Made by a program: the position numbers and the translations under genes. A DNA stretch of 64,000 nt from the NCBI RefSeq assembly GCF_003696265.1, contig NZ_RFFH01000002.1, positions 62,001-126,000 of the forward strand, in the 5' to 3' direction. This DNA is from Nocardia stercoris. GTDB lineage: Bacteria > Actinomycetota > Actinomycetes > Mycobacteriales > Mycobacteriaceae. Of this stretch, positions 1-64,000 are shown piece after piece. How positions within the stretch are numbered: the stretch's first letter is position 1; each line of letters starts with the position of its first letter. The notes below the pieces were generated by a model, which made no database searches, was not told where the DNA came from, and saw nothing but the letters and a program-made list of their open reading frames with translations.

Positions 1-1
1 G

Positions 2-3000
2 AGCCGCTTCCGCGAGGAGATGGCCGAGGGCTACCCGCCCGGCCTGGCGGTGAAGCGGTCCATCATGACCGCCGGACGGACGGTCACCTTCTCCGCGATC
101 ATGATCGTGGCCGGCAGTACCGCGATGCTGATCTTCCCGCAGGGGTTCCTGAAGTCCGTCGCGTACGGCACCATGTCGACGGTCGCGCTGGCCGCGCTGA
201 CCTCGCTGACCGTGCTGCCGTGCATCCTGGCGATGCTGGGCCCGCGCGTGGACATGCTGAGCCTCAAGTTCATTCGCAAGACGAAGACGGCCGACGAGAT
301 CGAGAACAGCTACTGGGGCCGCAGCACCGCGTGGGTGATGAAGCACCCGTTGAAGATCGCCATCCCGATCTGCATCCTGTTGCTGCTGTTGATCATCCCG
401 GTGCAGCACTTGAAGTTCGGCGGGATCAGCGAAAGCTATCTGCCGCCGGACAATCCGACCCGAGTCGCCCAGGAGAAGTTCGACCGGCTGTTCCCGGGCA
501 AGCGTTCCGACACCGTCAAGCTGGTGATCGTCACCGACAACTCCAAGGAGATCGGCGGCCTTCTCCGCAAGGCCGACGCCGCCCCCGGCCTGCAGGCCAA
601 GTTCACCTCCGGCACGGTCACGCCGCCGCCCAAGGGCTCGAACGTCTACACCATCGAGACGCCGCTCGCCGACGGCGATCACGACGAGACCATCGCCTAT
701 CTGCGCTCGATCGACACTCCGGGCGACGTGAAACTGATGGTCACCGGCCAGGCTGCCCTGATGAAGGACAGCATGGACGCCCTGACCGGGCTGATGCCGC
801 TGATGATCGCGCTGGCGGTCATCATCTCCGCGGTGCTGATGTTCCTCAGCTTCGGATCGGTGGTGCTGCCGCTGAAGGCGGCGCTCATGAGTGCGCTCGG
901 ACTCGGCTCGACCCTGGGCATCCTGACCTGGATCTTCATCGACGGTCACGGTGCCTCGATCCTGAACTTCACCCCGCAACCGATCATGGCGCCGGTCCTG
1001 GTGCTGATCATGTCGGTGATCTTCGGCCTGTCCACCGACTACGAGGTCTTCCTGCTGTCGCGCATGGTGGAGGCCCGTACCCAGGGTGCGTCGACCACGG
1101 AAGCGGTGCGCTCGGGTACCGCGCAGACCGGCCGCATCATCACCGCGGCCGCGCTGATCCTGCTGGTGGTGGTGGGCGCGTTCGCGTTCTCCGATCTGGT
1201 GATGATGCAGTACATCGCCTACGGCATGATGGCCGCGCTGTTCATCGACGCCACCGTGCTCCGCATGCTGCTGGTGCCCGCGACCATGAAGCTGCTCGGT
1301 GACGACTGCTGGTGGGCGCCGCACTGGATGAAGGTGGTGCAGTCCCGCGTGGGCCTGGCCGAACCGGTGCTCACCGACGAGCGTCCGGGTCGCGGCGAGG
1401 TGGTCGACCTGGTGAAGGCCACGCCGGTCACCGACCCGGTGACCATGATCATGCCGGTGCTGAAGGACGGCACCCCCGCCAAACCGGCCCGCAAGCTCAA
1501 GCGCCGCGGCTTCCGGGGCAGTGAGGCGCCGACGGTCGGGTTCGGCGCGATCCCGAAGCCGACTCCGCCCGCGCCGCAACCGGTTACGCCGTTCCAGCCG
1601 CCTGCGGTCGAACCGGAGTCGTCGGCCGGATTCCCGCCGCTCAGCTCACCGGACTCGTCGACGGGCTACCCGCAGTCGCCCGCCGATCCGCCGGAGGGAC
1701 CGATCGGATATCCGTCGGCGCCGGGCAATTCGACGGAATCCTCCGCCGGTTACGCACCGCTCGGCACCTCGCCGGGCACGGCCGATGGCTACGCACCGCC
1801 GCTCGGCGGCTCGCCGGGCAATGCCGACGGCTACGGACCGTCGCAGGGCAACTCGCCGGAGACGGGCGGTGGTTACCCGCAGTCGCCCGGTAACCGGCCC
1901 GAAGCGGCTGACGACTACCCGCAGGCGCGCGGCAACTCGCCGGAGACAGCCACTGGATACGCACTGCCGCACCGCAACTCGTCCGACGCCAATGGTGGAT
2001 ACGCTCTGCCGCACCGCAACTCGTCCGACGCCAATGGTGGATACGCTCTGCCGCACCGCAACTCACCCGAAGCGACTGGTGGATACCCCCAGTCCTCCGG
2101 AAACTCGCCCGAAGCAGCCGGTGGATACCCTCCGGTGCCGGGTAATTCGCCCGAGACGGGTAGCGGGTACTCGCAGGCGCCGGACAACGCTCCCGGTGCA
2201 TCGGCCGGATACTCACTGCAACAAGGCAACTCGCCGGAAGCACCCGGTGGGTACCTGCAGTCGCCGGGCAACGCTCCCGAGGCCGGCACCGGACACGCAC
2301 TGCCGCACGGCAACTCGACCGAATCCGCAGGCGGTGTCCGGCCGGTGTCGTCCGGCAACGCTCCCGAAGCGGTCGACGGATACGCCCAGTCGGCTGGCAA
2401 CGCTTCCGAAGCGTTCTCCGGCTACCCACTGCCGCAGCGCAACTCGACCGAAACGGCCGCTGGATACCCGCAGGCCCCGGGGACATCCTCGGACGCATTC
2501 GCCGAATACCCGCAGGCGCCCGGTAACCCGTCGGAGTCGTTCACCGGGTACCCGCAGTCGCCGACCAACCCGCCGGAAGTATCAGGCGGATACCCGTTGG
2601 CCTACAGCGCGCCGGAATCCTCGGACGGGTACCCACCTGCTCAGCCGGAATCCGCAGGCGGCTACCCGCCGGTGTTCAGCGCACCGGAGGCCTCGGGCGG
2701 ATACCCGTCGGCCCAGCCGGAATCCGCAGGCGGCTACCCGTCGGCTTTCAGCGCACCGAAGTCCTCGACCGGATATCCGCCGGCTCAGCCGGAATCGGCC
2801 GGACACCCGCTGTCCCCCAACCTGTCTGGTTCGCCGACTGGATACCCGCCGCCCACCGTCCGCGCGGGCGACGCGCAGGCCGGTTACCCGTCGCCCGCCG
2901 GATCGCCGGAGGTGTCGACCGGATATCCGCCGCTGCGGTCGGCCGGCGACCTCGCGGCACCGATCGCCCCGATCCCGCCGATCCCGTTCGACGAGCCACC

Positions 3001-3802
3001 GTCCGAGCCGCTGCCGCGGCCCGCGCAGCGCACCGCCGCCACCTCCCGGATCCTGCCGCCCGGCGTGCCGATCCCCACCGAGGCGCGCGCGGATGCCAAT
3101 GCGGCGCATACGGTTCCGGTGCCGCAGGTGCCGAACGAGCTGACTCCGCCGACGCCGACGATCAGCACCCCGGCGAGCGGGCCGACCGGGCCGGTGGCGG
3201 TTCCGACCGCGCTGGACCTGACGCCGCCGGCCGGTGCCACACTGCGACCGGTGCCGTTGAAGACCGCGAAGGTCGCACCGCACCCGGCCGAACGAGCTCA
3301 GGCACTGCACCCGCACGAAGCGGATACGGTTGCCGCGCAGGCTGTTCCGCAGTCCGAGCCGACGGTCGCACCGGCGCCGACGGTCTCGTTCCCGTCGTCC
3401 GCCGCCACACCGACCGCACCGGAACCGCCGGTCCAGCAGGCACCGTCGATGCCGCAGGCTCCTTCGGTGCTGCCGATGCGGCGTCCCCAGCCGGACCAGC
3501 AGGCGCAGCAGACGCCGCAGGAGCAGCAGGAGCAGCAGGCGCAGGAGCAGCCGCCTATGGAGCAGGCTCCCCAGCCCCAGCCCGAACCGGAAACTCCGGA
3601 CGCACCGGCCGAGCCGGAACCCGGTCACCCGGAGGAGACCGGCACCGCGGATCCGGGCCGATCCAGCATCGAACGCTGGATGGCCGATCTGCGAAATGCC
3701 CGGCGGCGCACGGACTCCGCCGGTGAGCCGGGCCGGCACAGCGGTAACTCCAACCGCACGGTCAGCGTGAACGAGATACTGCGCCGCCAGAACCGCGACT
3801 GA
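2..3802 (+). CDS. mmpL3: MmpL3-type RND mycolate flippase, 5' truncated by window edge
   Basis: The frame is open from base 2, so the N-terminal half lies outside the window. Visible protein (about 1266 aa) starts in the cytoplasmic segment after TM6 (SRFREEMAEGY) and continues through FPQGFLKS, GGISESYLPPDN, the second periplasmic domain, and the TM10 motif STDYEVF near base 1030, which carries the second proton-relay Asp-Tyr pair. It ends the membrane part with FSDLVMMQYIAYG and KLLGDDCWWAP, as in mycobacterial MmpL3 (trehalose monomycolate flippase, inner membrane, essential). After about residue 470 comes a roughly 800-residue hydrophilic tail: more than 20 copies of a 13-14 residue GYPQSPGNSPEA-like repeat (bases about 1620-2960), a Pro-rich stretch, a Gln/Glu-rich stretch and a conserved-looking end (IERWMADLRN) resembling IESWLGALRG in M. 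tuberculosis MmpL3. The tail is much longer than usual. Assignment to MmpL3 rather than another MmpL is from these motifs. Confidence 0.9.
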   Translation, partial: SRFREEMAEGYPPGLAVKRSIMTAGRTVTFSAIMIVAGSTAMLIFPQGFLKSVAYGTMSTVALAALTSLTVLPCILAMLGPRVDMLSLKFIRKTKTADEIENSYWGRSTAWVMKHPLKIAIPICILLLLLIIPVQHLKFGGISESYLPPDNPTRVAQEKFDRLFPGKRSDTVKLVIVTDNSKEIGGLLRKADAAPGLQAKFTSGTVTPPPKGSNVYTIETPLADGDHDETIAYLRSIDTPGDVKLMVTGQAALMKDSMDALTGLMPLMIALAVIISAVLMFLSFGSVVLPLKAALMSALGLGSTLGILTWIFIDGHGASILNFTPQPIMAPVLVLIMSVIFGLSTDYEVFLLSRMVEARTQGASTTEAVRSGTAQTGRIITAAALILLVVVGAFAFSDLVMMQYIAYGMMAALFIDATVLRMLLVPATMKLLGDDCWWAPHWMKVVQSRVGLAEPVLTDERPGRGEVVDLVKATPVTDPVTMIMPVLKDGTPAKPARKLKRRGFRGSEAPTVGFGAIPKPTPPAPQPVTPFQPPAVEPESSAGFPPLSSPDSSTGYPQSPADPPEGPIGYPSAPGNSTESSAGYAPLGTSPGTADGYAPPLGGSPGNADGYGPSQGNSPETGGGYPQSPGNRPEAADDYPQARGNSPETATGYALPHRNSSDANGGYALPHRNSSDANGGYALPHRNSPEATGGYPQSSGNSPEAAGGYPPVPGNSPETGSGYSQAPDNAPGASAGYSLQQGNSPEAPGGYLQSPGNAPEAGTGHALPHGNSTESAGGVRPVSSGNAPEAVDGYAQSAGNASEAFSGYPLPQRNSTETAAGYPQAPGTSSDAFAEYPQAPGNPSESFTGYPQSPTNPPEVSGGYPLAYSAPESSDGYPPAQPESAGGYPPVFSAPEASGGYPSAQPESAGGYPSAFSAPKSSTGYPPAQPESAGHPLSPNLSGSPTGYPPPTVRAGDAQAGYPSPAGSPEVSTGYPPLRSAGDLAAPIAPIPPIPFDEPPSEPLPRPAQRTAATSRILPPGVPIPTEARADANAAHTVPVPQVPNELTPPTPTISTPASGPTGPVAVPTALDLTPPAGATLRPVPLKTAKVAPHPAERAQALHPHEADTVAAQAVPQSEPTVAPAPTVSFPSSAATPTAPEPPVQQAPSMPQAPSVLPMRRPQPDQQAQQTPQEQQEQQAQEQPPMEQAPQPQPEPETPDAPAEPEPGHPEETGTADPGRSSIERWMADLRNARRRTDSAGEPGRHSGNSNRTVSVNEILRRQNRD
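1620..2960 (+). repeat. Degenerate Gly-Tyr-Pro / Gly-Asn-Ser-Pro-Glu repeat tract inside mmpL3
   Basis: Coding repeat of about 39-42 bp encoding variants of GYPQSPGNSPEAxG, more than 20 units. Two adjacent 42-bp units near 1957-2050 are almost identical in DNA (protein GYALPHRNSSDANG twice, then a third diverging copy), showing recent expansion. The last units shorten to GYPPAQPESAG / GYPPVFSAPEASG. The tract is predicted to be disordered and cytoplasmic. Confidence 0.85.
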
Positions 3803-3904
3803 CCCACACGTGACACGATGACCGGCTGCGGTTGGAGCACAACCGGTCTCGAGTCATGGGTACCGAGTTCTGCATTGCGACAACGGTTCTCCTAAAGTTG
3901 TGCG

Positions 3905-4273
3905 GTGTTCAGCGTGGAGATGAGCCGGCGCTTCGACGCCGTGCAGGGTTTGCCGTCGACTGTGCGCGGCACCGACGGGCGGGTTCCCGTGGTGCGGTGC
4001 GCGGTCACGATGCGGTTGGGTTTCGCCTTCGGCGACGACCGGCTCGACCGGGACCAGCGGTTTCTCGGTGCCGAGACCGCCGATCAGCTACTCGACGAGT
4101 ACGCCGACCGGCTGGAGGCCCAGACCTGGACCGAGATCTTCGACGCGACACCGACTTTCGAGTACGTGACGCGCTGGCTGTTCGAACAGATCGAACCGAA
4201 GCTCCCGGAGCTGACCCACGTCACATTGCACAACGACACACTGGACGTGACCACCACCTACACCGCGGCCTGA
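3905..4273 (+). CDS. Degenerate 6-pyruvoyl-tetrahydropterin-synthase-like protein
   Basis: 122 aa from a GTG start with no clear Shine-Dalgarno sequence. The layout follows the T-fold PTPS/QueD family: an N-terminal strand with RRFDAVQGLP where active enzymes have F-x-A-A-H-x-L, a central strand pair, a helix with an acidic stretch (LLDEYADRLEAQTWTEIFD), then PTFEYVTRWLFEQIEPKLPELTHVTLHND, which matches the PT-x-E-N...W-x-x-L motif of the family. The zinc-ligand histidines are absent (Gln replaces the first, and there is no HGHN), so catalysis of the normal zinc-dependent pterin reaction is unlikely. It sits alone between mmpL3 and a convergent hydrolase gene. Family assignment is from pattern only; function unknown. 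Confidence 0.7.
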   Translation: MFSVEMSRRFDAVQGLPSTVRGTDGRVPVVRCAVTMRLGFAFGDDRLDRDQRFLGAETADQLLDEYADRLEAQTWTEIFDATPTFEYVTRWLFEQIEPKLPELTHVTLHNDTLDVTTTYTAA

Positions 4274-4428
4274 CGATCGGCCGAGAAGCCGCCCGACGCG
4301 GCGGCCACCACATGTGTCGTCCTGCCGCAGGACAACTTTCGGTTCACGGCCAGCCTCGACGCGGGCACTGTCGTAACGGCCCCGATCCCCTCGGCGGGTG
4401 CGGACGCACAGCTGCCGACCCCCCGGAG

Positions 4429-5241
4429 TCAGGCCGGTGCCTGCCCCGCCGCAGCCTTGGCGATATTGTCGCGGATGTGCCCGGCGACCAGCTCCGGCGC
4501 CTCCATCATCGGCACATGCCCTACGCCGGAAAGGATTTCGGTCCGCAGCAGGGCGGTGTCGGGCGGCACCGTGATGGTGCGGGCGGGCAGCACCCGATCG
4601 TGCTCGCAGCGCAGCACGGTCACCGGCACCGAGATGTCGTCCAGTCCGTCGAATCCCGCCGCGACAGCCGGATCGTTGCCCAGCAGATCGCCGAGCACCT
4701 CGGAGTGCGCGAACGCGGCCGTCACCGCCATCGCCAGCCGGGCCGGCACCCGGGACGGGTCGTGGCACAGCAGCGGGGTGACGACGCTGCGCAGCATCGG
4801 CGAGGCGAGTGCGCCGTCGGATCCGACGCCCAGCATCGGGGCGTAGGCGCGGTAGCGGCGGATCAGTTCGGTGGGCGCGCTGGACGGCGGGCGCCACATG
4901 CCGGCGGGCGCGATGGCGGTCACCGACCGTGCCCGCCCGCGCGCCGCGAGTTCCAGCGACAGCCAGGCGCCCAGCGAGTTGCCCACCAGATGCGCCGTGG
5001 CCCAGTTGTTTCGATCGAGCAGCGCACACAGGTGGTCTGTGAGTGCGGCGATCGTCACGTGCTCGGGCGCGTCGGGGCCACCCCAGTGGCCGGGCAGGGT
5101 CGGGGCCAGCACCTCGTGGTCGCGGGCGAGGTCGTCGAGGACCGCGCCCCACGACTGCCAGTTGAGCATCACCCCGTGCAGCAACAGGATCGGCTCGCCC
5201 CGACCACTGCGAAACGCCTCCGCGGGGGCGACCTCCATCAT
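4429..5241 (-). CDS. Alpha/beta hydrolase
   Basis: 270 aa, the usual length of a core alpha/beta-hydrolase without a large lid insertion. The oxyanion-hole motif LLLHGVMLNWQSW (residues about 18-31), nucleophile elbow VGNSLG with Ser89, the acid in LRCEHDRVLP and the catalytic His in SGVGHVPMMEAPE are all present, so the enzyme should be active. No signal peptide. Substrate cannot be told; the small size and lid region (PAGMWRPPSSAPTELIRRY) resemble esterase / haloperoxidase / meta-cleavage hydrolase relatives. It is convergent with the PTPS-like gene and downstream, in the same direction, of a DUF1707 protein, with about 90 bp between them. Confidence 0.85.
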   Translation of the reverse strand: MMEVAPAEAFRSGRGEPILLLHGVMLNWQSWGAVLDDLARDHEVLAPTLPGHWGGPDAPEHVTIAALTDHLCALLDRNNWATAHLVGNSLGAWLSLELAARGRARSVTAIAPAGMWRPPSSAPTELIRRYRAYAPMLGVGSDGALASPMLRSVVTPLLCHDPSRVPARLAMAVTAAFAHSEVLGDLLGNDPAVAAGFDGLDDISVPVTVLRCEHDRVLPARTITVPPDTALLRTEILSGVGHVPMMEAPELVAGHIRDNIAKAAAGQAPA

Positions 5242-5334
5242 GCCCGCATCTTACCGGCCGGTCGGCGCATACGGCCGCGGACCGGCTGAGCCGACGGTCA
5301 CTGTGCGCACCGGGGACCCCGCGGGAGCAGCGGC

Positions 5335-6108
5335 CTAGAAACCGTTCATCAGCCGGCGCCAGCGGTCGCCGAGCGAGTATTTCACTGTGACGGAACCGAA
5401 TCGGATCTGCCCGCGCAGCACAAGGTGCAGCGGGCCGAGCGGCGCGGTCCGCACCTTGCTGTTGATGGTGGAGCCGATCATCTCGACCTCGTTGGCGTCG
5501 ACGGTCGCCTCCGGCGGCAGCACGATGGTCATCGAGCTGCACACGTCGTCGATCTGCAGTTCGACCACCTGGGTAGCCATCACGGCCTCGGTGAAATCGA
5601 GTGTGATGCTGGACATCCGGTTGTTCAGGTACAGCGTGGGCGGCACCTGCCACGCCCCCTTGCGGATCACCGACGACATGCGCGACCGGATCACGTTGCC
5701 GCCCGCCACGGGCATCGGCCGCGGGCGCCCCCAGGCGGGGCGCGGATGCCGGATGCGGCCCCGGCCGCCCTGCCACGGGTTGCCGTGGTGCCAGGGGCCG
5801 GGCCACGGGTACTGCGGGCCGGTCGGCGGGTACTGCGGCTGCGGCGCCTGCTGGCCGGTCAGCCGGATGCCCGGCAGATCGACGAGCACGGCGTTCAGCT
5901 CGCCGCGGGTCTTGGCCGCGAGGGCGGTGTCCATGCGCTCGGTGAATTCGCCGAGCGACAGCATGCCCAGGCCGACGGCCTTCTGCAGTAGTTCGCCGAC
6001 GTGCTCCCGCTCGGCGTCGGAGACCCGCAGGTCCCGGTCGGCCACTGAGCCCCCGGCTACGCCGGACGGGGCTTGCTGGCCCGGAGTCGATACCGTCTCG
6101 CCACCCAT
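5335..6108 (-). CDS. DUF1707 (SHOCT-like) protein with LiaF-like C-terminal domain
   Basis: 257 aa. An N-terminal DUF1707 domain begins at LRVSDAEREHVGELLQKAVG and runs to LNAVLVDLPG. It is followed by a Pro/Gly/Trp-rich basic linker and a C-terminal beta-rich domain (LYLNNRMSSITLDFTEAVM ... VLRGQIRFGSVTVKY) of the cell-wall-active-antibiotics-response / LiaF C-terminal type. No transmembrane segment is visible, so this is probably cytoplasmic or membrane-peripheral. DUF1707 proteins are common beside two-component systems in actinobacteria, and this gene lies directly downstream of one, separated by a hairpin. Role unknown; a part in envelope-stress signalling is an inference from the LiaF resemblance and the neighbours. 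Confidence 0.8.
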   Translation of the reverse strand: MGGETVSTPGQQAPSGVAGGSVADRDLRVSDAEREHVGELLQKAVGLGMLSLGEFTERMDTALAAKTRGELNAVLVDLPGIRLTGQQAPQPQYPPTGPQYPWPGPWHHGNPWQGGRGRIRHPRPAWGRPRPMPVAGGNVIRSRMSSVIRKGAWQVPPTLYLNNRMSSITLDFTEAVMATQVVELQIDDVCSSMTIVLPPEATVDANEVEMIGSTINSKVRTAPLGPLHLVLRGQIRFGSVTVKYSLGDRWRRLMNGF

Positions 6109-6137
6109 GGGTCCAGGCTACCGACGGCCGCTGCGGC

Positions 6138-6163
6138 CCACATCAGGGCGAACCCTGAGGTGG
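6138..6163 (-). terminator. Hairpin after the response regulator
   Basis: TCAGGG (6143-6148) pairs with CCCTGA (6153-6158) around a CGAA loop. The stem is extended by CCAC/GTGG beyond one mismatch. It lies between the response-regulator stop and the DUF1707 gene. There is no T-tract, as is common in actinobacterial terminators. Confidence 0.5.
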
Positions 6164-6168
6164 TTCCC

Positions 6169-6831
6169 CTATTCCAGCCCCTGTTCGATGGCGTATCGGG
6201 TCAATTCCACCCGGTTGCCGAGGTGCAGTTTGCGCAGGGTGGCCTGTACGTGGTTCTCGACCGTGCGGTGCGAGAGCCCGAGCCGGGTGGCGATCTGCTT
6301 GGCGGACAACCCCTTCGCCACCAGGCGCAGCACCTCGGTCTCGCGGTCGGTGAGGACTGGGCGGGCGGGTTCGTCGGGTGCGGGGCTGGTGCCCGCCAGC
6401 CGGCGGTATTCGCCGAGCACCAGGCCTGCCAGTCCGGGTGTGAACACCGCCTGTCCGTTCGCGGTCGCGGCGACGGCGGCGATCAGTTCGGCCGAGGACG
6501 CGCTCTTGACCAGGTAGCCGAGGGCGCCGGCCTTGATGGCGTCGAGGACGTCGGCGCGTTCCGCCGACGCGGACAGCACCAGGATCCGGGTCTGTGGTGA
6601 TACGGCGAGGATCGCGGCGGTGGCTTCGGCGCCGTTGCCGTCGGGCAGTTGCATGTCCATGAGCACGACCGCCGGACGGACGGCGGCGGCGCGGCGGACG
6701 GCGGTGGCGACGCTGTCGGCGGTGGCGGTGACCTCGTGTCCGGCGGCGGTGAGGTCGCGGGAGACCCCGTCGCGCCACATCGGGTGGTCGTCGACCACCA
6801 TGATCGAGATCGGTGTGGTCGGTTCGGTCAT
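6169..6831 (-). CDS. NarL/LuxR-family response regulator
   Basis: 220 aa when started at the ATG at 6831, which overlaps the kinase stop codon (TGATG) and has GGGAGG six bases upstream; an upstream in-frame ATG at 6870 lies inside the kinase gene and is less likely. Receiver domain: MVVDDHP with the acidic pair Asp14-Asp15, phospho-acceptor Asp59 in VVLMDMQLPDG, and the conserved Lys in LGYLVKSASSAEL. The C-terminal LuxR helix-turn-helix has LTDRETEVLRLVAKGLSAKQIA and LGLSHRTVENHV. Translationally coupled to the sensor kinase, it is the output half of the pair. Target genes cannot be told from sequence. Confidence 0.93.
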   Translation of the reverse strand: MTEPTTPISIMVVDDHPMWRDGVSRDLTAAGHEVTATADSVATAVRRAAAVRPAVVLMDMQLPDGNGAEATAAILAVSPQTRILVLSASAERADVLDAIKAGALGYLVKSASSAELIAAVAATANGQAVFTPGLAGLVLGEYRRLAGTSPAPDEPARPVLTDRETEVLRLVAKGLSAKQIATRLGLSHRTVENHVQATLRKLHLGNRVELTRYAIEQGLE

Positions 6832-8000
6832 CACTGCCTCCCGTTCGAGCGTGGCATCCGGAATTCCCATTCGGTGCCGTCCACGGTGAGCAGGTCGGCG
6901 GTGCCGCCGAGTTCCGTGATCCGGCCGATGATGGAGCGCGACACACCCATTCGTCCCTCGGCGGCCGCCGCGGCGAGCCGGCCGGCGGGGATGCCGGGCC
7001 CGTCGTCGCGCACGCTGACGATCACCTCGTCCCCGGTGTCTTCCAACAGCACGTAGGCTTTCGCGGCGGGACCGGCGTGCTGCGCGGTATTGGCCAGGGC
7101 GGCCGCGACGGTGGCGGCCAGTTCGGCGGCGGTGCGTCGCGGCAGCCGTACCGGTTCGCCGGGGGTCGCCACCTGTACGGCGGGCGCGGCCTGTGCGGTG
7201 AGCAGCGGCCGCAGATCGACTTCGGCGCCACCGCCGTCGGGCTGTTGGCCCTGTTCGGAGATCAGGATCCGCAGTGCCAGTTCCTGTTCCGCGGCACGGG
7301 CCGCGAGTTCTGCGGTGCGGCCGCCGATCTCGGTTCCGGTGCGGGAGATGTAGGCCAGGGTCTGTAGCACTCCGTCGTGGACTTCGCGGGCGAGCCGTTC
7401 CCGTTCGGTGGCCGCGGCGGTCATCCGCACCGCCTGTTCCAGCCGCTGCTGGGCGCGGCGCGCGGTCACCGACGCCAGGCCCATGGCCAGCCCGACCGAC
7501 ACCATCACCGGCGTGATGGGGTCACTCCACAGCTCCGAATTCCATTGCCCCCGAATGATCAGACTGAGCACGGAGACGGCCAGGGCCGCGGCGGTGCCGC
7601 CGGTCGCGCCCCACAGCACGGCCGCCGAGATCACCGGATTCGCCGACCACAGTGTGGTGGCGAAGGTTTCGCGGTCGTGGTACCAGCCGTAGTCGGCGAC
7701 CAGCCGGGTGGAAGCGATCAGTCCGAGCACCACCAGCAGGTCGCACCAGACGACGGCGGTGTGCATCCGCTGGTCGAACCAGCGCGGAGTCTTCCACCGC
7801 GCCAACAGGAATGCCGACAGCACGGACCAGCCGACCAGAACGCCGGTGAGGGTCCAGCTCAGCTCGGGGTGCCGGTAGTAACGGGCCGACACGACCTGGT
7901 GCCCGATCGCGTACAGCATGGTGACCAGCCGGAACACCTGCGCGCCGCGCCACAGCGGAGTAGTCGCGACGGTATCGGCCGCACCGTCAGTCGCTGGCAT
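6831..8000 (-). CDS. MacS-like membrane sensor histidine kinase
   Basis: 389 aa from the ATG at 8000 (MPATDGAADT), which overlaps the last 14 bases of the AI-2E transporter gene. The N-terminal half has about five to six membrane segments in the arrangement of the DUF5931/MacS kinases (WRGAQVFRLVTMLYAIG at the start). A HisKA_3 dimerisation helix follows with the phosphorylated His208 in REVHDGVLQTL, then a degenerate N-box (NTAQHAG) and the G-box VRDDGPGIP of the HATPase domain, ending in WEFRMPRS. It should sense an envelope signal and phosphorylate the coupled NarL-type regulator. The overlap with the transporter suggests one transcript for all three genes. Confidence 0.9.
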   Translation of the reverse strand: MPATDGAADTVATTPLWRGAQVFRLVTMLYAIGHQVVSARYYRHPELSWTLTGVLVGWSVLSAFLLARWKTPRWFDQRMHTAVVWCDLLVVLGLIASTRLVADYGWYHDRETFATTLWSANPVISAAVLWGATGGTAAALAVSVLSLIIRGQWNSELWSDPITPVMVSVGLAMGLASVTARRAQQRLEQAVRMTAAATERERLAREVHDGVLQTLAYISRTGTEIGGRTAELAARAAEQELALRILISEQGQQPDGGGAEVDLRPLLTAQAAPAVQVATPGEPVRLPRRTAAELAATVAAALANTAQHAGPAAKAYVLLEDTGDEVIVSVRDDGPGIPAGRLAAAAAEGRMGVSRSIIGRITELGGTADLLTVDGTEWEFRMPRSNGRQ

Positions 8001-9222
8001 CGCCGTCCGGGTCGGGCAGCGAATACTTGTCCGCGTCAGGATCATCCGGTTCGGCATGGAACATGGGCTCGCCCGGTGAGCCCGTATTCAGTTCGTGGAA
8101 CAGCTGTTCCGGGTCTTCGGCGAGCAGCGATCGGATCGCGGTGTTCATCACGGCGACGAACGGGACCGCCAGCAGCCCGCCCATCAGACCGGCCAGCACC
8201 ACCCCGGAGGTGATCGCGAGCACCACAGCCAGCGGATGGATCCGCACCGCCCGGCCCAGCAGCAACGGTTGCAGCACATGGCCTTCCAGCTGCATCACCG
8301 CGATCGTGATGCCGAGCACGATCAGCGCGGTCACCAGTCCCTTGGTCATCAACGCCAGGAACACGGCGATGGTGCCGGCCAGCAGCGAACCGATGATCGG
8401 GATGAACGCGCCGATGAACACCAGCGAGGCCAGCGGAAGTGCCAGCGGCACATGCAGGATCACCAGACCGGTACCGATACCGACCGCGTCCACCGCGGCC
8501 ACCGCGACGGTCGCCCGGACGAATCCGATCAGCGTGCCGAAGCCGAGCCGGCCCGCGATCCGCACCCGCTCCCGTTGCGCGCTCGGCACGATCCGGGTGA
8601 CGAAGTTCCAGATCTGGTCGCCGCCGTAGAGGAAGAAGATCAGGATGAACAGGGTCAGGAAGGTGCCGGTGAGGAACTCACCGATCGCGGCCGCGGTGGT
8701 GAGCGCACCGCTGGTCAGCGCGTCCTGGTTCGATTCCACGACCCGCAGAATGCTGTTGCCCGCGTTGTTGATCTGTTCCTGACTCAGGTGCAGCGGCCCG
8801 TTGATCAGCCAGTCCTGCACCTTGTGGACGCTGGTCTTGAACTCGTCGGACAGCTGCGGCACACCGGTGATGAACTGTTCGATGACGAAGGTGAAGATGC
8901 CGGCCAGCAGACCGAGCGAGGACACCAGCGCCACGAACACCGCGATCGAGCGCGGTATCCCCAGCCGCTGCAGCAGATTCACCAGCGGCGCCAGCAGCGC
9001 GGCGGCCAGCAGCGCGATGGCCAGCGGAATGAACACCGTCCACAGCGACTTGACCAGATAGCCGAGGGCGATCAGCGCCACCAGCATGATCAGCAGGCGC
9101 CAGCACCACTCCGCGGTCACCCGCACGAACATCGGTACCGCGTCGACAGCGGACCGCGACCCGGCGGCCGGCCGCTCGTCGGTTTCGGTCACCGTGTCCA
9201 CGGTGTCGCCGACGGGTTCCAT
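7987..9222 (-). CDS. AI-2E family (PerM/TqsA-like) transporter
   Basis: 411 aa from the ATG at 9222, chosen because GGAGGGG lies about six bases upstream; the longer open frame above it is low-complexity and has no such site. About eight membrane helices: a pair near residues 50-90 (LLIMLVALIALGYLVKSLWTVFIPLAIALL), a large amphipathic central domain, then FLTLFILIFFLYGGD and several C-terminal helices including the family signature PIIGSLLAGTIAVFLAL and the LEGHVLQPLLLGRAVRIHPLAV region. Cytoplasmic acidic tail. M. tuberculosis has an AI-2E family gene (Rv0205) next to mmpL3, so the co-location here looks ancestral. Substrate unknown. Confidence 0.9.
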   Translation of the reverse strand: MEPVGDTVDTVTETDERPAAGSRSAVDAVPMFVRVTAEWCWRLLIMLVALIALGYLVKSLWTVFIPLAIALLAAALLAPLVNLLQRLGIPRSIAVFVALVSSLGLLAGIFTFVIEQFITGVPQLSDEFKTSVHKVQDWLINGPLHLSQEQINNAGNSILRVVESNQDALTSGALTTAAAIGEFLTGTFLTLFILIFFLYGGDQIWNFVTRIVPSAQRERVRIAGRLGFGTLIGFVRATVAVAAVDAVGIGTGLVILHVPLALPLASLVFIGAFIPIIGSLLAGTIAVFLALMTKGLVTALIVLGITIAVMQLEGHVLQPLLLGRAVRIHPLAVVLAITSGVVLAGLMGGLLAVPFVAVMNTAIRSLLAEDPEQLFHELNTGSPGEPMFHAEPDDPDADKYSLPDPDGDASD

Positions 9223-9349
9223 CCCGTCCCCTCCCCACCACGTACTACCTGTTCGGTCACGACGCGAGCCTAGCCGTGCGGCCCGATAGCGGCACCTCCT
9301 CGCCACAGTTGAACGTCCGGTGCCGGGGTCGAAGGCTAGATTGGTCTCT

Positions 9350-10882
9350 GTGGCAGCGCCTCTGGAAGCGGTCAAACAGACCATGCACACCCGCTGGCCG
9401 TTGTACCTGACGTCGATGGTGGCGGCCAATGTCTTCGGCGGGGTCCTCGTGCTGGCCTTCATCCGTTACGGCCTGCCCGCACCCGAGGGTCAGCCGAACG
9501 GTATCCACAACATCGGCCTGCTGTATCCGGTGGCGGTGTTCCTGGTCGCGTCCGCGTTCAGCATCCTGGCCTCCACGAAGATGTTGCGGCCGGTGATGCG
9601 CTGGCAGGTGCGTGGTGGCGCGCCGACCCGGGAGGAGCAGGCGGCGGCGCTGCACACGCCGTTGCGGCAGGCGATCCTGCATCTGGCGTTGTGGATCGTG
9701 TTCGGCGCGGTGGTGGCGGCGTCGATCATCCGGACGAATCCCGAGGTGGCGGCCGCGGTGATCGTCACCGAATGTATGGCCGCCACATTCGTGTTCGGCT
9801 TCACCTACATGCTGGGCGAGCGGATCCTGCGGCCGGTGGCGGCGCAGGCCCTGCAGGCGGGGCGGTTCGATCGCACACTGACCGCGGGTGTCGGGGTGCG
9901 GATGGCGATGACGTGGGGTCTGGGCACCTTCGCGCCGACGATCGCGATCATGCTGCTGTGTGTCACGGAGATCACGTCGAAGGTGCAGTTCTCGGCGCGG
10001 TCGTTGGCGGTGACGGTGTTGCTGCTGTCCGGGGTGGTGATCATGCAGGCGCTGGCGTTGTCGATGTTGACCGGTGCCAGCATCTCGGATCCGGTGCGGC
10101 AGCTGTCGGATGCCATCGACCGGGCGCAGAGCGGCGCGCGTGATGTCCAGGTGGAGGTCTTCGACGGCTCCGAGATCGGGCTGCTGCAGGTCGGTTTCAA
10201 CCGGATGATGGCGGAATCCGAGCAGCGGCGGCAGTTGCAGGAGCTGTTCGGTCAGCACGTCGGCGAGGAGGTCGCGCGCCGCGCGCTGGACTACGGCACC
10301 GAGCTGGGTGGGGAAACCCGGTTCGTAGCGGTGTTGTTCGTGGACATGGTCGGTTCCACGTCGGCGGCCGCGGAACGCCCGCCGACCGAGGTGGTCAGCC
10401 TGCTCAACGAGTTCTTCCGGGTGGTGGTCGACGTGGTCGCCCGGCACAACGGCCTGATCAACAAGTTCGTCGGGGACGCGGCGCTGGCCATCTTCGGTGC
10501 GCCGCTGGACCGCCCGGACGCGCCGACCGCCGCGCTGGTCGCGGCCCGCGAGCTGCGGGAGGCGCTGCGCGACGTACCGGGACTCGATGTCGGCATCGGC
10601 GTGTCGGCCGGGTTGGCCGTGGCCGGGAACATCGGCGCGGCGAACCGCTTCGAATACACCGTGATCGGCGATCCGGTCAACGAGGCGGCTCGGCTCACCG
10701 AACTCGCGAAGGAGACCCCGGGCCGGGTCCTGACCTCGGGCAGCGCCCTGTATTTCGCCGATGCGGCCGAACAGCAGCATTGGGTGACCGGCGCGGAGGT
10801 CCAGTTGCGTGGCCGCCGGCGCATGACGACGCTGGCGGTGCCGAAGTCCGTCGCATCCGAACGCGAGCCCATCACCCCCTAG
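9350..10882 (+). CDS. Membrane-bound class III adenylate/guanylate cyclase (Rv1318c-1320c type)
   Basis: About 510 aa from GTG 9350; an in-frame GTG at 9320 is also possible, and neither has a strong ribosome-binding site. Six predicted membrane helices occupy the first 230 residues. A HAMP domain follows (SDPVRQLSDAIDRAQSGARDVQVEVFDGSEIGLLQVGFN), then the class III catalytic domain: the metal Asp in VLFVDMVGST, the substrate Lys and second metal Asp in NKFVGDAALAIFGAP, and the transition-state region NIGAANRFEYTVIGDPVNEAARL with Asn and an Arg/Leu pair. This matches the mycobacterial Rv1318c-Rv1320c cyclases closely. It makes cAMP, probably in response to a membrane signal. It is divergent from the AI-2E gene, with about 125 bp between starts. 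Confidence 0.9.
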   Translation: MAAPLEAVKQTMHTRWPLYLTSMVAANVFGGVLVLAFIRYGLPAPEGQPNGIHNIGLLYPVAVFLVASAFSILASTKMLRPVMRWQVRGGAPTREEQAAALHTPLRQAILHLALWIVFGAVVAASIIRTNPEVAAAVIVTECMAATFVFGFTYMLGERILRPVAAQALQAGRFDRTLTAGVGVRMAMTWGLGTFAPTIAIMLLCVTEITSKVQFSARSLAVTVLLLSGVVIMQALALSMLTGASISDPVRQLSDAIDRAQSGARDVQVEVFDGSEIGLLQVGFNRMMAESEQRRQLQELFGQHVGEEVARRALDYGTELGGETRFVAVLFVDMVGSTSAAAERPPTEVVSLLNEFFRVVVDVVARHNGLINKFVGDAALAIFGAPLDRPDAPTAALVAARELREALRDVPGLDVGIGVSAGLAVAGNIGAANRFEYTVIGDPVNEAARLTELAKETPGRVLTSGSALYFADAAEQQHWVTGAEVQLRGRRRMTTLAVPKSVASEREPITP

Positions 10883-10907
10883 CGGCCGATTTCGCTAATC
10901 TGGCCAG

Positions 10908-11963
10908 GTGAGGGCCCGGGGTGATCTCGCCGGCGAGCCGCCGCGGCCCCGGCAACGGGCCGCCCGGCTGCGGTGGTGGCAATGGGTGATCGTGGCCGCG
11001 CTCGCCGTGCTGCTGGCCGGCGAGGCGTGGTATCTGTGGCCGCGCCTGCACGAGTCCTCGCGCAGTCTCACCGAGATCCGCTGGGTGCCGGTGGCCGGCT
11101 GCGTGCTCATGCAGATGGTGTCGATCAGCGGATTCGGCGGAATCCAGAAACAACTGCTGCACACGGGTGGTGTGCAGGTCACGCACCGGCAGTCGGTGGC
11201 GGTGGTCTACGCCGCGACGGCGATGGCGGTGACCTTGCCCGCCGGGCAGGTCTTCTCCACAGCCTTCACCTATCGCGCGACCCGGCGCTGGGGTGCGGGA
11301 CCGGTCCTGGCGTCGTGGCAGCTGCTGATGTCGGGCGTGGTGGCGGCGGCGGGCATGGTGCTGCTCGGTTTCGGCGGCACGCTGCTGGCCGGTGACCGGA
11401 TCGGCCCGGCCCAACTGCTGATCTCGGTGGGCACGATCGTGGCCCTGGCCTGGGCCGGCAACTGGACGGCCCGCCACCCCGACGGTCTCGAGGCACCGGT
11501 GCGGGCGGTATTGCGCCTGGTCAACCGGGTGCGGCGGCTACCGCCGGACCACGGCCTGCACCGGGTCAAGGAGCTGGTGCGGCAGCTGGATTCGGTGCAG
11601 CTGAATCGCCGGGACGCGCTGCTGGTGACGTGGTGGGCGGTGGTGCACCGGGTCGCCGATGTGGCCTGTCTCGGCGCGGCGTGTTACGCAGTCGGCGCCG
11701 ATCCGACCTGGGCCGGGCTGGCGGTGGCGTTCAGCGCGGGTAAGGCGGTGGGCACGATTCCGCTGGCGCCGGGCGGCATCGTCTATGTCGACGCGACGCT
11801 GATCTACAGCCTGACGGCCGCGGCGGGGCTGCCGGCCACTCAGGCGGTGGCCGCGGCGTTCATATATCGCCTGGTCAGCTTCATTCTGGTAGCGATCGCG
11901 GGCTGGATCGTGTTCGCCTTCCTGGGCGGTGGCCTGGTGCGGACGACGGGTGAGCCGGACTGA
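10908..11963 (+). CDS. YbhN/UPF0104-type flippase-like integral membrane protein
   Basis: 351 aa from GTG 10908. About eight membrane helices with the lysylphosphatidylglycerol-synthetase transmembrane-region pattern: VPVAGCVLMQMVSISGFGGIQKQLL, VAVVYAATAMAVTLPAGQVFSTAFTYRATRRWGA, GTIPLAPGGIVYVDATLIYSL and a last hydrophobic stretch ending FAFLGGGLV. It has the membrane part only, without the catalytic LPG-synthase domain, so a lipid flippase-like role is inferred rather than amino-acyl transfer. It starts 25 bp after the cyclase stop and is followed within 30 bp by a DUF3054 gene, so the three probably share a transcript. In M. tuberculosis a similar membrane protein is found in the mmpL3 neighbourhood (recalled from memory). 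Confidence 0.85.
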   Translation: MRARGDLAGEPPRPRQRAARLRWWQWVIVAALAVLLAGEAWYLWPRLHESSRSLTEIRWVPVAGCVLMQMVSISGFGGIQKQLLHTGGVQVTHRQSVAVVYAATAMAVTLPAGQVFSTAFTYRATRRWGAGPVLASWQLLMSGVVAAAGMVLLGFGGTLLAGDRIGPAQLLISVGTIVALAWAGNWTARHPDGLEAPVRAVLRLVNRVRRLPPDHGLHRVKELVRQLDSVQLNRRDALLVTWWAVVHRVADVACLGAACYAVGADPTWAGLAVAFSAGKAVGTIPLAPGGIVYVDATLIYSLTAAAGLPATQAVAAAFIYRLVSFILVAIAGWIVFAFLGGGLVRTTGEPD

Positions 11964-11991
11964 CGTGCGCCGGTGCCCTACCCTGTGCGGC

Positions 11992-12414
11992 GTGAAGAAA
12001 CTGGTGCCGTTCGGTGTGGATGCCCTGCTGGTGATCGTGTTCTGCGCCATCGGGCGGCACAGTCACGACGAGTCGGCGATCTCCGGACTGTTCCGCACGG
12101 TGTGGCCGTTCGGAACCGGCCTGTTGATCGGGTGGGTTGCCGCGATCGCGATCTCGGCGAGCGCACTGCCGGAGGCGACCGGGGCCGCGGCCGGTAAGCC
12201 GGGCACGGATCTGGTGACGACGCTGCGCCGCTTCGACGGCCGACGGCTGTGGCCGACCGGCGTGGTGGTGTGGTTGTGCACCCTGACCGGCGGCATGGTG
12301 TTGCGTGTGCTCAGCCATCAGGGCATCGCGCTCAGTTTCGTCGGGGTCGCCGCGACCGTGCTGGCGTTGTTCCTGCTGGGCTGGCGCGGCGCCTGGAAGG
12401 CGCTGGGCCGCTAG
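11992..12414 (+). CDS. DUF3054 family membrane protein
   Basis: 140 aa from GTG 11992 (VKKLVPFGVDALLVIVFCAIGRHSHDE); the upstream in-frame ATG lies inside the preceding gene. The FDUALLVIVF...IGRxSHDE start and four membrane helices (residues about 8-22, 45-62, 95-112, 118-135) are typical of DUF3054 proteins, which are short actinobacterial membrane proteins of unknown function. It is 28 bp after the flippase-like gene and converges on the penicillin-binding lipoprotein gene with only three bases between stop codons. Confidence 0.85.
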   Translation: MKKLVPFGVDALLVIVFCAIGRHSHDESAISGLFRTVWPFGTGLLIGWVAAIAISASALPEATGAAAGKPGTDLVTTLRRFDGRRLWPTGVVVWLCTLTGGMVLRVLSHQGIALSFVGVAATVLALFLLGWRGAWKALGR

Positions 12415-12417
12415 GAC

Positions 12418-14106
12418 TTACTGGTCGGGCGTGGCCAGCGACCGCAGCAGCCGGGCCGCCATCCGCGCGGTGGCGTCACCGCTGTCGACGTCGTCGATGT
12501 GGATGGCGAAGGCCAGGTCACCCATGTTCGCGATGAGCCAGCCCGCGGATCCCGCGATGCCGTCGTAGGCGATGACCCCGGCGTAGTGCCGCACGGTGGT
12601 CAGTTCGTCGCTGCCGACGCCGTCGGTGAGCAGCCGGCGCAGCCGGTCGACCACGGCCGGGTCCAGCGGTTTCAGGTCGGCGTCGGTGGTGCCGGGCCGG
12701 CCGATCTCGATCATGGGCGGGGCGACCGAGCCGCGCGCGATGGTGGCGGCGGCGATGGCCATTCCCAGCGGGCTGGCGGTGATCGGGTCGGTGCTGCCCT
12801 GGTGTACGGCTTCCACGCCGCGGCCGCCGATGGGCAGGTGGCCGGTGGTCTCGTCGAGTCCGTCGACCTTGAATCCGATGCCGACGCCGAGCTGGGCCGC
12901 GCCCTGGGCCACGTCGGACACCGCGGTGATCTCCTGCGGCTGCTTGCCCTTCTCCTGGGCCTCGACGGCCTTGAACAGCTCGGACATGCCGCCGACCGGA
13001 TAGGCGTTGGTGAAGGCGGGGTTGCCCTGTTCGCTGGCCTGGTTGTTCTGCGCGGCGGCGACGATGGCCCCGGTGGACGGCTGGATCGCGACGATGGAGG
13101 CTGCGGTGCCGACGCTGACGACGGCGTCCTCGGCGGCGCGCTGCAGCTTGTTGTCGAGGGTGCCGGCGATGTCGGGTCCGGGCGGGCCCTGCTGGCCGGC
13201 GAGCTGGGTGACCATGGCGCCGTCGGGGCCAAAGACCTGGATTCCCCAGCCTGCGTGCGCGTCCCGGTTCTCCTGCCAGACCTTCTTGTAGGCGTCCAGC
13301 AGTGGCGACCAGATCCGGCGGTCGGAGGTGATCAGGGTGGGCTGCTTGTCCACGACGACGCCGGGGATGGAGGTCAGTTTGCTCTCCAGGACGGCGAAGT
13401 CGTCGGCGCGCAGGCGCACCGCGTCGACCGGTTTGCCCTGCGAGGTGGACAGCTGCTGCATCAGCGAGGGTCCGGTGATCAGCGGCGCGACCACGGAGAT
13501 GACGTCGGCGAGCCGGTTGGTGGTGCCGACGAGGTCGGTGGTCTGCGCCGGGTCGACCTTGATGGCGTTGATGGTCTGCTCGCTCATCAGCAGGGCGCCG
13601 GAGCTGTCGTTGACCTTCGGGGAGGGCGTCGCCTCGGTGCGGACCAGTTTGACGGTGCGGCTGGCATCCAGCTGCGGGATCACGACGGTCGGGTCCCAGG
13701 AGATTCGCCAGCCGATTGCCAGCTTGCGCACGGTGCCGTGCAGGTCGTAGTCCCATTCCTTGCCGGGGCCGAAGTTCCAGGTGGCCTTCATGTTGAAGTT
13801 GGCCGTGGACTTGTCGAGCGGAATGTATTGCACGACACGGTAATCCGGTTTCCCTCCGTTGAGGGATCCGAACATCTGCTTGAGGGTGTCCTCGGCGCCG
13901 TTGGGATACGAGGTCAGCTGCGCGGCGCCGGCGGCGTCCTTCTTGTCGAGGAGGCCGGCGAAATGATCGACCACGGACTGCGGGTCGTTGTCATTGCCCG
14001 CAATTCCGCACGCACCGAGGCCCATCACGAGGGCAGCAGCCCCGGCGATTGCCATCACACCCCGAACGCGGAAGCGGCGGGATCCCCACACATCCATGTC
14101 GCCCAC
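12418..14106 (-). CDS. Penicillin-binding lipoprotein (Rv2864c-like) with degenerate transpeptidase motifs
   Basis: 562 aa. The N-terminus is basic (WGSRRFRVRG), with a hydrophobic stretch and lipobox LGAC, so the mature protein is a lipoprotein on the outer face of the membrane. An NTF2-like MecA_N domain follows (DPQSVVDHFAGLLDKKDAAGAAQL...), then a PBP dimerisation region (TPSPKVNDSSGALLMSEQTINAIKVD) and a transpeptidase domain recognisable from IQPSTGAIVAAAQN and SPLGMAIAAATIARG. The three catalytic motifs are not intact: where Rv2864c has PPGSTFK there is PVGGMSELFK, the SxN segment is deleted, and the KTG motif is replaced by YDGIAGSAG. A structural or regulatory role, or beta-lactam-insensitive pseudoenzyme status, is inferred. 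The reading frame itself is intact. Confidence 0.85.
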   Translation of the reverse strand: MGDMDVWGSRRFRVRGVMAIAGAAALVMGLGACGIAGNDNDPQSVVDHFAGLLDKKDAAGAAQLTSYPNGAEDTLKQMFGSLNGGKPDYRVVQYIPLDKSTANFNMKATWNFGPGKEWDYDLHGTVRKLAIGWRISWDPTVVIPQLDASRTVKLVRTEATPSPKVNDSSGALLMSEQTINAIKVDPAQTTDLVGTTNRLADVISVVAPLITGPSLMQQLSTSQGKPVDAVRLRADDFAVLESKLTSIPGVVVDKQPTLITSDRRIWSPLLDAYKKVWQENRDAHAGWGIQVFGPDGAMVTQLAGQQGPPGPDIAGTLDNKLQRAAEDAVVSVGTAASIVAIQPSTGAIVAAAQNNQASEQGNPAFTNAYPVGGMSELFKAVEAQEKGKQPQEITAVSDVAQGAAQLGVGIGFKVDGLDETTGHLPIGGRGVEAVHQGSTDPITASPLGMAIAAATIARGSVAPPMIEIGRPGTTDADLKPLDPAVVDRLRRLLTDGVGSDELTTVRHYAGVIAYDGIAGSAGWLIANMGDLAFAIHIDDVDSGDATARMAARLLRSLATPDQ

Positions 14107-14373
14107 TTTTCACTCTTGTCACACCAGCAACAAGAACAACCGTACCCGAACAATTACCGTAGCCGCCGCGTCGGCAACCCTGCGCATTCTGCACGCCCGC
14201 GCCTCACAATAGTGACCGTTTCTCAACATCCGGCCGCCCCGGCCCGGACGCGACGGCGTCCTCGGCGAGCCATCACCTTACCGCCGTTCTCCCACGGCAG
14301 AAGCCACGGCATCGATTGCGGCGTAATCTTGTAATCACTGCAACACTGCTTCGTCTGTAAGAAGGTATGCATC

Positions 14374-14931
14374 ATGAGACACGGACAACGAGGACGCGGT
14401 TTCGGCCGTCCCGGCGGCTGGCAGCAGGCCGACCTGCCCGACGCGGCGGACGCACCCGACTGGTTCGCCGGGCGCTTGCCCGCCGACTGGTTCACCGGAC
14501 CGCCCACCATCGACATCGACCGCGACGAGATCGTCGTCGTGGGTGAACTACCCCTGCCCGACGGCGAGACGCCCGAGGCGACCCAGGACGGCCTGGTGGC
14601 CCGGTTCCGCGAATCCACGCGGCCCGCGCGCATGCAGATCGCCGACGAGGCGCAGCGGCGCTACGGCCGCAGCGTGGCCTGGGGTGTCCGGGTCGGCGAC
14701 CAGCGGATCCTGTTCACGCACTTGGCCGTTCCGGTCATGACCCGGCTGCGGCAGCCCGAACGAAAGGTGCTCGACACCCTGGTCGACGCCGGGGTCGCCC
14801 GCTCCCGCGCGGACGCCCTCGCCTGGACGGTCAAGCTGGCCGGCAAGCACGCCGAGGAATGGCTGGAGGAGCTGCGGGCCGCGATGCGCAAGGTCGACGA
14901 CCTGCGTGCCGAGGGACCCAAGGACCTCTGA
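14374..14931 (+). CDS. Conserved actinobacterial protein of unknown function
   Basis: 185 aa from ATG 14374 with AGAAGG about eight bases upstream. The start is basic and Gly-rich ([16 protein letters not shown]). The middle is beta-rich ([44 protein letters not shown]). The C-terminal helices ([53 protein letters not shown]) look like a ribbon-helix-helix or other small helical module. I do not recognise a named family. There is no signal or membrane segment. It lies 17 bp upstream of aroQ in the same direction, so co-transcription is likely, but no functional link is obvious. Confidence 0.8.
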
Positions 14932-14948
14932 ACGATAGGGTGTCCGGC

Positions 14949-15377
14949 ATGGGACCGATCCTCGTGCTCAACGGCCCGAATCTGAACATGCTGGGCACCC
15001 GCCAGCCGGAGGTGTACGGCGCCGACACCCTCGCCGACGTCCTCGACCTGTGCCGGCACACCGCCACGCGGTTCGACCGGACGATCACCGATTTCCAGTC
15101 CAATCACGAAGGGGCGCTGATCGATCGGATCCACGCCGCGCGCGGAGTGGAATCGGCGATCGTGATCAATCCGGGCGGGCTGACCCACACCTCGGTGGCA
15201 TTGCGGGACGCACTGGTGATTCCCGAAGTGCCGATCGTGGAGGTGCATATCTCGAATGTGCATGCGCGCGAAGAATTCCGGCACCATTCCTATATTTCGC
15301 CGATCGCCACCGCGGTGATCGCCGGCATGGGAATTCAGGGTTACGCCGCGGCAGTCGAATTCCTCTGCACCCGTTGA
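14949..15377 (+). CDS. aroQ: Type II 3-dehydroquinate dehydratase
   Basis: 142 aa, the standard length. Catalyses trans-dehydration of 3-dehydroquinate to 3-dehydroshikimate in the shikimate pathway, as a cytoplasmic dodecamer. Motifs: [17 protein letters not shown] with Arg18 and catalytic Tyr23, [30 protein letters not shown], the catalytic His in [21 protein letters not shown], and the C-terminal [17 protein letters not shown] 14949 gives the conventional N-terminus; an in-frame GTG at 14940 would add three residues. No other shikimate gene is next to it, so this is a detached aroQ. Confidence 0.96.
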
Positions 15378-15381
15378 CCGG

Positions 15382-15762
15382 TCAGCCGGCACACGGCGGC
15401 GAAGGCACCCCGCGCGAGAGCGGGCTGCCGACCGGGTTCAGGTACAGCACGGTCAATCGCAGCGGCCGGTCACCGCTGTTGCGGGCGAGGTGCCGGTGGC
15501 CGGGCCCGCTCGGCTCGCGGAAGACGCGGCCCGGCCGGTAGCGCACCGGCCGGCAGTCGTAGCCGGGATGATCCAGCGGCGCACCCGTGACCAGCACGAT
15601 CAGCGTGCCGTCGTGGTAGTGCCAGCCCGAATCGCCGCCCGGTTCGATGATCGTCTGCCGCAACAGCACCTCCCGCCGCCCCAGCCGCAACCGCAGCAGC
15701 AACCGGCTGCGGGTCCCGACCGCGGGTGCCGGGTTGGACCGGAACTCTGGCAGCAACGACAT
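15382..15762 (-). CDS. Cupin-fold protein
   Basis: 126 aa from ATG 15762 (MSLLPEFRSNPAP); ATG 15780 would add six residues. A single cupin domain: IIEPGGDSGWHYHDGTLIVLVTGAPLDHP gives the first metal-binding motif (G-x-H-x-H), and REPSGPGHRHLARNSGDRPLRLTVLYL the second (His-x-His). Two to three His ligands are present, so a metal-dependent activity is possible, but substrate and reaction cannot be told. It is the last gene of the minus-strand cluster running from 20507, 55 bp after the aminotransferase stop, and ends 4 bp from the aroQ stop on the other strand. Confidence 0.8.
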   Translation of the reverse strand: MSLLPEFRSNPAPAVGTRSRLLLRLRLGRREVLLRQTIIEPGGDSGWHYHDGTLIVLVTGAPLDHPGYDCRPVRYRPGRVFREPSGPGHRHLARNSGDRPLRLTVLYLNPVGSPLSRGVPSPPCAG

Positions 15763-15817
15763 GCGCCGATCATCGCGCATCGGCCGGGCTGCCTCACGCA
15801 ACCCCGCCGGACGGCAG

Positions 15818-16996
15818 CTACCGCGACCGGAACCACGAGGTCGAGTAGCTGTCGGTGTCGTCGGACTCGGACGGCAGCGCCGCCATCTGGACGGGCGGTT
15901 CGAGTGCGGTGATGACCGCGGTGCCGGCGTCCGGATCGCCGACCGCGATCCGCGCACTGCCGTCCGGGTAGCCCTTCACCGCGATCCCGGCGGCGGTCAG
16001 CCGCGCCGTGACGGTCCGGCCGGGCAGGTACAGGAAGTTGCCGCTGCTTCGCGGCACTGGAATACCGTTGCGCCGCAGGGCCGCTCGCAGATGGTCCCGT
16101 TCGACGGTGATGTGCAGGACGCGATCGGCGAGTTCGTGGGCCGCGGCGTACGAGGCCGCGACCGCGACCGCCGCGGATTCCGGTACCCCGAAAGGCAATT
16201 GGAGCCGCCGCACCCGCGCGATGAGTTCGGGCCGGCCGATCGCGTACCCGATCCGCAACCCGGCCAGACCGTACGCCTTCGAAAAGGTGCGCAGGATCAG
16301 CAGATTCGGGTACCGCTGCAGCAGCGTGCCCGGATCGATCCGTTCGGCGGCACCCAGGAATTCGACGTACGCCTCGTCCAGCAGCACCGGCACCCGCCGC
16401 GGCAGCGCGAACAGGAACGCCTTGAGCTCACTGCCCGGGATCAGCGTGCCGGTCGGGTTGTGCGGCCGGCACACCGCGACCAGCCCGGTCCGCTCGCCGA
16501 CCGCACGCAGCATCGCCCAAAGATCCTGGCGGCCTGCCACATCCAGTGGCACACCGACACCTTCCAAGCCGCACATCGCCGCCAGGATCGGATAGCCGTC
16601 GAAGGTCGGCTCGGCGTACACGATGGTCTGCCCGGCGCGAGTCAGCGCCTGCATGACCTGCAGGGCCACACCGGTCGCGCCCGCACCGACCACGATCTGA
16701 TCCGGTGCGAGACCGAGGTGATCGGCGATCAGGGTGGGCAGGCGGTGGGGCAGGAACTCCGGATAGCGGTTGGCACCGGCGATCGTCGCGTGCAGCGCGC
16801 GCTGGACGGAAGGCAGTGGCGGCAACGGATGTTCACTGAGCGCCAGGTCGAATCGCTTGCGCGGCAACGGTGATCGCTCCGCAGAACGCTTGCCGGACAG
16901 CAACGTCGGCCCGTGGGCGGGCTCCGGCGTCGTGAACACCGGCCGCAACCGCGCGGTGCGCGTCGGGGCCTCGTCGCCGGTGATCGAGTGACTCAT
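15818..16996 (-). CDS. PLP-dependent aminotransferase, HisC-like (class I/II)
   Basis: 392 aa from ATG 16996 (MSHSITGDEAPTRTARL). Fold-type I aminotransferase with the histidinol-phosphate aminotransferase layout: LSEHPLPPLPSVQRAL, the substrate loop NRYPEFLPHRL, cofactor residues in GAGATGV, HNPTG (Asn180), LDEAYVEF (Asp207, Tyr210) and the Schiff-base Lys240 in RTFSKAYGLAGLRIGY. The C-terminal SGNFLYLPG and SARIAVGDPD contain the carboxylate-binding Arg region. The gene is placed away from histidine genes, behind a KAS III-like and a ThDP enzyme, so it more likely aminates a product of this cluster, or serves as a phenylalanine-type aminotransferase, than acts in histidine synthesis (inference). 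The 100-bp gap to the upstream gene is the largest in the cluster. Confidence 0.88.
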   Translation of the reverse strand: MSHSITGDEAPTRTARLRPVFTTPEPAHGPTLLSGKRSAERSPLPRKRFDLALSEHPLPPLPSVQRALHATIAGANRYPEFLPHRLPTLIADHLGLAPDQIVVGAGATGVALQVMQALTRAGQTIVYAEPTFDGYPILAAMCGLEGVGVPLDVAGRQDLWAMLRAVGERTGLVAVCRPHNPTGTLIPGSELKAFLFALPRRVPVLLDEAYVEFLGAAERIDPGTLLQRYPNLLILRTFSKAYGLAGLRIGYAIGRPELIARVRRLQLPFGVPESAAVAVAASYAAAHELADRVLHITVERDHLRAALRRNGIPVPRSSGNFLYLPGRTVTARLTAAGIAVKGYPDGSARIAVGDPDAGTAVITALEPPVQMAALPSESDDTDSYSTSWFRSR

Positions 16997-17096
16997 GAGC
17001 ACACCCGGCCGTTCCGCCCACTCACCGCGCCACGTACCCTGCCCGGGCCTACCGCAACCACCCTGTGCTGCCAGGGAATTCGCTTGTCGTGCGCAC

Positions 17097-18167
17097 TCAT
17101 CGCGCCGCTCCCCAGCGTACGGCGGCCGCACCGGCGAAGTCGCCGGCGTGCGCGAACGCGGCCATGAGTACCACCGACCCGTTGCGCAGCCTTTCCGCCC
17201 GGTTCTCCGTATCCAATGTGACAGGAATGCCTGCGGCAAACAGGTTCCCGCAGCTGTCGAAGGTGTCGGGATGGCGTTCGGCCGGTAGCTCGAGTGCCTC
17301 GTGCCAGTTGCGCAGGAACAGCCGGTTCGGCTGGTTGGTGACGAAGGTGTCGATATCGCGGCCCTTCACGCCGATCCGGTCGCACACCGCGTGTGCCAGC
17401 TCCGGCACCAGGCGGTTGCCGCGGGCGAACACCTTGGTGATGCGGGACTCGGTGAAGCTGACGCAGGCCTGACCGGTACCGGGCTCCCAGTACTTGCGGT
17501 CGGTGGCGAAATCGAAGTCGCCGTCCCGGTTCACGTCGGTGCAGAAGCTCATGTCGCCCGCGAACTCCGGGTAGGTGCGGGTCTGCACGTCCAGGATCGG
17601 CGCGTCCGAGTTCTTCACCAGCAGCCCGACGCCGCAGCCGTCGCCGGGGACCGGCGCCTGGGCGAGCTTGCGGATCTCGGTCTGGGTGAACACCGGACCG
17701 GCGCAGTTCTGCGACGTCGCGATCAATGCCGTTCGCGCGGAGGTGGTCTGGAGGATCATCCGGGCCAGCCCCATCATGTGTACGAAGGCGGCACAGCCGC
17801 CGTTGTGCACATCGATCACCCAGCCCGGATTCATTCCCAGCCGCTTGGCGACCTCGGAGCCGGGGCCCAGCACGGGATTGTCGGGCAGCTGGGTGTGGGT
17901 GAGCAGCACGTCGATGCCGGCGATCTCGTCGCGGCCGTGCCGCTGCACCAGCGGTTCGACCGCGCGCTCGACCATGTCGACGGCGGTCTCGTCGCGGGCG
18001 ACGTGATGGCGGGTCCGGGGCGATCGGAACATGACGTTGCGGGCCATCCGATCCGAGCGCGAGTACTGCGTGAAGTAGTCGGTGGGCACCGGTTCGCCGG
18101 GCAGGTAGCTCGCGACGTCGACCAGGCTCACGGTCGGCAGGGCGGGTGCGATGTCGGTGAAATCCAT
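17097..18167 (-). CDS. KAS III-like beta-ketoacyl synthase, catalytic His replaced by Asn
   Basis: 356 aa thiolase-fold protein. The N-terminal half carries the active-site Cys125 in VIDVHNGGCAAFVHMMGLA. The C-terminal half has FVTNQPNRLFL where FabH has VPHQANxRI, so the catalytic His is Asn278, while the downstream Asn (Asn308, SCGNLFAAGIP) is kept. This argues against simple decarboxylative condensation and suggests acyl transfer or condensation with a non-malonyl partner (inference). The insertion around FCTDVNRDGDFDFATDRKYWEPG is longer than in FabH. It starts 7 bp after the SRPBCC stop and is surely co-translated with it. It is part of the cluster with ThDP enzyme, SRPBCC, aminotransferase and cupin. 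Confidence 0.87.
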   Translation of the reverse strand: MDFTDIAPALPTVSLVDVASYLPGEPVPTDYFTQYSRSDRMARNVMFRSPRTRHHVARDETAVDMVERAVEPLVQRHGRDEIAGIDVLLTHTQLPDNPVLGPGSEVAKRLGMNPGWVIDVHNGGCAAFVHMMGLARMILQTTSARTALIATSQNCAGPVFTQTEIRKLAQAPVPGDGCGVGLLVKNSDAPILDVQTRTYPEFAGDMSFCTDVNRDGDFDFATDRKYWEPGTGQACVSFTESRITKVFARGNRLVPELAHAVCDRIGVKGRDIDTFVTNQPNRLFLRNWHEALELPAERHPDTFDSCGNLFAAGIPVTLDTENRAERLRNGSVVLMAAFAHAGDFAGAAAVRWGAAR

Positions 18168-18174
18168 TGTGCGC

Positions 18175-18834
18175 TCACTTCATCCAGTCAGGCTTGATCG
18201 GCAGGCCGTGGGTGGCGCGGTATTCCGCGATGGCCTTGAGATTGGCTAGTTCGAGCCGGTGACCGGCGGAGAACATCTCCCAGAAGTCGCCCACCCAGAC
18301 CTTGCGTCCGGGCGGCGCGGCCTCGGGGAACGGATTCTGTTCGTAGAAAGGGTGATTGCAGTTGATCCAGGTGACCACCGACCCCGGCTTGTTCAGCACG
18401 ACCTGGGCGTCGATCACCCGCATCAGGTAGATCATCCACAGGTGTTCGCCCTGGTCCCAGGCACAGTGGTAGTCGACGGTCATGGCGTCCGGGTTGGCGA
18501 CGGTGCGGGTGTAGATCTCGGTGTTCGGGCCGAGCCGGTCGGCGGAGACCCACAGTCCGGGCTCGTCGGTCTCGGTGAATCCACGCAGGCTGTAGGTCCA
18601 CTCCTCCAAACTGCGGGTGTCGGCCAGGTATTCGTAGAGCTCACGCGGCGGCGCGGCGATGTAGTCCTGCACCGGGCAGAACGGGCCGTAGATCTGATCG
18701 TGCGGGTACACCGACCGCAGCATGTCCATGATGATGGGCGCGGTGGCGTCGCGATCGGAGTTCTCGATCCGCAGCACGCCGGGCAGCTCCCGGTCTCCGA
18801 TGTCGCTGAGGGCGGGTAGGGCGCTCGTGGTCAA
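18175..18834 (-). CDS. SRPBCC (START/polyketide-cyclase-like) protein, TTG start
   Basis: 219 aa. The only start consistent with the downstream of the ThDP gene is TTG 18834, which overlaps that gene's TGA as TTGA and has AGAGGAG eight bases upstream; no ATG or GTG fits nearby. After a 30-residue leader (LPALSDIGDRELPGVLRIEN) comes an SRPBCC fold: CPVQDYIAAPPRELYEYLADTRSLEEWTYSLRGF is the typical first strand and helix pair, then beta strands (NTEIYTRTV, MTVDYHCAWD, VVTWINCNHPFYEQNPFP) and the long C-terminal helix AGHRLELANLKAIAEYRAT. Such domains bind hydrophobic ligands or act as polyketide aromatase/cyclases. Inferred role: binding or cyclising the product of the neighbouring KAS III and ThDP enzymes. 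Confidence 0.85.
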   Translation of the reverse strand: MTTSALPALSDIGDRELPGVLRIENSDRDATAPIIMDMLRSVYPHDQIYGPFCPVQDYIAAPPRELYEYLADTRSLEEWTYSLRGFTETDEPGLWVSADRLGPNTEIYTRTVANPDAMTVDYHCAWDQGEHLWMIYLMRVIDAQVVLNKPGSVVTWINCNHPFYEQNPFPEAAPPGRKVWVGDFWEMFSAGHRLELANLKAIAEYRATHGLPIKPDWMK

Positions 18835-20507
18835 GGGTGTCTCCTCTGTTCCGGCAGAAACGGGGTGAACGGTGGGATCTCGTCGGGGTCGCAGTCGATC
18901 GAGACGAAGGACGGCCCTGCGGTGGCGAAGCAATGTCGCAGGGCGGCAGTCAGTTCGGTGGTCGTCTCCGGGCTGAAGGTGGGCAGGCCGGGGAACATGG
19001 CGGCCAGCCCGGCGCCGAGGTCGGCGCGGCGGAAACGGTTGTAGCTGTAGTGGTCCCCGTAGTACTGCTGCTCCCGGGTGACGCACATGGCGTGCGCGTT
19101 GTTGTTGAAAACGACGACGGTGACCGGTAATCGGTGCTCGATGGCGGTGTGCAACTCGAGCCCGTGCATGTAGAAGGCGCCGTCGCCGGCGATGACGACC
19201 GTGCGCCGCGGCGGTCCGGTGGGCCGCGCCGATCGCGCGAAGGCCGAGCCGATTCCGGCGCCGAACGCGTATCCCATCCCGCCCATGCCGAGCGCGACCA
19301 CGAACCGGCCACCGTGCGGCAGCCGCAGGTGGTGCACGACCGACGCACCGGTGTTGCCCGCGTCGGCGAACACATCGGTACCGGGTTCCAGGGCGGCACT
19401 GATGGTTTCGACGATGTCGTGGTAGCGCAGGCCGGGCCCGGCCGCCGGTGGCACGGCCAGCGGAGTGACGCTGCGTGCACCGCGGACGGTGGACAGCGTG
19501 CTGCCGGTGCGGCATTCGGCCACGAGCGTAGCCAGCGCCGTGTCCAGGTCGTCGGTGCCGGCGTGCAGCGAATCCGGGTACGGCACTTCTGCTCCGACGC
19601 TGGCGACGGGCACGGCCCCGAGCAACTCGTCGAGTCCGGTGCGCGCGGTGACCGGCAGCCGGGTGCCGACCAGCAGGCACAGTGCCGCACCGCGGACGGC
19701 GTCGATCAGCTCGGGATGGCCCATGCTCCCGGCGATTCCGCAGTAGCCCGCCTCGTCGTGGCCGTAGACGTCCTTGGCTTCCGGGGTGACTCCGACGGCA
19801 GCGTCGAGAACGCTTGCCAGCGTGGCCAATCGGGCCCGTGCGTCGTCGCGCGCGACCTGGTCGCCGGCGATGATCACGATCTTGCCGGCGGTGCGGGCGC
19901 GCAGCAGCGCGTCCCGGACCCGTTCCAGCGCCGCATGGTCACAGGTGTGGACCGGCAGTGGTGGGTCGAATGCTGCAGCAATCGACTCGGCCTGCTGTAC
20001 ATCTTTGGGCAGCAACAGAACTGCCGGCCCACCCGCCCGCGCGGCCGCGACCGCGCGAGTCAGGTGCCCGGGCAGAGCGTCGGGGGTCTCCACCCGGGCG
20101 CAGTAGACAGCGAACGATCCGAACAGGGCCGCGGCGTCGAAGGTGCCGGCCAGTCCGCTGGTGTCCTGGAACGCCCCGCGGCCTTCCAGGGCCCGGGGCG
20201 GCTGGCCGACCAGCGCCAGGACCGGCACCCGCGATGCGCGCGATTCCGCCAGTCCCGCAACTAGATTCATGGCACCACCACCCGAGGTGGCGCAGACGAC
20301 ACCGAGTCCCGCGCCGGTGCGCGCGTAGCCGTCGGCCATGGTGGCGGCGGCGAATTCGTGCTTGGCGACCACACCGGTCACCGGGCCGCCGGCCGCATGG
20401 AGGGCGTCGTAGAGGTCTTCGATATTGGCGCCGCCGACACCGAAGACGTGCCGCACCCCCAATGCTCCGACCGCCTGGACCAGGTAGTCCACCACTCGTA
20501 CCGGCAT
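18831..20507 (-). CDS. Thiamine-diphosphate enzyme, acetolactate-synthase-like
   Basis: 558 aa with the full three-domain ThDP fold. The PYR domain has the cofactor-activating Glu51 in VVAKHEFAAATMADGYAR. A central Rossmann-like domain follows (KIVIIAGDQVA). The PP domain has VIAGDGAFYMHGLELHTAIEHRLPVTVVVFNNN, the GDG...NNN metal/diphosphate motif. Unlike true acetolactate synthase it has no visible regulatory-subunit neighbour and ends early (EIPPFTPFLPE). AAGGA lies eight bases before the ATG at 20507. It is first gene of a five-gene cluster, and its stop overlaps the next start. Predicted to decarboxylate a 2-oxo acid and join the activated aldehyde to an acceptor; substrates unknown. Confidence 0.9.
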   Translation of the reverse strand: MPVRVVDYLVQAVGALGVRHVFGVGGANIEDLYDALHAAGGPVTGVVAKHEFAAATMADGYARTGAGLGVVCATSGGGAMNLVAGLAESRASRVPVLALVGQPPRALEGRGAFQDTSGLAGTFDAAALFGSFAVYCARVETPDALPGHLTRAVAAARAGGPAVLLLPKDVQQAESIAAAFDPPLPVHTCDHAALERVRDALLRARTAGKIVIIAGDQVARDDARARLATLASVLDAAVGVTPEAKDVYGHDEAGYCGIAGSMGHPELIDAVRGAALCLLVGTRLPVTARTGLDELLGAVPVASVGAEVPYPDSLHAGTDDLDTALATLVAECRTGSTLSTVRGARSVTPLAVPPAAGPGLRYHDIVETISAALEPGTDVFADAGNTGASVVHHLRLPHGGRFVVALGMGGMGYAFGAGIGSAFARSARPTGPPRRTVVIAGDGAFYMHGLELHTAIEHRLPVTVVVFNNNAHAMCVTREQQYYGDHYSYNRFRRADLGAGLAAMFPGLPTFSPETTTELTAALRHCFATAGPSFVSIDCDPDEIPPFTPFLPEQRRHP

Positions 20508-20603
20508 CGAGGATTCCTTCCGAACCTTGATCGCTGTACTGGTGATACGACGCGGGACGGGGTCCGGTTCACCCCGGTATCGAACCGGGTCGCGGCAACC
20601 CTT

Positions 20604-20630
20604 GCTTATACGTATACATCTACTTATAGT
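20604..20630 (+). promoter_or_regulatory. Palindrome and direct repeats upstream of the EXLDI gene
   Basis: An AT-rich island in GC-rich DNA: perfect palindrome TATACGTATA at 20607-20616, and CTTATA repeated at 20605-20610 and 20623-20628 (18 bp apart). It lies 7-33 bp before the EXLDI ATG and in the divergent gap facing the ThDP gene. It may be both promoter -10 region and operator for the predicted ribbon-helix-helix product. Confidence 0.5.
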
Positions 20631-20636
20631 GGGTTC

Positions 20637-21155
20637 ATGCCGAACAAAACCATCTACGTCTCCGACGACGACCTACCCCTGTTCCAGCGGGCCCAGGAAC
20701 TGGTCGGCGGCAACCTGTCCGGCACCATCGTGGCCGCCCTGCGCCGGTACATCGAGCTCGAGGAGGGCCGCGCCGAGGGCTACGAAGAGGTCGTCCTGCG
20801 GCTCGGGCACAACGGAGCCCGGCAGGTGCGGTTCTCCGGCCGGCTGCTCGGCGACCTGCAGGAGATGGACGGCGTACGGCTCGAGCACTTCAAGGTGTAC
20901 CGCAGCCGCAAGGGCAAGTTCGTCCTGCATCTGCGCCGCTCGGACTGGAAGGACTACCCGACCGAGACCAACTGGATCAAGGACCTCACCAACTGGCGCA
21001 AGATGCTCGGCGTCGTCCCGGACGAGGAGTGGGGCGAGTTCACCATGGACATCTACGACAACCTGACCGATCTGCGCGGCCGTATCCCCGACAAGCTCTA
21101 CGCCCGGGTCGCCGACCTGGCCGACCGCCCGGCCGTGGAGGACCTCGACATCTGA
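20637..21155 (+). CDS. EXLDI family protein, probable ribbon-helix-helix regulator
   Basis: 172 aa from ATG 20637. The first 45 residues (NKTIYVSDDDLPLFQRAQELVGGNLSGTIVAALRRYIELEE) have the strand-helix-helix pattern of ribbon-helix-helix DNA-binding proteins. The middle (VRFSGRLLGDLQ, EHFKVYRSRKGKFVLHLRRSDW) is basic and beta-rich. The protein ends in VEDLDI, the E-x-L-D-I signature after which the family (TIGR04342) is named. Members of this family are known mainly as neighbours of DrrA-type ABC exporters, and here the gene lies 128 bp upstream of exactly such a pair. Inferred role: sensing or repressing regulator of the exporter operon. Confidence 0.85.
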   Translation: MPNKTIYVSDDDLPLFQRAQELVGGNLSGTIVAALRRYIELEEGRAEGYEEVVLRLGHNGARQVRFSGRLLGDLQEMDGVRLEHFKVYRSRKGKFVLHLRRSDWKDYPTETNWIKDLTNWRKMLGVVPDEEWGEFTMDIYDNLTDLRGRIPDKLYARVADLADRPAVEDLDI

Positions 21156-21283
21156 TCCCGCGGACCGGAACCGATCCGGCCACAACCGAATACGACCGAC
21201 CACCCCTCTTCGATCGCAATCGTCGCGACCGAAGCCGGATAACTCATGCATTCATCACTATTACTTGATATGAGGGGCACCCC

Positions 21284-22240
21284 ATGACCACCAGAGAACC
21301 GGCCATCGCCGTCTCCGGACTGCACAAGTCCTACGGCGAGAAAGTCGTCCTCGACGGCATCGACCTCACCGTCCCGGCGGGCAGCATCTACGCCCTGCTC
21401 GGGCCCAACGGCGCCGGCAAGACCACCACCGTCGCGATCCTGTCCACCCTGACCGGCGCCGACGCCGGAACCGTGCGGGTCGGCGGGCACGACGTCCGCA
21501 CCGACCCGGAGGCCGTGCGCACCGCCATCGGCGTCACCGGCCAGTTCTCCGCCGTCGACGAATTGTTGACCGGCCGGGAGAACCTGCTGCTCATGTCCGA
21601 CCTGCACCATCTGCCCCGCCGCCACGGCAAGGAACTGGCCACCGAACTCCTGGCCAAGTTCGACCTGGTCGAGGCCGCCGACAAGCCGGCCTCCACCTAC
21701 TCCGGCGGCATGACCCGCCGCCTCGACCTGGCCATGACGCTGGTCGGCGACCCGCGGATCATCTTCCTCGACGAACCCACCACCGGCCTCGACCCGCGCA
21801 GTCGGCACGCCATGTGGAACGTCATCCGGGAGCTGGTCGCCGGTGGTGTCACGGTGCTGCTGACCACTCAGTACCTGGAAGAGGCCGACCAGCTCGCACA
21901 CCGGGTCGCGGTACTCGACCAGGGCCGCATCGTCGCCGAAGGCACCCCCGCCGAACTCAAGCGGCTGGTCCCCGGCGGGCACATCCGGCTCACCTTCACC
22001 ACCGCCGCCGAGCGGGACGCCGCCGCGGCCGCCCTCGGCGGCGTGCCCGGCGACAACCTGAGCCTGGCGGTCGCCAGCGACGGCGGCGTGCGTTCGCTGC
22101 GCTCGGTCCTCGACCTGCTCGACGCCGCCGGCCTGGAACCCGAGGGCCTGGCCGTGCACACCCCCGACCTCGACGACGTCTTCCTGACCCTCACCGGCCA
22201 GGTCACCACCGCTGCCATCACCGAGGAGACCCTGCGATGA
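21284..22240 (+). CDS. DrrA-type ABC exporter ATP-binding protein
   Basis: 318 aa from ATG 21284 with TGAGGGG upstream. Walker A GPNGAGKTTT, Q-loop VTGQFSAVDELLTGRENL, signature YSGGMTRRLDLAM, Walker B IIFLDEPTTGLDPRSR and H-loop TTQYLEEADQLA are all present. The C-terminal extension after AEGTPAELKRLV (DUF4162-type) is typical of DrrA daunorubicin-resistance ATPases. The stop codon overlaps the permease start (ATGA), so the pair is translationally coupled. It exports a lipid or antibiotic-like compound; the nearest candidate substrate source is the adjacent minus-strand biosynthetic cluster (inference). Confidence 0.94.
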   Translation: MTTREPAIAVSGLHKSYGEKVVLDGIDLTVPAGSIYALLGPNGAGKTTTVAILSTLTGADAGTVRVGGHDVRTDPEAVRTAIGVTGQFSAVDELLTGRENLLLMSDLHHLPRRHGKELATELLAKFDLVEAADKPASTYSGGMTRRLDLAMTLVGDPRIIFLDEPTTGLDPRSRHAMWNVIRELVAGGVTVLLTTQYLEEADQLAHRVAVLDQGRIVAEGTPAELKRLVPGGHIRLTFTTAAERDAAAAALGGVPGDNLSLAVASDGGVRSLRSVLDLLDAAGLEPEGLAVHTPDLDDVFLTLTGQVTTAAITEETLR

Positions 22241-23016
22241 CCACCACCGCCCGATCCCGCCTGCTCGCCGACACGGCAACCATGTTCCGGCGGAACATGG
22301 TGCACGCCCGCCGTTATCCGTCCATGACGGTCAGCATCATCATCATGCCGATCGTGCTGATGTTGATGTTCCGCTACATCTTCGGCGGCGCGCTGCACGC
22401 CTCGACCGGTGGCCGCGGCTACATCGACTACCTGGCGCCCGGCATGATGCTGATGATCCCCGCCTACCTGGTGGTCGGCGTGGCCGTCATGGTGGCCAGC
22501 GATATGACCAAGGGCATCGTGAACCGATTCCGCACCATGTCGATCGCGCAGTCGTCGATCCTCAGCGGGCAGGTCCTCGGCACGCTGGTCCAGGGCCTGC
22601 TGGGTGTGACGTCGATGGTGCTGGTCTCGCTGCTGGTCGGCTGGCGCCCACACGGCGGCCCGGTCGAATGGCTGGCCGCCTACGGTCTGGTCATGTTGGC
22701 GATCCTGGCCCTGACCTGGATGGGCGTGGCGTTCGGTCTGGTCGCCGAGACCCCGGAGAGCGCGTCGAACATGCCGATGCCGCTGATCATGCTGCCGTTC
22801 CTGGGCAGCGGCATGGTCCCCACCGACACCATGCCGGTCGGGGTGCGCCAGTTCGCGGAGTACCAGCCCTTCACCCCGCTGACCGAGACCCTGCGCGGTC
22901 TGCTGATGGGCGGGCCGGTGGCGGGACACGCTGTGGCAGCGGTGATCTGGTGCCTGGGGCTGGGGATCTTCGGCTACCTCTGGTCGATGTCGACCTTGCG
23001 CAAGAAGTCCGCCTGA
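22237..23016 (+). CDS. DrrB-type ABC-2 exporter permease
   Basis: 259 aa from ATG 22237, which overlaps the ATPase stop by four bases. ABC-2 permease fold with six membrane helices: VSIIIMPIVLMLMFRYIFGG, LAPGMMLMIPAYLVVGVAVMVA, the DMTKGIVNRFRTMSI coupling loop, LVQGLLGVTSMVLVSLLVGW, LAAYGLVMLAILALTWMGVAFGL and a last helix WCLGLGIFGYLWSMS. The motif ETPESASNMPMPLIMLPFLGSGMVPTDTMP matches the DrrB family. It forms the exporter with the preceding ATPase. A strong hairpin follows 15 bp after the stop. Confidence 0.92.
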   Translation: MTTTARSRLLADTATMFRRNMVHARRYPSMTVSIIIMPIVLMLMFRYIFGGALHASTGGRGYIDYLAPGMMLMIPAYLVVGVAVMVASDMTKGIVNRFRTMSIAQSSILSGQVLGTLVQGLLGVTSMVLVSLLVGWRPHGGPVEWLAAYGLVMLAILALTWMGVAFGLVAETPESASNMPMPLIMLPFLGSGMVPTDTMPVGVRQFAEYQPFTPLTETLRGLLMGGPVAGHAVAAVIWCLGLGIFGYLWSMSTLRKKSA

Positions 23017-23030
23017 CACCTCGGCACCGG

Positions 23031-23059
23031 GGCCGGGTCGTCACTGTGACGGCCCGGCC
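23031..23059. terminator. Bidirectional hairpin between the exporter operon and rslA
   Basis: GGCCGGG-T-CGTCAC (23031-23044) pairs with GTGACG-G-CCCGGCC (23046-23059) around a single T, with one internal T-G wobble. It lies between two convergent genes and can serve both. No T-tract. Confidence 0.65.
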
Positions 23060-23067
23060 GCCGTGTG

Positions 23068-23802
23068 TCACAAGTTCGAGGACAGAACCACCTGATTCGT
23101 TGCGGCGGAACGCACTTGGACCGACTTGATCTTGTCCGGCGCGAGCGCCACGGTGCCACTGGGCGACATCGTGGTGCCGGGCAACGCCGTCCAGTCCGCG
23201 ACCCGGGATTCGGTGCCGTCCACACCCACCACCCACAGCGAACCCCGCCAGCTGTACGCCGTCTCGGATTTCGCGTAGCTGCAGGTCATGTCGATCCGGC
23301 TGCCACCGTCGGCCGCGATCACCCGGAACGACGCCGAAACCGGTGTGGGTACAACCGGATTCATCGTGTGTTCGGCCACCACCGCGGTCGGCGCGCCGTG
23401 GTCGTGGACCGCGAGCGTGGCCGGGACCGCGACCAGCACCGCGACCACCGCGGCCGCGGCCGCACCGGCCAACGCCAGCGCGACGTTCCGCCGGCGCCGC
23501 GCCCGGGTACCGGACACCAACTGCGGCAACAGGTTCGACGGCACCGGCGCAGCTTCCGGTTCGGGTTCCGCCGCCACCGGCTCGATCAGCGCGAGCGCCA
23601 CCGCGGGCTCCACTCGCTGCAGCAGGCCGGGCACCCCGGCCAGATCCGCCACCGCGAGCCGGCAACCGGTGCAGTCGGCGAGATGCCGTTCGTATTCCCG
23701 GCGTTCGGCGGCACTCAATGCGCCCAGCACATACGCGCCGTCCCAGCTCGCGTAGGCGTCGGCGACGGGCTCGTCCGAGCCGGAAGCGACCTCGTCGATC
23801 AT
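23068..23802 (-). CDS. rslA: Anti-sigma factor RslA (SigL regulator)
   Basis: 244 aa single-pass membrane protein. The N-terminal zinc-associated anti-sigma domain has WDGAYVLGALSAAERREYERHLADCTGC with His40, Cys44 and Cys47, the H-x3-C-x2-C ligands. A Pro/Glu-rich linker follows, then a membrane helix near residues 120-147 (VALALAGAAAAAVVAVLVAVPAT), then an outer domain ending VQVRSAATNQVVLSSNL. The start WDGAYVLGALSAAERRE and the outer-domain segment VVGVDGTESRVADW line up with M. tuberculosis RslA (Rv0736). The ATG overlaps the sigL stop (ATGA). It should hold SigL inactive until the zinc-thiol site is oxidised or the protein is cut. Confidence 0.9.
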   Translation of the reverse strand: MIDEVASGSDEPVADAYASWDGAYVLGALSAAERREYERHLADCTGCRLAVADLAGVPGLLQRVEPAVALALIEPVAAEPEPEAAPVPSNLLPQLVSGTRARRRRNVALALAGAAAAAVVAVLVAVPATLAVHDHGAPTAVVAEHTMNPVVPTPVSASFRVIAADGGSRIDMTCSYAKSETAYSWRGSLWVVGVDGTESRVADWTALPGTTMSPSGTVALAPDKIKSVQVRSAATNQVVLSSNL

Positions 23803-24386
23803 CGTGTCACCCCCATCTCCCCGAGCGCGCTGCGCAGTGCCCGCATCCCATAGTGCATCCGGGACTTGACGGTCCCCTCCGGGATGGCCAGCTCGGTCGC
23901 GATCTGATGGGTCGACAGACCCCGATAATAGGCACGCACGATCACCTCCCGATGGTCGGTACGCAGCCGGGCCAGCGCGTCGGCGATCAACCAGCCGTCG
24001 ACGCTGCGGTCGGCCTGGTCCTCGGTCGCCTGCTCGGGCGGACTGTCGGTGCCGAACTCGCGCCGATTCCGGGCGCTGCGATGCTCGTCGACCGCGAGAT
24101 TGCGGGCCACCGTGAACAGCCAGGCCCGCGCCGAGGACGTGGCCTGATCGAGCACGTTCGGCCGCTGCCAGGCCCGCAACAGCGTCTCCTGCACGATGTC
24201 CTCGGCCCGGCCGGCGTCACCCACCAGGCTGTAGGTGTAGCGCCACAGGGCCGCCGCATGCTGGTCGTAGAGCACCTTCAGCAGCGCGGAATCGGTATCG
24301 GATCCGTTCAGGGGGGTCGACGGGCGCAGGTCACGGGCGGGCTCGGTATCGGATCGGTCGTTACGCATCGGTGGTGTCGTACTCAT
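23799..24386 (-). CDS. sigL: ECF sigma factor SigL
   Basis: 195 aa. Sigma2: LYDQHAAALWRYTYSLVGDAGRAEDIVQETLLRAWQ, with the AEDIVQETLLRAW core of group IV sigma factors and ARAWLFTVARNLAVDEHRSARNRRE for -10 recognition. Sigma4: DALARLRTDHREVIVRAYYRGLSTHQIATELAIPEGTVKSRMHYGMRALR. These segments and the end LGEMGVTR match M. tuberculosis SigL (Rv0735) closely. ATG at 24386. The next gene is its anti-sigma factor with a four-base overlap. A SigL-type promoter (24441-24469) lies upstream, so the pair is likely autoregulated. In mycobacteria SigL controls envelope lipid synthesis and secreted-protein modification genes. Confidence 0.92.
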   Translation of the reverse strand: MSTTPPMRNDRSDTEPARDLRPSTPLNGSDTDSALLKVLYDQHAAALWRYTYSLVGDAGRAEDIVQETLLRAWQRPNVLDQATSSARAWLFTVARNLAVDEHRSARNRREFGTDSPPEQATEDQADRSVDGWLIADALARLRTDHREVIVRAYYRGLSTHQIATELAIPEGTVKSRMHYGMRALRSALGEMGVTR

Positions 24387-24440
24387 AGCCTCACCGGTTC
24401 ATCTGCCGCGCCGGACGCGGTCGCAGGGCCACACCGAGGT

Positions 24441-24469
24441 TGTACGTTCCACCCGGTGTCCGGGGTTCA
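24441..24469 (-). promoter_or_regulatory. Probable SigL-dependent promoter of sigL-rslA
   Basis: On the minus strand TGAACC (24469-24464) and CGTACA (24446-24441) are separated by 17 bases, in the form of the mycobacterial SigL consensus (TGAACC / CGT). The -10 element is 54 bp before the sigL ATG. Confidence 0.6.
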
Positions 24470-24507
24470 CTCTCGTCGCCGAGTCTAGTTCGATCGGCGG
24501 GAACCGG

Positions 24508-25122
24508 TCAGTTTCGCTCGAGTTCGATCGGGTGGGTGGCCAACAGCGACAAGGGCAGCGGCTGGCGGCGCAACACCTGCGCCCACAGGTCGATCCGGTC
24601 GGTGAGCAGATCGGACGGCAGGGCCGAGAGCACGAACCAGTCACCGCGTTCCAGCTCGCCCTCCAGCTGCCCGAACGTCCAGCCCGCGTACCCGGCGAAG
24701 ATGCGCAGGCCCTCGATGTGCGGTGCGATACCCACCGGATCGGCGTCGAGGTTCACCAGCGCCACCCGCCCGTCGACCCGGCGCAACCCCTCGACGGTGT
24801 CGATGGCGGTGCCGATGTGGACGGTGGCCAGGCAGAGGGCGGCATCGCGTTTCACCGGTCCGCCGATGTAGAGATCGCGCGGTGTGGCGGCCAGCTCGGA
24901 CCACTGCGGCAGTACGTCCGCGACCGGGGTCTCGCTGGCACGGTTGATCACGACACCCAGGCTCCCGGCGTCGTTGTGCTCGACGATGTACACGACAGTG
25001 CGGCGAAAGGACGGGTCAACCAGGTCGACAGCCGACACGAGCAGGGTGCCGGGGCGCACCACATGATCTTCGTGCCGGTACTCGCGTCGGGATCGGTCGC
25101 CGTGTTCCTCTGCGCGTGCCAC
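24508..25122 (-). CDS. YqgE/AlgH family protein (UPF0301)
   Basis: 204 aa, the usual length. Family motifs: RPGTLLVSAVDLVDPSFRRTVVYIVEHNDAGSLGVVINRASE, YIGGPVKRDAALCL, the RIFAGYAGWTFGQLEGELERGDWFVL block and the DLWAQVLRRQ end. It is cytoplasmic with no membrane segment and is equivalent to M. tuberculosis Rv0038. Molecular function is unknown; in Gram-negative bacteria AlgH is described as a regulator. It is upstream of sigL in the same direction with a 121-bp gap that contains the SigL-type promoter. Confidence 0.92.
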   Translation of the reverse strand: MARAEEHGDRSRREYRHEDHVVRPGTLLVSAVDLVDPSFRRTVVYIVEHNDAGSLGVVINRASETPVADVLPQWSELAATPRDLYIGGPVKRDAALCLATVHIGTAIDTVEGLRRVDGRVALVNLDADPVGIAPHIEGLRIFAGYAGWTFGQLEGELERGDWFVLSALPSDLLTDRIDLWAQVLRRQPLPLSLLATHPIELERN

Positions 25123-25181
25123 CGATCCATCATCGCACCGGGAGCGGCTCGACGCCGCTCATGTGCGCGGAGTCCGGGGAT

Positions 25182-25493
25182 CTACTGCGGCAGACCGAAG
25201 CGTTCGCGCGCCCAGTGCGGGACCAGGGCCAGGTACTCGGGCCGGCTCTCCACGAAGTGGTGCACCATCGGGCACAGCGGCAGGATCTGGAATCCGTCGG
25301 CCCGCGTCGCGTCCAGCGCCGCCTGGACCAGGATCTTCCCGTAGCCCTGCCCCTCGTAGCGGGGATAGATCTCGGTGTGCACGAGCGCCCGCTCGGAACC
25401 GGTGTCCTGGTAGTCGCAGTGACCGGCCACCAGCCCGTCGACGAGCAACTCGAATCGGTCCAGTTCGGGCCTGTCACGAACTTCGATCGCCAT
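25182..25493 (-). CDS. Short GNAT-like N-acetyltransferase (YjdJ/NATD1 type)
   Basis: 103 aa from ATG 25493 (MAIEVRDRPELDRFELLVDG). This is the compact GCN5-related fold: LVAGHCDYQDTGSERALVHTEIYPRYEGQGYGKILVQAALDATRADGFQILPLCPMVHHFVESRPEY, with the acetyl-CoA loop YEGQGYGKILV and the CPMVxxFVxxxPEY end characteristic of the YjdJ group. Longer versions starting further upstream would overlap the divergent glycerate kinase gene and add unrelated sequence. Substrate unknown. Confidence 0.88.
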   Translation of the reverse strand: MAIEVRDRPELDRFELLVDGLVAGHCDYQDTGSERALVHTEIYPRYEGQGYGKILVQAALDATRADGFQILPLCPMVHHFVESRPEYLALVPHWARERFGLPQ

Positions 25494-25569
25494 GTCCGGA
25501 GTGTAGGCCCAGCGGGCGCGCGGGTACGCGTGCACTGCCGGGGCGGCGGTCATGGCACAGAATGGCCTG

Positions 25570-26694
25570 ATGGGAGCGCGATTGCGGGTTGTGGTGGCAC
25601 CGGACAAGTTCAAGGGCTCGCTGACCGCGCCGGCGGTCGCGGCGGCGCTCGCGGCCGGAATCGGCAGTGCCGCACCGGATGTGGAGGTGCTGCAGCTGCC
25701 GGTCGCGGACGGCGGCGACGGGACCGTCGACGCGTTCGTGGCCGCGGGCTGGGAGCGCCGGACCGTGCGGGTCGAGGGACCTACCGGGGTGCTGAGTGAG
25801 GCGTCCTACGCCGCGTCCGGGGACCGGGCGGTCGTCGAGCTGGCCGATGTCGTCGGGTTGGCGAAGCTGCCGGGCGGAGTCCGGGATCCGCTGGGTGCGA
25901 GCACATACGGTCTGGGACAGGTGATCTCGGCCGCTCTCACGCGGTCGCCGCGGTCGCTGGTGTTGGGGCTGGGCGGCAGCGCGTCCACCGACGGCGGCGC
26001 CGGCATGCTGCAGGCCTTGGGCGCGGACGTGTTCGACGCGAACGGCAGCCAACTCGGCCGGGGCGGTGCGGCTCTGGCGGAGGCGACCCGGTATTTCGGT
26101 GAACGGGTGCACGCGGCCGTCCGAGGCTGCGCGGTCACGCTGGCCACCGATGTCGACAACCCGTTACTCGGACCCGACGGTGCCGCAGCGGTTTTCGGCC
26201 CGCAGAAGGGCGCGACTCCCGAGCAGGTCTCCGAACTCGAAGCGGCCCTGGCGAATTGGTCGGTACTGCTGAATCCCGAGCTGGCCACCCATCCCGGTGC
26301 GGGCGCCGCAGGCGGTACCGGGTTCGCCGCGCTCGCCGAGCTGGGCGCGACCCAGCGGCGGGGCATCGATCTGGTCCTGGAACTGCTCGACTTCCCGGCT
26401 CGGGTGACCGGCGCCGACCTGGTGGTCACCGGCGAGGGCGCGCTGGACGAGCAGACCTTGCAGGGCAAGGCCCCGCTCGGGGTCTGCGCCGCGGCCCGGG
26501 CCGCCGGGGTCCCGGTGGTGGCGGTGGCCGGCCGCAACGCGTTGTCCGCCGAACAGCTGCACCGCGCCGGTTTCGAACAGTGCTACGAGCTGGCGGCGCT
26601 GGAACCGGACCCGGTGCGCAGCATGGTCGCGGCCGCGGAGCTGTTGCGGCAGGTCGGTGCCCGGATCGCCGGTGACCGGCTGCGGGGACAGTGA
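25570..26694 (+). CDS. Glycerate kinase (GlxK/GarK family)
   Basis: 374 aa from ATG 25570 (MGARLRVVVAPDKFKGSLTA); ATG 25552 is also possible. It phosphorylates D-glycerate, usually to 2-phosphoglycerate, in glyoxylate/glycerate use. Motifs typical of the type I glycerate kinase family: APDKFKGSLTA, LPVADGGDGTVDAF, LGLGGSASTDGGAGMLQALG, TDVDNPLLGPDGAAAVFGPQKGA, and LVVTGEGALDEQTLQGKAPLGV. No glyoxylate gene lies beside it. The glucosylglycerate hydrolase at about 40.2 kb releases glycerate, so this kinase could channel that product into central metabolism (inference). Confidence 0.93.
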   Translation: MGARLRVVVAPDKFKGSLTAPAVAAALAAGIGSAAPDVEVLQLPVADGGDGTVDAFVAAGWERRTVRVEGPTGVLSEASYAASGDRAVVELADVVGLAKLPGGVRDPLGASTYGLGQVISAALTRSPRSLVLGLGGSASTDGGAGMLQALGADVFDANGSQLGRGGAALAEATRYFGERVHAAVRGCAVTLATDVDNPLLGPDGAAAVFGPQKGATPEQVSELEAALANWSVLLNPELATHPGAGAAGGTGFAALAELGATQRRGIDLVLELLDFPARVTGADLVVTGEGALDEQTLQGKAPLGVCAAARAAGVPVVAVAGRNALSAEQLHRAGFEQCYELAALEPDPVRSMVAAAELLRQVGARIAGDRLRGQ

Positions 26695-26729
26695 CGCAGC
26701 GGACAGTCCGCCCGCCACCGCGACAGAAC

Positions 26730-26743
26730 TGAAACGTGTTCTA
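26730..26743 (+). promoter_or_regulatory. KstR-type operator upstream of the thioesterase gene
   Basis: TGAAACGTGTTCTA fits the KstR consensus TnnAACnnGTTnnA at every fixed position. It lies 31 bp before the GTG start of the thioesterase gene and 36 bp after the glycerate kinase stop. KstR is the TetR-type repressor of sterol catabolism in mycolate actinobacteria. Confidence 0.6.
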
Positions 26744-26773
26744 ATTAGAGTCGGTTTCGGTCAGGAGGTTTCG

Positions 26774-27595
26774 GTGGCGTTCTTCAAGGTCCGCGACGGG
26801 CGGTTCGTACCCGATTACCCGGCGGTCAGCTGGTGGTCCCCGCAACAGGTCAACGGCGTCGCCGCCTGCGCGCTGATCGCCCGGCAGCTCGAGACCCACG
26901 ACCCCGGACCCGCCTTCACCCCCGCCCGGCTGACCGTGGAATTCCTCATGCCGGTGCTCAACGAGCCCATCGCCCTGGAGAGCCACATCGTGCGCGAGGG
27001 CAACCGGGTGGTCGTCGCCGACGCGTCGATCGTGCAGCACGGCGAGATCCGCGCCCGCGCGACCCTGTCCTACCTCGCCGTGTCCGAGCAGCCGCCGGGC
27101 GAGATCTGGGCCCCGGACGAGCAGCCGCCGGTCCCGATGGTGCGGCTCACCGACCCCGAAGGCAACGTGCCCCAGTTCAAGACCGGCGACTCCGGCTGGA
27201 GCCCGGACTTCGCCGCCGCCCAGAACGCGGACCGCAAGCACGTGTGGCAGAATTTTCCGCCGGTGGTCGAGGGCGAGGCCATGTCGCCGCTGCAGCGCGT
27301 CGCGGCCCTCGGCGACTCGACCAACATGGTCTGCAACTGGGGCTCCGCGGGCGTCGGCTACATCAACAGCGATATGACGGTCACCCTGGCGCGGCTGCCC
27401 GAGGGCAACGAGGTGGGATTACAGGCCCAGGACCACGTGGCTGCCGCGGGAGTCGCGGTGGGAACCGCGACCATGTACGACCGGTCGGGACGGATCGGGA
27501 CCACCATAGTGACGTGTGTGGCGAACGCGCGGCGGCAGATCGACATGGCCTCCGCGGCAGCGGCCGCGGCCGACGCGGGGACGCTGGCGCCCTAG
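26774..27595 (+). CDS. Acyl-CoA thioesterase-like double-hotdog protein
   Basis: 273 aa from GTG 26774, chosen for the perfect AGGAGG at 26763-26768. Two hotdog domains: the first has WWSPQQVNGVAACALIARQLE ... FTPARLTVEFLMPV (the central HotDog helix and the strand following it), the second DSTNMVCNWGSAGVGYINSDMTVTLARLP ... QAQDHVAAAGVAVGTATMYDRSGRIGTTIVTCVANAR. This is the TesB-like / acyl-CoA thioesterase arrangement of mycobacteria and relatives. It should hydrolyse acyl-CoA thioesters; the KstR-type box upstream suggests a substrate from sterol or cholesterol side-chain breakdown (inference). Confidence 0.85.
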   Translation: MAFFKVRDGRFVPDYPAVSWWSPQQVNGVAACALIARQLETHDPGPAFTPARLTVEFLMPVLNEPIALESHIVREGNRVVVADASIVQHGEIRARATLSYLAVSEQPPGEIWAPDEQPPVPMVRLTDPEGNVPQFKTGDSGWSPDFAAAQNADRKHVWQNFPPVVEGEAMSPLQRVAALGDSTNMVCNWGSAGVGYINSDMTVTLARLPEGNEVGLQAQDHVAAAGVAVGTATMYDRSGRIGTTIVTCVANARRQIDMASAAAAAADAGTLAP

Positions 27596-27602
27596 CGTCG
27601 CC

Positions 27603-27635
27603 CAGTTCGCGGTGTCGCTCAGTTCGCGGTGTCGC
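27603..27635. repeat. 17-bp tandem duplication at the 3' end of the SdpI-like gene
   Basis: CAGTTCGCGGTGTCGC occurs at 27603-27618 and again at 27620-27635, period 17. The second copy contains the last sense codons and the stop of the minus-strand SdpI-like gene, so the first copy lies just beyond the stop. Confidence 0.7.
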
Positions 27636-28026
27636 AGGCCGAGCGCAGCGTGCACGACGCACAGGCGCTGCCACAGCCACCGATCTCGGGAGCCGGGGCC
27701 AGACCCGCGATCGACTTGGCCGCCACCCCCGCGCCCGCACCGATCGTGAACAGGGCGATCAGCAGCGCACCGGCGGTGACCGACAGAGCCGGGATCACCG
27801 GCGCGACCGCGACGACCGCGGCGGCGCAGGCCAGCAGCAGACCGGCGGCGGCCGAGGTGGGCGCCGCGACGCGATTGGCGATCCGGAAGACCTCGTCGGT
27901 GCGCAGCGCCTCCTCGGTGTGCACACCGAAGAAGCGGTTGCGCGGCAGTTTCCCGGTCCAGCCGAGGACCCCGGTCACCACGGCCACGGCCGCCAGCACG
28001 AACAGGATCAGGGCGACTACGAACAC
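27619..28026 (-). CDS. SdpI/YhfL family membrane protein with Cys-rich tail
   Basis: 135 aa from GTG 28026. An N-terminal membrane helix ([23 protein letters not shown]) is followed by the SdpI family signature [38 protein letters not shown] and two more helices ([38 protein letters not shown]). After these comes a tail [14 protein letters not shown] with four cysteines (C-x3-C-x2-C-x5-C). SdpI is the immunity protein against the SDP toxin in Bacillus, but most family members have unknown roles. The tail is on the end of the last helix and could bind metal or form disulfides. Convergent with the thioesterase gene. Confidence 0.85.
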
Positions 28027-28186
28027 GCGGTCAGGCTACCCGAACCCGGCCACCCACCGGATTCCGGCGGTCGGTAGCCGGTCGGCCGACCGGTTCTCGA
28101 CAACCCCTTTTCGGTTCCGAAGCGGTGACGCTTTACCCTGGTGGGCGACGTTATCCGGGCCCCTCGGCATGAATGAAGGCAGGACC

Positions 28187-31072
28187 GTGCAGGACATTCG
28201 CGCAACCGAGGCAGCGGAGGCAACCCCGGCTGCCGAGCTGCCCGCACACCGCTACAACGCCGACTTGGCCCAGCGGCTCGAGCGGAAGTGGCAGCAGGCG
28301 TGGGAGCAGCGCGGCACCTTCCACGCGCCCAACCCGGTCGGCCCGCTGGCCGGTCCGACGCCCGCCGACAAGCTGTTCGTGCAGGACATGTTCCCGTACC
28401 CGTCCGGCGCGGGCCTGCACGTGGGCCACCCGCTGGGCTACATCGCCACCGACGTGTTCGCCCGCTACCACCGCATGAAGGGCCGCAACGTCCTGCACGC
28501 GCTGGGCTACGACGCCTTCGGCCTGCCCGCCGAGCAGTACGCGGTGCAGACCGGCGCGCACCCGCGCGACACCACCGAGGCGAACATCGCGACCATGCAG
28601 CGGCAGCTGGACCGCCTGGGCTTGGGCCACGACCGCCGCCGCTCGTTCGCGACCACCGATCCCGAGTACTACAAGTGGACGCAGTGGATCTTCCTGCGCA
28701 TCTACAACTCCTGGTACGACGACGCGGCCGGCACCGCCCGGCCGATCGCCGAGCTGGAGGCCGAATTCGCCACCGGCACCCGGGAAACCCCGCAGGGCAA
28801 GCCCTGGGCGGAACTGTCGGCGGACGAGCGCGCGGCCGCGCTGGACGCGTATCGCTTGGTGTACCTGTCGGATTCGACGGTGAACTGGTGCCCCGGCCTG
28901 GGCACGGTGCTGTCCAACGAGGAAGTCACCGCCGACGGCCGCAGCGAACGGGGCAACTTCCCGGTCTTCCGTAAGCGCCTGCGCCAGTGGATGATGCGCA
29001 TCACCGCCTACTCCGACCGGCTGGTGGACGACCTGGACCGGCTGGACTGGCCGGACAACGTGAAGTCCATGCAGCGCAACTGGATCGGTCGTTCGCGCGG
29101 CGCCCAGGTGCGGTTCGACGCGGTCACCGCGGACGGCGCGGCCACCGGTGAGACCGTCGAGGTCTTCACCACCCGCCCCGACACGCTGTTCGGCGCCACC
29201 TATGTCGTGCTGGCCCCCGAGCACCCGCTGGTCGACCGGCTGGCCGCCGCGCAGTGGCCCGCGGGCACCGACCCGCGCTGGACCAACGGGTCCGGTTCTC
29301 CGGCGGAAGCCGTTGCGGCCTACCGCAAGTCGATCGCGGCCAAGTCGGACCTGGAACGCCAGGAGAACAAGGAGAAGACCGGCTTCTTCACCGGCGCCTA
29401 CGCCGTGAACCCGGTCAACGGTGCCCGCTTGCCGATCTTCGCGGCCGACTACGTGCTGAGCGGCTACGGCACCGGCGCCATCATGGCGGTGCCCGGGCAC
29501 GACCAGCGGGACTGGGAGTTCGCGACCGCCCTCGGCCTTCCGATCGTGGAAGTCATTGCGGGTGGCGACATTTCGGTGTCGGCGCACACCGGTGACGGTG
29601 CCCTGGTCAACTCCGGCTACCTGGACGGACTGCCGGTCGAGGAGGCCAAGGTCACGGTGATCGAGCGGCTCGAAGCCGACGGTCACGGCCGCGGCACCGT
29701 CCAGTACCGGTTGCGGGACTGGCTGTTCGCCCGCCAGCGCTACTGGGGTGAGCCGTTCCCGATCGTCTACGACGAGCAGGGCCGCCCGCACGCGCTGCCG
29801 GAATCCATGCTGCCGGTGACGCTTCCGCAGGTGAAGGACTTCGCGCCGGTCACCTTCGACCCCGACGACGCCGACTCCGAGCCGTCCCCGCCGCTGGCCA
29901 AGGCCACCGACTGGGTCACCGTGGAGCTGGACCTGGGCGACGGCCCGAAGACCTACCGCCGCGACACCAACGTGATGCCGAACTGGGCCGGAAGTTCCTG
30001 GTACCAGCTGCGATACACCGATCCGACCAACAGCGAGAAGTTCTGCGACCCGGAGAACGAGCGCTACTGGCTGGGCCCGCGAACCGCCGAACACGGCCCG
30101 AACGACCCGGGCGGCGTGGACCTCTACATCGGTGGTGTCGAGCACGCGGTGCTGCACCTGCTGTACGCGCGGTTCTGGCAGAAGGTGCTGTTCGACCTGG
30201 GCGAGGTCTCCAGCCCGGAGCCCTACCGCCGCCTGTTCAACCAGGGCTACATCCAGGCCTTCGCCTACACCGACGAGCGCGGCGCCTACCTGCCCGCCGC
30301 CGAGATCGTGGAGCGCGACGGCAAGTTCTTCTGGACCGATGCCGACGGCCTCGAGATCGAGGCGTTCCAGGAGTACGGCAAGATCGGCAAGTCGCTGAAG
30401 AACGCCATCTCCCCCGACGAGATGTACGACCTGTACGGCGCCGACACCTTCCGCTTCTACGAGATGGCGATGGGTCCGCTGGACACCTCGCGTCCCTGGT
30501 CGACCAAGGACGTCGTCGGCGCGCAGCGGTTCCTGCAGCGCGTGTGGCGCCTGGTGGTCGACGAGGAGACCGGCGCGGTGCGAGTCACCGACGCCGAGCC
30601 GAAGCCGGAAACCGTTCGCCTGCTGCACAAGACGATCGCCGGCGCCGACGACGACTATGCGAACCTGCGCGACAACACCGCCGGGGCGAAACTGATCGAG
30701 CTCACCAACCACCTCACCAAGGAGTACCCGCAGGGCACCCCGCGCGAGGTCGCCGAGCCCGTGGTCCTGATGCTGGCCCCCATGGCCCCGCACATCGCCG
30801 AGGAACTGTGGGAACGCCTGGGCCACACCACCTCCCTGGCCCACGGCCCCTTCCCCACCGCGGATCCCGCACTGCTGGTAGAGGATTCGATCGAGTACCC
30901 GATCCAGGTCAACGGCAAGGTCCGCAGCCGGATCAGCGTCCCCGCCGGCGCAGACAACGCGACGGTCGAGGCAACCGCACTCGCCGACGAGAAGCTGCGC
31001 GAGTTCCTCAACGGCAAGCAACCGCGCAAGATCATCGTGGTCCCGGGTCGCCTGATCAACGTCGTCGCGTAA
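28187..31072 (+). CDS. leuS: Leucyl-tRNA synthetase
   Basis: 961 aa from GTG 28187, which has GAAGG seven bases upstream; an in-frame ATG at 28169 would add six residues. Class I synthetase charging tRNA-Leu. The HIGH motif is HVGH in [16 protein letters not shown], the editing (CP1) domain has [21 protein letters not shown] and the [12 protein letters not shown]...[20 protein letters not shown] block, the KMSKS motif is KIGKS in [16 protein letters not shown], and the anticodon-binding and C-terminal domains end in [17 protein letters not shown]. The length exceeds the E. coli enzyme because of insertions shared by mycobacterial LeuRS. A single transcription unit followed by a strong hairpin. 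No T-box-like leader was seen. Confidence 0.97.
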
Positions 31073-31076
31073 CACC

Positions 31077-31113
31077 GGTGCCGCTGTGCAGCTCCGAGCT
31101 ACACAGCGGCACC
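31077..31113. terminator. Long hairpin terminator after leuS
   Basis: GGTGCCGCTGTG (31077-31088) pairs perfectly with CACAGCGGCACC (31102-31113). Inside, AGCTC pairs with GAGCT across one mismatch, giving about 17 base pairs and a one-base loop. It is followed by ATTCTTCC. It can also end transcription coming from the convergent sulfatase operon. Confidence 0.8.
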
Positions 31114-31130
31114 ATTCTTCCCCGCACTCG

Positions 31131-31292
31131 TCATTCGCCGCGGGCTGCCGCCAATGCTTCGAGGATCGAATCCGCATCTCCGCCCGGCCCGGGATCGGCT
31201 TCGAGCTCAGCTCGAATGGCCGCGAAAGCCTCGGCCTTGATGCGGCGGCGCGCCTCGTCGTCGGAATGATCACGGATCCGAGTGGTATTCAT
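31131..31292 (-). CDS. Small protein of unknown function downstream of the FGE gene
   Basis: 53 aa from ATG 31292: MNTTRIRDHSDDEARRRIKA followed by EAFAAIRAELEAD, a Gly/Pro break, then SILEALAAARGE. Highly charged and mostly helical, with no signal or membrane segment. Third codon positions are G/C rich, and the frame is in line with the sulfatase operon, 25 bp after the FGE stop. The size and charge resemble antitoxin-like or small regulatory proteins, but no family is recognised. A 15-bp inverted repeat (31291-31305) overlaps its start. Confidence 0.5.
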   Translation of the reverse strand: MNTTRIRDHSDDEARRRIKAEAFAAIRAELEADPGPGGDADSILEALAAARGE

Positions 31293-31305
31293 AGCGCTAC
31301 GCTAT
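31291..31305. repeat. Inverted repeat at the start of the 53-aa ORF
   Basis: ATAGCG-CTA-CGCTAT, perfect 6-bp arms with a 3-bp spacer, covering the first bases of the minus-strand ATG. Possible operator, RNA hairpin or processing site. Confidence 0.4.
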
Positions 31306-31317
31306 CAGCATCTCGGA

Positions 31318-32214
31318 TCACTCTACGCAGCGAAAACCTATGTGGCTCATGCCGGTATCCACCATTTGCGGCCGGCGGGCCGCCGGGCGGTAGCGCAGGC
31401 AGTAGGTGTCGGCGCAGAGGAACGAGCCGCCCTTGACCACGCGGCGTTCGATCGCGAACTGGGGTTGGCGCGGGTCGAAAGTGTCTGCGGCGCAGCACGG
31501 GCGAGTGGCGCGGGTGGGGCCGTAAAGGTCGGAGGTCCACTCCCAGACGTTGCCGGCCATGTCGAAGAGGCCGTAGCCGTTGGGGGCGAAGCTACCCACC
31601 GGCGTGGTCTGCCCGTACCCGGTGTCGGGGAGATAGGGGAACTCGCCGTGCCAGTAGTTGGCGAGCCGCTGACCTGGACGTTCCGGCTCGTCGCCCCAGG
31701 TGAACCGGGCATGCGGCAGCCCACCGCGGGCGGCCGCCTCCCACTGCGCCTCGGTGGGCAGAGCCAGTCCCGCCCACTCGGCGTACGCGGCCGCGTCCTC
31801 GTACGCCACGTGCACCACGGGGTGCGCGTCGCGGCCGCGCAGCCCCGAACGCGGTCCGCGCGGATGGTTCCAGCAGGCGCCGGGGGTCCAGCGCCACCAC
31901 TGACTCATGTCGCGCAGATCCACCGGTCCGGCGGTGCGGTGGAACACCATCGAGCCCGGTTGCAGGTTCTCTCGCGGTGCGCCAGGGTAATTCGCGGGGT
32001 CGAGGTCCCGCTCGGCCACAGTGCGGTAGCCGGTTGCCGCGACGAACACGGCGAACTGGGCGTTGGTGACCTGGTGCCGCTGGATGCGGAAGGACTCCAC
32101 GGTGACTTCCCGGACCGGGCCCTCCTCCGGATCTCCGTCGTCGCCCTGCAGCAGGGTCTGCGCCGGGATCCGCACCAGCTCGCCCACCGCCTCGATCGTG
32201 CCGGTCTCAGTCAT
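31318..32214 (-). CDS. Formylglycine-generating enzyme (SUMF1/FGE family)
   Basis: 298 aa from ATG 32214, overlapping the HAD gene by eight bases. FGE oxidises the sulfatase active-site Cys to formylglycine, with copper and O2. FGE-sulfatase family motifs: FRIQRHQVTNAQFAVFVAATGYRTVAE, HPVVHVAYEDAAAYAEWAGLALPTEAQWEAAARGG, NGYGLFDMAGNVWEWTSDLY, and the C-terminal RRVVKGGSFLCADTYCLRYRPAAR with the copper-binding pair Cys267 and Cys272, so it looks catalytically competent. It is in an operon with the arylsulfatase at 33.1-34.7 kb, which is its obvious client. Confidence 0.94.
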   Translation of the reverse strand: MTETGTIEAVGELVRIPAQTLLQGDDGDPEEGPVREVTVESFRIQRHQVTNAQFAVFVAATGYRTVAERDLDPANYPGAPRENLQPGSMVFHRTAGPVDLRDMSQWWRWTPGACWNHPRGPRSGLRGRDAHPVVHVAYEDAAAYAEWAGLALPTEAQWEAAARGGLPHARFTWGDEPERPGQRLANYWHGEFPYLPDTGYGQTTPVGSFAPNGYGLFDMAGNVWEWTSDLYGPTRATRPCCAADTFDPRQPQFAIERRVVKGGSFLCADTYCLRYRPAARRPQMVDTGMSHIGFRCVE

Positions 32215-33124
32215 CGAACACCTCCGCCCAATCCCGTGCCATGCTGACGACCACCCAGCCGTCGGCCGCGGCCCGCTGTTCGGCTCGTTCCGCGCCTGCC
32301 GTGTAAGCGAATTCGCGGTCCGCGTCGTCGTGCTCGACCAGCAGCGCGAGTCCGGGACCCGGGCCGCTCGTCGCGTACTCCAGCATTTCGATGTCCCCGT
32401 TGGAGTTTCCGGCCGCGAGGATCGGGCGGCGGCCGATCCTCGACCACACCCGGGCCGGCTTCGCCGGACCGTCGTCGAAGATGTCGAGCTCGGTGGTGGT
32501 GCGCACCCGGCCCGAATCATAGGTCAGCCCAAGGGAACTGCCGACGACTCGCTCGGGCGGGATCGCGTACATCCGCTCGCTGACCACACGCATGAAGTCG
32601 CGACCACCGCCGGAAACGATGTAGCAGGTGAACCCCTCGCCCTCGAGATAGCGGAGCAACTGCACCATCGGCGCATAGCCGCAGTCCGGATAGGGACGAT
32701 CCAGCGACGGATGGCGTGCGCTGTCGAAGAATCTCGCCACCCGCGCCGCGTAATCCTCCGTCGACTCCGCCCCCGCGATATGTAGTGCCGCCCCGGCGAA
32801 TTCACGCAACATCGAATCGTCACCCTGATAATGCTTTTCGACGACCCGACCGAACCAGGCGAGATCGCCGTCGTGCGCGGCCCGAAACAGCGCCTGGTCC
32901 AGCAACTTCGGATCCTCCTGCGCGGCCTGCACCAGCGAGCGCACGATGAAATCCAACTGCACGTACGCCGGCTTCTCGCACCACAGCGTGCCGTCGTTGT
33001 CGAACACCGCCACCCGCTCGGCGGGCGGCACGAAATCGGAACCCGGACGGGTGACGCGCCCGACGAAATCGACGATGGCCGATTTCGCGGGCGCGTCCCG
33101 CCAGGCGCTGAGCGCGTCCGCCAA
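32207..33124 (-). CDS. HAD-family hydrolase (phosphoserine-phosphatase-like)
   Basis: 305 aa. HAD motif I is VAVFDNDGTLW (nucleophile Asp42, Asp44), motif II is CYIVSGGG, and motif IV is ILAAGNSNGDIEML; a helical cap sits between I and II (DFIVRSLVQAAQEDPKLLDQALF ... RVARFFD). No signal peptide: the start MADALSAWRDAP is not hydrophobic. It should remove phosphate from a small molecule in the cytoplasm. It lies between sulfatase and FGE genes, 3 bp after the sulfatase stop and overlapping the FGE start, so the three are co-translated. Its substrate may be related to the sulfatase product or may concern FGE function (inference). Confidence 0.9.
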   Translation of the reverse strand: MADALSAWRDAPAKSAIVDFVGRVTRPGSDFVPPAERVAVFDNDGTLWCEKPAYVQLDFIVRSLVQAAQEDPKLLDQALFRAAHDGDLAWFGRVVEKHYQGDDSMLREFAGAALHIAGAESTEDYAARVARFFDSARHPSLDRPYPDCGYAPMVQLLRYLEGEGFTCYIVSGGGRDFMRVVSERMYAIPPERVVGSSLGLTYDSGRVRTTTELDIFDDGPAKPARVWSRIGRRPILAAGNSNGDIEMLEYATSGPGPGLALLVEHDDADREFAYTAGAERAEQRAAADGWVVVSMARDWAEVFDD

Positions 33125-33127
33125 TTC

Positions 33128-34669
33128 TCAGTCCTTCGCCAGGAACTCGTGCAGCTTCTCGACCGCCTGATCGATGCTGAAGCTGGCCGGTGCGTGCCGC
33201 GGCGGGAACTTCTCGAAGGTCTTCAGGAACGCCGTGGCCATGGCGGTCATATAGAAGATGAAGTAGTCGTGCTGCAGGAACCAGTTGTAGTACGTGTTCG
33301 AGGTGATGTCGGCGTACTCGTAGGGATCGGTGCGCAGGTTGAACAGCTTCGGCACCCGGAGCGTGGTGAACGGCTCCGCCCAGATCCGCAGCGTGCCCTG
33401 GCAGCGCTGCTCCATGAACACCGCTTTCCAGTTCTCGAAGCGCATGGCCATCAGGTCACCGTCGTCGGAGAAGTAGAAGAATCCGCGCCGCGGGCTCGAT
33501 TCCACCTCGCCGGTGAGATACGGCAGCAGGTTGTAACCGTCGATGTGCACCTTGTAGGTCTTGTCGCCGATGGTCTTTCCGGTCTTCAGTTCCTCCGGCG
33601 TGGTGGTGTCCCCGGCCGCGGCCAGCAGCGTGGGCAGCCAGTCGTGGTGCTGGATGATCTCGTTGGACACCGAACCGGCCTCGATGTGCCCGGGCCAGCG
33701 AATGAGCTCGGGGACGCGGAAGGCGCCCTCCCAGTTGGTGTCCTTCTCACTGCGGAACGGCGTGGTGCCGGCGTCCGGCCAACTGTTGCGGTGCGGGCCG
33801 TTGTCGGTCGAGTAGATGACGATGGTGTCGTCGGCGATGCCGAGTTCGTCGAGCACGTTCAGCACCGTGCCGACATTCTTGTCGTGCTCGATCATGGTGT
33901 CGTGGTATTCCGATTGCCACAGCCCGGCCTGCCCGCGCTTGGACTCGTCGATGTGCGTGTACAGGTGCATGTGGGTGAAGTTGCACCACACGAAGAAGGG
34001 CTGGTCGTCGGCGTGCTTGCGTTTGATGAAATCGACTGTGCGATCGGCGATGTCGTAGTCGATCCGCTTCATCCGCTCGATATTCAGCGGGCCGGTGTTC
34101 ACGATGGACTGTTTGCCCACCGGGCCGAATTTGGGGTCGTCCGGCTCATCCGAAACATGGTCGAGCGCTTTGCAATCCAGCACGCCACGGGGCTTGGCGA
34201 GGTCGTACAGCCGGGGGAACTGGTCGGCGTGCGGGTAGTCGAACTGCTCGGGTTCCTCTTCGGCGTTGAGGTGGTAGAGATTGCCGTAGAATTCGTCGAA
34301 GCCGTGCACGGTGGGCAGGTATTTGTTCAGGTCGCCGAAGTGGTTCTTGCCGAACTGACCGGTCGCGTACCCGTGCGGTTTGAGCAGTTCGGCGATGGTC
34401 GGATCGTCGGCCGACCAGCCGATATCGGCGCCGGGCGCGCCCACCTTGCTCATGCCGGTGCGGTACACGCTCTGCCCGCTGATGAACGCCGCCCGCCCCG
34501 CCGTGCAGCTCTGTTCACCGTAGGAGTCGGTGAACTTCATCCCCTCTTTGGCGAGCCGGTCGATATTCGGCGTCCGATAACCCATCAAGCCGTCGCTGTA
34601 GCAGCTGAGGTTCGTGATTCCGATGTCGTCACCCCAGATGACCAGGATGTTGGGCTTACCCTTCGGCAT
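33128..34669 (-). CDS. Arylsulfatase (C-x-A-x-R type)
   Basis: 513 aa from ATG 34669 with GGAGGT upstream. Alkaline-phosphatase-superfamily sulfatase: metal site NILVIWGDDIG, active-site sequence GEQSCTAGRAAFISGQ with Cys55 as the formylglycine precursor and Arg59, then GYATGQFGKNHFGD (Lys/His), FFVWCNFTHMHLYTH and the metal residues in VIYSTDNGPH. The motif is CTAGR, with Ala in place of the usual Pro (CxPxR), a variant found in several bacterial sulfatases. No signal peptide, so probably cytoplasmic. First gene of the operon with HAD and FGE. The substrate cannot be told. Confidence 0.93.
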   Translation of the reverse strand: MPKGKPNILVIWGDDIGITNLSCYSDGLMGYRTPNIDRLAKEGMKFTDSYGEQSCTAGRAAFISGQSVYRTGMSKVGAPGADIGWSADDPTIAELLKPHGYATGQFGKNHFGDLNKYLPTVHGFDEFYGNLYHLNAEEEPEQFDYPHADQFPRLYDLAKPRGVLDCKALDHVSDEPDDPKFGPVGKQSIVNTGPLNIERMKRIDYDIADRTVDFIKRKHADDQPFFVWCNFTHMHLYTHIDESKRGQAGLWQSEYHDTMIEHDKNVGTVLNVLDELGIADDTIVIYSTDNGPHRNSWPDAGTTPFRSEKDTNWEGAFRVPELIRWPGHIEAGSVSNEIIQHHDWLPTLLAAAGDTTTPEELKTGKTIGDKTYKVHIDGYNLLPYLTGEVESSPRRGFFYFSDDGDLMAMRFENWKAVFMEQRCQGTLRIWAEPFTTLRVPKLFNLRTDPYEYADITSNTYYNWFLQHDYFIFYMTAMATAFLKTFEKFPPRHAPASFSIDQAVEKLHEFLAKD

Positions 34670-34975
34670 TGCTTACCTCCCGAGCCTAGAGATTTCGTCC
34701 GAATGACGATCCGGCTGTGCGGCATAACGCAAATGGTGCCCCGGCCCGCAGGCGCAGTTCCGGAGCACCGACCCGATTTCCGAGCATAGTTCGCATTTCC
34801 ACGGCCGACCGCAGGCGCGGCCGCATCGGTCGCGTGCCGGGCCGATCACACCCGACTACCGGTCTCGCGTTCAGCACATGCCGGCCGGGAGCCAGGCGCA
34901 ACCGCGCCGATGTCCGGGTGAACTGCCCGCTCAATCTAGCTTCAGTAAAGTAAATCCAGTAGGTACGCTCGATTC
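34670..34975. other. 306-bp divergent intergenic region
   Basis: Lies between the starts of the sulfatase operon and the SCO6745-family gene. It must hold both promoters. AT-rich segment TTCAGTAAAGTAAATCC near 34940-34957 may be the plus-strand promoter region. No ORF, repeat or clear operator was seen. Confidence 0.6.
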
Positions 34976-35821
34976 ATGGATCATGCTTTCGCCCGCGCGA
35001 TGTGGCGGGTACTCGAACCCCTGCACAGCGTCACCTATTTCGAACCCGGATGCATCGCCGCGAACAAGGACGCCGGTCTGCGCGGGTACTGGATGGGCTA
35101 CTTCGCCGCGCGGTCGGCGCCGCTCGGGGCCGCCGGACCGGAGCTGGTGACCGCGACCTTCTTCAACTTCAGCCCCGCCATGGTGGCGCGGGCACTGCCC
35201 GACGCGTGGGGGTTCGCCGACCCGGACACCGTGCTGGAGGTGCGGCAGCGGGCCGCGGCGGCGGCGCTGCGCGCGATGGCGCCGGAGATCGCCGCGGCCG
35301 CCGACGCCGCGCTGCCGGCGTTGCGGGCGGCAGTGGCTAGCGCGCCCAGCGGCGGGCGCCCGCTGTTCGCGGCCAACCGCGAGGTCGCGAACCCAGCGGA
35401 CCCGGTCGAGGAACTCTGGCAGGCGCTGACCGCCCTGCGGGAACACCGCGGCGACGGCCACGTCGCGGCCCTGGTCGCGGCGGGCCTGGACGGCATCGAG
35501 GCCCTGGTCCTGTTCGCCGCCGACACCGGCAGCGGCCCCGAGGTATGGCTCCCGATCCGCGGCTGGAGCGAATCCGACTGGGCCGCAGCACAATCACGCC
35601 TGGCCGAGCGCGCCCTCCTCGACACCGACGGCGCGGTCACCCCCGCGGGCAAGGCACTGCGCGAACACATCGAGGCCCGCACCGACGCATTGGCCGCGAC
35701 GGCCTACCGCGACATCGCCGGAATCGACGCAGCCCTGACCGCCTTGACCCCCGCAGCCCGGTCGGTGACGGCGACCAAGGTGGTCAAGTCCCCGATCTTC
35801 CTGGCCACCGGTAAACCCTGA
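34976..35821 (+). CDS. SCO6745 family protein
   Basis: 281 aa from ATG 34976. Helical N-terminal half (MWRVLEPLHSVTYFEPGC then RGYWMGYFAARSAPLG and FFNFSPAMVARALPDAW) and a C-terminal winged-helix-like part (GWSESDWAAAQSRLAERALLDTDGAVTPAGKALREHIEARTDALAA). This is the pattern of the actinobacterial SCO6745 family, often annotated as salicylate-hydroxylase- or MarR-like but of unknown function. The start HSVTYFEPG and the segment FFNFSP are family hallmarks. It stands alone between the sulfatase operon and the Fic gene. Possible ligand-binding regulator (inference). Confidence 0.85.
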   Translation: MDHAFARAMWRVLEPLHSVTYFEPGCIAANKDAGLRGYWMGYFAARSAPLGAAGPELVTATFFNFSPAMVARALPDAWGFADPDTVLEVRQRAAAAALRAMAPEIAAAADAALPALRAAVASAPSGGRPLFAANREVANPADPVEELWQALTALREHRGDGHVAALVAAGLDGIEALVLFAADTGSGPEVWLPIRGWSESDWAAAQSRLAERALLDTDGAVTPAGKALREHIEARTDALAATAYRDIAGIDAALTALTPAARSVTATKVVKSPIFLATGKP

Positions 35822-35857
35822 GCTCCGCACCCCAGAGAAACACCGAAATCCCGCGGG

Positions 35858-35892
35858 CCTTATTAAAGGTTGTGCCGTAACCTTTAATAAGG
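35858..35892 (+). promoter_or_regulatory. 14-bp perfect inverted repeat ahead of the Fic gene
   Basis: CCTTATTAAAGGTT (35858-35871) and its exact complement AACCTTTAATAAGG (35879-35892) with a 7-bp spacer. The right arm runs into the Shine-Dalgarno sequence AAGGAGGAG (35889-35897), and the ATG is at 35900. It is either a protein operator, an RNA hairpin hiding the ribosome-binding site, or both. Confidence 0.75.
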
Positions 35893-35899
35893 AGGAGCC

Positions 35900-37171
35900 A
35901 TGGCACAGCTTGTACGGCAGGAATGGGTCGCCGACCTCAGTGGCGGCGGGCTGTCCCGACGCGACCGCCGGTCCGGCACGTTCGAGGCATACTGTCCGGA
36001 TTTCCTGGTCGGGCGCGCGCTGCCGCTCGATGTCGGCACCGCCGCGGACATAGCCGACGCGGAACGGGCGATCGCGTTGCTCGATACCGAGGCGAAGACC
36101 CTGGTCGACACCGAAGCGCTGTCTCGGCTGCTGCTACGGGCCGAGGCGGTCGCCTCGTCGCGAATCGAAGGCCTGGAGGTGGGAGTCCGACGGTTGCTGC
36201 GCGCCGAGATGGCGCAGCAGACCGAAGGACGATCCTCGGACGTGACCGCCACGGAAGTACTGGCGAACATCGACGCCATGGCGGTAGCTGTGAACTCGAC
36301 CGATCCCGGCAGCGACATCACCGAACAGGCAGTGACCGAGGTGCATCGCCGACTGCTCGACGGGACGCGCCTGAGCGCGCACGCCGGGCGCTGGCGGACC
36401 GAGCAGAACTGGATCGGCGGCAGCTCCTACAACCCGTTCGGAGCCGTATTCGTGCCCCCGCCGGCCGAACTCGTTCCCGGATTGATGGCCGATCTGATCG
36501 AGTTCTGCAACAGCGACGACGTCCCCGCGGTTGCCCAAGCCGCCATCGCCCACGCGCAGTTCGAGACCATACATCCGTTCGCGGATGGCAACGGCCGGAG
36601 CGGACGTGCGTTGATACACATGATCTTTCGACGGCGCGGACTCACCCGGCACATCACCCCGCCGGTCTCTCTGATCCTGGCGACACGGACGCAGAGCTAC
36701 CTGGACGGTTTGACCGCGTACCGCTACCTCGGCCCGGCCGACTCACCGGCCGCCGCGGAAGGAACGGCTCTGTGGGTCGGGCGGTTCGCCGCCGCCTGCA
36801 CGCGGGCGATCGAGGACGCCTCCGGCTTCGAGCGGCACGCCGCCCGGGCGCAGCAGCAGTGGCGTGACCGACTCGGCCCGGTACGCTCGGGTTCGGCCTT
36901 GGATCTGTTGCTGCACAAGCTGTTCGGAGCGCCGATCCTCACCGTCGGCACTGCCGCCCAGCTCGTCGATCGCAGCTTCCCGGCGGTGAGCGCAGCCGTC
37001 GACCGGTTGGTCGCGGCCGGGATTCTGCGGCAGGTCACGGTCGGCCGCCGCAATCGCGCCTTCGAATCACTCGAGGTGATCGCCGCTTGCACCGCGCTGG
37101 AGCGTCGGTTGGCGAGCCCGGCAGGTGACACGCGGTATTCACCACCAGCCCGGCCGGTGCCGCGGCGTTGA
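35900..37171 (+). CDS. Fic family protein (class II, auto-inhibited) with C-terminal winged helix
   Basis: 423 aa. N-terminal domain of the Fic/DOC N-terminal type, with the inhibitory helix motif S-x-x-x-E-G at Ser86-Glu90 (SSRIEGLEV), so a class II Fic. The core motif HPFADGNGRSGRALIHM has catalytic His225 and a complete HPFxDGNGR, as needed for AMP or other NMP transfer to a target hydroxyl. The C-terminal region (LFGAPILTVGTAAQLVDRSFPAVSAAVDRLVAAGILRQVTVGRRNRAFE) is a winged helix-turn-helix. Fic proteins of this kind are thought to act as DNA-binding, self-regulated modifiers. The inverted repeat just before the start fits autoregulation. No toxin partner gene was seen next to it. Confidence 0.93.
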   Translation: MAQLVRQEWVADLSGGGLSRRDRRSGTFEAYCPDFLVGRALPLDVGTAADIADAERAIALLDTEAKTLVDTEALSRLLLRAEAVASSRIEGLEVGVRRLLRAEMAQQTEGRSSDVTATEVLANIDAMAVAVNSTDPGSDITEQAVTEVHRRLLDGTRLSAHAGRWRTEQNWIGGSSYNPFGAVFVPPPAELVPGLMADLIEFCNSDDVPAVAQAAIAHAQFETIHPFADGNGRSGRALIHMIFRRRGLTRHITPPVSLILATRTQSYLDGLTAYRYLGPADSPAAAEGTALWVGRFAAACTRAIEDASGFERHAARAQQQWRDRLGPVRSGSALDLLLHKLFGAPILTVGTAAQLVDRSFPAVSAAVDRLVAAGILRQVTVGRRNRAFESLEVIAACTALERRLASPAGDTRYSPPARPVPRR

Positions 37172-37182
37172 CGTCGCGGCGG

Positions 37183-37980
37183 TCAGGCCGGTAGGGGGGT
37201 CAGGACGTCGTTCAGGGTGACCATGGCCAGGTTTCGTTCCCGGATGATCGCGACCAGGCGGTCGTAGCAGTGGGTGACCGGGGGGTGATTGGCGTGGCCG
37301 ATCACGAGGGCCTGGGGGTTGAAGTAGGCGCGGGCCTGGTCGACCAGGTAGTCCTCGGTGACGACGCTGGAGTCGCCGAACGAGCCGTACCACATGGTCG
37401 GGACGGTGTAGCCGAGGTCGGCGGCGATCCGGTCGACGGTGGCGTTGTGGAAGCCGTAGGGCGGGCGGAAGAACGGGGTGCCGTCGACGCCGAAGGTGTT
37501 CCGCAGGAAGGTTTTCGTGCGGCCCAGCTGGTCGGCGACGCCGGTCGCCGACAGCTTGGTCAGCGCCGGATGGTCCCAGGTGTGGTTACCGAGCTGGATC
37601 TGGCCGGACTCCACCAGCGGCCGGAGCGCGGCGGCGTTGTCGGTCCACGAGTCGTAGGACGCGGTCACGAAGAAGGTGAACCGGGCGCCGGTGTCCTTGG
37701 CGAACTGGATGTACGCGGCCACGACCGACGAATCGGCGCCGTCGTCGACGGTGAGTGCCAGCGCGTTGCCCTCGCCGGGAAGCGCCGTGATCGTGCCGGG
37801 CGGAAGCACCGCCTTGGGCCCGCGCGGCGGCGGCAGCAGCAGCGGCGGATGGGCAGCCGCGACCGGCACCGGCGGGGCGATCGTCGCATCCGGCGAGGTG
37901 GGCTGCTTTGTGCCGCAGCCGGACACGGCTGCGACCGTACCGGCGGCGAGCATCGTCAGCCATTGCCGACGGTTCAGCAT
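37183..37980 (-). CDS. Polysaccharide deacetylase lipoprotein (NodB domain)
   Basis: 265 aa. N-terminus RRQWLTMLAAGTVAAVSGCGT with a lipobox, so a lipoprotein; GGAGG precedes the ATG at 37980. NodB-type CE4 deacetylase: motif 1 LTVDDGAD with catalytic base Asp and first metal Asp, motif 2 NHTWDHP with the two metal His residues, motif 3 RPPYGFHN, and the motif 4/5 region MWYGSFGDSS and ALVIGHANHP. It should remove acetyl groups from cell-wall or extracellular glycans. Paralogue of the gene just upstream; 93 bp separate the two. It converges with the Fic gene, 11 bp between stops. Confidence 0.92.
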   Translation of the reverse strand: MLNRRQWLTMLAAGTVAAVSGCGTKQPTSPDATIAPPVPVAAAHPPLLLPPPRGPKAVLPPGTITALPGEGNALALTVDDGADSSVVAAYIQFAKDTGARFTFFVTASYDSWTDNAAALRPLVESGQIQLGNHTWDHPALTKLSATGVADQLGRTKTFLRNTFGVDGTPFFRPPYGFHNATVDRIAADLGYTVPTMWYGSFGDSSVVTEDYLVDQARAYFNPQALVIGHANHPPVTHCYDRLVAIIRERNLAMVTLNDVLTPLPA

Positions 37981-38073
37981 GGGTTACGCCTCCGATGTGC
38001 CAATCGTTAGCCAGTGGTGTTTCGGCAGCGTAACGAAACAGACCAATCGGTACAACGACCCAAAGGTGACGAA

Positions 38074-38898
38074 TCAGTGACCAGGCGGGATCAGGACGTC
38101 GTCGAGCGTCACCAGGCTCAGGTTGCGGTCCCGGACGATATCGAGCAGCCGATCGAAGATGCCGGTCACCGTGGGCCGGTTGGCGTGCCCGATTACGATC
38201 GCCTGCGCCCGGAACCACTGCCGGGCCGCGTCGAGCAGCATGTCCTCGCTGATGGTGGGGCTGGTGTCACTGAGCGTGCCGTACCACATGACCGGGACCG
38301 TGTAACCGCAGTCGGCGGCCACCTGGTCGACGGTGTCGTTGTGATAGCCGAACGGCGGGCGGTAGTAGGGCGCACCGTCGACACCGAAGGTGTTCCACAG
38401 GAAGTCCTTCGCGCGATTCAGCTGATCGGCGATCGCGCCGGCGGGCAGCTTGGTGAGCGCCGGATGGTTCCAGGTGTGGTTGGCGAGCTGGATCTGCCCC
38501 GAATCCACCAGTGGCCGTAGCTCGTCGCGATGGTCGGTCCACGACGGGTAGTAGGCGGTGACGAAGAAGGTGAGCCGGGTGCCGGTCCGGCGCGCGAAAT
38601 CGATGAAACCCCCGACTGTTTCGCTGCTCGCGCCGTCGTCGATGGTGAGGGCCATCGTGGTACCCGCGCCCGGGAGGGCGTTGATCGTGCCGGGACCGAT
38701 TGCGGTGCGGGGGAATCGAGGTTCGGGCGGCGGGAGACCGGGTAGTGGGGGAAGACCCGGGATCGCAGGTAGGCCGGGGATACCACCCCAGGACCCGCTA
38801 TCGGGCGGATCCGCCTGCGCTACCGGAGTTTCGGACAGGATCGCGGCGGAACCCGCTGCGATGACGGCGAGCCATTGCCGCCGGGACAAACGGTGCAT
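38074..38898 (-). CDS. Secreted polysaccharide deacetylase (NodB domain), paralogue
   Basis: 274 aa from ATG 38898 (MHRLSRRQWLAVIAAGSAA); a GTG three codons upstream is possible. Signal peptide ends at PVAQA, with no lipobox, so secreted rather than lipid-anchored. After a Pro/Gly-rich linker (GGIPGLPAIPGLPPLPG) the CE4 domain has LTIDDGAS, NHTWNHP, RPPFGYHND, MWYGTLSDTS and AIVIGHANRP. It differs from its downstream paralogue in losing the lipobox and adding the linker, so the pair look like a duplication with altered localisation. Confidence 0.9.
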   Translation of the reverse strand: MHRLSRRQWLAVIAAGSAAILSETPVAQADPPDSGSWGGIPGLPAIPGLPPLPGLPPPEPRFPRTAIGPGTINALPGAGTTMALTIDDGASSETVGGFIDFARRTGTRLTFFVTAYYPSWTDHRDELRPLVDSGQIQLANHTWNHPALTKLPAGAIADQLNRAKDFLWNTFGVDGAPYYRPPFGYHNDTVDQVAADCGYTVPVMWYGTLSDTSPTISEDMLLDAARQWFRAQAIVIGHANRPTVTGIFDRLLDIVRDRNLSLVTLDDVLIPPGH

Positions 38899-39060
38899 CG
38901 TAACCACTTACAGGACAGCCGATCAATACCCGTCCCACCGTACGCGCGAGCGGCGCCCGGCCACCGGAGACGCAGCATCCAGACGGTGAACATCGCGCCA
39001 GCGCAACATTTCCGGGACATGATCGACTGCCGCACGGTCTCGCGACGGCGTCCCGCGGAA

Positions 39061-39741
39061 TCAGCGGCCGGTCGGCCGCAACACGATCTCCGTCGGGTGC
39101 GCATCCTGGGGCGTACGGATCGCCTGCCCCACCGCTTGCGCCACCGTTGCGGCGGAAAGGAATTCGCCTGGCTGGTACTCCCGGCCTTCGCCGGCGATGA
39201 TCTCGCGCTGCATCTCGGTGTCGATCCGCCCGGGATGCACCGACGTCACCCGCAACTCGGGCTCCTCGAGCCGCAGCGCGTCCCCGAACGCCCGCAACCC
39301 GAACTTGCTCGCGGCATACACACCCCACCCCGGGTTGGCGCGCAGTCCGGCCCCCGAATTGATCAGCACCACATGTCCGCCCGCCGCGCGCAACGCGGGC
39401 AGCAGCAGGCGGGTCAGCTCGGCCACCGCGATCAGGTTGACCTCCAGCGTGTTCCGCCATTGGTCCACCGAAGACTGTTCGACGGTACCGAGATCCGCGA
39501 CCCCCGCATTGCACACCAGCACATCCAGCCGCTCGATCGGCGCCACCGCCGCGGCCACCGCCGCATAGTCGGTGAGCTCCACCGGCCACCCCGCCGCTCC
39601 CGGCAGCTCGGACAGAATCGGTCCCAACGCGGCCGCCGTACGCGCCCCGAGCAACAACGAATGAGTGGGCGCCAATTCACGAGCGATCGCGGCCCCCAGA
39701 CCACGACTGGCACCGGTGACGAGGGCGGTGGGTTCGGTCAC
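39061..39741 (-). CDS. Short-chain dehydrogenase/reductase
   Basis: 226 aa classical SDR. NAD(P)-binding GASRGLG near the N-terminus, the NAG motif CNAGVADLG, catalytic Ser in LINSGAG, and the YxxxK motif YAASKFG. The C-terminal PGRIDTEMQRE is the usual PG motif. Shorter than many SDRs (about 250) but all catalytic residues are present. It stands alone; Rv0484c-like from overall pattern. The substrate cannot be told. Confidence 0.93.
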   Translation of the reverse strand: MTEPTALVTGASRGLGAAIARELAPTHSLLLGARTAAALGPILSELPGAAGWPVELTDYAAVAAAVAPIERLDVLVCNAGVADLGTVEQSSVDQWRNTLEVNLIAVAELTRLLLPALRAAGGHVVLINSGAGLRANPGWGVYAASKFGLRAFGDALRLEEPELRVTSVHPGRIDTEMQREIIAGEGREYQPGEFLSAATVAQAVGQAIRTPQDAHPTEIVLRPTGR

Positions 39742-40183
39742 GCGGCCACCCTACCCATGGTCGACCCGAATCGTCCTCGCGGTTTGCGCGGATAGAACCC
39801 CGGTAACGAATCGGACGCTTGACCGATTCAATGCGTAACGCTCAGCATCGTGGGCGTCGTCACATAAACCTCAACACCCACGAGGCGAAACGTTGAATGC
39901 TCCGCACCCGGTCGGCGGACCGGACTCGACACCGGCGGTGACCCTGCGCCTGGTGAATCATGATGTCGACCACAGCGCGGCCGTGCCGGCCACGGCCGCC
40001 GCGACGCCCGAGCCCACAGGCGATCCGGTGGTGCCGAACCGCGAAACAGCCGCTCGGGACGACCACACGCCGGCGGCGGCGATCCCGCCGCGGACCCGGT
40101 TCGGTGCGACGCGGCGCGCCGCGAGTCCGGTGAATCCCGCGCCTCGCAGCGCGTACCTGCGCGTCGCACCGCAGAATGGGAAA
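39742..40183. other. 442-bp region between SDR and ggh, with a possible N-terminal extension
   Basis: No independent gene is recognised. The ggh frame stays open upstream to a TTG at 39893 that has GAGG about seven bases before it (39881-39885), which would add 97 low-complexity residues. Homologues of this hydrolase begin at about 40184, so the shorter start is preferred. The region also holds the divergent promoters. Confidence 0.55.
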
Positions 40184-41521
40184 ATGAACGGTCCCGGATT
40201 CACCCCGACCCAGCTCGCGGCCCGCGCCGCGTACCTGCTGCGCGGTAACGATCTAGGGACCATGACCACGGCGGCGCCCAAGCTCTATCCGCACATGTGG
40301 AGCTGGGACGCGGCGTTCGTGGCGGTCGGGCTGGCGCCGCTGAGCGTGGAACGCGCGGTCATGGAACTCGACACTCTGCTGTCGGCCCAGTGGCGCAACG
40401 GCATGATCCCGCACATCGTGTTCGCGAACGGGGTCGACGGATACTTTCCCGGCCCGGCCCGCTGGGAATGCCGGCGGCTGGCCGCCAACGCACCCGATGG
40501 CCCCGACACCTCCGGTATCACGCAGCCGCCGGTGCACGCGATCGCGGTGCAGCGCATCCTCGACCACGCGCAGCGGCACGGCCGCAGCACCCGCGCCACC
40601 GCGCAGGAGTTCCTGCACCGCCGCTGGCCGGACCTGATGCGCTGGCATCGCTGGCTGGCCAACGCCCGCGACACCAAGCAGCACGGCCGGATCACGCTGT
40701 ACCACGGCTGGGAATCGGGCATGGACAACTCGCCGCGCTGGGACCGCGCCTACCAGAACGTCGTCGTCGGTGCCGACCTGCCGCCCTACCAGCGCGAGGA
40801 CGTGCACCTGGTGGACCCGGAACAGCGGCCCACCGACCGCGAATACGACCGATACCTGTGGCTGGTCGAGCAGATGCGCCGCTGCGGCTACGACGACTAC
40901 GAGCTCGCGTCGACCATGAGTTTCGCGGTCGAGGACGTATTCGTGACCGCGATCTTCGCCCTGGCCTGCGACGTCCTGGCCACCATCGGCGAGGACCACC
41001 GCATGCCGTTGGCCGACGTGCGGGAACTGTACGGCTGGTCCGAGCACTTCCGCGCCGGCGTCATCGCGACCACCGACCCGCGCACCGGCGCCGCCCGCGA
41101 CTACGACGTGCGCCTGGACCGCTGGATCAGCACCGAAACCCTGGCCATGTTCGCGCCGCTGCTGTGCGGCGGCCTGCCGCGCGACGCGGAACGCGCGCTG
41201 CTGCGGCTGTTCGAGGGGCCGCGGTTCTGCGGGCATCCCGATCTGCGGTACGCGCTGCCACCGTCCACCTCGCCGGTCTCGAAGGATTTCCGCCCGCAGG
41301 AGTATTGGCGCGGGCCGGTGTGGCCGGTGATGAGCTGGCTGTTCTCCTGGGTGTTCGCGCGGCGCGGCTGGGCCGAGCGGTCGTTCATGCTGCGGGCGGA
41401 AGGATTGCGCCAGGCCGGCGACGGCTCGTTCGCCGAATACTACGACCCGTTCACCGGCGAACCGCTGGGCAGCATGCAGCAGTCCTGGACGGCGGCGTCG
41501 GTCCTGGACTGGCTGGGCTGA
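40184..41521 (+). CDS. ggh: Glucosylglycerate hydrolase (GH63-like)
   Basis: 445 aa from ATG 40184, the length of the Mycolicibacterium hassiacum enzyme (446). The start FTPTQLAARAAYLLRGNDLGTMTTAAPKLYPHMWSWDAAFVAVGLAPLSVERAVMELDTLLSAQWRNGMIPHIVF is nearly that of MhGgH, including WESGMDNSPRWD with the catalytic acid and the C-terminal GSFAEYYDPFTGEPLGSMQQSWTAA with the catalytic base (the Glu of FAE). It hydrolyses glucosylglycerate, a compatible solute accumulated under nitrogen limitation, to glucose and glycerate. Cytoplasmic. The glycerate kinase at 25.6 kb could use one product (inference). Confidence 0.92.
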   Translation: MNGPGFTPTQLAARAAYLLRGNDLGTMTTAAPKLYPHMWSWDAAFVAVGLAPLSVERAVMELDTLLSAQWRNGMIPHIVFANGVDGYFPGPARWECRRLAANAPDGPDTSGITQPPVHAIAVQRILDHAQRHGRSTRATAQEFLHRRWPDLMRWHRWLANARDTKQHGRITLYHGWESGMDNSPRWDRAYQNVVVGADLPPYQREDVHLVDPEQRPTDREYDRYLWLVEQMRRCGYDDYELASTMSFAVEDVFVTAIFALACDVLATIGEDHRMPLADVRELYGWSEHFRAGVIATTDPRTGAARDYDVRLDRWISTETLAMFAPLLCGGLPRDAERALLRLFEGPRFCGHPDLRYALPPSTSPVSKDFRPQEYWRGPVWPVMSWLFSWVFARRGWAERSFMLRAEGLRQAGDGSFAEYYDPFTGEPLGSMQQSWTAASVLDWLG

Positions 41522-41610
41522 GCTTCGCGAGCGTTACATCAGCACGCTGTGAGCAACCTCTAGCGCCGTCCGCGCCGTCCGCGGCAGGTGGGCAAGTTAC
41601 TCTCTTTGAC

Positions 41611-42357
41611 ATGCATCAACGCGGTACGACTTTTCGGGGGTTCCGCCGTTTTGCCGGAACTGCCCTCATTCTCACAACGTCCAGCATTTTATCCGCAACC
41701 GGAATTGCTGCGGCTGAACCGACCGGCCCGGACGTGTCGTCCTGGCAGCACATCAACGGCACCATGATCAACTGGAATGCCGTCCGGGCCGCCGGACACC
41801 AGTTCGCCATGCTCAAGGCCACCGAGGGACTGAACTACGTCAACCCGTACTTCGTCCCCGACAGCGTGTTGATGCGTGCCGCCGGCGTGGCCCGCGGCAC
41901 CTACCACTACGCCCACCCCGAACTGTCCCCCGAACTCCAGGGCGCGTTCTACGCCACGCTCGTGCTCGGCCAGAACGGCCCGCTCGACATGCCCCCGGTC
42001 CTGGACCTGGAGACCTCCGGCGGCCTCGCACCCGGGGCGCTGATCGACTGGACCCACCGCTACCTCAACACGGTCCAGGCGCTCACCGGCCGCACGCCGA
42101 TCATCTACACCTATCCGCGTTTCTGGCGGACCGCGATGGCCGACACCCACGACTTCGCCCAGTACCCGTTGTGGATCGCGGACTACAACGGCAACGACGG
42201 GCCCGACGTCCCCGGCGGCTGGAACACCTGGTCGTTCTGGCAGACCACCGACTCCGGCCACGTCCCGGGAATCAACGGCGGCACCGACATCAACGTCTAC
42301 AGCGGCGCCCAGGGACCGTTCGCCAACTACGCGAACATGGGCTTCGGCAGCGCGTAA
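41611..42357 (+). CDS. Secreted GH25 lysozyme (muramidase)
   Basis: 248 aa from ATG 41611. The N-terminal signal peptide (RRFAGTALILTTSSILSATGIAAAEP) is cleaved after about residue 35, and the catalytic domain follows directly: DVSSWQHI, MLKATEGLNYVNP, GTYHYAHP, the DLET motif in PPVLDLETSGG with catalytic acid, IYTYPRFWR, LWIADYNGND and WSFWQTTDSG. Mature size about 210 aa, the catalytic domain alone without cell-wall-binding repeats. Genes of phage lysins are larger and flanked by holins; nothing like that is nearby, so this is a chromosomal wall hydrolase. A strong hairpin follows. Confidence 0.93.
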   Translation: MHQRGTTFRGFRRFAGTALILTTSSILSATGIAAAEPTGPDVSSWQHINGTMINWNAVRAAGHQFAMLKATEGLNYVNPYFVPDSVLMRAAGVARGTYHYAHPELSPELQGAFYATLVLGQNGPLDMPPVLDLETSGGLAPGALIDWTHRYLNTVQALTGRTPIIYTYPRFWRTAMADTHDFAQYPLWIADYNGNDGPDVPGGWNTWSFWQTTDSGHVPGINGGTDINVYSGAQGPFANYANMGFGSA

Positions 42358-42372
42358 CTCGCTGAAACACGA

Positions 42373-42404
42373 AGCAGGGCACCGACATTCGTCGGTGCCC
42401 TGCT
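42373..42404. terminator. Bidirectional hairpin terminator after the GH25 gene
   Basis: AGCAGGGCACCGAC (42373-42386) pairs perfectly with GTCGGTGCCCTGCT (42391-42404) with an ATTC loop, 14 bp stem. It lies between convergent genes (GH25 and the membrane protein) and can serve both. Confidence 0.85.
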
Positions 42405-42415
42405 CGTGTACCGGC

Positions 42416-43216
42416 TCAGGCATCCAGCGGGAGGGCCAGGACGATGTCCTGTTCTGCGCCCGGCAGATAGTGCGCCTGCACGATCCGGCCGACCTGGACG
42501 TGGTCGATGCTGCCCTGCGGGACGAACTTCTGGACCCGGGCCGCGAAGGTCGAGCTGTCGGGGCGGGTGACGACCAACCCCAGATCGACTTTCGTGTATC
42601 CCTCCCGGATCTCGCCGGTCACCGACAGCGACTGCACCACCGCCCGGGCCGCGACACCGCTGGCGGCGATGTCGAGGTTGCGGCGGCTGGTGAGGCCGCG
42701 GCGGATCATCGACTCGTTCACGGCCTGCTGCATCGCATTTCGGTCGTTGGAGCGATCGATCTCGACCTTGTCGGTGCGGCCCGGCTGGTACCGCACCGGC
42801 AACACCACACCCGGTCGCAGCAGCGCCAGTTCGGTGAGCGGGACGATGATCTTGGTGTGCGAGTCGAAGCGCACCCCGTCGGCACCCTCCACCGACAGCT
42901 CCACGCGAACCTGCGGCTGATCGTTGACCGTCAACCCGGTCTGGCGGACCGAACGGACCGTCGCGATCCCCACCGGCATGTCCCGGAACGCGGCACTGTT
43001 GCGGCCGGTGAACGCGGACATGATGCCCTCACCACTGAACGCGAACACGATCGGCACGATCGTGAGCGCCACGATCGGCAGGCTCATCCGCCAGTTCACC
43101 CAGCCCAGCATGGCGCCGGTGAACTCGTCGGGCTGGTAGGTGATGCCGTAGTAGAGGTAGTAGCCGACCGCCAGGGCCGCGAAAACCAGTGTGCCGATGC
43201 GGATCTTGCTCGCCAT
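42416..43216 (-). CDS. Membrane-anchored protein with tandem beta domains, unknown function
   Basis: 266 aa from ATG 43216, two bases after the LpqH stop. Two N-terminal membrane helices (IRIGTLVFAALAVGYYLYYGI and MSLPIVALTIVPIVFAFSG), then a cytoplasmic or exported part with two similar segments: GIATVRSVRQTGLTVNDQPQVRVELSVEG ... IIVPLTELALLRPGVVLPVRYQPGRTDKVEID, and ARAVVQSLSVTGEIREGYTKVDLGLVVTRPD ... KFVPQGSIDHVQVGRIVQAHYLPGAEQDIVLA. This is a DUF3592-like repeated beta module. It is known in actinobacteria but without assigned role. Likely co-transcribed with LpqH. Confidence 0.75.
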   Translation of the reverse strand: MASKIRIGTLVFAALAVGYYLYYGITYQPDEFTGAMLGWVNWRMSLPIVALTIVPIVFAFSGEGIMSAFTGRNSAAFRDMPVGIATVRSVRQTGLTVNDQPQVRVELSVEGADGVRFDSHTKIIVPLTELALLRPGVVLPVRYQPGRTDKVEIDRSNDRNAMQQAVNESMIRRGLTSRRNLDIAASGVAARAVVQSLSVTGEIREGYTKVDLGLVVTRPDSSTFAARVQKFVPQGSIDHVQVGRIVQAHYLPGAEQDIVLALPLDA

Positions 43217-43218
43217 CA

Positions 43219-43770
43219 CTACCCGCCGACGATGTCGGTGCAGGCGAACGTGATGTCGAAGGCGTCGGTCTTGACCGCGGTCGGGTTGGTCAGGTCGGGA
43301 GTGCCGACACCCTCACCGGTCACGTGGTAGGTCTTGCCGGTGACCGAGACCTTGGCCGAACCACCGGGCGCGCCCTTGCCGTAGCCGACCGCGAGCGGAA
43401 CGCCGTTCGCGCCGCCCTTGGTGCCGGCGATGGCGACCGCGGTGACCGTGGTCCCGTCGACGGTCGCGCTGACGGCCAGGTTGCCGTAGGCGCTGTTGGC
43501 CGCGTCGTCGATGCTCAGCGCGATGGTGCCGCCGGTCTTCGCGCAGGTGGTCTCGAAGTTGCCGGTCAGGGCCTTGCCGTCGAGCGACACGCTGGACGTG
43601 CCCGACGGGGCCGCACCGCCCGGCGCGGCCGGGGCCGCCGAGGAGCCCGCCGCTGCGGACGTCGGGGCCGCGCTCGGGGTGCTGCCCGAGTTACAGGCCG
43701 TGCTGGCCAGAGCCAGGGTGGCGGCGGCGACGGCGGCGACGGTGACCCGGCGGATGGTGGTGGCATTCAT
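43219..43770 (-). CDS. LpqH-family (19-kDa antigen-like) lipoprotein
   Basis: 183 aa from ATG 43770 with GAGGAA upstream. Signal peptide RRVTVAAVAAATLALASTAC with lipobox and Cys lipidation site, then an Ala/Pro/Ser-rich linker ([20 protein letters not shown]) and a beta-rich domain matching mycobacterial LpqH: VSLDGKALTGNFETTCAKTGGTIALSIDD ... VTGKTYHVTGEGVGTPDLTNP ... FDITFACTDIVGG, with the pair of conserved Cys residues that form a disulfide. Surface lipoprotein, abundant in mycobacteria; its physiological function is unclear. Followed within two bases by a membrane-protein gene. Confidence 0.88.
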   Translation of the reverse strand: MNATTIRRVTVAAVAAATLALASTACNSGSTPSAAPTSAAAGSSAAPAAPGGAAPSGTSSVSLDGKALTGNFETTCAKTGGTIALSIDDAANSAYGNLAVSATVDGTTVTAVAIAGTKGGANGVPLAVGYGKGAPGGSAKVSVTGKTYHVTGEGVGTPDLTNPTAVKTDAFDITFACTDIVGG

Positions 43771-43919
43771 GGTGTTTCCTCTTCCGTGTTGGCCCCCCGC
43801 TGGAGCCGATGACAGAACAGTACGAACGGATTTCCGCCTACCGATCCCAGAAATCGTCCGGATCCGACGCCGGCGGATTCGGGCTACCGGGACGCCCGAC
43901 CGGCGGCTAACCTGGGCGA

Positions 43920-45248
43920 ATGCAGAGACCGAGAGCCATGGTGCTGGACGAGGTCTGGCGCGGGCTCGACGGTGTGGAGGTCCTCAGCGGACCACAGGGC
44001 GGACCGCTGCGCCGAACCGTGAAACTGATCCTGGACCCCCTCGTCATCCGGCCGGTACAGCATCCGCTGTGCGCCGGGCCGATCGTGTCCGCCGAGGGCG
44101 CCAGTGAACTCGCGAGCCGGCTCAACGATGCCGCACCGGTGCTGCGGGCGACCGCCGACTGGTTCCGGCTGCTCAAGGGACTGCGCCGGTCGCTCCGGAT
44201 CACCGAAGGGCATCCGCAGGACCTGTACTTCCAGCGGTGTTTCGAACTGGCCACCACGCTGGGGCGGCCCGATCCCGAAGGGAGCCGGCCGGTAGCCGAG
44301 GACACGCTGCGCGAGGTGCACGAGGGTACCGCCGGGCGCACCACGCGGGCGCTGCGTGATCACCTCACCGATCCGGAGCAGGCCGCAGAGCTGGAGTCCC
44401 TGCTCGCGCTGGCCTGGAGCCGCCGGCCCGCGAACGCCGTTTCCGGGGCCGACTTCAGCGGTCGGCTGCTGGGGCTGGTGAACGCCTGCGCCACCGCGCG
44501 ATCCACCGGCGGCGGGGCCGCCGAGCAACGACGGTTCGACGACCTGGTGGGCGACCGGGCAGGCACACACAGCGGGATTCGGCTCTGGGGGACCGAGATT
44601 GCCCCTACTGCGAGGCATTTAGGGCTGACTGTGCATCCGGTGCCGCATCAGCCGGAGCTGGGCGCCTCGGCTTCGACTGCGACACTGGGGCTTCCGTTCG
44701 ACCGCAGCATCTATGAGCGGGTGTTCACCGTGCTGCAGAGCGAATCGGATCGCAGTGCGCTGCCGACCGTGGCGGAGCTGGTGGAGGCGGAGATCGCCCG
44801 CAGTTCGGCGCCGTGGGCGTTGCTCACCGAGACTCTGCGCGTCGCAGCGGCCGCGGGAACCACACTGGCGCAGGGATTCCGGCCGCTCGGAGTGGATCAC
44901 GGCGCGGGGTCCGACGACGAATCCGTTGCCCAGCAGGTGATCAACGGCCGCTGGCGGCGGGAGGCGTACGTGCTGCAGGCGCGGCGGCTCGCGATCCGCG
45001 ACACCGACGAGCCGACCGGTCCGCTGGCGGTCATCGCCGCGGAGCTGCGCGAACCCTGGCGGCCGTACCTGCGTCGCCTGTGGGTGCGGCTGCACGGCCG
45101 CGACGCCCGCGAACTCGATCTGTACGACGCCACCGACCTGTGGGATCTGCTGGACGGCGTGGCCCGGTCGGTGATCCTCGATCATCGCGGCCGGGTGAAA
45201 CAGGCACTGAGCGTGAGCATTCCGCCGGACCGCGGGGAGGCCGCATGA
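43920..45248 (+). CDS. Unrecognised protein, first gene of a CHAT-protease cassette
   Basis: 442 aa, with no signal, membrane segment or recognised motif. Mostly helical: LASRLNDAAPVLRATADWFRLLKGLRRSLRI near residues 60-95, TLREVHEGTAGRTTRALRDHLTDPEQAAELESLLALAWSRRP, SIYERVFTVLQSESDRSALPTVAELVEAEIARSS and a C-terminal RPYLRRLWVRLHGRDARELDLYDATDLWDLLDG. The first segment (RTVKLILDPLVIRPVQ) is beta-like. The stop codon overlaps the next start (ATGA), and that gene's stop is one base before the TPR-CHAT gene, so it is coupled to a caspase-like protease. It might be a substrate, inhibitor, sensor or adaptor. Function unknown. Confidence 0.8.
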   Translation: MQRPRAMVLDEVWRGLDGVEVLSGPQGGPLRRTVKLILDPLVIRPVQHPLCAGPIVSAEGASELASRLNDAAPVLRATADWFRLLKGLRRSLRITEGHPQDLYFQRCFELATTLGRPDPEGSRPVAEDTLREVHEGTAGRTTRALRDHLTDPEQAAELESLLALAWSRRPANAVSGADFSGRLLGLVNACATARSTGGGAAEQRRFDDLVGDRAGTHSGIRLWGTEIAPTARHLGLTVHPVPHQPELGASASTATLGLPFDRSIYERVFTVLQSESDRSALPTVAELVEAEIARSSAPWALLTETLRVAAAAGTTLAQGFRPLGVDHGAGSDDESVAQQVINGRWRREAYVLQARRLAIRDTDEPTGPLAVIAAELREPWRPYLRRLWVRLHGRDARELDLYDATDLWDLLDGVARSVILDHRGRVKQALSVSIPPDRGEAA

Positions 45249-46285
45249 GCGGGGAGATCGTGGTGGCCGGGGCGCCCGGCGGCGCGGTGCTGGTCACGCC
45301 GATCGACGCGGCGGTCACGGTGGACGGACCGGCTCCGGTCGACACGCTGGTACTCGGGGTACCCGGGGGGCATCTGAGCTGGAGTCTGCTGTCCGGACAA
45401 CGGATTCCGACCGCAACGCTCGACGATGCCGACGAGGCGCAGGACTGGCTGTGGGCGGTGTACGGGGAGGCTGCGGCGCTGGCGGTCGCCACGTTCGCCG
45501 GGCCGGTGGGGACGGGCCGTCCCGATCGCCGAGCAGCCGAGCCCGGGCAGGCAGTTGCCGTCGTCGCGGCGGCCGTGCTGCCGCAGACGGTGGTATCGGC
45601 GCGGCGACTGGCTTACGCGCACTGGGCATCCCGGTGGTGGCCGGCCTCGACCGTGGACGGCATCACGCCGCTGGACGAGGGGCTGCTCGCGCTGGACATC
45701 GCCGCGTTGACGGTGGAGTGCGATCTCCTTGCCGACGGCGCCGACGCCGAGTTACCCACGACTGCTGTGGAATCACCCCGGCAGTCCGACTATGCGCTCG
45801 CGGCCGGCCCGCAATCGACCAGTGCCACTTCGGTTCTCGCACGCGGAACCTCCGGGTGGGACTGGCGCAATTGCCCGCCGGGTCTGATCGACGCCTCGGA
45901 ACGTGCCGTGACCTGGGAAGTTCACCGCGAAGCCGGGCGCATTCTGGCGTCGGTGCGCGCGGTCGCGGCTCCGCAACTGCGCGGGCCGGTCCCGGCACAC
46001 CTGCGCCCGTATGCCCACCTTCGCACCGCGGCCGGCACCCACACCGCGGCGCTCACTCTGACCGGTGACGACTGGATCGGGTCGGTGGCGATCCCCGGCA
46101 TGGAAAGCATCACTGCCGTGGACATCTCAGTTCCTGGCGTCGGTTACGGCAGCGACTCACCCACCGAAGCCGCTACCCGCGAACAGATCCGCCGCTTCGC
46201 CCGTAAGCGACTGCACGCTCCCGACCGCACCGACCTCGAGCCGCTGGCTGCGGAGACGGCGGCCGCCGAAGAGCCCGACTTCTGA
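45245..46285 (+). CDS. Unrecognised protein, second gene of the CHAT-protease cassette
   Basis: 346 aa from ATG 45245, overlapping the preceding stop by four bases. The N-terminal third is beta-rich (EIVVAGAPGGAVLVTPIDAAVTVDGPAPVDTLVLGVPGG), followed by helices with a Trp-rich segment (ARRLAYAHWASRWWPASTVDGITPLDEGLLALDIAALTVECDLL) and a second beta-rich half (AVTWEVHREAGRILASVRAVAAPQLRGPVPAHLRPYAHL; GTHTAALTLTGDDWIGSVAIPG). No signal, membrane segment or enzymatic motif. Acidic C-terminus. I do not recognise the family. It has no gene of similar type elsewhere in the window. Role as partner of the downstream protease is inferred from position only. Confidence 0.8.
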   Translation: MSGEIVVAGAPGGAVLVTPIDAAVTVDGPAPVDTLVLGVPGGHLSWSLLSGQRIPTATLDDADEAQDWLWAVYGEAAALAVATFAGPVGTGRPDRRAAEPGQAVAVVAAAVLPQTVVSARRLAYAHWASRWWPASTVDGITPLDEGLLALDIAALTVECDLLADGADAELPTTAVESPRQSDYALAAGPQSTSATSVLARGTSGWDWRNCPPGLIDASERAVTWEVHREAGRILASVRAVAAPQLRGPVPAHLRPYAHLRTAAGTHTAALTLTGDDWIGSVAIPGMESITAVDISVPGVGYGSDSPTEAATREQIRRFARKRLHAPDRTDLEPLAAETAAAEEPDF

Positions 46286-46286
46286 T

Positions 46287-49190
46287 ATGTCCCCACCGGA
46301 TCCGAGCCCCGGTGCCTCCGGCAGCGGAGGCACATATTCCACAGTGCCGCAGAGTGATACGCGTGCAGCCGGTCGGGAGCGCCTACTCGCCGGAGCGGCC
46401 GCGTACCAGGCCGGTGACACCGCTGCGGCGCTGGCGATCTTCACCGCGTTGGCAACTGAGGCCGAGGGCCGGATTCGGGTGTCTGCCATGGTCAATGCGG
46501 GGAGCATGGCGGATCGGATGGGGGATCACGACCGTGCGGTGCGGTGGATGCGGGAAGCGCTCGCGGAGATGGGGGACGAGGACGCGGACCTGAGGGCCTC
46601 GACACTGGTGAATTATTCGCAGGCACTGCAACATCTGGGTGATCTGGACGGAGCCCAGGTGGCGCTGACCGAGTGTCGGGAGCTGCTGGCGGAGCTCGAA
46701 CCCGGCTCGCTGTGGGTCGCCTGCCTGCTGTCGTCCACGGCGGTGGCGATTGCGCGAGAGCAGTGGGCGGCGGCGATCGAACTGGCACAGGAGACGCTGG
46801 ATACGACCGCCCGGCTCGCCCCGGAGCTGGCGGGGCATCCGCTGATGAATCTGGCGGCAGCCTATTTCGAGACCGGACGGACCGACCTGGGGATCGATTT
46901 CGCGGAGCAGGCGCTGACGGCGTTCGAGGTAGCCGAAGATGCCACGGGGGTGGCCGAGGCTCGGCAGAACCTGGCGCTCATGCACATTCGCCGGAATCGG
47001 CCGGACGACGCAGAGCCGCTGCTGGTCGCGGCGCAGGACTACTTCGAACGGGCCGGGTTGGCACCGCGGGCCGGGATCGGGCTCAAGGCACTGGGGTTCC
47101 TGGCCGAGTGCCGCGGAGACCAGGCCGGGGCCTATGCGCTGTACCGCCGCAGCACCGAGCAGTTCGATTCCGCAGCAGCGCATCTGGAGGCAGCGGAGGC
47201 GCGGGTTCGACTCGCCACCGCAGCCTTCGCGCTGGGCCGTCCCGACGAGGCGGAACAGCTGCTGGACAACGCGTTCCGGGTATACGCCGCGCACGACCTG
47301 GGCCACCGCTGCGCTCAGATCGACTATTGGCATGCGGCACTGCTGGAATCGGCGCTCGACTACGAGCGACCCGATCCCGCTGTGGTGGGTCGTGCGACCG
47401 GATTGGCCGTGGCCTCCGCCTTGGCCATCGACGCGGTCCGGTTCAGTTTCCCCAGCGCTGCCCAGCGGCTGCAATGGGAGCAGAACCTGGCCCGACCGGC
47501 ACAGCGGCTGGCCTTTCGGTTCGCCACCCTCTCCGGCGCCGCGCATCTGCTGGCCGAGCTGGTCGAAACCCAGTGTGCGGGTTCGACAGTGCAGCCGGAG
47601 CGACCCGAACACGCACCACCGCGACGGTTGCCGCTGCAACTGCCTGAACCGTCGACTCCCGATCCACCGCCGGGGACCCTGGCGCTCGGAGTCACGCTCG
47701 CCGCCGCCGTCGCGGTGACCGGGCTGCGAGTCTCGTTGCCCCCGCTGCTGCGGGTCGGTCCACCGGACCGCATCGCTCTCGCCGACCACTTGACGGCCGC
47801 CGAGCGACGGTACCGGCTGGAGCTTCGCAATCGGAGGGTACCCGCGTTGCACACCTCGGCCGAGATCGCCGAGTCGGCCGTCGAGTTCGGCCCTGCCGCC
47901 GGGGAAGCTGCCGACGGGCAGGAGGATCCGCCGACACTGCTCCTCCGCATGGCCGATGCCGGTGAACTGTACCTGTATTGGCAGTGGGGCCGTGCGGTGT
48001 CCGAGCCGGGGATCGCGGTTGTCCCCGAGGATCAGGTGGTCGCGCTGGTGGAGCGGGTGGCCGCCGCACTGCCGAATCCGACGCGACCTGACGGTCTCGA
48101 ATCCGCGCTCACTGCCAGTGAATTGGTAGACCCGGTAGCCGAATTAGACCTGGCTCAGCAGTTGTCGCGGACGTTTCTGCCCTATCGGTTGGCCGAGCAA
48201 CTGTATCGGTACTACACCGCTGGGGTGCGGCCGCGGATTCGGATCCAGCCGTCGCCGCGGGTCGCCCAGATCCCCTGGGAGCTCATGGCTCCCGACCCCG
48301 CAGTGCGGTTGCTCGATCTGGCCGATATCAGTCAGCTCGCGCCGGCGGGGTTGATCCACACACCGGGGCGCACGCAGCGGTCGTGGGGTGAGTCGGCCGA
48401 TCTGCCTCGGGTGGCGGTTCTGGATCCGCGGGTACCGGGATTCCGTGCCGACTCGGCGCTCGGATCGGTGCTCGGACGGATGGCCGCGGAATCGCCGCTG
48501 CTGCAACGGGTCGAGAAGTACCGCCAGCGAGATCTGTTGCGGCCGAAGGTGGACAGTGCGGTGGAGGCGTTTCGGCGCTCCGACGTTGATCGCGAATGGC
48601 TCAGTGACACTTTGCGTTCCGGGGCCGCCCGGCTGCTCTACGTGGGGCACGTGACCGCTGCGGCGCCCGAGACCGGGCTCAGTGAACTGGCTCGCCTGCA
48701 CCTGGCGTGCCGGGACGACACCGACGGGTGGGCCGAGCCCGAACGGACGCATCGCCCGCTGTCCGCTCGCGACCTCATCCTCGGCGGGCCGGGCGGTGCG
48801 CCGGGCGAGGGACCCCGGCACTGGCCGATTCCCAGCCGGGTCGCCCTGATCGCCTGTGAGAGCGGCGGTGACCTGCGGTTCGGTGAACCTCTCGGCCTGG
48901 TGGCGGCGATGCTGCACGGTGGGGCCGAACTCGTGACGGCCGGTCGGTGGGCATTGCCCACCGACCTGGCCTTTCACCGGTTCGCCGGGGCCGAATCGCA
49001 CACACATCCGCTGCAGGAGGCGATCTGCGCGATCGACGCCGCGCACGAAGCCGCCGATCCGGTTCGCGCACTGAATGATTGGCAGCGCGCCCGGCTCGCG
49101 GCCTGGCGCGCCGGTGGCTCGGTCGTCGACTCGCCGCTGCTGTGGGCGGCGTTCACGACCGTGTGTTCCCCGGCGCCCCAGGTCAGTTGA
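46287..49190 (+). CDS. TPR-CHAT protein, caspase-like (clan CD) protease
   Basis: 967 aa from ATG 46287, one base after the previous stop. Residues about 25-420 are a TPR superhelix ([144 protein letters not shown]). A Pro-rich linker follows ([20 protein letters not shown]). The C-terminal CHAT domain (about 540-967) has [18 protein letters not shown], the catalytic His788 in LLYVGHVTA and Cys857 in [41 protein letters not shown] proteases are related to separase and caspases, and some act in antiphage systems. No signal peptide. Ends by overlapping the convergent YeiH gene by eight bases. Confidence 0.9.
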
Positions 49191-50433
49191 CCACGCCCCA
49201 GTGCAGGACGCGGGACGCGAACAGCACCAGCCCGAGCGACACCGCCGCCACCACGACCAGCCCGACCACCGCGACCGCCAGCGGGCGCCACCCGGTCTTG
49301 CCGAGCTCCCGGAAGTCGGTGTTCAGGCCGACGCCCGCGAAGGTGAGCAGGAACGCCCAGCGCGACGCGTTGCCCAGACTCGTCAACTGCCCCTTGTTCA
49401 GCCAGTGCAGGGTGGCCAGCGCCGACACCGCCAGGAAGCCGAGCACGAACTTGGGGAACTTCGCCCAGACGAATTCTGCCTTGGCGCGCACCCCGGGCGC
49501 GATCGCGTCGGCCTCGCCGCGCCCCGCCCAGTAGAGCGCGAAACCCAGGACCACGAAACCGATCAGGGCGTTGCGGGTCGACTTGACCAGCACGGCGAGC
49601 TTGCCCGCCGCATCCGAATAGAGGTATCCGGTCGCGGTCGTCTCCGCGGTGTTGTCCACCGCCAGACCCGCCCAGAGCCCGAATTCGTGGTCGCTCAAGC
49701 CGATTCCGTGGCCGATCGCGGGCAGCGTGAACAGGGCGACCGCGCCGAGTGCGAGGATCGCGGCGATCGCGTAACTCACATCCGAGTTCTTCGCCCGGAT
49801 CGCGCCGCGCGCCGCGGCGATGGCGGACACGCCACAGATCGACGTGCCGATCGCCAGCAGGGAGCCGAGTTTCCCGGACAGGCCCAGCAATCGGGACACG
49901 GTGAGGATGACTGTCCCGGCCACCGTCATGTCGACGAGGATCAGCACGAAACTGGTGCCACCGAGTTTCGCGACGTCACCGAGCACGAACCGGGAGCCCA
50001 GCAGGACGATTCCGGCCTTCAGCCAGAACTCGTAGCTGCCGACGCCCGGCTTGAAGATTCGGTGCACACCAACGGTATTCACAATGATGATGCCGAATAC
50101 GATCGCCCACAGCACGTATTCGATATCGGGGAACGAATGGTGATGGGCTTTCGCCCACCGGTTGAGCCAGATTTCGGTGTACTTGCCCGCCAGGCCGATC
50201 ACGATCAGGAGCGCGATCCCGGGTAGATATCCGAGCAACCGACGCAGTTCCGTCACCGGTGGCGCGATCGCCTCGGCCGACGTGAATTCCGTTTCAGGCG
50301 TGACTGTTTCGGCGGAAGCGCCCTGCGTTTCGATCGGGACGGACGTCTCGGCGGGTACGCCCGCCGGCTCGGACGGATTCGCGGGCACGGATGTTCCACT
50401 CACAGTGGTGTTCTCGGCAGACACGGCACTCAC
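49183..50433 (-). CDS. YeiH family putative sulfate exporter
   Basis: 416 aa from GTG 50433, which overlaps the stop of the small upstream gene (GTGA). Extra N-terminal segment of about 60 residues rich in Glu, Pro and Thr, then about ten membrane helices: [78 protein letters not shown] (the conserved GTSICGxSAIxA motif), [43 protein letters not shown], and [31 protein letters not shown]. It belongs to the YeiH/UPF0324 family, usually annotated as sulfate exporter from limited evidence. Confidence 0.9.
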
Positions 50434-50567
50434 CACGAGATCTTCGACACGAGGCCCGTGATCACGAGAATCACGATCACCGCCGCGAAAAGTACCGCCC
50501 ACCAGTCCAACCCGATCCGTGCGAGCACGGACCGATCCGGGGTGGGCGCGGGGCCCGATTCACTCAT
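50430..50567 (-). CDS. Small single-pass membrane protein coupled to YeiH
   Basis: 45 aa from ATG 50567 with AGGAG five bases upstream: [20 protein letters not shown] followed by [20 protein letters not shown] and SKISW. One membrane helix near residues 22-40. Its stop TGA overlaps the GTG start of the YeiH transporter, so YeiH translation depends on this frame. Function unknown; an accessory or assembly subunit of the transporter is likely. Confidence 0.75.
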
Positions 50568-50700
50568 GACTGCTCCTAGCCACACCGGCCGCGGGGGTGT
50601 TCACCCACGGTCAGCAGTCATGGTGCGGCCGGATCCCGCCAGCGGGAACCGATGCGATCACGGTGATTCCAGCGCCGGCCACCCGACCGGAGGGTCCCGT

Positions 50701-51495
50701 TCAGGCGATGCCGGTGACCGGCTCCGGGTTGTAGTCGTCCCGCCATCCGATCGCCTCGACCACCGCGCTCAGGTCGTAGTCCGGACCGCCGACCCCGACG
50801 GTGAACAGGGTGACGCCCGCGGCCGCCAGCGCACCGGCGGCCTCGGCACCAGGCCACTGCACGGACCGTTCGATCAGCGCCGGGTCGCGGCCGACGACCG
50901 CGCAGTGCTCGGCGAGGATCTTCGACTTGCGCTGCAGCACTTCGAGATCCGCGAAGGTGTGCCAGATGTCGGCGTAATCGGCCACCAGGCGCAGGGTTTT
51001 GCGTTCGCCGCCACCGCCGATCAGGATCGGCATCGGTCCCACCGGGGGCGGGTTCAGCCGCGCCAATCGGTCGGTGATCCGGGCCAGCGAGTCCTTGAAC
51101 TTGTCGATCCGCGTTCCGGCGGTACCGAATTCGTAGCCGTACTCGTCGTAGTCGCGTTCGAACCAGCCGGCCCCGAGGCCCAGGATCAGCCGCCCGCCGG
51201 AGATGTGGTCGACGGTGCGGGCCATATCGGCCAGCAGGTCGGGGTTACGGTAGCCGCCGCCGGTCACCAGCGCGCCCAGCCGCACCCGCTCGGTCTGTTC
51301 GGCGATCGCGCCCAACATGGTCCAGCACTCGAAATGTGCGCCGTCGGGGTCGCCGTAGAGCGGATAGAAGTGGTCCCAGTTGAAGACCACGTCCACCCCG
51401 ACGTCCTCGGCGCGCAGGACGGCGTCGCGGATCAGGCCGTACTTCGGGGCCTGCTGGGGCTGGATCTGCACACCGATGCGGATCGGGCGGCTCAT
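50701..51495 (-). CDS. LLM-class F420-dependent oxidoreductase
   Basis: 264 aa from ATG 51495 (MSRPIRIGVQIQPQQAPKYGLIRDAVLRAEDVG). Luciferase-like TIM barrel: DVVFNWDHFYPLYGDPDGAHFECWTMLGAIAEQTERVRLGALVTGGGYRNPDLLADMARTVDHISGGRLILGLGAGWFERDYDEYGY, then PPPVGPMPILIGGGGERKTLRLVADYADIWH. The GAGWxxxDYxxYGYxF and GGxGExxTLRLVAxYAD motifs mark the F420-dependent LLM subfamily common in Mycobacteriales. Likely a cytoplasmic reductase or oxidase of a small molecule; substrate unknown. Confidence 0.9.
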   Translation of the reverse strand: MSRPIRIGVQIQPQQAPKYGLIRDAVLRAEDVGVDVVFNWDHFYPLYGDPDGAHFECWTMLGAIAEQTERVRLGALVTGGGYRNPDLLADMARTVDHISGGRLILGLGAGWFERDYDEYGYEFGTAGTRIDKFKDSLARITDRLARLNPPPVGPMPILIGGGGERKTLRLVADYADIWHTFADLEVLQRKSKILAEHCAVVGRDPALIERSVQWPGAEAAGALAAAGVTLFTVGVGGPDYDLSAVVEAIGWRDDYNPEPVTGIA

Positions 51496-51726
51496 GATCG
51501 CTCCTCGTCGACGGCACAAGCGGAACAGGGCAGAACGGACCGTTCCACACGCTACCCGGCCCACCGCCCGATCGGTCAAGGCCCGCAGCCGGTAGCCGAG
51601 CGGAACCGCTCAGGCCGCCGACGGGCGACGAACTACGGCTAGGATTCGAGGGCTGCGGTTCGCCCCGGCTCCCCTCTATTCGGATCGTCCGGCACGTTCC
51701 TGCCGGTGAAGGGACGTTCATTCGTC

Positions 51727-52809
<1,083 letters not shown>

Positions 52810-52813
52810 TCGG

Positions 52814-53332
52814 TCAGCGCGAGCGCGCGGATCGCCGCTGGGCCAGGTAGTCCGGGTTGACCCGGACCTGAACGCCTTCCAGCGGCACTTCGCTCCCGGA
52901 CGCGCTGCGCAGTTCGAGCTGGACCGGTTCCCCGGTCGCGTCCGTCACGCGCTGCAGCGGCGGGATGCCGTCCTGCAGGTACTTGTCACCCCACTGCCAC
53001 AGCCCCAGCACGACCGGCAGTACGTCGCGGCCCATGTCGGTGAGGACGTATTCGTGCCGGGTGCGTTTGCCTTCCTCCTGGTAGGGCTGCTTGCGGAGCA
53101 GGCCGGCCGCGGTCAGTTTGCGCAGGGCGGCGGCGGCCGCGGCGTCGGTGACGCCGACTCGTTCGGCGAACGCGTCGAAGCGCGTGGTGCCGTACATGGC
53201 TTCGCGCAGGATGAGGATCGCCGAGCGGGTGCCGACGATGTCGAGGGCTTTGGCGATCGAGCAGCCGTCGGGCTTCCAGCGGCTGAGATCCCGCAACCGG
53301 TCTTCCAGGATTACGGACATGTGATCCATCAT
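52814..53332 (-). CDS. HxlR-family transcriptional regulator
   Basis: 172 aa. Winged helix-turn-helix of the HxlR type: RWKPDGCSIAKALDIVGTRSAILILREAMYGTTRFDAFAERVGVTDAAAAAALRKLTAAGLLRKQPYQEEGKRTRHEYVLTDMGRDVLPVVLGLWQWGDKYLQ. The family Cys is near residue 24 (DGCS), where redox-responsive members have their sensor Cys. A C-terminal extension of about 45 residues (PLQRVTDATGEPVQLELRSASG) is present. Divergent from the thiolase gene, with a likely operator (53356-53381) in the 69-bp gap, so it probably controls that gene and itself. Confidence 0.92.
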   Translation of the reverse strand: MMDHMSVILEDRLRDLSRWKPDGCSIAKALDIVGTRSAILILREAMYGTTRFDAFAERVGVTDAAAAAALRKLTAAGLLRKQPYQEEGKRTRHEYVLTDMGRDVLPVVLGLWQWGDKYLQDGIPPLQRVTDATGEPVQLELRSASGSEVPLEGVQVRVNPDYLAQRRSARSR

Positions 53333-53355
53333 AACTCGATCTGGCTTGCGTTGAG

Positions 53356-53381
53356 TATTGTTAGCTCCTAGGCTGACTATA
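53356..53381. promoter_or_regulatory. Candidate HxlR operator in the hxlR/thiolase gap
   Basis: TATTGTTAGC (53356-53365) and GCTGACTATA (53372-53381) form an imperfect inverted repeat, 8 of 10 positions matching, with a TCCTAG spacer. It overlaps the expected promoters of both divergent genes. Confidence 0.5.
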
Positions 53382-53401
53382 GTTCACGAAAGGAACTGGT
53401 C

Positions 53402-54571
53402 ATGAGAGACGCAGTCATCGCCGCCGCTGTCCGCACTCCGATCGGCAAGGGCAAGCCCACCGGCGCCCTGCACGAGGTCCATTCCGTCGACCTGCTCGCC
53501 CACAGCCTGCGCGAAGTGGTCCGGCAGACCGGAATCGATCCGGCCCTGATCGACGACGTGATCGGCGGCGTGGTCACCCAGGTCGGCGAGCAGAGCAACA
53601 ACGTCACCCGGCGCGCCACCCTCGCCGCCGGCTACCCCGAATCCGTACCCGCCACCACCGTCGACCGGCAGTGCGGCAGCAGCCAGCAGGCCATCTCCTT
53701 CGCGGCGCAGGGCGTCATCGCCGGCGCCTACGACGTGGTCGTCGCCGCCGGGCTCGAATCCATGAGCCGAGTACCCATGGGCACCAACCTGATCGGCACC
53801 AGCGACCCCGTGGGCGCCGACCTCGCCGGCCGCTACCCGGAAGGACTGGTGCCGCAAGGCATCAGCGCCGAACTGATCGCCGCGCGCTGGGGCATCAGCC
53901 GCACCCGGATGGACGAATTCGCGCTCGCCAGCCACGAGAAGGCAGCAGCCGCGACCAAAGCCGGGCTCTTCGAGCGCCAATTGATTCCGGTGCACGGACT
54001 CTCCACCGACGAGGGCATTCGGACCGGCAGCACCGTGGAACAGCTCGCCGGTCTCCGCTCCGCCTATTACAGCGCGGAGTACGCGACGCGCTTCCCGGAG
54101 ATCGGCTGGAACATCACCGCCGCCAACGCATCCCAGATCAACGACGGCAGCGCTGCGGTACTGATCACGACCAGCGCGAAGGCCCGCGAACTCGGCCTCA
54201 CCCCGCTGGCCCGCATCCACACCACCACCGTGGTCGGCGACGACCCACTGCTCATGCTCACCGCGATCATCCCCGCCACCCGAAAGGTCCTGCAGCGAGC
54301 CGGATTACAGCTGTCCGACATCGACCTGTTCGAGGTGAACGAGGCCTTCTCCTCGGTGGTACTGGCCTGGGCCGCCGACACCGGCGCCGACCTGTCGAAG
54401 GTGAACGTGCACGGCGGCGCCATCGCGCTGGGCCACCCGCTCGGCGCGTCCGGCGCCCGCCTGGCCACCACGCTCGTGCACGCCATGCACGACACTGGTG
54501 CCCGGTACGGACTGCAAACCATGTGCGAGGCAGGCGGATTGGCCAACGCCACGGTGTACGAGCGACTCTGA
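53402..54571 (+). CDS. Acetyl-CoA acyltransferase / thiolase
   Basis: 389 aa from ATG 53402 with AAAGGA seven bases upstream. Thiolase fold: nucleophilic Cys in VDRQCGSSQQAISFAAQGV, then VNEAFSSVVLAWAAD, the His of GGAIALGHPLGASGAR and the second Cys in LQTMCEAGGLANATVYERL. The usual C-x-GGG near the C-terminus reads CEAGG here. N-terminus DAVIAAAVRTPIGKGKPTGALHEVHSVDLLAHSLREV. It degrades 3-ketoacyl-CoA or makes acetoacetyl-CoA; the particular pathway is not shown. Probably regulated by the divergent HxlR protein. Confidence 0.93.
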   Translation: MRDAVIAAAVRTPIGKGKPTGALHEVHSVDLLAHSLREVVRQTGIDPALIDDVIGGVVTQVGEQSNNVTRRATLAAGYPESVPATTVDRQCGSSQQAISFAAQGVIAGAYDVVVAAGLESMSRVPMGTNLIGTSDPVGADLAGRYPEGLVPQGISAELIAARWGISRTRMDEFALASHEKAAAATKAGLFERQLIPVHGLSTDEGIRTGSTVEQLAGLRSAYYSAEYATRFPEIGWNITAANASQINDGSAAVLITTSAKARELGLTPLARIHTTTVVGDDPLLMLTAIIPATRKVLQRAGLQLSDIDLFEVNEAFSSVVLAWAADTGADLSKVNVHGGAIALGHPLGASGARLATTLVHAMHDTGARYGLQTMCEAGGLANATVYERL

Positions 54572-54658
54572 GCGAGCGGAGCCCGGCCAGTCGCCGACTA
54601 CGGGCAATTGCGAGCACGCCCGGCCCCAACATGCACGGCACGGGCCGAGAATCGACCT

Positions 54659-54696
54659 GATCGCTGTCATGCGCACATGTGCGTATGACAGCGATC
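54659..54696. repeat. 38-bp near-perfect palindrome between thiolase and menC
   Basis: Arms 54659-54675 and 54680-54696 are complementary except for one position (a C/T difference giving a G-T pair), around a 4-bp CATG center. 17-bp arms. It could act as terminator of the thiolase gene or as a binding site. No T-tract follows. Confidence 0.75.
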
Positions 54697-54797
54697 CGCG
54701 CGTCCCGCTTCGGCAGGCGGCAGGTGAATAATCGACGGGTCGTGCCGATCGGTACCGAGCACGCTCGAGTGCTGCGGCGGCCGGATAACGTGGCGGG

Positions 54798-55772
54798 ATG
54801 GACGAGCTGGTGGAGGTCGGGTCGGCGGTGGTCTACGCGATCCCGTTGCGGACCCGGTTTCGCGGGATCACCGTGCGCGAGGGTGTCCTGATCCGGGGCC
54901 CGCTCGGGTGGGGTGAGTTCTGCCCGTTCCCCGAGTACGACGATCGGGAGGCGGCGCAGTGGCTGGCGACCGCGGTCGAGCAGGTCGGCGTGGGGTGGCC
55001 GGGGGCGATCCGGGACCGGATCGCGGTGAACTGCATCGTGCCGGCCGTCGATCCGGAGCGGGCGCATGCGATCGTGGCCGGATCCGGTTGCTGGACAGCG
55101 AAAGTGAAGGTCGCCGACCATCCCGGGTCACTCGCCGAGGATCTCGCGCGGGTCGAGGCGGTGCGGGATGCGCTGGGGCCGGGCGGGGCGGTCCGGATCG
55201 ACGCCAACGGGGTGTGGGACGTCGACATCGCCGTCGACCACATCGGGCGCATCGATCGAGCGGCGGGTGGTCTGGAATACGTCGAGCAACCGTGCCGCAG
55301 CATCGAGGAACTGGCCGCCGTGCGCCGCAAGGTCGACGTGCGGATCGCGGCAGACGAGTCCATCCGGCGGGCCGAGGATCCACTGCGGGTCGCGGTCGCC
55401 GGCGCGGCCGATATCGCGATCCTGAAATGCACCCCGCTGGGCGGCGTGCGGCGCGCACTGGAGGTCGCGGCGGCCGCCGGTCTGCCGTGTGTGGTGTCGT
55501 CCGCGCTGGAGACCAGCGTCGGACTGTCCGCGCAGCTCGCCCTGGCCGCGTGCCTGCCGGAACCGTCCTTCGCCTGCGGCCTCGGGACACTGCGCCTGTT
55601 CGAGGGGGATGTGACCGCGACGCCGTTGCTGCCGGTCGACGGCTTCCTCGACGTGCCGGCCACGCCGCCGGTTCCCGATCCGAACCTGCTGGACCGCTAC
55701 CGCCACCCCGACCCGGAGCGCACCCGCTGGTGGCTCGACCGGTTGACCCGGGTCGCCCGGCTGCTCGAATAG
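54798..55772 (+). CDS. menC: o-Succinylbenzoate synthase
   Basis: 324 aa from ATG 54798. Enolase-superfamily MenC of menaquinone synthesis, dehydrating SHCHC to o-succinylbenzoate. The N-terminal cap has PLRTRFRGITVREGVLIRGPLGWGEFCPFPEYDDREA. Barrel catalytic residues: the KxK pair in WTAKVKVADH, metal ligands in VRIDANGVWD, EYVEQPC and IAADESI, and the second catalytic Lys in AILKCTPLGGVRRALE. The end VDGFLDVPATPPVPDPNLLDRYR is typical. Actinobacteria use menaquinone, and the rest of the men genes are usually elsewhere in this order. Not in an operon with its neighbours here. Confidence 0.94.
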   Translation: MDELVEVGSAVVYAIPLRTRFRGITVREGVLIRGPLGWGEFCPFPEYDDREAAQWLATAVEQVGVGWPGAIRDRIAVNCIVPAVDPERAHAIVAGSGCWTAKVKVADHPGSLAEDLARVEAVRDALGPGGAVRIDANGVWDVDIAVDHIGRIDRAAGGLEYVEQPCRSIEELAAVRRKVDVRIAADESIRRAEDPLRVAVAGAADIAILKCTPLGGVRRALEVAAAAGLPCVVSSALETSVGLSAQLALAACLPEPSFACGLGTLRLFEGDVTATPLLPVDGFLDVPATPPVPDPNLLDRYRHPDPERTRWWLDRLTRVARLLE

Positions 55773-55985
55773 TCGCCACCGGAGGCCGAGAACTCGCCGA
55801 GTGCGGTCCGAAATACGCGCCGGCACGAGCCGAGTTCGATCGAACCGGCGGCGCGGCGGTCCGCGCGCAGCCGGGTTCGCCCGAATTCACCCCCGCAAAC
55901 TCTCTGTTAACCACCCGTACCGCCCCCACCTCTGGCAGCATTGCGGCAGTCACACCTCTGTGCCCCCACCCGGACGGGTCCGACG

Positions 55986-56534
55986 ATGGAGGACGTGCTC
56001 GTGCAGTTGCCGGACAACAACCGACCACCCGCTGTGCGCCCGCAGCAGGTGTGGGAACGCCGCCTGACCGCCGTCCCCGTCGAACCGGCCACCGACGACA
56101 CCACCCCGACCCAGCCCTTCGCGGCACAGCCACAGCAACTCGAGCAACCACCGCCGCCGAAGCCCTCCCTGGGCCGCCGCGCCGACCGGCAGCTGTTCGG
56201 CATGTTCCCGGTCGAGGACGAGTTCGCCGCTTTTACCGGCTTCGATCCACGGTCACCCGCCGGCTTCCACGCCCCGGCCACCCCGGGCGGCGGCCTCGAC
56301 ACACCGGTAGCCCCAGCGGCATCGGCCGATCCGAGCAGCCCGTCCGACACCTCAACCGACCCGTACCCCGCAGCCGAGGAAGCCCGAACGCAGCACCAGG
56401 GCGGCCTCGGGTCCGACGACGCCGTCGACGAGTTCCACATAGCGCTCACAGAACTCTGGGCCATGGGGGGCGACATCGGACCCGGCGGGCTGGAGATGAT
56501 GGGCGATTTCATGGAGGACGACGAGTTCCCGTAG
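55986..56534 (+). CDS. Pro-rich hypothetical protein
   Basis: 182 aa from ATG 55986 (MEDVLVQLPDNNRPPAVRPQQVWERRLTAVP). Pro/Gln-rich N-terminal half (TQPFAAQPQQLEQPPPPKPSLGRRADRQLFGMFPVEDEFAAFTGFDP), a Ser/Pro/Thr linker, and an acidic C-terminus (ALTELWAMGGDIGPGGLEMMGDFMEDDEFP). Third positions are G/C rich, supporting coding. The last 183 bases overlap the 3' end of the convergent TIGR04338 gene, which is certain, so either the two share sequence or this gene ends earlier in reality. No family recognised. Confidence 0.55.
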   Translation: MEDVLVQLPDNNRPPAVRPQQVWERRLTAVPVEPATDDTTPTQPFAAQPQQLEQPPPPKPSLGRRADRQLFGMFPVEDEFAAFTGFDPRSPAGFHAPATPGGGLDTPVAPAASADPSSPSDTSTDPYPAAEEARTQHQGGLGSDDAVDEFHIALTELWAMGGDIGPGGLEMMGDFMEDDEFP

Positions 56535-56864
56535 CGCCCAGCCCGGCCCGCTGCCGTGCACCGGGACGGCCAGTACCGCGCGGCCGGTCTCGTAGTGGGC
56601 GGCGGACGTGCCCGCCCGGGCGCGCACGCGGATCGGGGTGGCGGCCTGATCCCATTGCGCCCGAACCCAATTCAATGCCAGCACGCGGTCGACATAACTC
56701 TGCACCGACTCCACCGAACCGAAGCGCCGCTCGACGGGCAGCGTGAGTTGCGAGCCCAGCACCTCGACCGTGCGCACCCCCGACGCGTCGGCCACCTCGA
56801 ACATGCGCCGGACCAGACCCTCCGCGTCGTACACCCGGGACCGTTGGGTGTCGCGCACACTCAC
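56352..56864 (-). CDS. TIGR04338 family zinc metallohydrolase
   Basis: 170 aa from ATG 56864, overlapping the DUF2786 gene stop (ATGA). The zinc motif HEIAHH in LRELVVLHEIAHHLQPAGSDVAPHGPEFCERYVELV has the HExxH and a further His (PHGPEF) as third ligand. Basic, with a beta-rich segment before it (VPVHGSGPGWALRELV). TIGR04338 proteins are small putative metallohydrolases of actinobacteria, often encoded together with a DUF2786 protein as here. Substrate unknown; cytoplasmic. Its tail overlaps the convergent Pro-rich gene. Confidence 0.9.
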   Translation of the reverse strand: MSVRDTQRSRVYDAEGLVRRMFEVADASGVRTVEVLGSQLTLPVERRFGSVESVQSYVDRVLALNWVRAQWDQAATPIRVRARAGTSAAHYETGRAVLAVPVHGSGPGWALRELVVLHEIAHHLQPAGSDVAPHGPEFCERYVELVDGVVGPEAALVLRSGFLGCGVRVG

Positions 56865-57697
56865 CCCGCGGGACCCAACTGTGCACGGGCAGCGCCCAAT
56901 TCGGGTGCGGTGCCCAGACGCGCGGCCCGGCCCGCCCGGTCGCCCGCCTGCCGGGCACCGCGCGAATACCCCGCCGATTCCTGCGGGCCACGCCAGCGCC
57001 CGCGGGCCTGCGAGGTACTGCGATAGAAGTCGAGCAGTTCGAGTTCCTTGTCGCGCAACACGAGTGCGGTACCCGTGGCGGCCGCCGGCTCGGCCGCCGC
57101 CTCCCGGGTCACCTCCGCGCGGGCCTCGTCCAGCCGTGTGCCGATCCGCGCCGCGAACGCCATCTGGAAGTTCAGCCGCGCGGTCACGGCCGCCACCGGC
57201 GCCTGTACCCGGCGCTGCACCGTTCTGCCCCAGCGCTTCTCGGCCACCACCTTCTCCACGGTCGCCGACTTGTACACCCCGGACTTGATGTAGTGGTCCG
57301 ACGCCCGCACCATCTGTACCAGCAGGCTCGCGTACAGCGCCTCACACGTCGCGATATCGGACTCGAAGCCGTGCGCGAACACCTGGGTGGACGACCGCGC
57401 CACATCGCACTGCACATCGTTGGCCGACGCGATCGCCACGAACAACTGGACGTAGGTACGCAATCCGCGTTTACCGGGCTCACCAATGGGAACGATCTTC
57501 TGCACCGGCGTCGTCCGGCGCTCCCGGACCGCCACATGGGCCCGGGCGACCGCCAGATCGATCGAGGACCGCGTCGCCAGCCGCTGCGCGGCGGTCAGGA
57601 ACGCCTCCGCCTCGTGCTCGTTGTCGGTCGACTCGGCCTGCCGCAGCAACCCGCCGATGCGGGTCAACACCTTGTCCTGGGCCGGGTTGGTGCTCAT
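56861..57697 (-). CDS. DUF2786 domain protein
   Basis: 278 aa from ATG 57697 (MSTNPAQDKVLTRIGGLLRQAESTDNEHEAEAFLTAAQRLATRSSIDLAVA), which is the DUF2786 domain itself in its N-terminal position. A middle domain (TPVQKIVPIGEPGKRGLRTYVQLFVAIASANDVQCDVARSSTQVFAHGFESDIATCEALYASLLVQMVRASDHYIKSG) of the DUF7168 type follows and a basic, helical C-terminus (LDFYRSTSQARGRWRGPQESAGYSRGARQAG). It is coupled by a four-base overlap to the metallohydrolase. Function unknown; this two-gene pair is a recurring one in Mycobacteriales. Confidence 0.88.
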   Translation of the reverse strand: MSTNPAQDKVLTRIGGLLRQAESTDNEHEAEAFLTAAQRLATRSSIDLAVARAHVAVRERRTTPVQKIVPIGEPGKRGLRTYVQLFVAIASANDVQCDVARSSTQVFAHGFESDIATCEALYASLLVQMVRASDHYIKSGVYKSATVEKVVAEKRWGRTVQRRVQAPVAAVTARLNFQMAFAARIGTRLDEARAEVTREAAAEPAAATGTALVLRDKELELLDFYRSTSQARGRWRGPQESAGYSRGARQAGDRAGRAARLGTAPELGAARAQLGPAG

Positions 57698-57865
57698 GCG
57701 ATCACGATACGAGAGCGCACCGACACCGGCCCCGGGCCTCGAACCCTGCCCCCGCGCGGCCCGGGCAATCGGGGCCTTCAGAGGCGCGTCCACAGGCCGA
57801 CAATGTATCTTCCGTTGTGCAAACGCTGAGTGTGCCGGCGCTCACGGACCAACCCTGGAGTATCG

Positions 57866-59161
57866 ATGGCCTTGAAATCCTCGCGACGTACCTCCCTGGT
57901 CTCGCGCGCCGCCCTCGCCGCGGTGTCGACCGCACTGCTCACGGCGACGTTCACCAGCGCCTGCTCCAGCAGCAGCGGCGGTGACCCGTCCGCGCAGAAC
58001 CTGACCGGTCGCGGGCCCATCACCTACGTCGAGGGCAAGGACACCACCCAGAACGGCGCGGTCCGGCTGATGATCGACCGGTGGAACTCCACCCACCCGG
58101 ACGAGAAGGTCACCTTCAAGGAGCAGTCCGCGGACGCCTCCCAGCAGTACGACGACCTGGCCCAGCACATGAAGGCCAAGCAGTCGGACTACGACGTGAT
58201 GGCGCTCGACGTCACCGACACCGCCGAGTTCGCCGCGAAGGGCTGGATCCAGCCGCTGAAGGACTCCTTCGCGATCGACACCTCGAACCTGCTGTCGCCC
58301 ACCGTGACCAGCGCGACCTACAAGAACACCCTGTACGCGGTGCCGCGCAACACCAACGGTGGCCTGCTGTACTACCGCAAGGACCTGGTCCCCACCGCGC
58401 CGCGCACCTGGAGCGAGATGCTCGCCGACTGCGCCATCGCCCGCGACCACAACATGGGTTGCTACTCCGGCCAGTTCGCCCCCTACGAGGGTCTGACCGT
58501 GAACGCGTCCGAGGTCATCAACGCCTACGGCGGCACCTTCATCGGCTCCGACGGCCGCACGCCGACCGTCGACAGCCCGGAATCCCGTGCGGGCCTGCAG
58601 GTGCTGGTCGACGCCTACAAGAACGGTGACATTCCCAAGGAAGCCATCGGCTACAAGGAGGCAGAGAGCCAGGACGCGTTCGAGCAGGGCAAGCTGCTCT
58701 TCGTCCGCACCTGGCCGAACCTGTTCGACGTGGCCAACTCCGACGCCTCCGCGGTCAAGGGCGACTTCGACGTCGCGCCGCTGCCCGGCAAGGACGGCGT
58801 CGGCGCCTCCACCCTCGGTGGCTACAACGCCGCCATCAGCACCTACTCCACGCACAAGGCCACCGCACTGGACTTCCTGCGGTTCCTGATCGGCGAGGAC
58901 GCGCAGCGGCTCATCGCCACCGGTGGCTTCCCGCCGGTGCTCAAGTCGATGTACGACGACCCGGCCCTGAAGGCCAAGTACCCGTACCTGACCGCGCTCA
59001 AGGAGTCGATCGCTAGCGCCGTGCCGCGCCCGGTGACCCCGTTCTACCCGGCCGTGTCCAAGGCCATCCAGGACAACGCCACCGCCGCCATGACCGGCAA
59101 GGAGTCCGTCGACACCGCCATCGCCCAGATGCAGAAGGGCATCGCGGCCGCCGGCGCGTGA
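57866..59161 (+). CDS. Sugar ABC transporter solute-binding lipoprotein (LpqY-like)
   Basis: 431 aa from ATG 57866 with GGAG six bases upstream. Signal peptide SLVSRAALAAVSTALLTATFTSAC with lipobox, then a Ser/Gly linker (SSSSGGDPSAQ) and a cluster-B/LpqY-type solute-binding fold: DYDVMALDVTDTAEFAAKGWIQPL, NTLYAVPRNTNGGLLYYRKDLV, DAFEQGKLLFVRTWPNLFDVA, LPGKDGVGASTLGGYNAAIST and TGGFPPVLKSMYDDPALKAKYPYL. It resembles M. tuberculosis LpqY, the trehalose receptor, so trehalose or another disaccharide is likely. First gene of a three-gene importer operon; Gram-positive-style lipid-anchored receptor. Confidence 0.92.
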   Translation: MALKSSRRTSLVSRAALAAVSTALLTATFTSACSSSSGGDPSAQNLTGRGPITYVEGKDTTQNGAVRLMIDRWNSTHPDEKVTFKEQSADASQQYDDLAQHMKAKQSDYDVMALDVTDTAEFAAKGWIQPLKDSFAIDTSNLLSPTVTSATYKNTLYAVPRNTNGGLLYYRKDLVPTAPRTWSEMLADCAIARDHNMGCYSGQFAPYEGLTVNASEVINAYGGTFIGSDGRTPTVDSPESRAGLQVLVDAYKNGDIPKEAIGYKEAESQDAFEQGKLLFVRTWPNLFDVANSDASAVKGDFDVAPLPGKDGVGASTLGGYNAAISTYSTHKATALDFLRFLIGEDAQRLIATGGFPPVLKSMYDDPALKAKYPYLTALKESIASAVPRPVTPFYPAVSKAIQDNATAAMTGKESVDTAIAQMQKGIAAAGA

Positions 59162-59204
59162 GCCGCGACGTCCTTCACACATCGGTCCGGTAGGAGAAAG
59201 AACG

Positions 59205-60146
59205 GTGTCACAACGCTGGCGGCCCTGGCTGTTCGTCGCGCCCGTGCTGTTGTCGCTGGCCGTGGTCATCGGATATCCGGTGGTCCGGGCGATCTGGATG
59301 TCCTTCCAGAAGGACGCCGGGCTCAACGAGGCCACCGGCATGTTCGAGGAGGGCGGCCCGGCCGGGTTCGACAACTACTCGCACTGGCTGCTGCAGCAGT
59401 GCCCGTTGCCGGGCGGCGGCACCGAGACCTGCCCGACCGGCAACCTGGGCTCGCAGTTCTGGGTCGCGGTCGGCATCACCCTGCTGTTCGCGGTGGTGAC
59501 GGTCACGCTCGAGGCGTCCATCGGGCTCGGCATGGCGATGGTGATGGGTAAGACGTTCAAGGGCCGGGCCCTGCTGCGCGCGTCGGTGCTGATCCCGTGG
59601 GCCATCCCCACCGCTGTCACCGCGCGGCTGTGGGAGTTCATGTTCCAGTACGACGGTGTGGTGAACCGGGTGCTCGGCACACACATCCTGTGGCAGCAGG
59701 ACGCGTGGCCGTCCCGGTTCGCGGTCATCATCGCCGACGTGTGGAAGACGACGCCGTTCATGGCGCTGCTGATCCTGGCCGGGCTGCAGGTCATCCCGGC
59801 GGACGTGTACGAGGCCGCGAAGGTCGACGGCGCCTCCGCCTGGCAGCGGTTCACCCAGATCACCATGCCGCTGCTCAAGCCGGCGCTGCTGGTCGCGGTG
59901 CTGTTCCGGACCATGGACGCGCTGCGGCTCTACGACCTGCCGGCCATCATGACCCAGGGCAACTCCGCGACCCGGACCGTCTCGATCCTGGTCGTCGACC
60001 AGTTGCGTCAGGGCTCTACCGACAACAGCGCCTCGGCCCTGTCGGTGCTCACCTTCCTGCTGATCTTCGCGGTCGCGTTCGTCCTGGTGAAGGTGCTGGG
60101 CGCGAACGCGGTGGCGACCCAGGAAGAACAGCGGAAGGCGCACTGA
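59205..60146 (+). CDS. Sugar ABC transporter permease (SugA/MalF type)
   Basis: 313 aa from GTG 59205 with GTAGGAG upstream. Six membrane helices: LFVAPVLLSLAVVIGYPVVRAIWMSF, FWVAVGITLLFAVVTVTLEASIGLGMAMVM, VLIPWAIPTAVTARLWEFMFQ, FAVIIADVWKTTPFMALLILAGL, LLVAVLFRTMDALRLYDLPAIM and SALSVLTFLLIFAVAFVLVKVLGA. The EAA coupling motif is EAAKVDGASAWQRFTQITMPLLKPAL. First of the two permeases of the importer, it is 44 bp after the receptor gene, and its stop overlaps the second permease start. Confidence 0.94.
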   Translation: MSQRWRPWLFVAPVLLSLAVVIGYPVVRAIWMSFQKDAGLNEATGMFEEGGPAGFDNYSHWLLQQCPLPGGGTETCPTGNLGSQFWVAVGITLLFAVVTVTLEASIGLGMAMVMGKTFKGRALLRASVLIPWAIPTAVTARLWEFMFQYDGVVNRVLGTHILWQQDAWPSRFAVIIADVWKTTPFMALLILAGLQVIPADVYEAAKVDGASAWQRFTQITMPLLKPALLVAVLFRTMDALRLYDLPAIMTQGNSATRTVSILVVDQLRQGSTDNSASALSVLTFLLIFAVAFVLVKVLGANAVATQEEQRKAH

Positions 60147-61030
60147 TGGCGACTGTGACGACCCCGATGGACGCGCCCGAACGGCCCGCCGTGCCGTGGA
60201 CGGCCCGGCTCGGTTCGGCCCGCGTCTACGTGGGCGCGCTGATCGTGCTGGTGTGGGGACTGGGACCGTTCTACTGGATGGTGGTCACCGCGTTCCGCGA
60301 CCCCGCCTACACCTTCGACAACTCGCCGTGGCCGACCCATGTGACGCTGACGAACTTCCGCAACGCGTTCGACACCTCACGCGGGAACGACTTCGGCCGG
60401 GCCCTGCTCAACAGTGCCGTGATCGGTGGTCTGACCACCGCGCTGGCCCTGGTGCTGGGGATCATGGCCGCGTATGCGTTGGCCCGCATCGACTTCCGCG
60501 GCAAGTCGCTGATCGCCGGGCTGATCCTGTCGGCGTCGATGTTCCCGGTGGTCGTGCTGGTGACCCCGTTGTTCCAGCTGTTCACGAACATCGGCTGGAT
60601 CGGGCACTACCAGGCGATGGTCATCCCGAACATCTCGTTCGTGCTGCCGATGACCGTCTACATCCTGGCGTCGTTCTTCGCCGAACTGCCGTGGGAGCTG
60701 GAGGAAGCCGCCCGGATCGACGGCGCCTCCCGGTTCCAGGCATTCCGGCTGATCATGCTGCCGCTGGCCGCGCCCGCGGTGTTCACCACCGCGATCCTGG
60801 CCTTCATCGCGGCCGTGAACGAGTACCTGCTGTCGTCGTTGCTGTCCTCGTCCGGCACCGAGCCGGTGACGGTCGCGATCGCCCGGTTCTCCGGCAACGA
60901 CCCGCACGTGCCCCCGTACACCGCGATCATGGCCGCTGGGACGATCGTCACAGTGCCGCTGGTCGTCATGGTGCTGGTGTTCCAGCGGCGCATCATCTCG
61001 GGTCTGACCGCGGGCGGCGTCAAGAGCTGA
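60146..61030 (+). CDS. Sugar ABC transporter permease (SugB/MalG type)
   Basis: 294 aa from ATG 60146, which overlaps the first permease stop (TGATG). Six membrane helices: ALIVLVWGLGPFYWMVVTAF, LLNSAVIGGLTTALALVLGIMAAYALARI, LIAGLILSASMFPVVVLVTPLFQLF, AMVIPNISFVLPMTVYILASFF, FTTAILAFIAAVNEYLLSSLLS and AGTIVTVPLVVMVLVFQRRI. EAA motif: ELEEAARIDGASRFQAFRLIMLPLAAPA. Ends with RRIISGLTAGGVKS as in SugB. The last gene of the operon: no ATPase follows, unlike the M. tuberculosis lpqY-sugA-sugB-sugC order. A strong hairpin terminator lies 30 bp downstream. Confidence 0.95.
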   Translation: MATVTTPMDAPERPAVPWTARLGSARVYVGALIVLVWGLGPFYWMVVTAFRDPAYTFDNSPWPTHVTLTNFRNAFDTSRGNDFGRALLNSAVIGGLTTALALVLGIMAAYALARIDFRGKSLIAGLILSASMFPVVVLVTPLFQLFTNIGWIGHYQAMVIPNISFVLPMTVYILASFFAELPWELEEAARIDGASRFQAFRLIMLPLAAPAVFTTAILAFIAAVNEYLLSSLLSSSGTEPVTVAIARFSGNDPHVPPYTAIMAAGTIVTVPLVVMVLVFQRRIISGLTAGGVKS

Positions 61031-61060
61031 CCGGCACTCCGGATCACAGGTAGTAACAGA

Positions 61061-61096
61061 GACGGCCTCGGCGCTCGAACGAGCACCGGGGCCGTC
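61061..61096 (+). terminator. Hairpin terminator after the sugar importer operon
   Basis: GACGGCCTCGGCGCTC (61061-61076) pairs with GAGCACCGGGGCCGTC (61081-61096) with one wobble and one mismatch around a GAAC loop. 16-bp stem. It separates the importer from ponA1. Confidence 0.8.
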
Positions 61097-61222
61097 GTAT
61101 GGTGGAGACTTCGGTGTAGTTCGTCGAACATCCTCCCGAGGAGATGATCGCGTGAACGAGCGAAGTATCCGGCCGGCCCTGCCCGACCCAGCCGCCAGTC
61201 GCGGCACGGTTCAGGTGGACAG

Positions 61223-63574
61223 GTGAGTTCCGGCGGTAGACCGGGCGGTTCGGGAAGGCCGAGCCTGCGCGACCTCCTGCACCGTTGGAACGAACTCGTG
61301 GGCACCGCGGCGAATCGCCGGCGCATGCGGCAGGGCCTGCAGATGCGGCCCGTGCGCCACCGGGCTCCCGCACCCGCCGCCCCGGCCGACACGGACACCG
61401 GAACCCGAGCCGCCGTAGCGGACTGGACGCGGTCCGGCCGCCGTGCCGGGCGCTTGGTCCTCGCACTGTTCCTGATCTTCCTGGTGGTGCCGGCGCTGTT
61501 GTGCGCGCTGGCCTATTGGAGTGCCCAGGTCCCCCGCCCCAGCGCGGTGCAGACCAATCAGATCGCCACGGTCACCGCCGCCGACGGTACCACTGTGCTG
61601 GCGAAAATCATTCCGCCCGAAGGCAATCGGACCCTGGTCAAGCTGGACGACGTCCCGATGCCGGTGCGCGACGCGGTGCTGGCCGCCGAGGACCGCAACT
61701 TCTACTCCAACCCGGGCTTCTCCACTCAGGCGTTCCTGCGCGCGGCCCGCGACAATCTGCTCGGGCGCCAGGACGCCGGTGGTGGTTCCACGATCACCCA
61801 GCAGTACGTGAAGAACGCCTTCCTCGACTCCGAGCGCAGCCTGACCCGCAAGATGCGGGAACTGATCATCTCCGCGAAGATGGCGCGGCAGTGGAGCAAG
61901 GACGACATCCTCGCCGCGTACCTGAACACGATCTACTACGGCCGTGGGGCCTACGGGATTTCGGCCGCCGCGCGCGCCTATTTCGACAAGCACGTGCCGG
62001 ATCTGACCCTCGCGGAGGGCGCGGTGCTGGCCTCGGTGATTCGCACCCCGTCCCTGCTGGACCCGGAGACCCACCACGATCAACTGGTGGCCCGCTGGAA
62101 CTACGTGCTCGACGGCATGGTCACCATGGGCAAGCTGACACCGGATCAGCGTGCCGCACAACAGTTCCCGAACATCATCGGCCCATCGGCGCTCGACGAC
62201 GCGACCCACACCCCGAACGGGCTGATCCGCACCCGGGTGCTCGACGAGATGCGGGCCGCCGGCATCACCGACGACGAAATCAACACCGGCGCACTGCGAA
62301 TCACCACCACGATCGACCGCCGCGCCCAGCAGGCCGCCGTGGACGCCGTGCACAGCACCCTCGACAACCAACCGCCCGACCTGCGCACCGCAGTGGTGTC
62401 GATCGACCCCAGAACCGGTGCGGTGCGGGCCTATTACGGCGGTGACGACGGCGTCGGCTACGACTTCGCGCAGGCGCCGTTGCAGACCGGGTCCTCGTTC
62501 AAGACGTTCGCGGTGCTGGCCGCCGTCCAACAGAACGTGCCGCTGTCCTATCAGCTCGACAGCGGTCCGATCACGGTGAACGGCGTGAGCGTCAGCAACG
62601 TGGGCAACGAGACCTGCGGAACCTGTTCGCTGGCAGAGGCTTTCAAGCGTTCGCTCAACACCAGCTTCTACCGGCTGACCGAGACCGTGGGCCCGCAGGC
62701 GGTCGCGGACGCCGCCCACGCCGCCGGGATCCCGGAACGGATCCCCGGCGTCGCGGGCACCTCGCTGACGGATTCGGACACCGGTACGCCGTCCCCGTCG
62801 ATCGCGCTGGGCGTGTACTCGGTCCGGCCGATCGACATGGCCTCGGCCTACGCGACGCTGGCCGCCTCCGGCATGTACCACTCGCCGTACTTCGTGCAGA
62901 AGGTGGTGACCGGTGACGGCCGGGTACTGCTGGACCACGGAAACCCGGCCGGCACCCTGCGGGTGACCGCGGCGGCCGCCGACACCACCACACACGCGAT
63001 GCTGCCGATCGCCGGCTACTCCAACGGCCACGACCTGGCCGGCCGGCCCTCGGCCGCCAAGACCGGCACCACCCAGCTCGGGGACACCGGCGCCGACAAG
63101 GACGCCTGGATGATCGGTTTCACGCCGTCGCTGTCCACCGCGGTGTGGATCGGAACCGAACAGCCGCAAGCGATCACGACCCGCTGGGGTGGCCCGATCT
63201 ACGGTTCCGGGCTGCCCGCCGACATCTGGAAGCGGACCATGGACGGCGCCCTGGCCGACAGCCCGGTCGAACAGTTCGCGCAGCCAACCGACCCGCCGCT
63301 GTTGCTCGACCCGGGCCCGCCCCCGCCGGGCGAGGCCCCGGCCCCACCGGCGCCCGCACCGGCCTGGTCCGGTCCGGACCCGTCCGCGATCGGGCCCGCC
63401 GCCCCGGCACCCGCTCCCGCGCCGCAACAGGCCCCGCTGCGCGGCGGCCCGTTCGACACACCGGACCCGGGTCCCCCGCCGGAGGACCCGGCGCCGGGCC
63501 TGTTGGTACCGCCGCCGAACACGCCCCGGGAGGTGCAGATCCTGCCCGGACTGACCATTCAGCTGCCGGGCTGA
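61223..63574 (+). CDS. ponA1: Bifunctional class A penicillin-binding protein (PonA1)
   Basis: 783 aa from GTG 61223. Cytoplasmic N-terminus of about 80 residues, one membrane helix (LVLALFLIFLVVPALLCALAYW), then the GT51 transglycosylase with AAEDRNFYSNPGFSTQAFLRAARDNL, GGGSTITQQYVKNAF, and RKMRELIISAKMARQWSKDDILAAYLNTIYYGRGAYGISAAA. The transpeptidase follows with GSSFKTF (catalytic Ser), SLNTSFYRL and AAKTGTTQ, all intact. A Cys pair (NETCGTCSLAEA) and a long Pro-rich tail match M. tuberculosis PonA1 (Rv0050). It polymerises and crosslinks peptidoglycan at the pole. In mycobacteria it is followed by a membrane protein (Rv0051), and another gene starts here too. Confidence 0.95.
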   Translation: MSSGGRPGGSGRPSLRDLLHRWNELVGTAANRRRMRQGLQMRPVRHRAPAPAAPADTDTGTRAAVADWTRSGRRAGRLVLALFLIFLVVPALLCALAYWSAQVPRPSAVQTNQIATVTAADGTTVLAKIIPPEGNRTLVKLDDVPMPVRDAVLAAEDRNFYSNPGFSTQAFLRAARDNLLGRQDAGGGSTITQQYVKNAFLDSERSLTRKMRELIISAKMARQWSKDDILAAYLNTIYYGRGAYGISAAARAYFDKHVPDLTLAEGAVLASVIRTPSLLDPETHHDQLVARWNYVLDGMVTMGKLTPDQRAAQQFPNIIGPSALDDATHTPNGLIRTRVLDEMRAAGITDDEINTGALRITTTIDRRAQQAAVDAVHSTLDNQPPDLRTAVVSIDPRTGAVRAYYGGDDGVGYDFAQAPLQTGSSFKTFAVLAAVQQNVPLSYQLDSGPITVNGVSVSNVGNETCGTCSLAEAFKRSLNTSFYRLTETVGPQAVADAAHAAGIPERIPGVAGTSLTDSDTGTPSPSIALGVYSVRPIDMASAYATLAASGMYHSPYFVQKVVTGDGRVLLDHGNPAGTLRVTAAAADTTTHAMLPIAGYSNGHDLAGRPSAAKTGTTQLGDTGADKDAWMIGFTPSLSTAVWIGTEQPQAITTRWGGPIYGSGLPADIWKRTMDGALADSPVEQFAQPTDPPLLLDPGPPPPGEAPAPPAPAPAWSGPDPSAIGPAAPAPAPAPQQAPLRGGPFDTPDPGPPPEDPAPGLLVPPPNTPREVQILPGLTIQLPG

Positions 63575-63912
63575 CATGGAATTGCCGAACCGATTCTCGA
63601 ACTGGCGCGGATGCGCAATCCCGGCGGCACCGGCGGACAGAAAGTGTCACCCGCGCAGGCGCGAACAGCGGTGGCCCGGTGAAACCGGGTCACGCTGACG
63701 CGCAATGGCGTGTTCGGTCCGCCGCCTGACCGGTCAGAGCCTGTTTTGTGACGAAGTGAATCCTCGTTATGCGGCCACTGTCCGGCCCGCGCCGATAGGG
63801 TAGGGCGCACGCCCCCGGGTGCCGGAGTTGTGAAACAGGGATATGAAACTGAACACTATTCGGGGCGGGCCGCTGTGGAGTGATAGTGGATGGATGCGGG
63901 AGGATAGGCGCA
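63575..63912. other. 338-bp region between ponA1 and the next gene
   Basis: No ORF with coding character, no repeat and no strong hairpin was seen. A possible promoter is TTGTGA at about 63826 with CACTAT about 20 bp downstream, ahead of the partial gene. Confidence 0.5.
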
Positions 63913-64000
63913 GTGATCGACCAACGGGACGCCCCGATCGGATCTGCCGCCCGCAACCGCAGTAGATCCGATCAGGCACCGCTGGCAGCAAAGTGGGTGA
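63913..64000 (+). CDS. Start of a gene running off the window
   Basis: GTG 63913 opens a frame of 29 codons reaching the window end without a stop: MIDQRDAPIGSAARNRSRSD then QAPLAAKWV. In mycobacteria the gene after ponA1 (Rv0051 type) encodes a membrane glycosyltransferase-like protein with a short polar N-terminus; this could be its equivalent, but there is too little sequence to judge. Confidence 0.4.
   Translation, partial: MIDQRDAPIGSAARNRSRSDQAPLAAKWV

Follow-up and report, generated by a model that had tools for sequence, protein, structure and literature searches.

In Nocardia, six genes encoding a surface lipoprotein, a membrane protein, two proteins termed P1 and P2, a TPR protein and a CHAT peptidase are linked and largely lost together, and the three genes at positions 43,920 to 49,190 of the window (the whole analysed stretch of 64,000 nucleotides from Nocardia stercoris) belong to this set. 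In our judgement the chances are about even that these three genes form the cytoplasmic half of a conserved module linking a caspase-like protease with the cell envelope, with envelope-linked regulated proteolysis being the most likely function. The module is larger than three genes, as the unit does not end at position 43920, and comprises the following features in the window:

42416..43219, reverse strand: membrane protein of 267 aa, overlapping the end of the lipoprotein gene; no family above cut-off
43219..43770, reverse strand: PF05481 lipoprotein (mycobacterial 19-kDa antigen family), its gene transcribed divergently to gene 1
43837..43849, forward strand: 13-bp element CCTACCGATCCCA, intergenic between the two divergent operons
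43908..43913, forward strand: TAACCT, a -10-like box 6 bases upstream of the gene 1 ATG, with leaderless-type spacing
43920..45248, forward strand: gene 1 (P1), 442 aa, all-helical in the predicted model, no known family
45245..46285, forward strand: gene 2 (P2), 346 aa, acidic, with its start inside the ATGA overlap with gene 1
46287..49190, forward strand: gene 3, 967 aa, TPR repeats fused to a CHAT peptidase
48648..48650, forward strand: codon of the predicted catalytic His788 (motif YVGH) of gene 3, from the alignment
48855..48857, forward strand: codon of the predicted catalytic Cys857 (motif IACESGG) of gene 3, from the alignment

The first-pass annotation had described a cassette of three genes. 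Their tight coupling and coordinates are correct, with the ATGA overlap at 45245 and a single base between the stop of gene 2 and the start of gene 3 (ATG at 46287), and the partnership of the first two products with CHAT stands as well. The extent of the cassette does not, as the divergent lipoprotein and membrane protein had been missed; with these two proteins included, an envelope-tied system becomes likelier than a soluble death module.

Gene 3 combines TPR repeats (PF13424, E 6.1e-19, matching approximately residues 66-333, with a conserved region to about residue 520) with a CHAT domain (PF12770, approximately residues 621-958). The latter is absent from the output of a scan of the entire protein (E up to 5) and emerges on the C-terminal piece (E 2.6e-8, 34.1 bits against a cut-off of 24); a whole-genome PF12770 search returns gene 3 as the only match in N. 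stercoris (31.9 bits). PF12770 is matched by 19 of the 20 rows of the CHAT alignment (E up to 1), and His788 and Cys857 are invariant in all 20, in agreement with the earlier description of a TPR-CHAT protein carrying both residues in proper motifs. In a Nocardia alignment both are likewise kept in 27 of 28 rows, and the remaining row breaks off before those columns are filled; loci L047 and L049, where the match ran through a stop, are excluded from this alignment. A PDB sequence profile search with CHAT yields TamI and separase at E 0.54-0.87 and nothing stronger, and the hydropathy profile of gene 3 has one segment of 1.77, at residue 464. All 29 other Nocardia loci showing both have TPR and CHAT as separate genes, so that among Nocardia loci the fusion, as read from the sequence, is peculiar to the window. 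Diverged TPR-CHAT paralogue loci occur in three Nocardia genomes (L157-L159) and contain no P1 or P2 match; two neighbours from L158 and L159, aligned against P1 and P2, show no detectable relation to them.

As the first-pass annotation had proposed, the products of genes 1 and 2 match no family in Pfam, NCBIfam or PADLOC, and neither shows a membrane segment, with no hydropathy value of at least 1.6 in the window's proteins. Among the scanned members of the alignments of their relatives (A1-A4), the best family match reaches only E 0.0097, and three relatives barely attain a hydropathy of 1.6. P1 is 59-67% identical to its Nocardia relatives and 35-46% identical to those of other genera, and contains 12 invariant Arg and four invariant Trp residues (31 rows). 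Its pI has a median of 7.9 and a range of 5.8-10.6 (31 rows); the window's own P1, at 6.3, is not basic, which counts against the envelope-linked reading. The pI of P2 lies between 4.1 and 5.0 (33 rows). Both predicted structures are confident (pLDDT 88.5 for P1 and 87.6 for P2), and the P2 model consists of an N-terminal alpha/beta part, a central Ig/FN3-like sandwich at approximately residues 196-300 (a weak match) and a C-terminal tail that terminates in Asp-Phe in all 30 Nocardia rows. No mutual relationship between P1 and P2 is detectable. The loops most likely to be cut in either protein are hypervariable, being conserved neither in sequence nor in length, which likewise counts against that reading; prediction of a cleavage loop from conservation was dropped for this reason.

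Neither protein matches a solved fold. A PDB sequence profile search gives a best E of 1.5 for gene 1 and no match for gene 2, and Foldseek against the PDB returns nothing at E 0.001 for either model, nor does a viral structure library for the gene 2 model. The best fold match of gene 2 is to Ig-like receptor domains, aligned with model residues 213-300 (Z 5.5, rmsd 2.5, 76 aligned residues), and that of gene 1 has Z 4.8 (rmsd 6.4, 93 aligned residues). Such weak scores of whole predicted models do not establish new folds.

The neighbourhood survey bears out the suspected pairing with CHAT. Among 298 Mycobacteriales genomes, 48 have this CHAT type (at least 235 bits) and 49 have P1; the 48 are all P1 carriers, and the 49th P1 genome holds gene 1 fragments only. 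Of the 48 CHAT genomes, 20 supplied rows of the CHAT profile and 28 are independent. Outside Nocardia, P1, P2, TPR and CHAT lie together at each of the 19 loci fetched for strong matches, in two gene orders, and all four cytoplasmic genes are also present in both Streptomyces megaplasmid loci read. Weak distant matches of gene 2 at L043 and of gene 1 at L112 were rejected, neither locus containing a module. The P1/P2 pair are real CHAT partners, kept beside CHAT across several families beyond chance. With its partners conserved, Cys857 and His788 aligned and no housekeeping family matched, the proposed protease cassette withstands each of the objections that the first-pass annotation had itself raised.

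Among the 35 other Nocardia genomes, the lipoprotein is present as a single copy in 27, and the eight that have none are exactly the eight without gene 2 and CHAT. The membrane protein is absent from those eight and from one further Nocardia genome (G003), in which the module is kept. Mapped on an rpoB tree, this distribution needs five presence/absence changes, four of them forced by well-supported branches, with the tree covering 28 of the 36 Nocardia genomes (window included), leaving out eight carrier genomes (two with no match, six with partial or ambiguous matches), retaining five with partial matches and possibly holding a paralogue among its rows, as several Nocardia have a second rpoB-like gene.

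The window lipoprotein (E 2.3e-21, 76.7 bits against a cut-off of 23) is the sole copy in its genome of the PF05481 (LpqH) family. The lipobox pattern is present in 27 of 31 Nocardia loci; the N-terminus in the window escapes it, reading ALASTAC with one position atypical. The membrane protein has hydrophobic segments at its N-terminus, followed by a beta-type domain. In the Nocardia loci as fetched, the lipoprotein is present in 28 of 30, adjoining gene 1 in 27 and lying 3 kb off in L037, whereas in the other gene order it is found upstream of TPR (9/9 loci). At seven loci of other families its place is taken by a PA2928-family propeller protein with a membrane anchor, and the P2 tail is missing from these seven propeller-type rows. 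The fetched f14/f15 and Streptomyces loci yielded no lipoprotein; these, together with G003 for the membrane protein, count against the envelope-linked reading, as do the g23 loci. In the latter the relative of the membrane protein is shorter, and is clear in five of eight, weak in two and absent in one. Three g23 module carriers (G128, G149 and G086) have 3 to 7 PF05481 copies each and G163 has six with no module gene found, so that outside Nocardia family and module are not bound to each other. Both Streptomyces loci have a DUF3592 membrane protein beside the module, on different sides and above cut-off in L123, which is not necessarily homologous to the window's membrane protein.

Counting the window, 25 of 31 Nocardia loci carry an exact copy of the intergenic 13-bp element (search pattern CTACCGATCCCA), and 28 of 31 a copy with at most one mismatch; it is absent from three Nocardia loci in which the lipoprotein is 3-12 kb distant, which again counts against the envelope-linked reading. 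With one mismatch, it lies upstream of the lipoprotein in 9/9 loci of the other gene order and upstream of the propeller gene in 5/7 propeller loci, and L103 has an additional one-mismatch copy elsewhere. A TANNNT box lies 5-8 bases before gene 1 in all 31 Nocardia loci (raw count).

Several known systems resemble the module in part. The BN6_48550 domain (NF038357) is presumably the mark of CATRA (caspase and TPR repeat-associated) conflict systems, in which, as here, genes for actinobacterial CHAT/TPR proteins adjoin one for a member of a dedicated family; at locus L119, the neighbour of a BN6_48550-glycosyltransferase protein matches the Csx29 TPR-CHAT model. A CATRA identity was considered first and rejected on the absence of NF038357 genome-wide, with no HMM match in P1, P2, their aligned relatives or the window's genome, and on profile-profile comparison (hhalign), which gives P1 and P2 probabilities of 0.1 and 1.6 against the BN6_48550 family. 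CATRA, named as caspase-dependent in one source (PMC8195603), also differs in its variable effector domain, none being recognisable in P1/P2 or the scanned relatives, and in lacking the lipoprotein and membrane protein attached to the window module. Type III-E CRISPR systems include a TPR-CHAT protease (PMC9729208, PMC10028731). In Craspase (Cas7-11, Csx29, Csx30, Csx31, CASP-sigma), TPR and CHAT likewise have partner genes beside them and act as a protease, with Csx30 cleavage being proposed to relieve sigma factor inhibition (PMC10028731). The window partners, in contrast, match no NCBIfam family, the Csx29 model NF041237 does not match whole gene 3 (E up to 5), and no CRISPR-like direct repeats (at least 22 bases, spaced up to 120 bases) are present at 34000-60000. 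Judged by sequence, the module is neither CATRA nor Craspase. Bacterial gasdermins pair with CHAT or other caspase-like proteases and thus share the arrangement of a protease with a neighbouring candidate substrate; they differ in that P1 is modelled as all-helical and P2 as alpha/beta plus Ig-like, neither in a known family. No gasdermin is among the matches listed for the P1/P2 models against the PDB (Foldseek, VIA-align), a listing that alone cannot exclude one. Among the matches listed, no open-licence paper was recognised as describing the module, and among the papers listed on the 19-kDa lipoprotein no 'CHAT domain' stands beside it.

That the lipoprotein and membrane protein are largely kept or lost with CHAT suggests that an envelope signal becomes intracellular protein cutting. 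The extracytoplasmic lipoprotein and the membrane protein would sense the state of the envelope, be it damage, contact or phage arrival, while P1, helical and rich in arginine, would form a complex with the acidic P2 that is held by the TPR part, possibly gripped by way of the conserved P2 tail with its acidic and aromatic C-terminal residues. Such docking would not be universal, given the loss of the tail in the propeller-type rows. Once activated by the signal, CHAT would cleave either P1 or P2 within a flexible loop and thereby free an active fragment or a partner kept inhibited until then. The outcome might be a gene-expression or envelope response, for which a TPR-CHAT protease cutting an anti-sigma partner is a precedent (PMC10028731), or else cell death, phage defence or homeostasis.

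Defence or programmed death, the function that the first-pass annotation had drawn from CHAT biology, finds no support in the present data. An antiphage or abortive-infection role, in which detection of phage adsorption or of an injected component at the envelope would set CHAT free and P1 or P2 would be the killing agent, seems unlikely. Such a role would fit the TPR-CHAT protease of type III-E CRISPR systems (PMC9729208, PMC10028731) and the presence of gene 1 on five large Streptomyces plasmids, which together with the several losses in Nocardia indicates that the module sometimes moves. However, PADLOC gave nothing for the three genes, P1/P2 have no recognisable variable effector domain, gene 1 matches none of 50,697 phage records, and the Csx29 study itself reports no defence against three tested phages (PMC10028731). 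The chromosomal place is moreover shared by at least half of the Nocardia loci: the downstream flank is common to 15 of 30 and the non-module upstream flank to 10, the remaining loci being uninformative and some stopping at contig edges. Placement in a defence island is not supported, given these flanks.

It is rather improbable that the lipoprotein and membrane protein are merely co-regulated neighbours, and that the working unit is a CATRA-like soluble protease of P1, P2, TPR and CHAT with two subunits or substrates. The two Streptomyces loci, which have the four genes and no match to the window's lipoprotein or membrane-protein families, and L110, which has no membrane protein, speak for such a unit; the lipoprotein, membrane protein, gene 2 and CHAT are nevertheless absent from the same eight Nocardia genomes, the lipoprotein remains close in two different gene orders, and even in Streptomyces the (not necessarily homologous) DUF3592 protein flanks the module. 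A structural or binding rather than proteolytic CHAT domain is very improbable: the Pfam match is modest and the putative protease role is read from sequence, but relatives only 38-49% identical have an invariant His and Cys wherever these columns are filled.

Envelope-linked proteolysis is thus retained as the preferred reading. To our knowledge, sensing in the bacterial CHAT systems described so far is intracellular (RNA or NTPase switches); if the reading is true, the module would be a caspase-like pathway of bacteria whose sensor lies outside the cell. A lipoprotein or PA2928-type propeller, together with a membrane protein, would relay an outside signal to cytosolic TPR-CHAT, with P1/P2 folds unrecognised among solved structures; that this forms a new class of trans-envelope caspase-like signalling in Mycobacteriales and some Streptomyces is put forward tentatively. 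P1 and P2 add two families for which no solved relative is recognised, and a natural experiment is at hand in related Nocardia species, some of which have the entire gene set while others lack it. The 19-kDa lipoprotein family, treated mainly as an antigen in the papers listed, would gain a testable role, and part of it would acquire a physiological one, as sensor of a caspase-like pathway.

The TPR-CHAT protease gene of the window is the last of three coupled genes, beside which stand a divergent lipoprotein gene and a membrane protein gene:

42416-43219: membrane protein of 267 residues, its start overlapped by the end of the lipoprotein gene
43219-43770: lipoprotein of the 19-kDa antigen family (PF05481, E 2.3e-21), divergent from gene 1
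43920-45248: gene 1 (P1), no Pfam, NCBIfam or PADLOC family
45245-46285: gene 2 (P2), ATGA overlap with gene 1, no Pfam, NCBIfam or PADLOC family
46287-49190: gene 3 (TPR-CHAT), one-base gap after gene 2

The tight coupling of genes 1-3 described in the first-pass annotation is borne out by the coordinates, the ATGA overlap and the one-base gap, and the scans likewise agree with its reading of genes 1 and 2 as lacking a recognisable family. Their relatives gave only scattered profile matches (E 0.0097 or worse). Gene 3 does combine TPR repeats with a CHAT domain, which exceeds the Pfam cut-off in a scan of the C-terminal piece alone (E 2.6e-8) but falls below it in the whole-protein scan, and the proposed catalytic His788 and Cys857 are both invariant in the alignments of relatives. 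It is the sole PF12770 match found in a search of the whole genome. However, the cassette does not end at 43920; the divergent lipoprotein and the membrane protein, for which no family scored above cut-off, had been overlooked. Neighbours outside the module are a GH25-family protein (41605-42354, + strand) and a PF03601 (conserved hypothetical 698) protein (49183-50502, - strand).

Among 30 fetched Nocardia loci (27 with handles and three named), genes 1 and 2 are present in all and relatives of gene 3 in 29, the remaining locus stopping at a contig edge. Of these 29 loci, 27 have TPR and CHAT in separate reading frames, and the other two have a stop at position 507 between the two matches. 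The usual Nocardia arrangement is therefore one of four genes, and the fused TPR-CHAT of the window is the exception within the genus; fusions also occur in other lineages (L107, L108, L110, L111 and L123). A downstream-flank gene (50701-51579) is shared by 15/30 Nocardia loci and a non-module upstream gene by 10/30, and the module therefore occupies the same chromosomal place at least in the loci sharing these genes. Long Ala/Gly/Leu-rich inserts occupy one loop of gene 1 in L030, L035 and L038 and are absent from most other rows.

The lipoprotein is found in 28 of the 30 Nocardia loci as fetched and adjoins gene 1 in 27; in L029, L036 and L037 some 3-12 kb separate the two. Gene 2 is missing from eight of 35 other Nocardia genomes (G009, G011, G012, G017, G018, G021, G028 and G035), and CHAT is missing from exactly the same eight. 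PF05481 is also missing from these and present as a single copy in the other 27, while the membrane protein is missing from the eight plus G003. An rpoB tree covered 28 of 36 Nocardia genomes (20 with and eight without the module), eight carriers being left out for no, partial or ambiguous rpoB matches; a further rpoB-like gene is present in several Nocardia genomes. The tree requires a minimum of five presence changes, of which well-supported branches force four, compared with a mean of about seven for random labels (25 to 30 of 500 shuffles were equally low). Together with the joint absences, these forced changes show that Nocardia lost, or gained, gene 2, CHAT, lipoprotein and membrane protein jointly on several occasions. 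A strict link between lipoprotein and module is shown for Nocardia only, because genomes of the genus-level group g23 (putatively Mycobacterium) carry several PF05481 copies, even G163, where no module gene was found.

The two divergent units also share a control region. The 13-bp element CCTACCGATCCCA lies between the lipoprotein and gene 1. Of 31 Nocardia loci, counting that of the window, 25 have it unchanged and 28 with at most one mismatch; it is missing upstream of gene 1 in the three loci with a distant lipoprotein. The exact element has no further occurrence in 540 kb of these loci (1.08 Mb, both strands), and chance would give the window 0.09 matches with at most one mismatch; L103 has an extra one-mismatch copy elsewhere. 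One-mismatch copies also precede the lipoprotein in 8/8 g23 loci and L110, and the propeller gene, which replaces the lipoprotein in some loci, in 5/7. All 31 Nocardia loci have a TANNNT box ahead of gene 1 at leaderless spacing, a count made without a chance control.

Profile searches of 298 genomes of the order place P1 in 49 and CHAT (E 0.001) in 61, the latter dividing into 48 at 235 bits or more and 13 at 37 or less. P1 is present in all 48 genomes with a strong CHAT match, of which 20 supplied rows of the CHAT profile and 28 are independent. G252 is the sole case of P1 without a matching CHAT; its gene 1 fragments (G252:C1:676031-676545) are perhaps a decaying module. Profiles built solely from Nocardia rows match 38/298 genomes for gene 2 and, for gene 1, 12/396 genomes of the phylum (one weakly). 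P1 and P2, presented in the first-pass annotation as partners of the protease, are indeed kept beside CHAT in 29/30 Nocardia loci and, with TPR, in all 19 loci fetched for strong matches outside the genus, where gene ends overlap in many and gaps of 0.4-1.7 kb occur in some; two loci fetched for weak matches held none of the four genes. The loci of Nocardia and of families f14 and f15 are arranged P1-P2-TPR-CHAT, those of g23 and family f3 TPR-CHAT-P1-P2. Five Streptomyces plasmids of 1.2-1.6 Mb carry P1, and both of those read carry all four genes; gene 1 matched none of 50,697 phage records.

The accompanying genes vary with lineage. In TPR-first loci, the lipoprotein lies upstream of TPR and is co-directional with it (9/9), while in seven f14/f15 loci (L101-L106, L109) a different protein takes its position. 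The two replacements tested are PA2928-family proteins (NF041516, E 2.5e-85 and 3.3e-91) with an N-terminal hydrophobic segment. A membrane-protein homologue follows the replacement gene in 7/7 (37% identity across 225 residues in L103). In the g23 loci, the interval from CHAT to P1 holds a shorter relative on the other strand (clear in 5/8, weak in 2/8, none in 1/8), and L107, L108 and L111 have a short form after CHAT, that of L107 being near DUF3592 yet below its cut-off. Both Streptomyces loci have a membrane protein beside the module, above the DUF3592 cut-off in the one Pfam-scanned; it is a positional neighbour whose homology to that of the window is putative.

Three Nocardia genomes (G003, G032, G007) contain a further CHAT gene that has diverged (282-430 bits), at:

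L157, 8983-11890
L158, 5919-10323
L159, 3547-10380

Ahead of it, L158 and L159 each encode two other proteins, 35-36% identical between both loci and without Pfam families in L158; this is possibly a parallel version of the module's design.

AlphaFold models of P1 (helical, pLDDT 88.5) and P2 (alpha/beta and Ig-like, pLDDT 87.6) are confident, and a fold search gave neither an outstanding match among solved folds. P2 is acidic (pI 4.1-5.0, 33 rows), and P1 has 12 invariant arginines and a median pI of 7.9 (range 5.8-10.6, 31 rows; 6.3 in the window), properties that would suit a putative P1-P2 complex. P2 ends in Asp-Phe in 30/30 Nocardia rows, in Asp-Tyr or Thr-Tyr in the eight g23 rows and in Glu-Phe in L107, L108 and L111; the seven rows of the propeller type lack the terminal residues, and that of L110 ends early in the alignment. 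Acidic C-terminal tails are the kind of ligand bound by some TPR domains.

No description of the module was recognised in the literature searched. It differs from the CATRA conflict systems, a candidate identity that was rejected, in that their BN6_48550 domain was not found in the partners, their aligned relatives or the genome of the window. Unlike the Craspase protease, gene 3 has no match to the Csx29 model; a search at 34000-60000 found no CRISPR-like array. The cutting of Csx30 by Csx29 is the best precedent for the chain proposed here. The authors of that study propose that this cut releases a sigma factor, liken the scheme to DegS and RseA in envelope stress, and report that three phages were tested with no defence seen (PMC10028731). 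What was observed is the linkage, the joint loss in Nocardia, the conservation of the catalytic residues and the control element. In our proposed model, an envelope signal would act on the membrane protein, which would activate TPR-CHAT; the activated protease may then cut P1 or P2, and this cut would set off a response.
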